Source of the DNA: a virus
DNA length: 30,710 nt
Virus record (IMG/VR): IMGVR_UViG_3300020470_000132
Span: 1-30,710 of that record
Strand: one strand, 5' to 3'
The position numbers were made by a program, and so were the translations under genes. Position 1 is the stretch's first letter; every line of letters starts with the position of its first letter. The notes under the pieces were generated by a model. That model had not been told where the DNA came from and searched no databases. It saw nothing but the letters and a program-made list of their open reading frames with translations. Positions 1-30,710 of the stretch are shown in pieces.

Positions 1-225
1 ACTGCTGATGAGGTGGATGATCATCTACCAATGTTTAAGAAATACTTGACTGCCTATGCAGATATGGTATACTGTAAACAACCATCTGGTATGGATACAT
101 CGGTTTATAGTGACTTCGATGCTTACATGACTAAGTTGGATCCAGTTGGAGGGTATCTTTCTGGAAAGTTTGGAAAAGATAAAGCAGAGAGTCTGGTAAA
201 CGATTTTTTATTCAATTATAATTAA
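1..225 (+). CDS. 3' end of an unrecognised phage protein (5' truncated)
   Basis: The reading frame is open from the first base of the window to a TAA at 223-225, so the gene starts upstream. The visible 74 residues are acidic and aromatic-rich, with no motif I recognise and no membrane segment. A GTG at 13 could serve as a start, but the frame continues upstream of it, so a truncated gene is more likely. Its stop overlaps the next start in a TAATG arrangement, which places it in the same operon as the following gene and the clamp gene. Function unknown. Confidence 0.6.
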   Translation, partial: TADEVDDHLPMFKKYLTAYADMVYCKQPSGMDTSVYSDFDAYMTKLDPVGGYLSGKFGKDKAESLVNDFLFNYN

Positions 226-1295
226 TGGCTTGGTGGTTATTAAAATCAGTATTAGATGGTACATTTGATGAGGATTATCCGATTATGAAAGAGAATGTTG
301 GCGTAAGGACAGATCAAGAATTTTGGGAAGAAGATGGACATAGTATTGTTGGCAATCCTATGCCTGGTGCGTCAGCACAAGATACTATTACTTTCGGTAG
401 TGACACTGTTATTGGGGGTCTTGGTACTGATTCCATTGGTGCTGCACAACCAGTAGAATATAATTACTGGGGTGAAGATCGTATTTCGTTTGGGTCTACT
501 GCATCATCGGCAAAGGATATTTTCCTTTCTGGTGCTGATCCTTATCCAACTCTGAATTCTTTTTCTTCTGCTGAGGAAGGAGCTGCATGGGTGGAGAGGA
601 ATGGAGGATATGAATATACACCTTTAACGGGCGATGTTAGTATATCTACAGATACAAAATATAGTGAGACTTGGGATGATGGATCTCCAGTTCCTTTTGA
701 TCCAGATCCATTAGCTGATAATGATGATCAAATTGCACATCATTTATCTGGTACTCCAGAGGTCTTTGGTAATCAATACACCACAGAACAGTTGGAGAAT
801 GATAGGAAGTATCAAGAGGCAATGATGCCTGGTATTTCTGAACAGGATAGAAAATATATTTACGAGTCTCCAGATCAAGGTAAAACGGTTTATAGGTATG
901 AACAAGGAACTGATCCTCTAAAGAGAGAACTTGTTCCTAATACTGATGCTAGAACTGGCGTTCGACATCATTCTTCAGATACAAAGAATGAATATTCAGT
1001 ACATACTTTTAAGTATAATGAAGATAAGACTTTGAAAGAAGTCAAGGAATATGTGTCTGGTACATACAAGTCACATTATGCAAATGATGGTCAGACTCAG
1101 ACTCTTGATCTGATTGATTCTATAGGCGATGCCGAAGCCTTCAGTAAGGCAAACGCCATTAAATATCTTTCTCGTTTTGGTAAGAAAGATGGAAAGTCAA
1201 AATTTGACATTCTGAAGGCAATCCACTATTGTATACTACTATACCACTTCGCTGGTTTACATAATGAAAACAAAGAACCCTATGAAACTTTCTGA
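225..1295 (+). CDS. Long protein with C-terminal DUF3310-like domain
   Basis: A 356-aa protein. Residues about 284-342 resemble the small phage domain DUF3310 (often loosely annotated as nucleotide kinase): a His-Tyr start, an LDLID segment, the hallmark NAIKYLSRFGKKDG, then an LKAIHY helix. DUF3310 proteins are usually only about 60-150 aa. Here the domain is preceded by about 280 residues rich in Asp, Gly, Ser, Thr and Pro with no recognisable fold. The gene starts on a TAATG overlap with its predecessor, and its last 14 nt overlap the start of the clamp gene. The DUF3310 call rests on the pattern only. The function of the N-terminal part is unknown. Confidence 0.7.
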   Translation: MAWWLLKSVLDGTFDEDYPIMKENVGVRTDQEFWEEDGHSIVGNPMPGASAQDTITFGSDTVIGGLGTDSIGAAQPVEYNYWGEDRISFGSTASSAKDIFLSGADPYPTLNSFSSAEEGAAWVERNGGYEYTPLTGDVSISTDTKYSETWDDGSPVPFDPDPLADNDDQIAHHLSGTPEVFGNQYTTEQLENDRKYQEAMMPGISEQDRKYIYESPDQGKTVYRYEQGTDPLKRELVPNTDARTGVRHHSSDTKNEYSVHTFKYNEDKTLKEVKEYVSGTYKSHYANDGQTQTLDLIDSIGDAEAFSKANAIKYLSRFGKKDGKSKFDILKAIHYCILLYHFAGLHNENKEPYETF

Positions 1296-1974
1296 TCGGA
1301 CTCTTAATCTTCTTAGAAATTTTTCTACAATTAATCAGTCTATCCTGTTTAAACAGGGTCAGAAACTTCGTACTATGTCTGTCATGAAGAATATTCTTGC
1401 AGAGGCAAATGTCGATGAAGACTTCCCACAGGATTTTGGGGTTTATGATTTAAGTCAATTTCTAAATTCTGTTGGTTTGTTTAAAGAACCAGAATTTACT
1501 TTTACTGGCGAGAGTTTTGTTACTATCAAAGAAGGTAGATCTAGGTCAAAGTATTTCTTTGCAGATCCTAGTGTAATTGTTTCTCCTCCAGAGAAGTCAA
1601 TTAAATTACCAAGTGTTGATGTTGATTTTAGTTTGAAAGCTGGTCAACTTGATAGTCTCAAGAAGGCTGCGGCAATTTATCATTTGGATGATCTGTCTGT
1701 AGTTGGTGATGGTAAAGAAGTTAAACTTATGGTTCATGATCGTAAGAATGATACTTCTAATGATTATTCAATATTGGTTGGTGAAACAGAACATACCTTC
1801 TGCCTTAACTTTAAGGTTGAGAATGTTAAGATAATTCCAGGCTCATATGAAGTTAAGATCTCTAAGAAACTTCTCTCAGAGTTTAAATCAACTGAGTATG
1901 ATTTGACCTATTATATTGCTCTTGAACCTGATATCACTTGGGAAGAACCAAAAGAAAAGTATAGTAGAAACTAA
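1282..1974 (+). CDS. 45: Sliding clamp, DNA polymerase processivity factor (T4 gp45-like)
   Basis: This is the trimeric ring that tethers gp43 polymerase to DNA and, in T4, also activates late transcription with gp55 and gp33. The N terminus MKLSDRTLNLLRNFSTIN aligns with T4 gp45 (MKLSKDTTALLKNFATIN), followed by a similar GQ...AEAN...YDL.FL series. Length is 230 aa against 228 in T4. An upstream in-frame ATG at 1264 would add six residues, but the start at 1282 matches T4 and is preferred. The start overlaps the preceding gene by 14 nt. In T4 this mRNA is a target of RegA repression, and regA lies 7.5 kb downstream here. Confidence 0.93.
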   Translation: MKLSDRTLNLLRNFSTINQSILFKQGQKLRTMSVMKNILAEANVDEDFPQDFGVYDLSQFLNSVGLFKEPEFTFTGESFVTIKEGRSRSKYFFADPSVIVSPPEKSIKLPSVDVDFSLKAGQLDSLKKAAAIYHLDDLSVVGDGKEVKLMVHDRKNDTSNDYSILVGETEHTFCLNFKVENVKIIPGSYEVKISKKLLSEFKSTEYDLTYYIALEPDITWEEPKEKYSRN

Positions 1975-1985
1975 GGAGAAGATTA

Positions 1986-2183
1986 ATGGCTACAAAGGAA
2001 GCACCACTTACTGTAGAGAAGGTGGTAGCGATAGTGAAGGAGAAGTGGTTAGTATTTGGAGTTCTTACTCTGATTATTTTTGTACTGCAACTCCTTTCCA
2101 CAAAGGTTTTATTGTCTGTTATATTAGGACTAATTATTACATATCTAATACCTTCTGAGGCAGTTAAGAAGATCACTAAATGA
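1986..2183 (+). CDS. Small two-helix membrane protein
   Basis: A 65-aa protein with a good ribosome binding site (AAGGAG ending about 7 nt before the ATG). After about 20 polar residues come two hydrophobic stretches, at roughly 21-38 and 41-56, separated by a short Ser-Thr-Lys turn and followed by a Lys-rich tail. This is a helical hairpin topology. Its position between the clamp and clamp-loader genes says nothing direct about function. Similar small membrane proteins in phages may be holin-like or act on the host envelope, but nothing here decides that. Its stop overlaps the next start (ATGA). Confidence 0.7.
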   Translation: MATKEAPLTVEKVVAIVKEKWLVFGVLTLIIFVLQLLSTKVLLSVILGLIITYLIPSEAVKKITK

Positions 2184-2458
2184 AGAAGTATAAAGTAGTT
2201 ACATTGGATAATGAATATCCTCATGATGAGGTTGCATCAGAGAAGTATGAAGATTGGACAGAAGCTCAAGATGAGGCTGTACGATTGTTAGAATCTGGTG
2301 TAGAATATGTTCAGATCATGCAACTAAATGGAATGAATGATGCTTGGGGTTTACTCCAAGAATTAAATTTGGAGAGGGGTATTATGCCTAATCCAAATTT
2401 TAATACTCATTCCCTTGCCCCTTATTATGTTAGATTGAGAGATTATGGAACCAAGTAG
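2180..2458 (+). CDS. Unrecognised 92-aa protein
   Basis: Starts on an ATGA overlap with the preceding small membrane protein. It has an N-terminal beta-like segment (MKKYKVVTLD), an acidic helix with Tyr-Glu-Asp-Trp-Thr-Glu-Ala-Gln, then VEYVQIMQLNG and an Asn/Pro-rich tail. The shape resembles small conserved phage proteins that consist of one beta strand pair plus helices. No catalytic motif, no membrane segment and no cysteine pairs are visible. Codon use matches its neighbours. Function unknown. Confidence 0.65.
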   Translation: MKKYKVVTLDNEYPHDEVASEKYEDWTEAQDEAVRLLESGVEYVQIMQLNGMNDAWGLLQELNLERGIMPNPNFNTHSLAPYYVRLRDYGTK

Positions 2459-2723
2459 AGAACAACTAATCCAAGCATTTGCAGAACACGTTGCAAGTAA
2501 GATGGATATAGAGACTCTTAGACAAATTGCTGCTATCACATTGGTGGCAAATATTGATCCTAACAGTACCCTTGAACAATGGCAGGAATATACTTCGAAC
2601 ACCGAAGGACTAGAAACATCAGAAGAATTACTTGAATTGATTCAACCTTCTGTTGTTATGAAACCTCAGACTCGACAGGCTGATCTAAGAGATACTCCTG
2701 GCGGAGCAGTGGGGTATAGATAA
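2445..2723 (+). CDS. Unrecognised 92-aa acidic protein
   Basis: The start overlaps the preceding gene by 14 nt and the stop overlaps gp44 by 1 nt (TAATG), so it lies inside the clamp/clamp-loader operon. The first 50 residues look alpha-helical (REQLIQAFAEHVASKMD, then ETLRQIAAITL). The C-terminal third is polar with a Gly-Gly-Ala-Val-Gly-Tyr-Arg end. No motif recognised. Strict coupling to gp44 suggests co-expression with the clamp loader. Confidence 0.65.
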   Translation: MEPSREQLIQAFAEHVASKMDIETLRQIAAITLVANIDPNSTLEQWQEYTSNTEGLETSEELLELIQPSVVMKPQTRQADLRDTPGGAVGYR

Positions 2724-3667
2724 TGAGTGATTTTCTATGGGTTGAAAAGTATCGACCTAAGACCATAGAAGATTGTATCTTACCAGAAACTAATAAGAAG
2801 AGTTTTAGGAATTTTCTATCTGCTGGTGAGATACCAAATCTACTTCTCTCAGGTCCACCAGGCATAGGTAAGACTACCGTTGCTAAGGCATTGTGTGAAG
2901 AGTTGGGTTGTGATTACTATGTTATTAATGGATCTGATGAGGGTAGGTTCTTAGATACTGTTAGAAATCAGGCGAAGAATTTTGCTTCTACTGTTTCTCT
3001 TATGGATGGTGATGCCAAACATAAGGTTATAATTATAGATGAGGCTGACAATACAACTCATGACGTACAACTCTTACTTAGAGCCAATATTGAATCGTTC
3101 TACAAGAACTGTAGGTTCATATTTACCTGCAATTACAGAAACAGAATTGTTGAACCTATCCAATCAAGATGCTCTGTCATTGAGTTCTCTATTAATGGTA
3201 AACAGAAGGCGGCCTTGGCTGCAGCTTTTTTCAAAAGGCTTAACGATATACTTGACCTCGAACGGATTGACGCTGATAAAAAGGTCATCGCAGAACTCAT
3301 CAACAAACACTTCCCAGATTGGAGAAGAGTCTTAAATGAGTGTCAAAGACACTCTGTTGGTGGTAAAATTGATTCATCTATACTTGCTAGTTTTTCGGAT
3401 GTAAATATTCATGATCTCATTAAAAACCTCAAGGCGAAAAACTTTTCGGAAGTACGTAAATGGTGTGTCAATAATTTGGACAATGATCCTGCTGTACTTT
3501 TGCGTCGTCTTTACGATGCTCTTTTTGAAACCTTGGACGGTCCTTCTGTGGCTGCTGCTGTCCTCATTATTGCTAAGTATCAGTATCAAATTGCCTTTGT
3601 GGCGGATCAGGAGATCAATCTCCTCGCTGCTCTTACGGAAATAATGGTAGAGTGTGAATTCAAATGA
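2723..3667 (+). CDS. 44: Clamp loader large subunit, AAA+ ATPase (T4 gp44-like)
   Basis: An ATPase that, with gp62, opens and loads the gp45 ring at primer-template junctions. Walker A is GPPGIGKTT at residues 44-52, Walker B is VIIIDEAD at 102-109, and the clamp-loader SRC motif (Gln-Ser-Arg-Cys) is at 147-150. The N terminus WVEKYRPKTIEDCILPE is typical of RFC-type subunits. Length is 314 aa against 319 in T4. It starts on a TAATG overlap and its stop overlaps a 43-aa gene by ATGA. In T4, gene 62 follows immediately; here gp62 is at 8406. Confidence 0.95.
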   Translation: MSDFLWVEKYRPKTIEDCILPETNKKSFRNFLSAGEIPNLLLSGPPGIGKTTVAKALCEELGCDYYVINGSDEGRFLDTVRNQAKNFASTVSLMDGDAKHKVIIIDEADNTTHDVQLLLRANIESFYKNCRFIFTCNYRNRIVEPIQSRCSVIEFSINGKQKAALAAAFFKRLNDILDLERIDADKKVIAELINKHFPDWRRVLNECQRHSVGGKIDSSILASFSDVNIHDLIKNLKAKNFSEVRKWCVNNLDNDPAVLLRRLYDALFETLDGPSVAAAVLIIAKYQYQIAFVADQEINLLAALTEIMVECEFK

Positions 3668-3795
3668 TTGAGAAGTATATCATACTCTCATTACTCTACC
3701 TTGAATGGTTCACACAGAGGCTTCTGTGCTTACCTTATCACCTTTATATAAAGTTTGATTATTGGAACTTTAATCGTAAACTACCAAAGACATGA
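3664..3795 (+). CDS. Tiny 43-aa gene coupled to gp44
   Basis: An ATG at 3664 overlaps the gp44 stop as ATGA, and the frame ends at a TGA that again overlaps the next start as ATGA (3792-3795). The predicted peptide begins MIEKYIILSLLYLEWF, is rich in Leu, Tyr, Trp and Phe, and ends in a basic Lys-Leu-Pro-Lys-Thr. It may be a short membrane-associated peptide. The perfect double overlap fills the gap between gp44 and the next gene exactly and is the main evidence that it is real. Function unknown. Confidence 0.6.
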   Translation: MIEKYIILSLLYLEWFTQRLLCLPYHLYIKFDYWNFNRKLPKT

Positions 3796-3995
3796 AAGTA
3801 TCAAAACAAGTAGAAGATTCAATAAATGATGCTGTAAGTCATCTCAGGGAAGCACTAGCATTTGCAGCAAGATCTGAAGAACCTTATATTGCAAAACATA
3901 TTGCAGATAAGATTATGGAACTTGATTCTCTTATTAAGGTGAATCATTTAATAGAAAGTTTAGAGTCTGGAGAGTTAACTCATGGCGAGAATTGA
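3792..3995 (+). CDS. Unrecognised 67-aa helical protein
   Basis: An almost entirely helical, acidic small protein starting on an ATGA overlap. It begins MKVSKQVEDSINDAVSHLRE and includes AADKIMEL-like amphipathic repeats. Its 3' end overlaps pyrE by 14 nt. No known motif. The heptad-like spacing of Leu, Ile and Val would suit a small oligomeric helix bundle, but that is inference. Confidence 0.6.
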   Translation: MKVSKQVEDSINDAVSHLREALAFAARSEEPYIAKHIADKIMELDSLIKVNHLIESLESGELTHGEN

Positions 3996-4566
3996 TCCTA
4001 GAGGACAAGTCTTTCAGATGTTGAAAGACAGTGGTTATCGTTACGCTGTTAAAGGTTCTTTTACTTTGTCTTCTGGTAAGAAGAGTAAACATTATCTTAA
4101 CTGTAAACCAGTAACTTTACATGGTGGTGGGATTACATTATTGTCATTTCTATTTTTTGAAATGCTTCCACAAGATACTGACTCTGTTGCAGGACTCACC
4201 TTGGGTGCAGATCCTTTAGTATCTGGAACTGCTATGGCTTCTTATCTTGAAGGTAATCCAGTTAATGCTTTAATCGTCAGGAAAGAACCTAAAGGTCATG
4301 GAACAGGTGCTTGGATAGAGGGACCATTACCACCCTCAGATGCAAAGGTGGTTATTTTAGAGGATGTAATTACTACTGGAGAGTCTGCAATTAAGGCAGC
4401 AGAGAAAGTTCGTGAAGCTGGGTATAATGTAGATACAGTATTGGCGATTGTTAATCGTCAGGAAGGTACAGAGGCAGATGATGCCATGGATGCTGCAGGG
4501 TTAAAACTCTACAGTATATTTTTATTAGAGGAGTTCATGGAAAATGAGAATGAACACACAGACTAA
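3982..4566 (+). CDS. pyrE: Orotate phosphoribosyltransferase (PyrE-like)
   Basis: Catalyses orotate + PRPP to OMP, the fifth step of pyrimidine synthesis. The type I phosphoribosyltransferase PRPP-binding motif VVILEDVITTGES is at residues 123-135, the flexible catalytic-loop region RKEPKGHGTG is at 100-109, and the N terminus has FTLSSGKKSKHYLNCK typical of OPRT. Length is 194 aa, close to bacterial OPRT (about 210). A GGAG 9 nt upstream supports the ATG at 3982, which overlaps the previous gene by 14 nt. Together with purM, purN and nrdA it would feed phage DNA synthesis. It is an auxiliary metabolic gene known from some cyanophages. Confidence 0.88.
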   Translation: MARIDPRGQVFQMLKDSGYRYAVKGSFTLSSGKKSKHYLNCKPVTLHGGGITLLSFLFFEMLPQDTDSVAGLTLGADPLVSGTAMASYLEGNPVNALIVRKEPKGHGTGAWIEGPLPPSDAKVVILEDVITTGESAIKAAEKVREAGYNVDTVLAIVNRQEGTEADDAMDAAGLKLYSIFLLEEFMENENEHTD

Positions 4567-4723
4567 ATTGGTGTTTGCTCTAGAACATATCGCTCATCTC
4601 TTTGATCTTATAGAAGAGAATCCAAAAGAGGAGAGTTTGAGAGAGTTACTAATTGAACTCGAAACTGAATTTGAAAACCAATTGCATCATGAAATCGGAA
4701 GAAAACGATTATCTCCTCGTTAA
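4544..4723 (+). CDS. Tiny 59-aa acidic helical protein
   Basis: The ATG at 4544 sits 10 nt after AGAGGAG and lies inside the 3' end of pyrE (23-nt overlap). An in-frame ATG at 4550 is the alternative. The peptide includes LEHIAHLFDLIEENP and RELLIELETEFENQL, so it is predicted to be a helical hairpin or coiled coil. Its end overlaps the next oxygenase start by 35 nt, an unusually long overlap, so the downstream start or this ORF could be wrong. Function unknown. Confidence 0.5.
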   Translation: MRMNTQTKLVFALEHIAHLFDLIEENPKEESLRELLIELETEFENQLHHEIGRKRLSPR

Positions 4724-5243
4724 TTGGGGATACATCAAAGATAATCAAGCTGAGTTTATTAAGGATTTGGCACATTCGCACGAATCTATAACCAAATTTG
4801 GTATAATAGATTCAACTAAGAACTATCATGCCTATAACATCTTTGGTGCCAGTTCTCCTTCTGTACATATGTACAAGTTATATGGAGTTATAAGAGAACT
4901 CGTTAGGAGAAAACTTCCTGACGAGGATTTTTTATGGATGCAATCTTGGGTCAATTATCAAACTAGAGATAATGTTTTAGATTGGCATAATCATGATGCT
5001 ATGTGGCATGGATATGTAAGTATCGATCCCAAAGATACTTGTACAGAGTTCAAACATGGTTTTAAAGTAGATAACGAGGTCGGTAACATTTACTTTGGGC
5101 CAGGTTTTAATCAACATAGAGTTGTCAACAATTCTGAATATGAGGGTATACGAATCACGGTAGCCTTTGATATAATGACATCAGACAACTTTGAAAAGGG
5201 TCAAGACCCTACACATAATTTTGGTATGATGCCGTTGTTATGA
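4689..5243 (+). CDS. 2-oxoglutarate/Fe(II)-type dioxygenase, family with H-x-H
   Basis: A 184-aa protein with a double-stranded beta-helix signature. WHNHDAMWHGYVSID (residues 99-113) would supply the metal-binding His100/His102, NQHRVV gives the distal His143, and Arg155 (GIRITVAF) would bind 2-oxoglutarate. The arrangement resembles the 2OG-FeII_Oxy_5/TIGR02466 group more than prolyl hydroxylases, and the product of 13689-14306 looks like a relative. The substrate is unknown; such enzymes hydroxylate proteins, nucleic acids or small molecules. I chose the ATG at 4689. A TTG at 4653 would extend the protein and overlap the tiny gene further. The stop overlaps the next gene (ATGA). Confidence 0.65.
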   Translation: MKSEENDYLLVNWGYIKDNQAEFIKDLAHSHESITKFGIIDSTKNYHAYNIFGASSPSVHMYKLYGVIRELVRRKLPDEDFLWMQSWVNYQTRDNVLDWHNHDAMWHGYVSIDPKDTCTEFKHGFKVDNEVGNIYFGPGFNQHRVVNNSEYEGIRITVAFDIMTSDNFEKGQDPTHNFGMMPLL

Positions 5244-6352
5244 TTTTAGAATCATCAGATGCGATATATGCGGCAGATAAGTTCATTGATTATTTCTCTA
5301 ATAAGGGAAGGATCGATGAGTATCTCCGTAACGTGAAACTGGATAGAATATCCCAACAGACTCCAAGTCTGCCTGGGTTTGGACCAGAGGACGATATGTT
5401 CTCTGATTTTGATATGCATCCAGAGGACATGAACTTTAAAGTTTATGCTGCAGGTGAGAAGGGTAGTTATACTAATGAGTTTTATAATGAAAGACTTCAG
5501 ATTACTACTTCTCATGCAATTGAATCTTCTGTGCCAGGTAAATCCCTGAAGTGGATTGTTCAAGAGACTAATACAAAGAAGATAGTTGGTTTTTGTAGGT
5601 TCGGTTCTCCGACCATAAACTCTAAACCAAGGAATGAATGGTTGGGTAACGTACCAGAATTGGTTCGGTTTAACCGCCATGCAATCATGGGATTTATTAT
5701 TGTTCCTACTCAACCGTTCGGTTTCAACTACCTTGGTGGCAAACTCTTAGCGTTGATGTGTTGTTCACATACTGCTAGGGAAACTTTGAATGAGAAGTAT
5801 GATGCAGATATTTGTTTGTTTGAGACCACATCACTCTATGGTTCTTCCAAATCATCATCACAGTATGATGGACTGAAACCTTATATGAGATATAAGGGAT
5901 TAACTGATAGTGATTTTACGCCTCTATTACATGATGATATTTTTCATGATCTTAATAAGTGGTTTATTGCACGTAATGGTGGTCCTCTAGTAAAGGAAGA
6001 TGCTTCAAGTAGAAAGTTAAAAACTCAACAGAAGATGATTTCTATTATTAAGAAGTCATTGCCTTCTGACCATGAGTTCCATCAAACTATTATAAATGCT
6101 AAGAATTTAACAGAACAAAAAAGACAATACATGTCAACCTATGGTTTCAAGAATGTTAGAGAGGTTATTCTTGGAGAGCAAGAGACTCTCGTTAAGGCTG
6201 AGAATTATGATAGGTTCTCTTTTGATTCGGTTGTTTCTTGGTGGAAAAGGAAAGCTTCTAGAAGGTACGAAACCCTTAAAGGAGAAGGAAGACTCAGGAC
6301 AGAGTTAGAAACATGGAATAGAAATCCAGACGACATTGACATTATCCGATGA
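5240..6352 (+). CDS. DruA-like (DUF4338) protein
   Basis: A 370-aa protein. The core at about 115-235 follows the order I associate with DUF4338/DruA proteins: KIVGFCRFGSP, a segment with Asn-Arg-His and an Ile-rich strand, FNYLGGKLLALM, a helix ending in the Lys-Tyr pair of NEKYDADI, then FETTSLYGSSKSSSQYDG and YMRYKGLTDSDF. DruA is the conserved component of the Druantia anti-phage system, and stand-alone relatives occur in mobile elements and phages. The C-terminal 130 residues are basic and helical (KRKASRRYETLKGEGR). It is coupled by ATGA to both neighbours, an oxygenase and purM. The biochemical role is unknown and the family call is by pattern only. Confidence 0.55.
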   Translation: MILESSDAIYAADKFIDYFSNKGRIDEYLRNVKLDRISQQTPSLPGFGPEDDMFSDFDMHPEDMNFKVYAAGEKGSYTNEFYNERLQITTSHAIESSVPGKSLKWIVQETNTKKIVGFCRFGSPTINSKPRNEWLGNVPELVRFNRHAIMGFIIVPTQPFGFNYLGGKLLALMCCSHTARETLNEKYDADICLFETTSLYGSSKSSSQYDGLKPYMRYKGLTDSDFTPLLHDDIFHDLNKWFIARNGGPLVKEDASSRKLKTQQKMISIIKKSLPSDHEFHQTIINAKNLTEQKRQYMSTYGFKNVREVILGEQETLVKAENYDRFSFDSVVSWWKRKASRRYETLKGEGRLRTELETWNRNPDDIDIIR

Positions 6353-7257
6353 ACTACAAAGATTCTGGTGTTGATATAGAGGCAGGAAATGCATTTGTCA
6401 ACCAACTAAAATTGAAAGCCCCTTCTATTGGTGGTTTTAATGGTATGACCAAGATCCCAAGTGGGTATGAGAAACCAGTGTTGGTTTCTGGTACTGATGG
6501 TGTTGGTACTAAAATTAATATTGCAAGAATTGCTAATGATTATACAACCATTGGTATAGATCTTGTTGCTATGTGTGTTAACGATGTGATCTGTTGTGGT
6601 GCAAAACCATTAACTTTTTTAGATTATATTTCTGTTAAAAGGATAGATGATAGATTAGATCAGATTATGGAAGGCATCATCAAGGGATGTGAGATTGCAG
6701 GAATGGATCTTATTGGTGGAGAGACTGCTGAACATGGTAGGTTTGCTAATGATATTGATATTGCAGGATTTTGTAATGGTATTGTAGAAGAGAATGAAAT
6801 TATAGATGGTAGTCTTATTAAACCAGGCGATAAGATTATAGGATTTGCTAGTAGCGGGTTGCATAGTAATGGGTATAGTTTGATTAATGATATGTTATGG
6901 AGACATAAAATATTTCATAGGGATTATCCAGATCTTATTACACCGACTACAATCTATTCTCCTATGATTCAGGAGTTATTGGATGAGGTTCCTATCCTAG
7001 GTATGGCAAATATTACTGGTGGTGGATTAGTAGAGAATGTACCACGTTGTTTGCCTGAAGGATTGACCGCACAGATTGATTATAATTCTTGGCCATTACC
7101 AAAGATCTTTAGTGACATTATGTGTGCTGGTGAGATACCAGAAGAAGAGATGAAGAGAGTATTTAATCTTGGTATCGGGTTTTGTATAATAGTTCCCCCA
7201 GAAGTTGACATACATACTTCAATACAAAATTGGGTAATCGGGGAAGTTCATGAGTAA
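6349..7257 (+). CDS. purM: Phosphoribosylaminoimidazole synthetase (AIR synthetase)
   Basis: Converts FGAM to AIR with ATP in purine synthesis. Clear signatures are GTDGVGTK at 48-55, DLVAMCVNDV at 71-80, GGETAE at 123-128 and SSGLHSNGYSL in the second half, then ANITGGGLVENVPR. Length is 302 aa, about 40 residues shorter than E. coli PurM (345 aa), mainly near the C terminus. It starts as ATGA on the DruA-like gene and overlaps the next gene by 8 nt. purM and purN are among the most frequent purine genes in cyanomyoviruses. Confidence 0.93.
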   Translation: MNYKDSGVDIEAGNAFVNQLKLKAPSIGGFNGMTKIPSGYEKPVLVSGTDGVGTKINIARIANDYTTIGIDLVAMCVNDVICCGAKPLTFLDYISVKRIDDRLDQIMEGIIKGCEIAGMDLIGGETAEHGRFANDIDIAGFCNGIVEENEIIDGSLIKPGDKIIGFASSGLHSNGYSLINDMLWRHKIFHRDYPDLITPTTIYSPMIQELLDEVPILGMANITGGGLVENVPRCLPEGLTAQIDYNSWPLPKIFSDIMCAGEIPEEEMKRVFNLGIGFCIIVPPEVDIHTSIQNWVIGEVHE

Positions 7258-7525
7258 ACCAGTGCCAGGATCTTACATAGACACTCAAGGAATGGGTGCT
7301 CCTGCTGATCCTAATTACAAAGGTCCAACAGAACCAGTAGAATATAAACCTATGGTGGTTACACCTCGTAGGTTATTTACTCCTGAGTATGTGAGAGAGT
7401 TGAAGATTCTTCTTAATGAAGTATTAGATGAAAGAGAAGGTAAGACTGGTATATCTTACTTTGATACTGAACATTTTAGACACACTGTAGATGATTCTGA
7501 ACCACCTTATGAGGCATGGAAATGA
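7250..7525 (+). CDS. Unrecognised 91-aa protein between purM and purN
   Basis: It has a Pro/Gly-rich N-terminal half (SKPVPGSYIDTQGMGAP) followed by one likely helix, TPEYVRELKILLNEVLDERE, and an acidic C terminus. No known domain. It overlaps purM by 8 nt and purN by 4 nt, so it is expressed with the purine genes. It may be largely disordered apart from the helix. Confidence 0.6.
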   Translation: MSKPVPGSYIDTQGMGAPADPNYKGPTEPVEYKPMVVTPRRLFTPEYVRELKILLNEVLDEREGKTGISYFDTEHFRHTVDDSEPPYEAWK

Positions 7526-8037
7526 GATTAGGCATCATGTGTTCTGGGAACGGTAGTAACTTTGAAAATATCGTTCATTCCTGTCCAGATCATGACGTAG
7601 TTATCATGGTCTATAATAAAAAGAAAGCAAAGGCAAAGAAGAGAGCAGATAGATTAAATATAAATTCTTGTTATAGTAAGGACGAGGATGAGATCATTGC
7701 CCTTTTTGAGGCATATCAGGTAGATCTTATTGTTATGGCAGGTTGGATGAGGATAGTATCTAAAAAGTTTGTTGATGCATATCCAGGCCAGATTATTAAT
7801 CTACATCCATCATTACTACCTAAGTACAAAGGATTACATGCTGTTGAACAGGCAATGAAAGCAGGTGAAGATACAACTGGATGCACTGTTCATTTCGTGA
7901 CAGAGGAGTTAGATTCTGGTACAATAATCAAACAACAGGAGGTCCCTATTTTGCCTGGAGATACTGTTGAAACGGTTACCAGAGCAATTCAACAGGCAGA
8001 ACATCAATTATTGCCACTTGTTATTAATTCATTATGA
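7522..8037 (+). CDS. purN: Phosphoribosylglycinamide formyltransferase (GAR transformylase)
   Basis: Transfers a formyl group from 10-formyl-THF to GAR in purine synthesis. Counted from the ATG at 7522, the family residues are present: SGNGSNF in the phosphate-binding loop (8-14), catalytic Asn93 and His95 in INLHPSLLP, and Asp131 in ELDSGTI. Length is 171 aa against 212 in E. coli, so it is a compact version. An ATG at 7516 is also in frame, but GAGG at 7511-7514 is well spaced only for 7522, which also gives an ATGA overlap. The stop overlaps the next gene by ATGA. Confidence 0.92.
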   Translation: MRLGIMCSGNGSNFENIVHSCPDHDVVIMVYNKKKAKAKKRADRLNINSCYSKDEDEIIALFEAYQVDLIVMAGWMRIVSKKFVDAYPGQIINLHPSLLPKYKGLHAVEQAMKAGEDTTGCTVHFVTEELDSGTIIKQQEVPILPGDTVETVTRAIQQAEHQLLPLVINSL

Positions 8038-8243
8038 CTTACCGTGCTGCAGATTATTTCTGGGATCAAAATTTAATTGATCTTCATGATAAGGTTGAAC
8101 CTATTAAGTTGAGTTTGACAGAGTATGAGGCAAAATTACTTCTTTATAAAATTGAAAAAGAAGTTGAAATAGATCAATGCTCAGAACCCTTTATTAAATC
8201 CATTTGCAAAAAATTGAGAGATGTCACTAGAACAATTGATTAA
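8034..8243 (+). CDS. Unrecognised 69-aa protein
   Basis: Begins on an ATGA overlap with purN. It contains YFWDQNLIDLHDKVEP and a Lys/Glu-rich helical middle (EYEAKLLLYKIEKEVE), with two cysteines near the C terminus (DQCSEP, SICKKL). No family recognised. The last 23 nt overlap the next gene. It belongs to the run of small genes between purN and gp62. Confidence 0.55.
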   Translation: MTYRAADYFWDQNLIDLHDKVEPIKLSLTEYEAKLLLYKIEKEVEIDQCSEPFIKSICKKLRDVTRTID

Positions 8244-8409
8244 AGAGATTCCTGATTGGGAAAACCAGTATCTTGAGATGGCAAATAAAGATCTCACTGA
8301 CAGAGAGAAACAACTTCTTAATGGAGATGCTATCAAGTCACATGAGGGTATGGTATATGGTAGGATGTATGCTGATTGGAAAAGGAAAAAGGGATTCGAG
8401 AAAGAATGA
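8221..8409 (+). CDS. Unrecognised 62-aa protein preceding gp62
   Basis: The ATG at 8221 lies inside the previous gene, with GAGAG immediately upstream. The stop overlaps the gp62 start (ATGA at 8406-8409). The peptide has a helical N-terminal half (LEQLIKEIPDWENQYLEMA) and a basic C terminus (DWKRKKGFEKE). Function unknown. Strict coupling suggests co-translation with the clamp-loader small subunit. Confidence 0.55.
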   Translation: MSLEQLIKEIPDWENQYLEMANKDLTDREKQLLNGDAIKSHEGMVYGRMYADWKRKKGFEKE

Positions 8410-8795
8410 GTTACGAATTAAAGGAGTACCTTAACTCGATTAATTTCACTAAGGAAGATCTGATGGCATCAGATGATCCTATGTGGGAAAAGAAGTACCC
8501 TGCCTTTGTTATAAACAAGTGCCTATCAGGGTTTATTGATACAGTCATGTTCGCAAATGAGATGAATTTGTATCCAAACCTCCCATCAAAACTACAATAT
8601 GACTTTTATCTAAATAGTCTCAGGAAAAAGAAGAGATTTTCTCCCTGGCTCCGAAAAGATAAGATCAAAGACCTTGACCTTGTTAAACAATACTATGGCT
8701 ATAGTAATGAGAAAGCAATGCAGGCTTTGAATATATTAAACAAATCACAACTGGATTACATTAGAGAAAAGCTTGACATTGGAGGTACTCGATGA
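8406..8795 (+). CDS. 62: Clamp loader small subunit (T4 gp62-like)
   Basis: A non-ATPase partner of gp44 in the T4-type clamp loader. The 129-aa product fits by position (directly before regA, as in T4) and by the pattern PAFVINKCLSGFIDTVMFANEMN...YDFYLNSLRKKKRF, which parallels T4 gp62 ([21 protein letters not shown]...FNYLMAAVPRGKRY). It is shorter than T4 gp62 (187 aa), as expected for the cyanophage form. ATGA overlaps on both sides couple it to the preceding small gene and to regA. It is separated from gp44 by about 4.7 kb. Confidence 0.8.
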   Translation: MSYELKEYLNSINFTKEDLMASDDPMWEKKYPAFVINKCLSGFIDTVMFANEMNLYPNLPSKLQYDFYLNSLRKKKRFSPWLRKDKIKDLDLVKQYYGYSNEKAMQALNILNKSQLDYIREKLDIGGTR

Positions 8796-9223
8796 CTGCA
8801 TTCGCAGAACCCGAAGTTAACTGGTCGCCTGACCAGATGGTAGAAGTGACGTTAAATGAGCCTGATGACTTTCTCAAAGTACGTGAGACTTTGACGAGGA
8901 TAGGTGTAGCTTCTAGGAAAGAAAAGAAGATCTATCAATCTTGTCACATCCTACATAAACAGGGTAGATATTACATTGTTCACTTTAAGGAGTTGTTTGC
9001 GTTAGATGGCAAACATGCAAACCTTACTAGTAATGATGTTCAAAGAAGAAATAGAATTATCAATCTGTTATCAGATTGGGGTTTAATAAGTGTTCTAAGT
9101 CCAGAAAGGACTCAGGATGTTGCTCCATTAAATCAAATTAAGGTATTATCTTATAAGGATAAGGGTGACTGGACTCTCGAAACCAAGTATAATATTGGGA
9201 AGAAGAAGAAAGTAGAATCCTAA
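8792..9223 (+). CDS. regA: RegA translational repressor
   Basis: Binds ribosome-binding regions of early phage mRNAs, including those of clamp-loader genes in T4, and blocks translation. Similarity to T4 RegA is obvious: PDDFLKVRETLTRIGVAS, YQSCHILHKQGRYYIVHFKE and DWGLISV. The ATG at 8792 overlaps the gp62 stop (ATGA) and gives 143 aa, with 15 residues before the T4-like start MVEVTL. An internal ATG at 8837 would give the T4 length (T4 RegA is 122 aa). The extra N-terminal segment is either real or a wrong start. The stop overlaps the next oxygenase (TAATG). Confidence 0.93.
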   Translation: MTAFAEPEVNWSPDQMVEVTLNEPDDFLKVRETLTRIGVASRKEKKIYQSCHILHKQGRYYIVHFKELFALDGKHANLTSNDVQRRNRIINLLSDWGLISVLSPERTQDVAPLNQIKVLSYKDKGDWTLETKYNIGKKKKVES

Positions 9224-9792
9224 TGTATCCTGTACCGCCTTTGAATCCGCCAAGGGGATCTTCAAGTCCCTTTGTTTATGCGGAGAATGTTTTTAATGAG
9301 GAACAGTTAAATTATATTGATCAGTTAGTTGATAGTCTAGATCTAACTGATGGTGGCACTGTTGAATATAATGAGAATTATAGGAAGTCTTTAGTTGCTT
9401 TTGTTGATCACAATCCAGATACGGAATGGTTGTTCGCAATATTAACTAATGTAGTTCATCAGTTGAACGCTAATTATTATAGATTTAATCTAAGCGTATT
9501 GGATACAATCCAGTACGCTTTTTATGATGCTGATTTTGATGGTAAGTATGATTGGCATCACGATTATAATGAAGGACCAACTCCTGCTAGAAAGTTAACA
9601 GTTGTTGTTCAGTTAAGTGATCCTTCAGATTATGAAGGCGGACAGTTAGAAATATTTCCAGAAGTTGAGGTTCCAAAGAAACGAGGAATGGTTTGTATGT
9701 TCCCGTCATATCTCTACCATAGGGTGACACCCGTACTTTCTGGCACTAGAAAAGTCTTAGTTGCTTGGATATGGGGCCCACCGTTCGCTTAA
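9223..9792 (+). CDS. 2-oxoglutarate/Fe(II) oxygenase (PKHD/prolyl hydroxylase type)
   Basis: A 189-aa double-stranded beta-helix enzyme. The metal triad is His112-x-Asp114 in DWHHDYNEG and His166 in YLYHRVTPV, with Arg176 in SGTRKVLVAW to bind 2-oxoglutarate. YEGGQLEIF (137-145) is the typical strand between them. The pattern is close to PiuC/PKHD-type hydroxylases and cyanophage 2OG-FeII_Oxy proteins. The target is not known. It starts on a TAATG overlap with regA and is the last gene before a 114-nt intergenic region, so it ends the clamp/nucleotide operon. Confidence 0.85.
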   Translation: MYPVPPLNPPRGSSSPFVYAENVFNEEQLNYIDQLVDSLDLTDGGTVEYNENYRKSLVAFVDHNPDTEWLFAILTNVVHQLNANYYRFNLSVLDTIQYAFYDADFDGKYDWHHDYNEGPTPARKLTVVVQLSDPSDYEGGQLEIFPEVEVPKKRGMVCMFPSYLYHRVTPVLSGTRKVLVAWIWGPPFA

Positions 9793-9836
9793 CCGAATCA
9801 TAATCTTCGGTCTCTACGACTGCGTTTTTTGGTCGT
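9792..9836 (+). terminator. Two short hairpins after the oxygenase; possible weak terminator
   Basis: ACCGAA at 9792-9797 pairs with TTCGGT at 9806-9811 (6 bp, 8-nt loop). ACGAC at 9816-9820 pairs with GTCGT at 9832-9836, with a T6 run in its loop. The T run follows the first hairpin only after about 14 nt, so this is not a canonical intrinsic terminator. It may slow polymerase or protect the mRNA end. Confidence 0.3.
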
Positions 9837-9842
9837 TTGTGG

Positions 9843-9850
9843 TTAAATAA
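9843..9850 (+). promoter_or_regulatory. Late-promoter-like element upstream of hsp20
   Basis: TTAAATAA differs by one base from the T4/cyanophage late promoter NATAAATA recognised by the gp55-type sigma factor with the gp45 clamp. It lies 57 nt before hsp20 in the only gap between the RegA/oxygenase operon and hsp20, which supports a promoter role. The single mismatch keeps confidence moderate. Confidence 0.45.
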
Positions 9851-9853
9851 TAG

Positions 9854-9870
9854 TGTCGCCTTCGGGGACA
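9854..9870 (+). other. UUCG-capped hairpin in hsp20 leader
   Basis: TGTC-(G bulge)-CC-TTCG-GG-GACA forms a 6-bp stem with one bulge and a very stable C(UUCG)G tetraloop. It begins a few nucleotides after the putative late promoter, so it would sit at the extreme 5' end of the hsp20 mRNA. 5' hairpins often protect phage mRNAs from decay. A thermosensing role is not supported because the hairpin does not cover the ribosome binding site (AAGGAG near 9893-9898). Confidence 0.45.
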
Positions 9871-9906
9871 TCAAAACACAAACTCGCTTAAAAAGGAGCT
9901 AAGACC

Positions 9907-10332
9907 ATGAATACTCTAACAAGATATCGTGCTGCCGATTTGCCAGAATTAATGGATCGGATCAGCAAAAACAGTATAGGATTGGACAACTATTTCAATC
10001 AGTTCTTCGATCTTAACACACATAATTATCCACCTTATAACATTGTTAATGTTAGCAACGTACAATCTCGACTGGAGGTTGCACTTGCAGGGTTCAAGAA
10101 GTCCGAAGTAAAAGTCTATACCGAATATGGTAAACTTATTGTTGAAGGCAATAAGGAAGACAAAGACGGATCAGACTATGCCCATAGAGGTATGGCTCAG
10201 AGAAACTTTACTAGAGAGTGGACTTTATCAGATGACGTAGAAGTACGGAAGGTAAACTTCGAAGACGGACTTCTACAGGTAGATCTAGGTAAAGTTGTTC
10301 CAGAACACCATGCTCGTAAAGACTACCTCTAG
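9907..10332 (+). CDS. hsp20: Small heat shock protein Hsp20 (alpha-crystallin family)
   Basis: An ATP-independent chaperone, common in cyanomyoviruses. The 141-aa protein has a poorly conserved N-terminal arm and an alpha-crystallin domain from about 45 to 135: YNIVNVSNVQSRLEVALAGF, KVYTEYGKLIVEGNKED, HRGMAQRNFTREWTLSDDV and VNFEDGLLQVDL. The usual GVL signature near the end appears as DGLLQVDL. A strong ribosome binding site (AAGGAG) precedes the start. It has its own leader with a late-like promoter and is followed by a strong terminator, so it is probably a monocistronic late unit that protects virion assembly or host proteins during infection. Confidence 0.93.
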   Translation: MNTLTRYRAADLPELMDRISKNSIGLDNYFNQFFDLNTHNYPPYNIVNVSNVQSRLEVALAGFKKSEVKVYTEYGKLIVEGNKEDKDGSDYAHRGMAQRNFTREWTLSDDVEVRKVNFEDGLLQVDLGKVVPEHHARKDYL

Positions 10333-10353
10333 GCCTGGAGGATAGTAATAAAG

Positions 10354-10381
10354 AAGGGGGTGCTTGACACCCTCTTTTTTT
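10354..10381 (+). terminator. Strong intrinsic terminator after hsp20
   Basis: A 9-bp stem pairs 10354-10362 with 10368-10376 (one G-U pair, five-base loop CTTGA at 10363-10367) and is followed by further T to 10381. It lies 22 nt after the hsp20 stop. The 3' arm and loop overlap the -35 box of the next promoter. Confidence 0.88.
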
Positions 10382-10392
10382 ATGTGTATAAT
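10364..10392 (+). promoter_or_regulatory. Perfect consensus sigma-70 promoter
   Basis: TTGACA at 10364-10369, an exact 17-nt spacer and TATAAT at 10387-10392 match the bacterial housekeeping promoter at all 12 positions with ideal spacing. The expected transcript start is near 10398-10400 (GGT). Host-like promoters drive early genes in T4-type phages. It would transcribe the structured leader, the paralogous small genes and DNA polymerase. The -35 box lies within the preceding terminator hairpin. Confidence 0.88.
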
Positions 10393-10397
10393 TTAAA

Positions 10398-10605
10398 GGT
10401 TGCACTGACGGGTGTAACAGGGAGTGACTGAATAACCCTGTTGGCAATAGGCGGGGTAATGTGATGCGTTAGAGGTGGTGCTCGCTCTTCGGAGAACCCT
10501 TCACCAAGGGAACGCAGGTTGGTCGGACTATTAACATCCTTAGCGATGCCCCGATCATGTTGGTATAAGGAACCCAACCTCCCACTAAACATTCAATAGA
10601 TTACT
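10398..10605 (+). ncRNA. Highly structured non-coding leader or small RNA
   Basis: About 207 nt with stops in all + frames, directly behind the perfect promoter. By-eye helices are: 10399-10405/10412-10418 (7 bp); 10416-10422/10436-10442 (AACAGGG/CCCTGTT, 7 bp, mutually exclusive with the first at its edge); 10465-10470/10511-10516 (TGCGTT/AACGCA); 10485-10487/10492-10494 with a UUCG loop; 10497-10501/10506-10510 with loop CACC; and 10516-10522/10574-10580 (AGGTTGG/CCAACCT, 7 bp). The CACC loop could pair with GGTG at 10474-10477 as a pseudoknot. No terminator separates it from the gene at 10606, so it may be a 5' leader or may be processed. I do not recognise it as tmRNA, RNase P, SRP RNA or 6S RNA. 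Confidence 0.6.
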
Positions 10606-10929
10606 ATGGCTATTAAACTACTCTTACTCCAGTCTAATGAAGAAGTTATTGCAGATGTACAAGAGTTAGTGGATGAAAATGATAAGCCAATCTTTATTGT
10701 ATTAACCAATCCATTTATTGTTAAACTTGTAGAGAATCCTGAATTGGAGATGTTGAATGAGAGTACATCCAATCAGCCTAGATATAGTGCAAGGTACTAT
10801 GAATGGATGCCTCTATCAAAAGAGAAAAGATTCGCAGTTAATCCTGATTGGATAGTAACAGCAGTCGAACCCATAGATGCCGTTATGGAGTCCTATAAGG
10901 AGAAGATGGATGGAATCGGAAGAAATTAA
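10606..10929 (+). CDS. Small beta-rich protein, possible Sm-like fold (paralog 1)
   Basis: A 107-aa protein with alternating beta segments: IKLLLLQSNEEVIADVQEL, PIFIVLTNPFIVKLVE, YYEWMPLS and IVTAVEPIDAVMESYKEKM. The first segment (strand, turn with Glu-Glu-Val-Ile, strand) and the Val-Thr-Ala-Val-Glu-Pro near the end resemble Sm1/Sm2 motifs of Lsm/Hfq-type proteins, but this is inference. It resembles the next gene product in order and spacing of motifs. No clear Shine-Dalgarno precedes the ATG; it lies 25 nt after the last helix of the structured leader, so translation may depend on that RNA. Confidence 0.6.
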   Translation: MAIKLLLLQSNEEVIADVQELVDENDKPIFIVLTNPFIVKLVENPELEMLNESTSNQPRYSARYYEWMPLSKEKRFAVNPDWIVTAVEPIDAVMESYKEKMDGIGRN

Positions 10930-11188
10930 TGTACAGTTATTGATACTGGTTAATAATGAAGTTATAATCAGTAAGATTGAGGAAGTTGCTGCTTTGGATA
11001 TTGGAGATCCAAATTGTAAACTTATCTCACCATATAAAGTTGAAGAAAAAGATAAGATTAGTCCTTGGTTGAGTGATTTAACTGATGATGATGTTATAAT
11101 GATATGCTCAGATAAGATTCTAACTTTGGTTGAACCACATAAGTCCCTTACTGACCTTTACTTACAAAGAGCCACCACATCAGAATAA
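10910..11188 (+). CDS. Small beta-rich protein, paralog 2, coupled to gp43
   Basis: The start at 10910 follows AAGGAG (10897-10902) by 7 nt and overlaps the previous gene by 20 nt. The 92-aa product repeats the plan of its neighbour: INVQLLILVNNEVIISKIEE, a middle strand CKLISPYKVEE, then DVIMICSDKILTLVEPHKS and a C-terminal helix. Shared features are LL-L-x-N-E-V-I at the start and a V-E-P near the end, which suggests tandem duplication and divergence. Its stop overlaps the DNA polymerase start (TAATG). Function unknown; an RNA-binding Sm-like role is speculative. Confidence 0.6.
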   Translation: MESEEINVQLLILVNNEVIISKIEEVAALDIGDPNCKLISPYKVEEKDKISPWLSDLTDDDVIMICSDKILTLVEPHKSLTDLYLQRATTSE

Positions 11189-13689
11189 TGAGGTTTTACA
11201 CTAACGTTTTCCTAATTGGTAACAGCATTCTGATTAGGGGATACGAAGATGGTAAACATTTTAGTGACAGAGAGGAATTCCGTCCTACTTTTTTTGTTCC
11301 AACAAAGAAGAGATCTAAATGGAAAACACTTGATGGAACTCCAGTAGAACCAGTTAAGCCTGGTACTATAAAAGACTGTAGAGAATTTAGAGAGAAATAC
11401 GCTCAGGTTCAAGGGTTTGATATCTATGGTAATGATAGGTATGCCCATCAATATATTTCTGAGAAGTATCCAGAGGCAGAAATAAAATTTGATATTAGTA
11501 AGATTAAACTTATAACGATTGACATCGAGGTTGCTGCAGAGAGTGGTTTCCCTGATGTTTTTAATTGTGCAGAAGAACTCCTTCTTATTACAATTCAAGA
11601 TTATAATACCAAGGAGATCATAACTTGGGGAACTAGACCATATACAACAAACAATAAAAAGAACCACCGTTATATCGACTGCCATAACGAGGAAGGGTTG
11701 ATCAATGAATTCATAGGGTGGTGGCAAACAAACACGCCTGAGGTCATTACAGGGTGGAACTGCGAACTATATGACATACCTTATTTGATGGGACGTATTG
11801 AACGTCTTATGGGTGAGAAGGTAGCGAAGAAACTTTCTCCTTGGAATATTGCCAGGAAGAATGAGATTAGAATTCAAGGTAGAGATAATATCTCATATGA
11901 TATCGCAGGGGTATCTGTAATTGATTATCTTGATCTCTATCGGAAATCTCCTGCTACTCCTAACCAAGAGAGTTATCGATTGGATCATATTGCTATGATG
12001 GAACTCGGTCAGAAGAAATTAGACCATAGTGAGTTTGATACTTTCCGTGAGTTTTATAGTAAGAATTGGCAGAAGTTCGTTGATTACAACATTGTTGACG
12101 TAGAATTGGTTGACAGACTTGAGGACAAGTTGAAACTTCTTGACTTGACTTTTACTCGTGCGTTTGACGCAAAGATTAATTTTGCTGATGTTGCCTTTCA
12201 GGTACGTTGTTGGGATGCAATAATTTTCAATTATCTAAAGAAGAAAAATATTGTCATACCTCAAAAAGAAAGGAATGAGAAGGATGAGAAGTATGCTGGT
12301 GCATATGTAAAAGAACCAAAACCTGGCAAATATGATTGGGTGGTTAACTTTGACCTTAACTCACTGTATCCTCATTTGATTATGCAATATAATATCTCAC
12401 CAGAGACATTATTGGATAGAAAACATCCTAGTGCCACTGTAGATAAATTATTGAATCAGGATATATCTTTTGAGGATTATAAGGACTATGCTGTGTGTGC
12501 CAATGGTGCAATGTTCAGGAAGGATAAGAAAGGATTCTTACCTGAGTTAATGGAGAAGATGTATAACGAGAGGGTCATCTTTAAGAAGAAGATGATTAAG
12601 GCAAAAAAAGAATATGAAAAGAATCCAAGTGTTGCTTTAGAGAAGGAGATTGCTCGTTGTGACAACATTCAAATGTCAAAAAAGATTGCCCTTAATAGTG
12701 CCTATGGTGCTATTGGTAATCAATATTTTCGTTATTATAAACTTGCCAATGCAGAGGCCATCACACTCTCTGGACAAGTGTCAATCCGATGGATTGAGGA
12801 TAAGATGAATTCTTATCTGAACAAATTATTGAAAACTGAGGAGGTTGATTATGTTATTGCTTCTGATACCGATTCCATTTATCTTAATATGGGTCCTGTG
12901 GTTGAGGCTGTATACAAGGGGCGAGAGAAAACTACTGAGGGCGTTGTTGGGTTCCTTGACAAGGTGTGTGAAACTCAACTTGAACCTTATATTGAAAGTT
13001 CTTACGAAGAATTGGCCAGGTATGTCAACGCCTATGCCCAAAAAATGTTCATGAAACGTGAGAACATTGCCGATAGAGGTATATGGACTGCGAAGAAACG
13101 TTATATTTTAAATGTATGGGATAGTGAAGGAGTCAGATATGAAAATGCAAAACTTAAAATTATGGGTATTGAGGCGATTAAAACCTCAACTCCTACACCA
13201 TGTCGTAAGTTCTTGAAGGATGCCTTTAGTCTATTGATGACAGGTACGGAAGATGAGGTGATTGATTATATTGAGGAATGTAGAGAGAAGTTTAAGTCTC
13301 TTCCTCCAGAGGATATTGCCTTCCCTAGATCTGTTAGTCAGATTGATAAGTGGAAGAACTCAACTACTTTATATGAGAAGGGATGTCCTATACACGTTAG
13401 GGGAGTGATATTATATAATCATTATACTAAGAAGAAGAAACTCGATCAGAAGTATCAGGCTATCCAGAGTGGTGAGAAGATCAAGTTTTGTTATTTGAAG
13501 ACTCCTAATCCAATTCATGAAAATGTTATGTCATTCATACAGGATTTTCCACATGAATTAGATTTGGATAAGTATGTTGATTATGAACTTCAGTTCAATA
13601 AGTCTTTCATTGAACCCATTAAGGTTATTCTTAATTGTATTGGCTGGAGTGTTGAACGTAAGAATACATTGGAAGGATTTTTTGCATAG
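11188..13689 (+). CDS. 43: DNA polymerase, family B (T4 gp43-like)
   Basis: The replicative polymerase with 3'-5' exonuclease, 833 aa (T4: 898). Exonuclease motif I is IDIEV with Asp112 and Glu114. Exo II lies around TGWNCELYDIPYL (188-200) and Exo III at YNIVDVE (300-306). Polymerase motif A is NFDLNSLYP (387-395, Asp389), motif B is KKIALNSAYG (498-507), and motif C is ASDTDS (558-563, Asp560 and Asp562). The C terminus NTLEGFFA resembles a clamp-binding PIP-type peptide, which fits docking to gp45. It is intact: no intein, intron or split is seen. It starts on TAATG after the small paralog and ends on TAGTG with the next gene. Confidence 0.97.
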   Translation: MRFYTNVFLIGNSILIRGYEDGKHFSDREEFRPTFFVPTKKRSKWKTLDGTPVEPVKPGTIKDCREFREKYAQVQGFDIYGNDRYAHQYISEKYPEAEIKFDISKIKLITIDIEVAAESGFPDVFNCAEELLLITIQDYNTKEIITWGTRPYTTNNKKNHRYIDCHNEEGLINEFIGWWQTNTPEVITGWNCELYDIPYLMGRIERLMGEKVAKKLSPWNIARKNEIRIQGRDNISYDIAGVSVIDYLDLYRKSPATPNQESYRLDHIAMMELGQKKLDHSEFDTFREFYSKNWQKFVDYNIVDVELVDRLEDKLKLLDLTFTRAFDAKINFADVAFQVRCWDAIIFNYLKKKNIVIPQKERNEKDEKYAGAYVKEPKPGKYDWVVNFDLNSLYPHLIMQYNISPETLLDRKHPSATVDKLLNQDISFEDYKDYAVCANGAMFRKDKKGFLPELMEKMYNERVIFKKKMIKAKKEYEKNPSVALEKEIARCDNIQMSKKIALNSAYGAIGNQYFRYYKLANAEAITLSGQVSIRWIEDKMNSYLNKLLKTEEVDYVIASDTDSIYLNMGPVVEAVYKGREKTTEGVVGFLDKVCETQLEPYIESSYEELARYVNAYAQKMFMKRENIADRGIWTAKKRYILNVWDSEGVRYENAKLKIMGIEAIKTSTPTPCRKFLKDAFSLLMTGTEDEVIDYIEECREKFKSLPPEDIAFPRSVSQIDKWKNSTTLYEKGCPIHVRGVILYNHYTKKKKLDQKYQAIQSGEKIKFCYLKTPNPIHENVMSFIQDFPHELDLDKYVDYELQFNKSFIEPIKVILNCIGWSVERKNTLEGFFA

Positions 13690-14306
13690 TGGAACAAGTT
13701 AGTATAAAGTTGAATAAACCTTTTGGTCCTACTGTATTAGAGGCTAATTGTCCAATGCGTATTGTTGATGGTATCAATGATCTTGTTGATAATATGCCTG
13801 AGGATAAGTTGCAACTTTGTTCTAATAAGTATAGTACCGATCCAGAATTTCCTAATCTTTTAAACAGAGGCTTTGAGATCATATATCTTTTGAAAGAAGA
13901 TGTTGAGGAACTTGAGTTAGATAGATTTCTCTTAATGATTTCTAAAGAATATTTGGAATATCTTCAGATGGATCCAAGTGGTTTGTATGTGCCTCCTCCA
14001 AGTTGGACTGATGAGATGTCTGACATTTGGGTTAACCGTTATTTTAAAGGAGATATTACTCCTCCACATGGTCATGCTTATTTTCTTTCAGGAGTTATTA
14101 TTTTAAAATTACCTGAAGAGGATATTGATTACGATATATCAGAAGATCCTGCCAGATCATTAGAATTTATGTATAATGATGAGGCATATCTACCTGAACA
14201 AGAAGTGGGTAAGGTCTATCTTTTTCCTAGTCATTTGAGGCACTGGGTTCATTTCCATACCAGTGATCAAGAAAGGAGAACTATTAGTTTCAATATAGCG
14301 ATATGA
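13689..14306 (+). CDS. 2-oxoglutarate/Fe(II) oxygenase, TIGR02466-like
   Basis: A 205-aa protein starting at GTG 13689, which overlaps the gp43 stop (TAGTG). The typical H-x-H segment PPHGHAYFLSGVIIL (His127, His129) is followed by GKVYLFPSHLRHWVHFH (His185 as the likely distal ligand) and Arg196/Arg197 in ERRTISFNI. This is the pattern of 2OG-FeII_Oxy_5 proteins (SGVyY strand, LFPS strand, R-x-S-x-x-FN end). The substrate is unknown. It ends on ATGA with a tiny gene. No better start codon is available close by. Confidence 0.72.
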   Translation: MEQVSIKLNKPFGPTVLEANCPMRIVDGINDLVDNMPEDKLQLCSNKYSTDPEFPNLLNRGFEIIYLLKEDVEELELDRFLLMISKEYLEYLQMDPSGLYVPPPSWTDEMSDIWVNRYFKGDITPPHGHAYFLSGVIILKLPEEDIDYDISEDPARSLEFMYNDEAYLPEQEVGKVYLFPSHLRHWVHFHTSDQERRTISFNIAI

Positions 14307-14464
14307 CACAGTACGTAGTTGCTTGGTCACAAAACGGACATTGGAATTATGAGGACATTAAAGTCCTTGATGATTACGAATCTGCCCAATGGTTTGCAAA
14401 AAAGATGGAAATGGATTATAATTACGTTCGTATGTACGAAGCTAAAGATGGAACTGCCAATTAA
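14303..14464 (+). CDS. Tiny 53-aa protein
   Basis: Starts on an ATGA overlap with the oxygenase and ends in TAA at 14462-14464. The peptide is aromatic-rich, with MTQYVVAWSQNGHWNYED, then a helix SAQWFAKKMEMD and a strand YNYVRMYEA. A beta-alpha-beta mini-fold is plausible. It overlaps the next gene by 17 nt. The double overlap and normal codon use support a real gene. Function unknown. Confidence 0.6.
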   Translation: MTQYVVAWSQNGHWNYEDIKVLDDYESAQWFAKKMEMDYNYVRMYEAKDGTAN

Positions 14465-14633
14465 CGATGAAGAGTTTGAGTATCTTGTTACTCAATTATG
14501 GAAGTGTCGTGGTAGTGAACCAAAGTGTAAGGATCTTTATGAGAAGATGAAACTTGTTAAGGAAGTTAGGGATGAAAATCCTGGCGGACCTTATCTTAAG
14601 ATCCTAAGAGAAAAATACAACATGGTAGCCTAA
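14448..14633 (+). CDS. Tiny 61-aa protein
   Basis: The ATG at 14448 begins MELPINDEEFEYLVTQLW. A longer in-frame extension to 14319 exists but would lie wholly inside the previous gene and looks non-biological. It has two helices and two cysteines (WKCRGSEPKC, a CX7C pair) and ends with KILREKYNMVA. The stop overlaps the nucleotidyltransferase start (TAATG). Family not recognised. Confidence 0.55.
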   Translation: MELPINDEEFEYLVTQLWKCRGSEPKCKDLYEKMKLVKEVRDENPGGPYLKILREKYNMVA

Positions 14634-15091
14634 TGTTTTTTAAGTCAGTTAGTCTTGTTACTGGAGGATATGATCCACTTCATAGTGGTCACATATCTAA
14701 CTTTAAGAGGGCGAAAGATCTCTCTAATTATCTTATCGTAGGAATCAACACTGAAGAATGGTTGACTCGTAAGAAGGGACAATACTTCCAATCTTGGAAG
14801 GAACGTGCTGAGATTATTCGACATTTAAATATGGTTGATGCTGTTATTTCTTGGGATGATTCTGATAATTCTGCATGTGGGGCTATTCAAAAGTGTTTAG
14901 AGATCTCCGAGAAGGTCATCTTCTGTAATGGGGGTGATAGAACCAGTAATGATATCCCTGAGATTTTGGGATTCGACGATGATCCTCGTGTAGAATTTAA
15001 GTTTGGTATCGGAGGTGATGATAAGATGAACAGTAGTTCTTGGATTCTTCATGGTTATTTCGAAAGGCAACGTAAATTATTAGGTATTTAA
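14633..15091 (+). CDS. Cytidylyltransferase-fold nucleotidyltransferase
   Basis: A 152-aa protein with the N-terminal signature TGGYDPLHSGHI (HxGH at His17-His20), typical of glycerol-3-phosphate cytidylyltransferase, RfaE/HldE C-terminal domains and related enzymes. RKKGQYFQSWKERAEII with the following VDAVISWDD matches the conserved second part of the RfaE-like subgroup. The final signature (ISTT/ISSS type) is represented by MNSSSWI. It would activate a small phosphate compound with CTP or ATP; the substrate is unknown. It lies between tiny genes and uvsX, on a TAATG overlap, and its stop abuts the uvsX start. Confidence 0.78.
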   Translation: MFFKSVSLVTGGYDPLHSGHISNFKRAKDLSNYLIVGINTEEWLTRKKGQYFQSWKERAEIIRHLNMVDAVISWDDSDNSACGAIQKCLEISEKVIFCNGGDRTSNDIPEILGFDDDPRVEFKFGIGGDDKMNSSSWILHGYFERQRKLLGI

Positions 15092-16093
15092 ATGGATTTT
15101 TTAAAGGAGATAGTTAAAGAAATTGGAGACGAATACACTCAACTGGCATCAGAGATTACAGAGAGTGAAGTATTCGTGGACACGGGTAGTTTCATATTTA
15201 ATGCTCTTTGCTCTGGGAGTATCCGTGGTGGAATATCTGATAGGCGTATTACTGCTATTGCTGGCGAATCGTCTACGGGTAAAACTTTCTTTAGTCTTTC
15301 AATTGTCAATGACTTTCTTAGAAATAATCCAGACGGGTATTGTTTATATTTTGATACAGAAGCCGCAGTTAACCGTAAGCTTTTAGAAGAAAGAGCAATT
15401 CCACTAGATAGAATAGTAGTTGTCAATGTTGTTACCATTGAGGATTTTCGTCAGAAGGCCCTCAAGGCGGTTGACCTATACTTAAAAAAATCTGAAGATG
15501 AACGCAAACCATGTATGTTTGTGTTAGACTCTTTAGGTATGCTTTCTTCAAATAAAGAGATCGAAGATACTCTTGCTGAGAAGAACGTTAGAGATATGAC
15601 AAAAGCACAGTTGATCAAGGGTGCTTTTAGAATGCTCACCCTTAAACTTGGTCAGGCTAAAATTCCAATGTTAGTAACCAATCATACCTATGATGTTGTC
15701 GGAGCTTACGTACCCACTAAAGAAATGGGCGGAGGTAGTGGTCTCAAATATGCGGCCAGTACGATCATATATCTCAGCAAAAGTAAAGAAAAGGAAGGAA
15801 CGGAAGTCGTTGGAAATATTATCAAGGCAAAGACTGCTAAATCGAGGTTAAGTAAAGAAAATAAGACTGTTAAGATACGTCTCTTCTATGATGAACGTGG
15901 TCTAGATAAGTATTATGGTCTCCTAGAATTAGGAGAACTTGGTGGTCTGTGGAAAAATGTCGCTGGTCGTTATGAATTTAATGGGAAAAAAATCTACGCG
16001 AAACAGATCTTGGCCGACCCAGAAACTTATTTCACTGAAGAGATTATGGACAAGTTGGATGAAATCGCAAGAGAACAGTTTTCCTATGGATAA
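15092..16093 (+). CDS. uvsX: UvsX recombinase (RecA-like)
   Basis: A strand-exchange protein for recombination-dependent replication and repair. Walker A is GESSTGKT at 58-65. FVLDSLGMLSS (Walker B) is followed by the L1-like loop and then NHTYDVVGAYVPTKEMGGGSGLKYAAS, a typical UvsX/RecA stretch. Length is 333 aa; T4 UvsX has 391. The ATG directly follows the previous stop with no gap. The stop overlaps the next oxygenase by 8 nt. Confidence 0.95.
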   Translation: MDFLKEIVKEIGDEYTQLASEITESEVFVDTGSFIFNALCSGSIRGGISDRRITAIAGESSTGKTFFSLSIVNDFLRNNPDGYCLYFDTEAAVNRKLLEERAIPLDRIVVVNVVTIEDFRQKALKAVDLYLKKSEDERKPCMFVLDSLGMLSSNKEIEDTLAEKNVRDMTKAQLIKGAFRMLTLKLGQAKIPMLVTNHTYDVVGAYVPTKEMGGGSGLKYAASTIIYLSKSKEKEGTEVVGNIIKAKTAKSRLSKENKTVKIRLFYDERGLDKYYGLLELGELGGLWKNVAGRYEFNGKKIYAKQILADPETYFTEEIMDKLDEIAREQFSYG

Positions 16094-16631
16094 GTTCATC
16101 AAGACGTATGATAACGTCGTTGATGATAAAACTTGCCATGCGATCATGGGAATCTTTGATTCCTGTAGTAGTCAGGAAAGAGTTGATAATGATGGTAGAC
16201 CAACTTTTACTCAGGTCAATCTCAACTCTTTGCCTGACTATAAAACTTTTACGCAGTTGCTTACGTACAAGTTTATTGATATAATGAAGGACTACAAGAA
16301 GGAGTATCCAGAATACTCTGAATGGTGGCCTCACAAATTATTTTTCGAACAACTCAGGGTAAAAAAATATGAACCAGACAGTGAAGACTTTTTTAACTTG
16401 CATGTGGATGTTCAAGACCATCCTTCAGCCAAAAGATACCTCGCCTTTCTTTTATATCTGAATCACGGGTTTGATGGTGGTGCTACTAAATTCCCTTATC
16501 ACAACGTATCAGTTGCCCCAGAAATGGGTAAGGTATTAGTATTCCCACCTACATGGCAATATCCTCATATGGGACTCCCTGTATCTGGTAAGCCAAAATA
16601 TATTATGAGTACCTATCTACATTATTATTGA
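16086..16631 (+). CDS. 2-oxoglutarate/Fe(II) oxygenase (prolyl 4-hydroxylase type)
   Basis: A 181-aa protein. Ligands are His106-x-Asp108 (NLHVDVQ) and His161 (QYPHMGLPV), with Lys171 (KPKYIMSTY) in the 2-oxoglutarate position. The core strands RYLAFLLYLN and GGATKFP, then APEMGKVLVFPP, are those of P4H-type enzymes. I chose the ATG at 16086 because it begins at a sensible domain edge (DKFIKTYDNVVDD); a longer frame upstream lies inside uvsX. The TGATG junction couples it to gp41. Target unknown. Confidence 0.82.
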   Translation: MDKFIKTYDNVVDDKTCHAIMGIFDSCSSQERVDNDGRPTFTQVNLNSLPDYKTFTQLLTYKFIDIMKDYKKEYPEYSEWWPHKLFFEQLRVKKYEPDSEDFFNLHVDVQDHPSAKRYLAFLLYLNHGFDGGATKFPYHNVSVAPEMGKVLVFPPTWQYPHMGLPVSGKPKYIMSTYLHYY

Positions 16632-18016
16632 TGGAATCGACCGAGAATACTATTCTCCGAAATCTTATTATAGATGAGGAGTTCGCAAGGAAGGTTCTGC
16701 CTTTCATTAAATCAGAGTATTTTCAGAACACTCATGAGAGGGTTGTGTTTGAGGAATCTACTAAATTTATTGCTGAATATAATAAGGTAGCTACTAAAGA
16801 GGTTCTCCATATTGAATGTGAGAAACGTAAAGATATTAATGAAGAGACTTATAAAGATATTGTTTCATACATTGATCAGTTAGATACCACACCTTCAGAT
16901 ACTCAGTGGTTACAGGATTTAACTGAGAAGTGGTGTAGGGATCGTGCCATATATTTGGCATTAGTTGAGAGTATTTCTATTGCTGATGGTGAGTCTGATC
17001 AGAAAGGTGTTGATGCTATTCCTGCGATTCTCTCAGATGCATTAGCTGTTAGTTTTGATAATCATGTAGGCCATGACTACCTTGAAGACTATGAAGAACG
17101 ATTTAAGTTCTACCATCAGAAGGAAGAACGTATCGAGTTTGATCTGGACTTTTTCAACAAGATTACAAAGGGTGGGCTTCCGAACAAGACACTTAACATT
17201 GCTTTGGCTGGCACTGGTGTTGGTAAATCTTTGTTTATGTGTCATGTCGCAAGTTCAGTTCTTTTACAAGGAAAGAACGTACTATACATTACCCTTGAGA
17301 TGGCTGAGGAGAAGATTGCGGAGAGAATTGATGCTAATTTATTGAACGTTAATATTCAGACTATAACAGATCTCCCTAAACCTATATTTGAAACTAAGGT
17401 TACTAGTCTTGCAAAGAAGACACAAGGAACATTAATCATTAAAGAGTACCCAACTGCATCAGCACATTCAGGACATTTCAAATCATTATTAAATGAGTTG
17501 CAGTTGAAAAAATCTTTTAAACCTGATATAATTTTTATTGATTATTTAAATATATGTGCATCGAGTCGATACCGTGGAAATTCATCAGTCAACTCCTATT
17601 CTTATGTTAAAGCGATTGCTGAGGAACTGCGAGGTTTGGCTGTCGAAACTAATGTCCCCATTGTCTCTGCCACTCAGACTACTCGTTCTGGCTTTGCTAG
17701 TAGTGACGTTGATCTCACCGACACTTCTGAGTCATTTGGCCTTCCAGCCACTGCTGACCTTATGTTTGCTCTTATTAGTACTGAAGAGCTTGAGGGATTG
17801 AATCAGATAATGGTGAAACAATTGAAGAATAGATATAATGATCCTACGGTGAATAAGAGGTTTGTGGTTGGTGTAGATCGTGCTAAGATGAAGTTATTTG
17901 ATTGTGAACAGTCTGCTCAGACTGATATAGTTGACAGTGGCCAAGAGGAAGAGTATGATGGTAGGGAAGAAAATAAAGTGTCACCGAAGAATAAGTTCGC
18001 TAAGTTAAATTTCTAA
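16631..18016 (+). CDS. 41: Replicative DNA helicase (T4 gp41/DnaB-like)
   Basis: The hexameric 5'-3' helicase of the replication fork and partner of gp61 primase. The N-terminal DnaB-like domain (1-140) has few motifs. Walker A is AGTGVGKS at about 193-200, with the conserved GGLPNKTLNIALAGTG lead-in, TLEMAEEKIAERID, and Walker B IIFIDYLNI. VSATQTTRSG is helicase motif H3 and KNRYNDP is near the end. Length is 461 aa (T4: 475). The ATG at 16631 overlaps the previous stop (TGATG). The C terminus is acidic then basic (NKVSPKNKFAKLNF). The stop overlaps the next gene (TAATG). Confidence 0.95.
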   Translation: MESTENTILRNLIIDEEFARKVLPFIKSEYFQNTHERVVFEESTKFIAEYNKVATKEVLHIECEKRKDINEETYKDIVSYIDQLDTTPSDTQWLQDLTEKWCRDRAIYLALVESISIADGESDQKGVDAIPAILSDALAVSFDNHVGHDYLEDYEERFKFYHQKEERIEFDLDFFNKITKGGLPNKTLNIALAGTGVGKSLFMCHVASSVLLQGKNVLYITLEMAEEKIAERIDANLLNVNIQTITDLPKPIFETKVTSLAKKTQGTLIIKEYPTASAHSGHFKSLLNELQLKKSFKPDIIFIDYLNICASSRYRGNSSVNSYSYVKAIAEELRGLAVETNVPIVSATQTTRSGFASSDVDLTDTSESFGLPATADLMFALISTEELEGLNQIMVKQLKNRYNDPTVNKRFVVGVDRAKMKLFDCEQSAQTDIVDSGQEEEYDGREENKVSPKNKFAKLNF

Positions 18017-18633
18017 TGATTTTTGTAGAGGAATATAAGTTACCAGATGAGGTAGCAAACGGAGTTTATAAACTTTGTAAGGATGCTAAGCATCATGGAT
18101 ATCTACTTCCTGGCCAGGTTGGTACTGAAGGAAGAGTAGTTCCTGAAGCTAAACTTTGTAGTGAGATTCCTTTAACATCATTGCCTCCTCATTTCTTTAC
18201 TGAGGAACATGATCGTTCTTTACAAGGATATCAGGATGAAATCTATCAGATGATTCAACATTATGCTAGAAAGTATATGGATGAATCTCAATTGACTCCT
18301 ACGAATCCTCCAAAGATTCAATGGTATGATCCAGGCGAAGCTTACTTTGCGGAACATTATGACAATGGTTTTCTCCATTCAGAAAAACAGGTTGCTTACA
18401 TAACCTATCTAACTGATAATGTAGATGGTGGAGGAACAAGGTTCGTTCATCAAGATTATACAGTTAAGTCTGAGTTTGGTAAGACAGTATTCTTTCCAGC
18501 TGGTTACACACATAGACATCAAGGTGTAGTGGACAACAAAGATGTTAAGATTATCCTTACAGGATGGTTTAAATATTTTATTGATCCAATGATTATGAAT
18601 CAGATGTCGCCACCAATGCCTCCTATGGTATAA
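18016..18633 (+). CDS. 2-oxoglutarate/Fe(II) oxygenase
   Basis: A 205-aa protein. Metal ligands are His114-x-Asp116 in EHYDNGF and His168 (or His166) in YTHRHQGVV. Lys178 (VKIILTGWFKY) occupies the 2-oxoglutarate position. VAYITYLTDNVDGGGTRFV and GKTVFFPAGYTH are classic P4H strands. The Met/Pro-rich C-terminal tail (MSPPMPPMV) is unusual. It starts on TAATG after gp41. Its last codons hold an extended -10 promoter for the following mazG. The substrate is unknown. It is one of five such proteins in this window. Confidence 0.85.
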   Translation: MIFVEEYKLPDEVANGVYKLCKDAKHHGYLLPGQVGTEGRVVPEAKLCSEIPLTSLPPHFFTEEHDRSLQGYQDEIYQMIQHYARKYMDESQLTPTNPPKIQWYDPGEAYFAEHYDNGFLHSEKQVAYITYLTDNVDGGGTRFVHQDYTVKSEFGKTVFFPAGYTHRHQGVVDNKDVKIILTGWFKYFIDPMIMNQMSPPMPPMV

Positions 18634-18634
18634 T
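18626..18634 (+). promoter_or_regulatory. Extended -10 promoter for mazG
   Basis: TGGTATAAT at 18626-18634 is a perfect extended -10 (TGn plus TATAAT) for a sigma-70-type polymerase. No good -35 is seen, which is normal for extended -10 promoters. It overlaps the stop codon of the preceding oxygenase and would start mRNA about 18 nt before the mazG ATG at 18659. Confidence 0.5.
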
Positions 18635-18658
18635 ATACGTTAAGGAATTGATTTTTTT

Positions 18659-19063
18659 ATGACTGTTGATTTTAAAAGATACGAAGAGTTTGTAGATGCT
18701 GTCACATCGGATGCGTCTAAAGACTTTGTAGCACTTGCAGATCGAATGGTTGAATTGGATAAACAAGGTGCTAATATAGAGAGACTACTTACAGCAGGAG
18801 TTGGTATAGGTGCTGAAGGTGGTGAGTTCCTTGAGATCGTTAAGAAGATGGTATTCCAAGGCAAACCTTGGACTCCAGAGAATAAAGAACATCTAAAGAT
18901 AGAGTTAGGTGATGTCTTGTGGTATGTTGCTCAGGCATGTATGGCACTGGATGTTTCCTTTGATGATGTTATTGAGAGAAACGTTAAGAAGTTGAGTGCT
19001 AGATATCCTGGCGGTGAATTTAATGTTCATCAGTCAGAGAACCGTGAAGCTGGAGATCTCTGA
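18659..19063 (+). CDS. mazG: MazG nucleotide pyrophosphohydrolase
   Basis: Hydrolyses (d)NTPs to monophosphates. The EXXE...EXXD metal site is seen as Glu53/Glu56 (GAEGGEFLE) and Glu82/Asp85 (ELGDVLWY). Length is 134 aa, a single-domain MazG as in cyanophages, where a role in nucleotide clean-up or host recycling has been proposed. GTTAAGGA lies upstream of the start. It is preceded by an extended -10 promoter and followed by a late-promoter-like site. It marks the boundary between the replication and structural regions. Confidence 0.93.
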   Translation: MTVDFKRYEEFVDAVTSDASKDFVALADRMVELDKQGANIERLLTAGVGIGAEGGEFLEIVKKMVFQGKPWTPENKEHLKIELGDVLWYVAQACMALDVSFDDVIERNVKKLSARYPGGEFNVHQSENREAGDL

Positions 19064-19071
19064 TCTAAATA
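19064..19071 (+). promoter_or_regulatory. Late-promoter-like element after mazG
   Basis: TCTAAATA (19064-19071) has one mismatch to NATAAATA. It lies directly after the mazG stop and 26 nt before the next start, at the head of the late block. The mismatch keeps confidence moderate, but the position is right. Confidence 0.5.
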
Positions 19072-19096
19072 AACATGTAGATTACATGTAGAGAAA

Positions 19097-19258
19097 ATGT
19101 TCTGCAAGAATAAGATGAGTCGAGAAGACCGTCAAAAGTGGAAACTAAAAATGTATAACTACTGGCAAGATACTCTTGAAGAAAGACTTGCTGGTGTTTC
19201 TGCAGCGAAGGAAAAGCTTGAAGAGCAAATGAAGAGAGACTCTGTAGATAATGGCTGA
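19097..19258 (+). CDS. Tiny 53-aa charged helical protein
   Basis: The ATG at 19097 starts a 53-aa peptide (MFCKNKMSREDRQKWKLKM...) with a long Lys/Glu helix, AAKEKLEEQMKRD. An alternative start is Met7 at 19115. The stop at 19256-19258 overlaps the next ATG (19251) by 8 nt. It is probably co-expressed with the 393-aa late protein. A coiled coil is likely. Function unknown. Confidence 0.5.
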   Translation: MFCKNKMSREDRQKWKLKMYNYWQDTLEERLAGVSAAKEKLEEQMKRDSVDNG

Positions 19259-20432
19259 ATTTAATAAAGGTGATCTGGCAGAGGTTATCCTCAGTGCAGC
19301 TGTTGCTGCGAGATTTAAAAGAAGGTTTAGGGATTTAACTAGACAACCTGGCGATGAGTTCCAGAGAGTTCAGTTGGGTGCTATGCCAGCTATATCTCGT
19401 GCTGATGTTACATCTGTACTGAATGATTTGATTAAGGGAGCCTCAGCAACGGGAGGATCTTCTTCTTATAATGTCCATGATTATGATAAGAAGTTAAAGA
19501 TCCTTAGTGATGTTACAGATAACATTCACATTGAAGTTGCTATTCCTCAAAAGTCTTGGGATTATATAAAGAGTCCAGCTAATTGGTCTAATATCAATAA
19601 TATTTTTACTTCTGCTATTTCAAAGGTTAATGGTGATGGTAATCTAAGAGCTCGAGCAAGAGCGCTTAAGACTAATTTGAAGTATGATACTATTAATATA
19701 GCTGCACAAGGAACGAAGAATCAAAAGGGTACTAAGGTTGATATTAATATTAGTATTACCTCTACAGATCCAGATAAACAATCAACAAGAGCTTTAAAGG
19801 GTAAGAAAATATCCTTGAAGTATGATGCCCCACAGTTTGCACAATCAGTGGGACTTGCTTATGAGAATTTTGGAAAAATATTTGGTGACTTAGATTTACG
19901 GTGGGATGGTTTTCTTGATGCTTTTGAATCAGAAGTTAATCAAGTCTATCCAGATATTATAGGAAAGACATTTGCGAATAGAGATGCTATAAAAAATTCT
20001 AATGAGGTTAGGGCTCTTAAATCAGTTGCAAGAAAAGTATTTTTAAGTATTGATGATCAACTTGATGTTCTATTAACTACTAATAGTTTTAAAGAAAAAC
20101 TTGCAAGATATATTATTAACAGAGCCACTCTTAATGAGAGTGGAGTTGAACTAGTGAAGTTTGATATTAAGGGTGGATCTAAGACTCAGATGTTTGCAAA
20201 TAATGGCCAAGATTTTATTAACAATATAGTTGCTAATAATTGGGTAGCCACTATGGAAGATGATCAAGAAGATCCTAAGATAAAAATTCATCTTAAGGGT
20301 ACGAATTCATCATCCTCAAAAAATATGTTAATTCAGTTTAGATATAGAACTGATGCAAAGAAATCAGGCAACCAATATCAGATTTTGATGCGCTCTTATG
20401 TAGAGTCTGGTGGACAGTTGTATGAAAATTAA
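19251..20432 (+). CDS. Conserved cyanophage late protein, function unknown
   Basis: A 393-aa protein. The N terminus NKGDLAEVILSAAVAARF and the central GKKISLKYDAPQFAQSVG recall a family in cyanomyoviruses that I remember by the paired motifs KGD-x-AE and SLK-x(n)-QF-x-Q. The order Asp-Ile-x-Ile, then a Ser-Leu-Lys strand, is reminiscent of restriction-endonuclease-like folds, but I do not see a complete PD-(D/E)XK site, so nuclease activity is only a guess. It may equally be a virion protein. It is preceded by a late-like promoter and followed by an exact one, which supports late expression. Confidence 0.6.
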   Translation: MAEFNKGDLAEVILSAAVAARFKRRFRDLTRQPGDEFQRVQLGAMPAISRADVTSVLNDLIKGASATGGSSSYNVHDYDKKLKILSDVTDNIHIEVAIPQKSWDYIKSPANWSNINNIFTSAISKVNGDGNLRARARALKTNLKYDTINIAAQGTKNQKGTKVDINISITSTDPDKQSTRALKGKKISLKYDAPQFAQSVGLAYENFGKIFGDLDLRWDGFLDAFESEVNQVYPDIIGKTFANRDAIKNSNEVRALKSVARKVFLSIDDQLDVLLTTNSFKEKLARYIINRATLNESGVELVKFDIKGGSKTQMFANNGQDFINNIVANNWVATMEDDQEDPKIKIHLKGTNSSSSKNMLIQFRYRTDAKKSGNQYQILMRSYVESGGQLYEN

Positions 20433-20438
20433 TAAATA
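20431..20438 (+). promoter_or_regulatory. Late promoter (NATAAATA)
   Basis: AATAAATA at 20431-20438 matches the NATAAATA consensus exactly and overlaps the upstream TAA stop (20430-20432). It lies 25 nt before the ATG of the following gene, which has its own ribosome binding site AAAGGTG. It would drive the capsid-targeted nucleotidyltransferase and possibly genes beyond. Confidence 0.72.
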
Positions 20439-20462
20439 AGAAAGAAAGGTGACAATATTAGA

Positions 20463-21875
20463 ATGAAGAGTTTTAGTCAGTTTTTTAAAGAAGCTGTAGA
20501 GACTACTGCTTCCACTCAAGCTAAAAGACTTGGGTTGGTAGGAGATGGTCATGGTGGATGGTATGACCGTAAAGGTAAATTCACTGCTAAAACTGTAAGT
20601 GGTAAGTTGCATTTTACTGGTAGTGCAGGAGCTGGAGAAGATAAGACAGCTAAACAAGGTAAACCAACTGCTGCCGTAAGAACTACTAAAAGAACAAAAG
20701 GTCTAGCAGGTGCTGTTCCTACACCAAAAGGTACTGATAAGAAACTTGCTGATATTGATCGTCCTGTAGATGGTAAGGAAGATCCTAGGGATGCAGAAGC
20801 ACCAGAAGCAGGTGTTAATACAAATGGAGTTGTAGTTACTTTTGGTAGGTTTAATCCACCTACTATTGGACACGGAAAACTTTTAGATTTTGCTGGTAAA
20901 GAAGCAGAAAGAAGAGATTTTGATCTAAAGATATACCCTAGTAGGACTCAGGATAAGAAGAAGAATCCTATGGAGCCAGGGAAAAAGATTGAATTTATGA
21001 AGATGGCTTTTGATGATTATGCAGATAATATAATTGATGATCCAGAAGCTAAGACCATCTTTGATGTATTATTAGCTGCAAAGGAAAATGAATATAAAAA
21101 TTTAGTAATAGTTTGTGGTGGTGATAGGTTATCAGAATTCCAAAGTCTTGCTCACAAATATAATGGACCAGAGGAAGAAGGTGGTCTTTATCAATTTGGT
21201 ACTGATGGTCCAGAAGTTCTTTCTGCAGGTGATAGAGATCCTGATGCAGAAGGTGTTGAAGGTATGTCATCTTCTAAGATGAGAAAGTCTGCATCGGATG
21301 ATGACTTCCCATCTTTTGCAAAAGGTATTCCTGATGTTGGTAATGTAGAGAAGAAGAATTTATTCAATTCCATTCGTAAGTCTATGGGAATTGATAAGTC
21401 ATCTGTTAGGAGAGATAAGGCTCAAGGTAGTCATGCTAATGTTAAAGAATGTGCTGTTTGGGAGTATGCTCCTAAGTTAGATGTATCAGGACTAAGAGAA
21501 GCTTATAGACTTGGTAACATATATCCAGTAGGAGCTTTAGTAGAACATCTTAATACAGGTGAACTTGGAAGGATAACCCGTAGGGGAACCAATTATGTTA
21601 TTTGTATGACTGCAGAAGGTACTATGTTTAAGGCATGGTTGACAGATCTATCTGAGGCATATGAAGTAGGAACTGATGCATATAGAGAATATGTTCAGTC
21701 ATGCACTCCAGGCCAGGGTGTAGTAAAATTTGGAGAACCTAAGACAAGAATTAAAACAACAACGCCTGGATCATATTGGGATGGTAAACCTAAATCACCA
21801 GCAGAAGATCCTGCTAGTGGGCCAGGAACGAAGTATAACGATAAAAAGATACCTTACAAAGTCGGAGAGCGATAA
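20463..21875 (+). CDS. Nucleotidyltransferase with capsid-targeting N terminus
   Basis: A 470-aa protein in four visible parts. (1) Residues 1-11, MKSFSQFFKEA, match the T4 capsid targeting sequence MKTYQEFIAEA that directs internal proteins into the prohead and is cut after Glu by the prohead protease. (2) GDGHGGWYDRKGKF...GKLHF (27-52) is a short Gly-rich module frequent in cyanophage proteins. (3) A nucleotidyltransferase domain has GRFNPPTIGHGKLL at 128-141 (TxGH variant of HxGH) and SSSKMRKS at 269-276, similar to NMN adenylyltransferase-type enzymes. (4) An SH3/KOW-like stretch lies at 350-399 (GELGRITRRGTNYVI). I infer an enzyme packaged in the head. Exact substrate unknown. Confidence 0.75.
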   Translation: MKSFSQFFKEAVETTASTQAKRLGLVGDGHGGWYDRKGKFTAKTVSGKLHFTGSAGAGEDKTAKQGKPTAAVRTTKRTKGLAGAVPTPKGTDKKLADIDRPVDGKEDPRDAEAPEAGVNTNGVVVTFGRFNPPTIGHGKLLDFAGKEAERRDFDLKIYPSRTQDKKKNPMEPGKKIEFMKMAFDDYADNIIDDPEAKTIFDVLLAAKENEYKNLVIVCGGDRLSEFQSLAHKYNGPEEEGGLYQFGTDGPEVLSAGDRDPDAEGVEGMSSSKMRKSASDDDFPSFAKGIPDVGNVEKKNLFNSIRKSMGIDKSSVRRDKAQGSHANVKECAVWEYAPKLDVSGLREAYRLGNIYPVGALVEHLNTGELGRITRRGTNYVICMTAEGTMFKAWLTDLSEAYEVGTDAYREYVQSCTPGQGVVKFGEPKTRIKTTTPGSYWDGKPKSPAEDPASGPGTKYNDKKIPYKVGER

Positions 21876-21878
21876 ATA
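21871..21878 (+). promoter_or_regulatory. Late promoter (NATAAATA) overlapping a stop codon
   Basis: GATAAATA at 21871-21878 matches NATAAATA exactly. The TAA stop of the upstream gene (21873-21875) lies inside it. The next gene starts at 21908 with AGGA 7 nt before the ATG. Between them is a weak stem, TAGGA/TCCTA (21877-21881/21890-21894). Confidence 0.72.
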
Positions 21879-21907
21879 GGATTGAATATTCCTATTAGGA
21901 TGCTATT

Positions 21908-23506
21908 ATGACTAGTCCTCAAGACAAATTGACGGACGCTTATTCAGCGATCTATGAAAAGAAGCATATTATAGGCCTGGGTAAGGGCTCTCGAAAGCGT
22001 TGGCAGGACAACGATGGTGATGGAAAGTGGTATGAGCCTGGCGTAGACGTAAAGAAAGTTAAAGAAGAACTAGAGAAAACTGGTTTGTTTAATGAAGCTG
22101 AGATTGCAGCTATCATTAGTGAATCAGAGTGTGGATGTAATCAAGATCCATGCGTCTGTGATAAAGAACAGATTGATGAACTTAAGGCTAAGACCCTTGG
22201 TTCTTACATAGCGAAGGGATCAAAAGATCTTGCAGATAGGAGATTCGATCAGGGTGATAGTGAAAAGCGTAGGTGGGAACCTGATGAAGAGGATGATAAA
22301 GAGGACGCTAAATTAGACAAACGTGAAGAAGGAATTGCTCGTGCTTCTAAGAAGTTAGTAAAGAAAGTAAGGAAAGAAGAGCATGAGATAGTTGAGGACA
22401 TTGCTGACATTCTTGCACAGTTAGAGAGGAAGAGGATTAGACAGGGTGGAGATCCTGATGAGTCACCTTTAGGTAAGAAGACTGGTCGGGCAATGAAAGA
22501 TCAACAGGATAAGCAAAGAGATAAGGCTGGATTAAATCCTGATGGATCAAAGAAGAAGAAAAAAACAAATGAAGAAATAGAAGTTGTTGCGGAGAAGAAG
22601 AACTCTAAGAGGGTATCTCAGCATCCATACGGAAACAATGCGGAAACAAAGGCCGCAAAGAAAGAAGATGATGTAATCCGTAAAAAGTTAGGTCTACCAA
22701 AAAGGATGAAACCTACAAAGGATTATCCTTGGGATGATAGACATGAAGCAATGGACCAACTTTGGGATAAGGTTGCTTCACATTTAACTGAAATTCATGA
22801 ACTCGGAGGGGTTAAGTTTAAAGTAGTCCCTTTTGATGAGAGCGAGGTTGAGGAAGCCTTGAACCCCAAACTCGCTGCTATCGATGCTAAGAACAAGGAA
22901 AATGTTGCAAAACAGGCAGCTGCAGCCAAATCTGCAAGAGATAGGAAGGCTGCTGATGCTGCAAAGTTTCAAGCACATAAAAGAGATGTACTCGCCAAGG
23001 GTGGTCGTCCAGTAGACGCATTAGATTCTTGGCAGAAACAGAAATTACAGAATGGATATGAAGCAAAGTCCGAACAGGATGTGATACGTGAAGTATGTGG
23101 TACAGGTATTTGCATAGGTGCTGCTCTTGCTGCGGGTGGTACTAAGGCTGCCGCAGGTGGTGCTGTTGCCGCAAAGGCTGCAGGTGGTGCGGCTGCTGCA
23201 AAGACAGCTGCTGCCGCAAAGGGTGCAAGTGCCGCCGCAGGTGCATCTAAAACTGCTGCTGCAGCGAAGACTGCAACTACTGCTGGATCCACTGGTGCAA
23301 CAGCATCTAAAGGATCATCCGTTATGAAGGATCTTGGTAATTTTGCTAAGGATCAAGCTGCTCAAAGGGCTGCTGAACTTCCTGGCGAAATTGGTCAGAG
23401 TATCGCAGATAAAGTTTCAAGTTCTTCCGATAATAAAGGAAAGAAACGTGAGACTGGTCCTCTAGGTATGTCATTACCTGGCTCTACTCATGAGAAGGGG
23501 GACTAA
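21908..23506 (+). CDS. Probable virion/head-associated protein, Lys- and Ala-rich
   Basis: A 532-aa protein. N-terminal LTDAYSAIYEKK and GKGSRKRWQDNDGDGKWYEP include DNDGDG (34-39), a Ca-binding-like DxDxDG loop seen in many cyanophage proteins but lacking a clear EF-hand Glu12. The middle is highly charged (Lys/Glu/Asp). Residues 398-468 are mostly Ala with Gly, Lys, Thr and Ser. The C terminus ends GSTHEKGD. No catalytic domain. By composition, late promoter and neighbours I infer a structural or internal head protein. It has a good ribosome binding site and its own exact late promoter. Confidence 0.65.
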   Translation: MTSPQDKLTDAYSAIYEKKHIIGLGKGSRKRWQDNDGDGKWYEPGVDVKKVKEELEKTGLFNEAEIAAIISESECGCNQDPCVCDKEQIDELKAKTLGSYIAKGSKDLADRRFDQGDSEKRRWEPDEEDDKEDAKLDKREEGIARASKKLVKKVRKEEHEIVEDIADILAQLERKRIRQGGDPDESPLGKKTGRAMKDQQDKQRDKAGLNPDGSKKKKKTNEEIEVVAEKKNSKRVSQHPYGNNAETKAAKKEDDVIRKKLGLPKRMKPTKDYPWDDRHEAMDQLWDKVASHLTEIHELGGVKFKVVPFDESEVEEALNPKLAAIDAKNKENVAKQAAAAKSARDRKAADAAKFQAHKRDVLAKGGRPVDALDSWQKQKLQNGYEAKSEQDVIREVCGTGICIGAALAAGGTKAAAGGAVAAKAAGGAAAAKTAAAAKGASAAAGASKTAAAAKTATTAGSTGATASKGSSVMKDLGNFAKDQAAQRAAELPGEIGQSIADKVSSSSDNKGKKRETGPLGMSLPGSTHEKGD

Positions 23507-23509
23507 TAA

Positions 23510-25849
23510 ATGCCTGCGATTGATCCTGATGATATTACTTCTATCTTGAAAGCTCGTGATGCTTCTATAGAAAACGATGCCAAACAGGCAAAGAATAATT
23601 CTAAGAAGCCTACTACATTAGCAGATAGAGCCGATGCAAAAACTAGAAGTACACAAATTCTTAAAGCTGCTAGGAAGAAGAGACAAGATCGTTTAGCTGC
23701 ACTTAAAAAGCAGCGTGACGATGCAATGAAGTCTCAATCATCTCCTAATGTTTCATCACAAGATGGTGATGGTACAGCAATGGCCAAACTACAAAAGCAG
23801 GCTATTGGACAGACTAAGGATGTTGCACATGGATTAGTAAAGGCAAAGGAAGTAGGCGCTAACATTAAAGATAACCTAAAGGCTACTATAGGTCCTCGAA
23901 ATGTTCGTTCTGCTGAGAAGAGAATCAGCAAGATGGCTGATAATATGGCAAACATAAAGAAAACTGCCAAGGCAAAGGTTGATAGAGTAGTTGATAGTAA
24001 GAAAACTCAGATATCAAATCAGATAGATAAGTTGAAGAAGAAAAGAGAAGACAGAAGAAAGATTGCATCACAAACGTTGGCTAGAGACGTTACTCCTGCT
24101 GCTGATAAAGCAAAGAAAGCAGGAAGGGCATTTCCAAATATTGCCGCATCATACATCCCCACAGGAGCAGAGGTCATGACTGAAAAACTTTCCAACTGGA
24201 GAGAAGGGTTTATCTTTGAAGTTGATGATAAAAAAGAAACTAAAGAGAAACTCATCCAACCACTCAAAGGTACTAATACTATTACCATCAATCCTGATGA
24301 GAAAAAGATAGGTGAGAGTGTAGAATTAACTGAATCATTTATTAATTCCAAGATAGAAGATGCTACAGAGTTCTTCTTAGAGTCTGGACTTAATGAAGAT
24401 GGTTTAGATATTCTTGTGGATCTAGTTGGTGTTGATACATTTACAGATTTTGTTCTTGAAGATTCTTCAGAAGAATTGAATGAGGCAAGACGTGGTGGTG
24501 TAAGAATTGAACCAGTATCTAAGACTGGAAAGAAGATTGCTGGTATGAAGAAAGGTGGTGGAAGAACTACTGCACTTAAGTATCCAAAATCACAGAAGGC
24601 AGAGAGGAAGGCAGCAGAGAAAGCTGCATCAGAAGCAAAACCATCTGGATTAAAGGATTATCTTAAGAGTCAAGAGACTAAGAAGACAGTACAACCTGAA
24701 TCTGATAAGAAACCTGCTAAGGTTAAAGTAACTAAGGTTAAGAAAGTTAAGAAGTCAACTAAAGTTGCAAAGCAAATCCAACCTCCTAAGAAAGCTTCTA
24801 AGGAAACTATGCGTTCTAGGGTTACAGATTGGGTTAAGAAGGGTGTTAAAAGACATCAGGATGCAACAGCAAAAGCTAAGTCAGAAGTTAAGAAGATTGC
24901 TAAGACTGCATCAGATACAGCAAAGCAACATTCTCAACATCGTAAGGATCTTGTAAGTGGTCTTAAAGCTACTAAAAAAGAAAAGAAAATTGCTGGTGGT
25001 ATTGCAAAGGGTGTTAAGAAAGCATTGACTGGTGAAGAAGTAGAAATTGGTCAAGAATTAAAGTCTCTTATTGAAAGACCTTTATCCTCAACTGAAGAGG
25101 ATAAGAAGGAAGATATTGTTAAGGGAATGAAGAAGAATTACAGTGGCTTCAGAGAGAGATATGGTTCTGATGCTAAGAGTGTAATGTATGCTACTGCTAC
25201 TAAATTAGCTAAAGAAGAAGTAGGTATCTCATCTGCTGCTGCCATAGAAAAGGCTAAGAAAGAGAATGAACTTAGAAAGAAGGAACAGGAGGCAGTAGAA
25301 AAGGCAAAAAAGTCTTTAAAGAAAGAGGAAGTTCAACTTGAAGCAAAGGTTGATGCTGGAAAAGATGATGAAGCTAAAGAAGATGCAAGGAATACACGTA
25401 AGTTTGGACATGTTCCTTATAACAAGCATGGACATTCTGTTCTAAGAAGATCATTGCATCGTATGAGACGTGGTGACAAGAAGATAAAAGGAAACAAGGA
25501 AGTCAATGTTGAGACTGGTAAAGTAGGCAAGGAGATTGGTGAAGAAGTAGTCACTGAAAGACTAGGTGGTAAAGGATACTCTAGGAAAGCAGGAGCATCA
25601 GGAATTCATAAGACTTCTGGTGACTGGCCTGATTCTGATAGAGGTGCTGGTAACAAGGCAAAGAGAAGAGCAGGTGGTACGGTAGAGAAAAAATCTCCTA
25701 CTTATTTGGCACATGTTCATAACAAAGAGGAAGTAGAAATTCAAGATGCTCAAGGTCAAACTTTTTTAAAAGTGATTGATATTATAAGGGCTGAGAAGTT
25801 GAAACCCACTCCGTCAGTTATAAATAATCCAGAATCATTGATGCAATAG
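23510..25849 (+). CDS. Large Lys-rich probable virion protein
   Basis: A 779-aa protein, strongly basic with long Lys/Ala/Glu helical runs (for example TKVKKVKKSTKVAKQIQPPKK), like a DNA-binding or scaffold-type head protein. Short motifs shared among cyanophage virion proteins include EKLSNWREGFIFE (about 225-237) and YGSDAKSVMYATATKLAKEE (about 549-568). It is preceded by AAGGGG 9 nt before the ATG, 3 nt after the previous stop, so it is in one operon with the 532-aa protein. Hydrophobic-x-Glu sites occur and could be prohead-protease cuts, but I cannot demonstrate this. No enzyme domain seen. Confidence 0.65.
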   Translation: MPAIDPDDITSILKARDASIENDAKQAKNNSKKPTTLADRADAKTRSTQILKAARKKRQDRLAALKKQRDDAMKSQSSPNVSSQDGDGTAMAKLQKQAIGQTKDVAHGLVKAKEVGANIKDNLKATIGPRNVRSAEKRISKMADNMANIKKTAKAKVDRVVDSKKTQISNQIDKLKKKREDRRKIASQTLARDVTPAADKAKKAGRAFPNIAASYIPTGAEVMTEKLSNWREGFIFEVDDKKETKEKLIQPLKGTNTITINPDEKKIGESVELTESFINSKIEDATEFFLESGLNEDGLDILVDLVGVDTFTDFVLEDSSEELNEARRGGVRIEPVSKTGKKIAGMKKGGGRTTALKYPKSQKAERKAAEKAASEAKPSGLKDYLKSQETKKTVQPESDKKPAKVKVTKVKKVKKSTKVAKQIQPPKKASKETMRSRVTDWVKKGVKRHQDATAKAKSEVKKIAKTASDTAKQHSQHRKDLVSGLKATKKEKKIAGGIAKGVKKALTGEEVEIGQELKSLIERPLSSTEEDKKEDIVKGMKKNYSGFRERYGSDAKSVMYATATKLAKEEVGISSAAAIEKAKKENELRKKEQEAVEKAKKSLKKEEVQLEAKVDAGKDDEAKEDARNTRKFGHVPYNKHGHSVLRRSLHRMRRGDKKIKGNKEVNVETGKVGKEIGEEVVTERLGGKGYSRKAGASGIHKTSGDWPDSDRGAGNKAKRRAGGTVEKKSPTYLAHVHNKEEVEIQDAQGQTFLKVIDIIRAEKLKPTPSVINNPESLMQ

Positions 25850-25859
25850 GAACACAGGA

Positions 25860-26129
25860 ATGAACACATTAATTAAAGGAGCTCAAGCTGCATGTGGTAC
25901 TAATGCTGCAGGCGCATCTACATTCGGAAGCGCAACCGTAGTTCGTCTTTATAATAGTACTTCTACTGCAAGATTAGTATCTGTTATTGATGAAGTAAAT
26001 GGATCCACAACAATTGGAACCTTTACAATTCTAGGTAATAGTGTTGAGTTTGTAGAGAAGAAATCAACAGAAGCAATTTTTGCGGCAGATGCTACTGTCT
26101 TTGGTTCAAAGGTAGGATACACAAATTAA
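25860..26129 (+). CDS. Small beta-rich probable structural protein
   Basis: An 89-aa protein rich in Ser, Thr, Ala and Val (STFGSATVVRLYNSTSTARL, then TIGTFTILGNSVEF), with predicted beta strands and no charge clusters. It would suit a virion decoration or tail component. It starts 10 nt after the preceding stop with AGGAAC/AGGA nearby. I recall similar short proteins in cyanomyoviruses but cannot name a function. Confidence 0.6.
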   Translation: MNTLIKGAQAACGTNAAGASTFGSATVVRLYNSTSTARLVSVIDEVNGSTTIGTFTILGNSVEFVEKKSTEAIFAADATVFGSKVGYTN

Positions 26130-26162
26130 ACCTGATATATAATACAGTTGCAATAATTTTAT

Positions 26163-26756
26163 ATGACGCTGCCTAAGGAAGTAGTATTAGAGGCACTTAG
26201 GTGCTGTCGTGATGTGTACCCACATTCACAGGATTTTTTAGTAAGTAGAAAGTGTGAAGGACACACTATACTTGCGGTAGAGGGAACAAATGAGACTACA
26301 GATTGGGTGACAAATCTGAAGTTTTTGATTAAGAGAGATGATTGTCACAGAGGTTTTAGAAATAATGCTAATAGGACACTAGCTTCACTAGTGATCGGTT
26401 ACGAAGCATTGGATCCTAAGAGGAAACTAGTAATTGCAGGACACTCTTTAGGTGGTGCTACTGCAACACTTATTGCCGAAGCTCTTTGGGATTCAGGTAA
26501 TAAAAATATTGGGTTAGTTACTGCAGGGTCACCAAGGCCAGGTGGACGTAGGTTAAGAAGGAGAATTAAAGACCTTGAACATCTTCGGTTTGTGCATGGT
26601 AATGACATTGTGCCAGGGACTCCTCCTTGGTTGGCTGGCTATGTACATACTCACCCACGCATCTACCTACCTGATGAGGTAGAGACTAGATTTGATGGTG
26701 TCGCTGATCACAATATAGGTGATTACTACGATGCCGCAGTAAAGTATTATTCTTGA
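26163..26756 (+). CDS. Class 3 lipase-like alpha/beta hydrolase
   Basis: A 197-aa protein. The nucleophile elbow GHSLGGA (93-99, Ser95) follows strand KLVIAG. Asp148 lies in VHGNDIVPGTPP, and His183 in ADHNIGDYYDA completes a plausible triad in the usual lipase_3 order. The upstream AVEGTNETTDWVTNL and CHRGF match the family's substrate-loop region. Such enzymes hydrolyse acylglycerols or phospholipids. There is no signal peptide or membrane segment. A TATAAT-like element lies at 26138-26143 without a -35 box. It lies between virion genes and small membrane proteins, so it might act on host membranes during lysis or be part of the virion; this is inference. Confidence 0.8.
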   Translation: MTLPKEVVLEALRCCRDVYPHSQDFLVSRKCEGHTILAVEGTNETTDWVTNLKFLIKRDDCHRGFRNNANRTLASLVIGYEALDPKRKLVIAGHSLGGATATLIAEALWDSGNKNIGLVTAGSPRPGGRRLRRRIKDLEHLRFVHGNDIVPGTPPWLAGYVHTHPRIYLPDEVETRFDGVADHNIGDYYDAAVKYYS

Positions 26757-26763
26757 GGTAATT

Positions 26764-27039
26764 ATGAAAAAGTATTTAAATCAAACAACAGTTAATGTTA
26801 TTGCTATCGCAGGTGCTGCCGCATGGGGACTCTGTTTATTGGGTAGTGTTACTAAAGTAGTCCAGAGAGGTGGTTCTAATTCTGCATATAAATCACAGAC
26901 AGTTGAGAATCTGAAATTAGATCATGATATTGCTAGAGTAAAGCATTGTGGCCAGATTATAAAGTCTGGAATTAGGATTGATGATAAGTCACCAACATCA
27001 TCATTGTGTTCAGATATTATAGTAGTTGAGAAAGAATGA
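26764..27039 (+). CDS. Small single-pass membrane protein
   Basis: A 91-aa protein. Residues about 9-31 (VNVIAIAGAAAWGLCLLGSV) form one hydrophobic helix after a short basic start, then a polar C-terminal domain with Cys57 (KHCGQI) and Cys82 (SSLCSD). It could be an uncleaved membrane anchor or signal-type sequence. The last 4 nt overlap the next gene. Spanin or holin-like roles are possible but unsupported. It follows the lipase by 7 nt, suggesting co-expression. Confidence 0.65.
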   Translation: MKKYLNQTTVNVIAIAGAAAWGLCLLGSVTKVVQRGGSNSAYKSQTVENLKLDHDIARVKHCGQIIKSGIRIDDKSPTSSLCSDIIVVEKE

Positions 27040-27218
27040 CATTCTTATTCTTATTAGTGAAACCCTTGCTGCTACTTGCAGTAAGGAAGGTGTTTAAGAA
27101 ACAAATGAAAGTCTTTGCTATCGAGATGCTTGAAAACTATGCTCAGACTACGGACAATGACGTAGATGATCAGTTGGTTGCAAGGGTTAAGAAGGCTATG
27201 AGACTTGGTGCAGTATAA
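27036..27218 (+). CDS. Small protein with N-terminal hydrophobic helix
   Basis: A 60-aa protein that starts on an ATGA overlap. MTFLFLLVKPLLLLAVRK is one hydrophobic helix broken by Lys-Pro, followed by a basic stretch and an acidic helix (YAQTTDNDVDDQLVARVKK). It ends inside an exact late promoter. The topology suggests membrane association. With the preceding gene it forms a pair of small membrane proteins directly after the lipase. Function unknown. Confidence 0.6.
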   Translation: MTFLFLLVKPLLLLAVRKVFKKQMKVFAIEMLENYAQTTDNDVDDQLVARVKKAMRLGAV

Positions 27219-27221
27219 ATA
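27214..27221 (+). promoter_or_regulatory. Exact T4-type late promoter
   Basis: TATAAATA at 27214-27221 is the full T4 late consensus. The TAA stop of the upstream gene (27216-27218) is inside it. The next gene starts at 27256 with GGAG at 27243-27246, so the leader is about 30 nt long. Confidence 0.85.
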
Positions 27222-27255
27222 AACTTAGATCGTAGTCTATTTGGAGATAAAGCCC

Positions 27256-27846
27256 ATGCCTCTTTGGGGAAAAACTGACGCTGATGAGTCCAAGCCAAAG
27301 TGGCTCACAGACGAACAAAAGAAAGAAGTCTATGCCAACGCAAGTGGTTGGGTAGTCGAAGCTGGTTCAGCAATGACTGGTAACGACAACGCTAATGCAG
27401 CACCAGAGATATTGGTTGCCATTGGTGGATTATCTACAGGTATTGGCGCTGCTGACATTACAGAAGTTGAATGGATCACCACAACTGCTGACAAGTCCGC
27501 TGGATTTACTCTATCTGTTAGAGTTAGATACAACGAAGCTGTCACCGTTACTGGATCACCAACACTTGCAGTTACTAATGGTAACCAAGGTTCTGGATCA
27601 GGTCGTGGACCACATACTCTAGTATATGCCAGTGGATCAGGTTCTAACGAACTAGTATTCTCACTCGCAATCGCTGCTGCTAACGCTGCAACAAATGAAG
27701 ATGACGTACTAACCATTGGTGCTCAGAGCATTGCTAAGCCAGGTGGTGCTACTATTAAGGATACAACTGGAACTGCTTCCGATTCTTCTGTTGCAATCTC
27801 TGCTGGACAGGGAACCGCTGCAGGTTCAATCACTGTGGTTGCATAA
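27256..27846 (+). CDS. Ig-like virion structural protein
   Basis: A 196-aa protein. The first 60 residues (from MPLWGKTDADESKPKWLT) resemble the head of an abundant cyanophage structural protein. The rest is a beta sandwich with VRVRYNEAVTVTGSPTLAV, TLVYASGSGSNELVFSLAI and GATIKDTTGT, the style of Ig-like/SwmB-type repeats. The start at ATG 27256 is fixed by GGAG 9 nt upstream; a TTG at 27241 is less likely. It sits behind an exact late promoter, so strong late expression is expected. Confidence 0.7.
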   Translation: MPLWGKTDADESKPKWLTDEQKKEVYANASGWVVEAGSAMTGNDNANAAPEILVAIGGLSTGIGAADITEVEWITTTADKSAGFTLSVRVRYNEAVTVTGSPTLAVTNGNQGSGSGRGPHTLVYASGSGSNELVFSLAIAAANAATNEDDVLTIGAQSIAKPGGATIKDTTGTASDSSVAISAGQGTAAGSITVVA

Positions 27847-27853
27847 CTAAATA
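27846..27853 (+). promoter_or_regulatory. Late-promoter-like element
   Basis: ACTAAATA (27846-27853) has one mismatch to NATAAATA and begins at the last base of the upstream stop. It lies 23 nt before the next ATG (27877). The same one-mismatch CTAAATA form occurs after mazG. Confidence 0.45.
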
Positions 27854-27876
27854 GTCAAAATTGAATATTATAGAGT

Positions 27877-28248
27877 ATGAGATTTGATGAACTGAATGAG
27901 AATAACTATGTAATTTTTGCAATTAAGAATTACGAGAATCCTCATGCGGTAACGCAAGAAGATTTTGAAGAAGACCTTAAAAGGTTTAAATGGGTAAAGA
28001 GGCTTTTGAAACGCTACAAGACTACTGGCGTTTTGAAAGCTCATTTATTGATTAATCATTTTATAATATTGTATAATGTTTTTGGTGAGGCTGCTACTCC
28101 CTTACTGTTTTACAAAATAGATAAGGACTTGTGGCCTGTTGTTAAGACTTTTGTAGTTTATCTTGGTAGACTGCCAGAGTTTCCTAGGTCTGAACTACAT
28201 GATGTACCAACTGATCCCGTTTGTCTAGAAACGTTAAACACCCTATGA
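27877..28248 (+). CDS. Conserved cyanophage protein, function unknown
   Basis: A 123-aa mainly helical protein: MRFDELNENNYVIFAIKNYENP, DLKRFKWVKRLLKRYK, LLINHFIILYNVFGEAATPLLFYKI, then DKDLWPVVKTFVVYL. I recall this pattern as a widely conserved, unnamed family in cyanomyoviruses. The hydrophobic middle is more like a buried helix bundle than a membrane span. A late-like promoter precedes it, and it overlaps the next gene by ATGA. Confidence 0.7.
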   Translation: MRFDELNENNYVIFAIKNYENPHAVTQEDFEEDLKRFKWVKRLLKRYKTTGVLKAHLLINHFIILYNVFGEAATPLLFYKIDKDLWPVVKTFVVYLGRLPEFPRSELHDVPTDPVCLETLNTL

Positions 28249-28451
28249 GCGATCATATTTTAGACAATATAAGAAAGGTAGTTAAAGGTGGTTCTCTTAA
28301 TGAGGATGCTCCTACTATGTCTGCGGGTACGGGTGGGTTTAGTTCTGCTGCGGCAGCTGAAGGACCAGTTGCAGGATTTGATCCAGCCATGGGCAAACCT
28401 CTGAAAAGAAAGAAATTGAAGAAGGTTTCCCAACTCAAGAAAAATGGCTGA
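28245..28451 (+). CDS. Small basic-tailed protein
   Basis: A 68-aa protein. The ATG at 28245 overlaps the upstream stop (ATGA); a longer frame from 28221 would lie inside the previous gene. It has an N-terminal helix (SDHILDNIRKVVKGG), an Ala/Gly/Ser-rich middle, and a basic tail, GKPLKRKKLKKVSQLKKNG. It is probably disordered and able to bind nucleic acid or act in the virion. The stop overlaps the next gene by 8 nt. Function unknown. Confidence 0.6.
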   Translation: MSDHILDNIRKVVKGGSLNEDAPTMSAGTGGFSSAAAAEGPVAGFDPAMGKPLKRKKLKKVSQLKKNG

Positions 28452-28875
28452 AAGTATTAATGCCGCTATAATAGAACGGCTGGAGAAAGTTGTTAGTACT
28501 CTCCAAGATAATTCAGTTAAGATGGGTCAGCTACTCGCTGTCCATAACGAGAAATTAGATAAGCAAGATCGTATAGATGGAGTACTCTTTGAGAAGATTG
28601 AGAGTATGCATCGTGCTTTAGATCGTGAAGCAAAACTAATCAAGGATGGATGTGAAAGAGATATACGAAAAGTTGATGACCGTCTTAGGGTCATGGAAAA
28701 GAAAATGTGGACTATTTTTGGTGGTCTTGCTGTTATATCTTTCCTCGTTAGCGTGCCAGGACAAACAATCTTAAAAAATTTGCAAAGTCCTACAAGACCT
28801 GTTACAATAGAAGTCAGAGAAAACAAGGACCTTGAGCGTAGTAGACCAGAAATATATCAGTCTCGTATCGCCTAG
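28444..28875 (+). CDS. XhlA-like coiled-coil protein with C-terminal membrane segment
   Basis: A 143-aa protein. Residues 1-86 are heptad-rich (ERLEKVVSTLQDNSVKMGQL, then EKIESMHRALDREAKLI). One membrane segment lies at about 87-106 (KMWTIFGGLAVISFLVSV), followed by a polar tail. The coiled coil plus C-terminal helix with Trp at its start resembles hemolysin XhlA-type proteins associated with phage lysis. Homology is not proven. The gene overlaps the primase start by 44 nt and carries a candidate promoter in its last part. Confidence 0.6.
   Translation: MAESINAAIIERLEKVVSTLQDNSVKMGQLLAVHNEKLDKQDRIDGVLFEKIESMHRALDREAKLIKDGCERDIRKVDDRLRVMEKKMWTIFGGLAVISFLVSVPGQTILKNLQSPTRPVTIEVRENKDLERSRPEIYQSRIA
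28780..28808 (+). promoter_or_regulatory. Candidate sigma-70-like promoter for gp61-nrdA
   Basis: TTGCAA (28780-28785), a 17-nt spacer and TACAAT (28803-28808) give 4/6 and 5/6 matches at ideal spacing. The transcript would start near 28815, just before the gp61 start at 28832. It lies inside the upstream XhlA-like gene. It would let the replication genes gp61 and nrdA be expressed independently of the late block. Confidence 0.4.
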
Positions 28876-29830
28876 ACTACAGAAATTTTCAAAGAAGAAT
28901 AAATTATATACTTTTAGGTGTCCTTACTGTGGTGATTCACAGAAATATAAGAATAAGACAAGAGGATATCTATACCCCATTAAGAATGATTATAACTTTA
29001 GATGCCATAACTGTGGTGTTAGTAGATCTTTTAGTAATTTTTTAAAGGATCAAGATCAAGTCATCTATGATCAGTATGTCATGGAGAGGTACAAAAAAGG
29101 TACTACTGGCAGGAGATCTAACACACCTAATCCAAAAATAAAATTCGAAAAACCTGTTTTTAATAAATCATTTCATGAGATCGATCTGGACAAAATCTCC
29201 AGTCTAAATAAAAAACATCCAGCCCGAATTTACCTTGAACAAACACGCCATTTTCCCAGTAAAACACTGGATGATTTGTATTACTGCGAACATTTTAAGG
29301 AGTGGACTAATAATCAAAAACCAACGTTTGATAATGTAGTAAAAGATGAACCTCGCATTATCATTCCGTTGCGTTACAACGGAGAGTTGATAGGATATCA
29401 AGGAAGATCATTACTTCCAGACTCAAAGATCAAATATATTACTATAATGCTGAAGGAGGATGCTCCTAAAGTATACGGACTTGATGAAATCAATGATCAA
29501 AAACCCATTTACATTGTCGAAGGACCCTTCGACTCCACGTTCTTGGAAAACAGTGTTGCTATGTGCGGCTCCGATGTTAATATTGGGTCGTTTGGTTGGT
29601 GCGATTATATTTACGTTTATGATAACGAACCTCGCAACAGACAGATCGTTGACAGAATCACAAAAACCATTGATAGAGGAGATAAAGTAGTAATATTTCC
29701 TAAAGATATTATGGAAAAAGATATCAATGATATGGTTCTTAGTGGACGAAATGTTCAAAAGTTGGTAGAATCAAATACATACCAAGGGCTTGAAGCAAAG
29801 TTACAATTACAAATCTGGAAAAGAGTATGA
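28832..29830 (+). CDS. 61: DNA primase (T4 gp61-like)
   Basis: Synthesises RNA primers with gp41 helicase. A zinc-binding region has CPYC (Cys30, Cys33) and CHNC (Cys58, Cys61). A TOPRIM domain has IVEGPFDS (Glu230, Asp234) and VYDNEPRN around 262-269. Length is 332 aa (T4: 342). No ATG fits: the N-terminal YISLVSPRLQ part, which looks authentic, requires a start at or near TTG 28832, inside the preceding gene, with AAGGA only 2 nt away. The exact start is therefore uncertain. The stop overlaps nrdA (ATGA). Confidence 0.9.
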   Translation: MSVVDQKYISLVSPRLQKFSKKNKLYTFRCPYCGDSQKYKNKTRGYLYPIKNDYNFRCHNCGVSRSFSNFLKDQDQVIYDQYVMERYKKGTTGRRSNTPNPKIKFEKPVFNKSFHEIDLDKISSLNKKHPARIYLEQTRHFPSKTLDDLYYCEHFKEWTNNQKPTFDNVVKDEPRIIIPLRYNGELIGYQGRSLLPDSKIKYITIMLKEDAPKVYGLDEINDQKPIYIVEGPFDSTFLENSVAMCGSDVNIGSFGWCDYIYVYDNEPRNRQIVDRITKTIDRGDKVVIFPKDIMEKDINDMVLSGRNVQKLVESNTYQGLEAKLQLQIWKRV

Positions 29831-30710
29831 CCAACGGCATCAAAGTTAAAAAAAGAAATGGAAGAGGTGATGAGGCTCTTAATCTCGATAAAGTACATCA
29901 CATGGTTGAACAAGCCTGTGAAGGAGTTGCAGGAGTATCTGCCAGTCAGGTAGAGATCCAGTCAGGATTACAATTCTATGATGGAATTACTACTGCAGAC
30001 ATTCAAGAGATCCTTATTCGTAGTGCAAGTGATCTTATTTCTTTAGATAATCCAAACTATCAGTTTGTTGCTGCAAGATTATTACTTTTCTCTCTTAGGA
30101 AAAGTCTTTACGGACGTATGAGAGAAATGCCTGATCTCTTAACACAAATCAATAACGGTATTGACAAAGGCATATATGACCGTGATATACTATCAAAATA
30201 TACAGAGGAGGAGATCCAGAAGGTTGAGTCATATATTGACCACCAACGTGATTTCCTTTTCACATATGCAGGACTCCGCCAGGTAGTTGATAAGTATCTG
30301 GTTCAAGATAGAAGTACTGGGAAGGTGTATGAGACACCACAGTTCATGTATATCTTGATTGCATTAACAATTTTCCAAGACTACCCTATAGAAACGAGGC
30401 TCGATTATGTCAGACGATACTACGACGCAATCTCAAGACACCGAATCAACATCCCAACCCCAATCATGGCTGGAGTACGGACCCCTATCCGTCAATTTGC
30501 TTCTTGTGTTCTCGTTGATATTGATGACACCCTCGATAGTATCTTTAGTTCTGACATGGCTATTGGCAAATACGTTGCACAGAGGGCTGGTATCGGTATT
30601 AACGCGGGCAGAATCAGGGGACTCAACAGTAAAATCAGAGGAGGGGAGGTACAACACACAGGTGTGGTCCCCTTCCTCAAAAAATTTGAGAGCACTGTTC
30701 GATGCTGTAC
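29827..30710 (+). CDS. nrdA: Ribonucleotide reductase class I large subunit (3' truncated by window)
   Basis: Reduces NDPs to dNDPs. Only the first 294 codons are present and the frame stays open to the end of the window. An N-terminal ATP-cone-like region (KVKKRNGRGDEALNLDKVHHM) is followed by the typical segment PTPIMAGVRTPIRQFASCVL, in which the Cys is the conserved redox cysteine, then SIFSSDMAIGKYVAQRAGIG and GLNSKIRGGEVQHTG. All match NrdA. ATGA couples it to gp61. nrdB is expected beyond the window. It supplies dNTPs together with purM, purN and pyrE. Confidence 0.93.
   Translation, partial: MTNGIKVKKRNGRGDEALNLDKVHHMVEQACEGVAGVSASQVEIQSGLQFYDGITTADIQEILIRSASDLISLDNPNYQFVAARLLLFSLRKSLYGRMREMPDLLTQINNGIDKGIYDRDILSKYTEEEIQKVESYIDHQRDFLFTYAGLRQVVDKYLVQDRSTGKVYETPQFMYILIALTIFQDYPIETRLDYVRRYYDAISRHRINIPTPIMAGVRTPIRQFASCVLVDIDDTLDSIFSSDMAIGKYVAQRAGIGINAGRIRGLNSKIRGGEVQHTGVVPFLKKFESTVRCC

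Follow-up and report, generated by a model that had tools for sequence, protein, structure and literature searches.

The region between hsp20 and the DNA polymerase operon of the virus record analyzed here (30,710 bases, hereafter the window) encodes a manA RNA, and comparison of phage genomes inclines us to see it as a stand-alone, probably trans-acting RNA located behind early promoters and not as a switch controlling the adjacent gene. An Rfam covariance-model scan returned a full-length match to RF01745 at 10401–10588 on the plus strand (cmscan, model positions 1–192, 122 bits against a cut-off of 55.2, E = 1.5e-31). This was the sole Rfam match in the window at curated cut-offs, and the conserved letters of the family (GGGAGUGACUGAAUAA, GUGGUG, ACCA, AUGCCC, and CCUCCC) were all found in the window. 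The first-pass annotation had described a structured non-coding RNA directly behind a promoter, which is borne out by the Rfam match, covariation, and promoter position, and had added that no known family fits, which was wrong: the very scan it suggested as a check identifies manA.

On the strength of this match, the window RNA is a member of an already known family, the manA motif of Weinberg et al. 2010 (RF01745; PMC2864571), the alignment of which was corrected in Rfam 14 (PMC7779021). It is like the published manA RNAs in the full-length match, the helices, and the conserved letters, as well as in the kind of host genome (a T4-like marine cyanophage) and the hsp20 neighborhood (published contexts include ibpA). 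However, the window copy is divergent, with 122 bits compared to 170–197 for many relatives, and, unlike in the published contexts, it precedes the gp43 operon. The nearest named relative of the window copy is found in S-SSM7 (GU071098), with which it has in common the regA-hsp20-gp43 neighborhood, the structural subtype, and the genomic site, although the order in S-SSM7 is promoter, manA, tRNA-Gly, and phrog_431-type gene, and the window has no such tRNA. The wcaG motif (RF01761), another structured RNA of marine and cyanophage sequences proposed, as manA was, to be a riboswitch (PMC2864571) and located near manA in S-CREM1 (PMC9964418), is a separate family with no match in the window.

We then evaluated the structure across relatives. 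Contigs with manA were gathered from IMG/VR by a conserved 16-mer and from named phages by blastn, and 80 non-redundant copies plus the Rfam consensus were aligned on sequence alone; the helices were projected from the consensus (the window's own row in the plain MAFFT alignment mis-registered several of them). With P1 excluded, 3525 of 3784 cells (93.2%) were paired and 27 of 49 pairs displayed both-sided changes, versus 35–49% of cells paired and 5–9 pairs with double changes in controls for which the 3′ partner was slid by 1–3 columns, with the caveat that the 80 copies are related and these counts are not independent events. Of the ten column pairs that covary most strongly, seven are pairs of the model. 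Covariation in homologs and sequence conservation in relatives, both of which the first-pass annotation had named as decisive for its RNA, are thus present, the former far above the slid controls. The folding energy of the window RNA alone was not unusual (z = 0.25) and would have missed manA; the significance of this RNA derives from the Rfam match and covariation, not from folding energy.

The RNA opens with the P1 hairpin (10401–10416, +), located at the predicted 5′ end, and the P1 region folds with a mean of −6.8 kcal/mol across 80 relatives, compared to −1.9 when shuffled. Next comes a domain (10420–10583, +) closed by GGGAG (10420–10424) with CUCCC (10579–10583), a helix whose invariance follows from how the sample was assembled; a compensated version (GGGTG/CACCC) is found in P-HM1 and MED4-213, and two further copies include uncompensated single changes. 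Within this domain, helices were located on the plus strand at 10465–10470/10511–10516, 10472–10474/10481–10483, 10497–10500/10507–10510, 10520–10526/10551–10557, and 10559–10563/10574–10578, along with a three-pair hairpin (10485–10487/10492–10494) capped by a UUCG tetraloop (10488–10491). The latter occupies the variable-hairpin position of the family, where the consensus has a GAAA loop and the helix covaries strongly in relatives. A small helix (10532–10535/10543–10546) and part of 10440–10445/10451–10456 are poorly paired in the window. The first reading from the letters alone had thus correctly located at least five self-complementary blocks and the UUCG tetraloop, all within 190 nt behind the promoter, and two of its finer points hold in part. 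The loop contact it proposed is possible as UGGU (10476–10479, +) with ACCA (10503–10506), the GGTG/CACC register it gave being off by one base; as all 80 relatives have GUGGU and ACCA unchanged, this contact is beyond the reach of covariation. Similarly, its competing 5′ helix exists in the window (AACAGGG at 10416–10422 with CCCTGTT at 10436–10442) and rivals P1, but is probably a chance pairing because relatives, inspected by eye, retain at most GGG/CCC. The CCUCC segment looks similar to the 16S rRNA 3′ end, but it is the pairing partner of GGGAG, and we set the resemblance aside.

In the window, hsp20 (9907–10332) is followed by an intrinsic terminator read from the sequence (10355–10380, +), with an 8-bp stem (10355–10362/10368–10375), a CTTGA loop, and a T run. 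The −35 box of a sigma-70 promoter (TTGACA-N17-TATAAT, 10364–10392, +) sits within the loop and 3′ arm of this terminator, and the promoter matches the consensus at 12 of 12 positions, i.e., it is as perfect as initially described. Transcription is predicted to start around 10399. The genes that follow, phrog_431 (10606–10929), phrog_483 (10877–11188), and gp43 DNA polymerase (11188–13689), all on the plus strand and identified with PHROGs, presumably share one transcript with manA: neither terminator nor tRNA lies between 10588 and 10606, and manA is a potential 5′ UTR, 18 nt ahead of the ATG at 10606 across a terminator-free gap. Reading the sequence confirmed that this ATG has no Shine-Dalgarno, so that neither of the two expression-platform elements sought 3′ of manA in the window (terminator or Shine-Dalgarno) was found. 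The compact fusion of terminator and promoter, with the −35 box inside the terminator loop and arm, is found at cyanophage sites both with and without manA (window, 10355–10392; S-SKS1, L353 ~1668–1725; P-TIM68, L354 ~1245–1290). Separately, the segment ahead of hsp20 (9841–9906) contains a TAAATA-like late promoter, the hairpin TGTCGCCTTCGGGGACA, and then ACTCGCTTA and, ahead of the ATG, AAGGAG; this block recurs in front of hsp20 in ~12 IMG/VR loci and is possibly a regulatory leader.

The promoter position is a property of the family. Upstream sequence was long enough for evaluation in 132 copies, and in 118 of them a sigma-70 promoter with 11 or 12 of the 12 consensus bases stood just ahead of P1, compared to 5 of 1185 controls, and in 44 (vs. 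7 of 1185 control positions) the −35 box overlapped an intrinsic terminator, as in the window. Only four copies had a promoter score <9 (L010, L059, L112, and L060): in L112, a tRNA-Thr detected by ARAGORN ends 5 nt ahead of the manA match, L010 and L059 have the same upstream sequence as L112, and a tRNA-Gly-like sequence was seen by eye upstream in L060. A terminator-like hairpin was detected ≤100 nt 3′ of manA in 58 of 189 loci (3 in mononucleotide shuffles), and in 7 loci a tRNA starts 5–19 nt past manA, while about two thirds of loci, including the window, have neither between manA and the next gene, the first reading frame often lying 20–30 nt downstream. These terminator-like hairpins differ in sequence from locus to locus, and no common expression platform was seen across manA loci, most of which, window included, are without a terminator.

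We next considered how manA is distributed within and between genomes. Exactly one match was obtained in each of the 18 carrier records searched whole (16 named phages, including P-TIM40, P-SSM2, P-RSM4, S-SSM5, and twelve more, plus two long IMG/VR records), yet these single copies occupy seven or more kinds of place; the exception to the single-copy pattern is a short contig with two copies (G111). Specifically, manA was found after gp23 in P-RSM4, S-SSM5, MbCM1, MED4-213, P-HM1, and P-RSM1, between nrdB and talC in P-TIM40, P-TIM68, and P-RSM6, after pstS in P-SSM3, P-SSM4, and S-SSM4, after ferredoxin in P-SSM7, between regA and purL in P-SSM2, ahead of the gp43 operon in S-SSM7, and ahead of gp32 in P-HM2. 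Over 190 distinct loci, the first recognized gene was gp32 (55), TalC (32), a gene of the gp43 operon (22), Hsp20 (12), or PurS/L (4), the remainder including many rare cases. The neighbors are thus non-random, with gp32, talC, the gp43 operon, and hsp20 totaling 121 of 190 loci, and they are also diverse, with neighbor proteins forming 38 clusters on the downstream side and 49 on the upstream side, some of them merged by over-long reading frames. A manA tree with context labels suggested at least 91 context changes over 180 rows; this tree is poorly resolved and came without a shuffled control, and we do not rely on it.

A case of relocation involves the close relatives P-HM1 and P-HM2 (Eurybiavirus PHM2), which are 87–89% identical around gp23 and 81–92% identical beside gp32. 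At the gp23 site, P-HM1 has manA where P-HM2 has ~40 nt, and at the gp32 site, P-HM2 has manA where P-HM1 has ~24 nt, the two copies being 86% identical. The P-HM2 copy begins just past the gp32 promoter, which P-HM1 has too, while the P-HM1 copy comes with a dedicated promoter and terminator and is followed by a gene equipped with a late-type promoter and Shine-Dalgarno of its own. At the site corresponding to the window's, S-SKS1 and P-TIM68 have a fused terminator and promoter in front of phrog_431 without manA, the P-TIM68 copy being located elsewhere.

Taken together, manA seems to be a property of the genome and not of a gene, and a stand-alone trans RNA is therefore the reading we favor, if by a modest preference. 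In this reading, manA is a phage-specific structured RNA, normally one per genome, set exactly behind a strong sigma-70 promoter such that transcription would begin at the P1 hairpin. Its place is free, behind whichever promoter adjoins and often next to early replication or nucleotide genes (gp32, gp43 operon, talC, hsp20). It would be made during infection and act in trans, the leading guess being that its target is a host factor, which it would bind or act on as a decoy. In some phages, a terminator of its own or a tRNA within a few bases delimits the RNA, and manA appears to form a transcription unit independent of its neighbor in P-HM1 and at the loci with such boundaries. This does not extend to the window, where the phrog_431–phrog_483–gp43 transcript would begin with manA (~190 nt), perhaps excised later. 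Because nothing separates it from phrog_431, the window copy is probably a physical 5′ leader as well, and cis control is possible there. Nevertheless, the initial suggestion that it may control translation of the small paralogs and gp43 is not supported, since S-SKS1 and P-TIM68 have the same terminator, promoter, and operon without manA, and since manA adjoins unrelated genes in other phages; action in trans, mentioned in the same annotation as an alternative, has become the better supported option from genome comparison, while still unproven.

The published reading is the main competitor: manA would be a cis-acting leader, perhaps a riboswitch sensing a metabolite or infection state, that controls the gene behind it, i.e., the gp43 operon in the window. 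Weinberg et al. rated manA as certainly cis-regulatory and probably a riboswitch (PMC2864571), and the location of manA directly behind a promoter with a reading frame shortly after, its preferred neighbors, and its being a physical leader in about two thirds of loci all fit this role, as does the promoter–RNA–terminator order, which is also expected of an attenuating riboswitch. The present evidence questions this role, however: a single copy per genome shifts between unrelated genes, the same operon and promoter exist without it, a tRNA separates it from the gene in 7 loci, the next gene in P-HM1 has its own promoter, and the loci have no visible common expression platform. We thus regard a cis-acting switch as a serious but distinctly less probable explanation. 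A generic cis-acting 5′ stabilizer or translation enhancer of early mRNA that senses nothing is improbable. Structured 5′ ends can protect mRNAs, and a position after the strong promoters of early genes in high demand would suit such a role, but an element of this type would be expected many times per genome rather than once, and several copies are cut off from any gene by a terminator or tRNA. More unlikely still, manA could mark a movable replication start whose transcript remains hybridized to the DNA as a primer for synthesis, by analogy with T4 origins and ColE1 RNA II. One copy, a free position, a strong promoter, and a structured RNA would fit, but we found no manA in eight T4-like cyanophages (Sf-FR1, S-PM2, Syn9, S-RSM4, S-SM1, S-ShM2, Syn1, and Syn19), and manA is therefore not needed for replication in general. 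Finally, despite the ordinary single-sequence folding energy and the short genes annotated inside manA, the idea that the folding is chance or that the stretch codes for small proteins can essentially be discarded, being refuted by the 122-bit family match and the covariation. These hypothetical genes, found in public phage records (L228 2506–2682, L230 2590–2721, L232 2570–2744, and L234 2541–2714), are probably spurious.

Many relatives of the window copy have a second structured element: a hairpin (CCTAAGATGCAA...GGGCAGATGG) whose internal loop, TAAGATGCAA/GGGCAGATG, is conserved, located ~9–12 nt 3′ of manA, as in L041 (1157–1189, −), L016 (3494–3526, +), L056 (2900–2932, −), and overall ~120 IMG/VR loci. 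Combining a scan for the hairpin alone with the loci collected earlier yielded 122 occurrences; for the 101 with at least 200 nt available upstream, manA was scored upstream of 100, and the last was recognized as manA by eye. A T run follows this hairpin in some loci and not in others; the hairpin has no Rfam match and is absent from the window. Two identities were rejected: abiF RNA, reported near manA in S-CREM1, had no Rfam match there even at an E-value of 5, and a leader peptide is not consistent with loop lengths that vary out of frame.

With regard to hosts, one of 266 genomes searched from the Prochlorococcus genus group contained manA, on a phage-like single-cell contig with Eurybiavirus-like DNA (QCLS01000003.1), and 400 genomes of that family yielded no further match. 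A match in the Nonlabens xiamenensis assembly was set aside: the contig (NZ_RMVE01000006.1) is 99% identical to P-TIM40 over the 8 kb compared and is probably a phage contaminant. A search of 394 genomes of a Shewanella's order, run without a positive control, gave no manA match. By blastn and record name, 20 phage records for Prochlorococcus and 9 for Synechococcus matched manA, compared to 24 and 387 gp23-matching records, respectively. These proportions (20/24 vs. 9/387), which rest on record names and include duplicate records and related phages, suggest a link to host, with manA seemingly far commoner in Prochlorococcus-named T4-like phages than in Synechococcus-named ones. A broader picture, which we offer tentatively from these comparisons, is that of a movable, single-copy trans RNA, apparently concentrated in Prochlorococcus phages, that would lodge at transcription starts and neutralize or recruit a host factor, with the hairpin behind manA as a second module.

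Since 2010, manA has been classed as a candidate cis-regulatory riboswitch without an assigned function, and among the open-access papers searched we found none describing how manA moves, how many copies a genome carries, or the hairpin that accompanies it. One caution is that metabolic meaning should not be inferred from the genes next to manA. Importantly, the single-copy pattern, the relocation between P-HM1 and P-HM2, and the empty sites now provide a concrete reason to seek a trans-acting RNA, and the existing RNA-seq of P-HM2 infection, in which intergenic reads were counted (PMC5082946), may bear on this question.

Follow-up and report, generated by a model that had tools for sequence, protein, structure and literature searches.

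The internal proteins IPII and IPIII of phage T4 possess a capsid targeting sequence (CTS), reportedly described by Mullaney and Black in 1996. The genes ipII and ipIII both start with MKTYQEFIAEA, as read from the T4 genome. Within this peptide, targeting depends on residues 4 and 7, and cleavage on residues 8 and 10 (PMC9026906). The T4 internal proteins are restriction inhibitors (PMC12373910), and T-even phages are known to load cargo that bears a CTS (PMC3012670, PMC12373910).

For some of the commonest ocean viruses, very little is known about the proteins that enter the cell with the DNA. Published studies describe T4-GC190 as a cyanophage core gene (PMC3037559), and report the detection of its product (phrog_395) by mass spectrometry in the virions of phages S-SM1 (PMC3037559), S-SCSM1 and S-CBWM1 (PMC9602691), and S-CREM2 (PMC10665884). 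Relatives are annotated there as NMNAT, on similarity only (PMC9602691). The authors leave co-purification in CsCl as an open caveat (PMC10665884, PMC9602691), and the groups that found this enzyme in cyanophage virions could not separate cargo from contamination. The available text of the three proteome papers (PMC3037559, PMC9602691, PMC10665884) contains no mention of a targeting peptide, nor any report of peptide cleavage in the T4-GC190 orthologues. A packaging tag kept at its functional positions provides both a mechanism and a test for this question of cargo versus contamination.

The Locus and Its Late-Type Promoters

The window, i.e., the whole 30.7-kb stretch of DNA analysed, is a T4-like cyanophage fragment without head genes. 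Clamp loader, polymerase, uvsX, gp41-type helicase, mazG, and gp61-type primase follow each other in the cyanomyovirus gene order. Just upstream of uvsX, at 14633-15091, lies a second nucleotidyltransferase-like ORF, which is untagged (SLVTGGYDPLHSGHISNFKRA). The product of the ORF under study (ORF 20463, Table 1) displays 54% identity to S-SSM7_194 and 45% to S-SCSM1 ORF91. It matches the phrog_395 profile (E 3.5e-81) over residues 120-434, which comprise the enzyme domain and the downstream module, and its relatives are present in 528 phage records. In IMG/VR, a single-protein query returned only one relative, and an alignment query 80 loci.

In phage S-SCSM1, an island at the same mazG-primase position corresponds to 19251-28451 of the window, and its annotation lists seven ORFs as encoding virion proteins, NMNAT among them (ORFs 89-93, 95, and 97). 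The low-complexity ORF that follows the enzyme gene shows only a short similarity to S-SSM7_195. Together with relatives in the islands of several cyanophages, it exhibits another type of start (KLTDAYSAIYEKK, KLVDAYKSMYEHH, SLSEAYAAVYS), which may represent a further class of peptides for targeting to the head. The small basic ORF at the end of the island resembles the S-SCSM1 virion protein ORF97 over 25 residues. Its mimic of the gp23 arm, which may bind the capsid lattice, recurs in that protein, in the S-CREM2 virion protein gp160, and in S-SM1_197; the annotation of the last as "major head protein" probably stems from this mimic. The other ORFs of the window island were also considered as carriers of the CTS and rejected, ORF 20463 alone fitting the motif.

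The enzyme gene had been placed behind an exact late promoter in a preliminary description of this DNA. The octamer AATAAATA is indeed of the late type, but it agrees with the T4 consensus TATAAATA at seven of eight positions, being one base off. The heptamer ATAAATA occurs four times on the + strand of the window (20432, 21872, 25820, and 27215) and never on the - strand. Each copy is found 26-40 nt before an ORF (20463, 21908, 25860, and 27241), all within the virion-like island. It is also present at most 70 nt upstream in 37 of 79 homologues, versus 2.8% of random 70-mers. These signals in the DNA point to a probable late expression of ORF 20463.

Table 1. Features of the enzyme gene, of its island, and of tagged proteins elsewhere. 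Positions are those of the window, unless preceded by the handle of another locus (L).
Feature	Coordinates	Strand	Remarks
Upstream ORF, phrog_33928, function unknown	19251..20432	+	Opens the island between mazG and primase
Late-promoter-like octamer	20431..20438	+	Start codon about 31 nt further on
Virion-type adenylyltransferase ORF, 470 aa, starts MKSFSQFFKEA	20463..21875	+	T4-GC190 / phrog_395 "cytidylyltransferase"
Capsid targeting sequence MKSFSQFFKEA	20463..20495	+	Predicted prohead-protease cut after Glu10
DGHG module, residues 17-52	20511..20618	+	Basic (pI 10.3)
Linker, residues 53-119	20619..20819	+	Variable, basic, predicted disordered
HIGH-superfamily nucleotidylyltransferase domain, residues 120-311	20820..21395	+	
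FGRFNPPTIGH, TxGH nucleotide-binding motif	20841..20873	+	G128, R129, F130, N131, P132, P133, and H137 invariant (59 sequences)
MSSSKMR, counterpart of the ISxTxxR motif	21264..21284	+	R274 invariant (59 sequences)
C-terminal module, five-stranded, residues 357-400	21531..21662	+	Likeness to SH3 in secondary structure alone; encoded separately in P-HM2 and ACG-2014e
Low-complexity ORF with its own ATAAATA at 21872	21908..23506	+	Likely co-expressed late gene
Small basic ORF, mimic of the N-terminal arm of mature gp23 (NEDAPTMSAGTGGFSSAAAAEGPVAGFDPAM; near copy GGFSSAAAAEGPVAGFDPAM)	28221..28451	+	Resembles S-SCSM1 ORF97 over 25 residues
SAM lyases with capsid targeting peptide	L099:3837-5081 (S-CREM2 gp6), L089:10688-11164, L159:7160-7690		
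Short proteins starting MKTFQEFIAEA (one residue off the T4 peptide)	L153:962-1504, L035:18246-18707, L167:5389-5838		ADP-ribosyltransferase-type fold

The N-Terminal Peptide

Six identities with the T4 CTS had been claimed for the first 11 residues. Five of them hold (M1, K2, F7, E10, and A11), but the Gln is found at position 6 here and at position 5 in T4. The S/T3, F/Y4, and F/I8 replacements, also listed there, are conservative, and the likeness to the T4 CTS is itself real, the number of identities and the promoter (7/8) being the two corrections needed. A ranking by BLOSUM62 score against the T4 11-mer, without motif fitting, covered all start codons (11,318) in the window, S-SCSM1, S-CREM2, and part of S-SSM7. 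The window peptide comes third (z 5.3). Among the best five, S-SCSM1 ORF30 is first, and the T4-GC190 members of S-SSM7, the window, S-CREM2, and S-SCSM1 occupy places two to five. Chance is ruled out as the origin of this likeness.

At the positions of the T4 CTS that serve targeting, the window peptide possesses an aromatic residue (F4) and F7. The positions of the gp21 cleavage rule are occupied by a hydrophobic residue (F8), E10, and a small residue (A11). The T4 rule prefers Ile or Leu at residue 8; the Phe of the window peptide departs from T4’s Ile, and is found in 5 of 75 homologues. Residues 7-11 share their form with maturation-type sites of gp23, namely FLAE/AP in S-SCSM1, LLTE/AP in S-CREM2, FLYE/AP in other contigs, and FLTE/A in T4. 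A prohead protease of the gp21 type is annotated in S-SCSM1 and S-CREM2, the window being a fragment devoid of head genes.

M1, K2, F4, F7, E10, and A11 are invariant in seven sequences ranging from S-SSM7 to the freshwater phage S-CRM01, in which the 100-residue spacer is lacking and the enzyme domain follows immediately after the peptide. In phages with virion-detected members, the family starts with MKKFSAFLNEA (S-SM1), MKSFLQFLKEA (S-SCSM1), and MKNFSSFLTEA (S-CREM2). Among the metagenomic homologues, the start motif fits 75 of 79. In these 75, F7 and E10 are always present, K2 is found in 74, F4 in 72, and A11 in 61; residue 8 is Leu, Ile, Phe, or Val, and residues 5, 6, and 9 drift. The pattern used to pick the starts included residues 2, 4, and 7, and E10, which lies outside it, is therefore an independent test of conservation. 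The four non-fitting homologues are recognisable variants, three reading MNFVDFIKEA and one MMTKSLSQFLTEA. Each conserved site is encoded by a mixture of synonymous codons, so that it is the protein, and not the DNA, that is under selection. The entropy amounts to 0.95 over residues 1-11, versus 2.57 over the linker (53-122), the least conserved part. In phages P-HM2 and ACG-2014e, the catalytic domain forms a short untagged ORF, and the ORF after it encodes the C-terminal module; the catalytic ORF of Pseudomonas phage MIJ3 is also devoid of the tag. The tag thus marks most, not all, of the T4-GC190 / phrog_395 family.

The Enzyme Domain and Accessory Modules

The NMN-adenylyltransferase-like domain of the preliminary description is borne out by Pfam (CTP_transf_like, 27.4 bits versus a cut-off of 21) and by a HIGH-type fold. 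The AlphaFold2 model, built from 59 homologues, is confident over residues 120-311, with pLDDT values of 81-98 in ten-residue blocks as far as residue 310. Fold comparison, performed on these residues only, yields PPAT (Z 14.2, rmsd 2.9, 150 aligned), NadD (Z 13.6, rmsd 3.1, 160 aligned), and NadM (Z 13.4, rmsd 2.8, 153 aligned). These scores are tied, so the fold is not specific for NMN or NaMN; Foldseek ranks NadD first (E 7.8e-6). A search of PDB sequences reveals no confident relative. The FGRFNPPTxGH and S-S/A-S-x-x-R motifs, common to sister families, are near-invariant in 59 sequences, which makes it probable that the domain is active. The score against the NadD equivalog model TIGR00482 is 17.9 bits for a cut-off of 112.45, and Pfam detects neither the Nudix nor the kinase partner domain of NadM/NadR in the product. 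An action on NAD metabolism, as proposed earlier, is possible, the fold fitting NadD and NadM; PPAT fits equally well, and the score for the NadD equivalog is far below its cut-off.

What had been called a Gly-rich module is present, as a conserved DGHG module of pattern A..KxLGL..DGHG.W.D..G...AKT..GKL. It recurs in two virion proteins of S-CREM2, namely gp12 and, twice, gp14, and phrog_3561 possesses it N-terminally. Its absence from the S-CRM01 and S-CREM2 members indicates that the T4-GC190 family does not need it. The C-terminal module described as SH3-like does harbor five predicted strands (residues 359-398), a likeness to SH3 that is one of secondary structure only.

S-CREM2 gp12 (L099:7704-10313), annotated as CRISPR-associated Cas9 (Cas9/Csn1), was rejected as a tagged protein. 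Its RFASFMAEA segment lies 17 residues inside the annotated start and is not directly preceded by ATG, GTG, or TTG, hence its exclusion from the count. The Cas9 name looks wrong, given that this protein has no Pfam match, harbors the DGHG module, and aligns with phrog_3561.

The Tag on Other Proteins

A relaxed CTS motif was searched at the start codons of T4, S-CREM2, and S-SCSM1. In all of T4, it retrieves ipII, ipIII, and 61.1 only. T4 gene 61.1 (L103:18966-19130) encodes 54 residues starting with MKTFKEFIKED and adjoins T4 anti-toxin genes; its product is a possible extra internal protein. In the two cyanophages, it yields six tagged ORFs in S-CREM2 and two in S-SCSM1. Five of the six S-CREM2 ORFs belong to the published virion list (PMC10665884; hypergeometric p 0.003): the SAM lyase gp6 (MKDFDSFLEEF; Pfam S-AdoMet_lyase, E 2.3e-19), gp13, the kinase-like gp14 (MKRFDAFLTEE), gp136, and gp154. 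The tag and virion listing of gp6 suggest an anti-restriction activity delivered with the DNA. The two S-SCSM1 ORFs are ORF30, whose annotation bears no virion-protein mark, and ORF91. Over both phages, six of eight tagged ORFs encode virion proteins (p 0.0009), and motifs with permuted columns average 0.34 matches versus 8 for the true motif.

At the DNA level in IMG/VR, MKTFx[QE]FIxEA matches at least 120 stretches, and the same residues in scrambled order match none. Among the matches listed, tagged ORFs encode members of the T4-GC190 enzyme family, SAM lyases, GNAT acetyltransferases, and proteins with a lytic-transglycosylase-type or a glucosaminidase domain. The fold of a further tagged family is of the ADP-ribosyltransferase type (best Z 8.8, rmsd 4.0, 121 aligned, in a model of pLDDT 63), with a Foldseek E value of 2e-4 to PARP domains. 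These contigs are mostly fragments, and the packaging of the proteins they encode is therefore a prediction. Used as a test of T4-like origin, phrog_19 is found in 3 of 12 tagged records, a weak measure given the fragments and a profile that also matches bacterial genomes. The occurrence of the tag on enzymes as unrelated as a SAM lyase, a kinase, an ADP-ribosyltransferase-fold protein, and an acetyltransferase makes it probably a general cargo label.

Proposed Role and Alternatives

The capsid-targeting reading is strongly supported by the conservation of the positions functional in T4, the orthologues in four virions, the late promoters, and the tag on other virion enzymes. According to this reading, ORF 20463 would be transcribed late, from the promoter visible in the sequence, and its first 11 residues would act as a T4-type CTS, bringing the protein into the prohead core. 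That the tag works and that the product is packaged in the head is very probable. A gp21-type protease would then cut after Glu10 at maturation, a likely step that fits the gp23 maturation-type sites of relatives. The mature 50-kDa protein, made of the DGHG module, the basic linker, the adenylyltransferase domain, and the small β module, would stay in the head and, by analogy with T4, be ejected with the DNA, which is only slightly less likely than the cleavage. Its most likely reaction in the cell would be adenylyl transfer to a small phosphate. As this substrate, NMN or NaMN is the likeliest guess, with NAD then being restored as infection begins; this tentative assignment is rated somewhat below an even chance.

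The chances are even that the tag-packaged enzyme acts instead on another substrate, as a PPAT-like or other adenylyl- or cytidylyltransferase, e.g., in nucleotide signalling or cofactor control. Such a substrate would affect the last step only, not packaging. The level fold scores of PPAT, NadD, and NadM argue for it, as do the low NadD equivalog score and the lack of a Nudix or kinase partner domain by Pfam, whereas the first rank of NadD in Foldseek and the NMNAT annotation of relatives, given by similarity only (PMC9602691), favor NMN or NaMN. Several propeptide-bearing head proteins of T4 are assembly proteins (PMC9026906), and T4-GC190, a cyanophage core gene (PMC3037559), is unlike the fast-changing T4 internal proteins in this respect. 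The product might thus be a structural or assembly head factor, packaged yet not delivered to the cell, with a domain acting, if at all, in assembly; near-invariant catalytic residues and a tag shared by several unrelated enzymes, as expected of cargo, make this unlikely.

Most improbable of all is another role of the peptide, such as binding to the replisome or to a host partner, with virion detection reflecting an abundant co-purifying protein. ORF 20463 does sit among replication genes, and the proteome authors raise co-purification themselves (PMC10665884, PMC9602691), but the match to the T4 CTS at functional positions, the other tagged virion proteins, the four proteomes, and the late promoter all speak for capsid targeting.

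Beyond this locus, the CTS, followed in some proteins by the DGHG module, could be a general delivery label of T4-like cyanophages and their relatives, loading adenylyltransferases, SAM lyases, kinases, ADP-ribosyltransferase-fold proteins, and GNAT proteins into heads for injection as effectors of counter-defence or takeover, a proposal whose odds we judge evenly balanced. If it is true, injected proteins become predictable from their first 11 residues alone, and the tag provides a sequence rule for finding them in some of the commonest ocean viruses.

Comparison with Known Systems

In the literature searched, with subscription papers and preprints outside its scope, a cyanophage targeting sequence was looked for and a single review was retrieved, in which cyanophages occur in a reference title only. 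Within that literature, the virion location of T4-GC190 is known, and its link to the CTS and the spread of the tag to other enzymes appear to be new. The word cyanophage is absent from a survey of phage NAD salvage (PMC9503650), whose available part contains no proposal that NadM or NadR is packaged. With these phage enzymes, the product of ORF 20463 shares the HIGH-superfamily adenylyltransferase fold and motifs; unlike them, it possesses no Nudix or P-loop kinase domain according to Pfam. T4 Alt, an ADP-ribosyltransferase, travels inside the head and enters the cell upon infection, as proposed here, but it belongs to a different enzyme class and its start, MELITELFDED, is a different propeptide.

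The closest relatives are the orthologous T4-GC190 / phrog_395 proteins of S-SM1, S-SCSM1 ("NMNAT"), and S-CREM2 (gp154), which have been detected in virions. In S-SM1, S-SSM7, and S-SCSM1, the gene lies between gp41/mazG and gp61, as in the window. Like T4 IPII and IPIII, the T4-GC190 family combines a virion location with an N-terminal stretch of 10-11 residues, set at the start codon and comprising an aromatic residue 4, F7, a hydrophobic residue 8, E10, and A11. In a cursory comparison, the likeness was noticed in this tag alone. The T4 internal proteins are small (precursors of 100 and 193 residues), whereas the product of ORF 20463 is a 51-kDa protein harboring an enzyme domain and a DGHG module.
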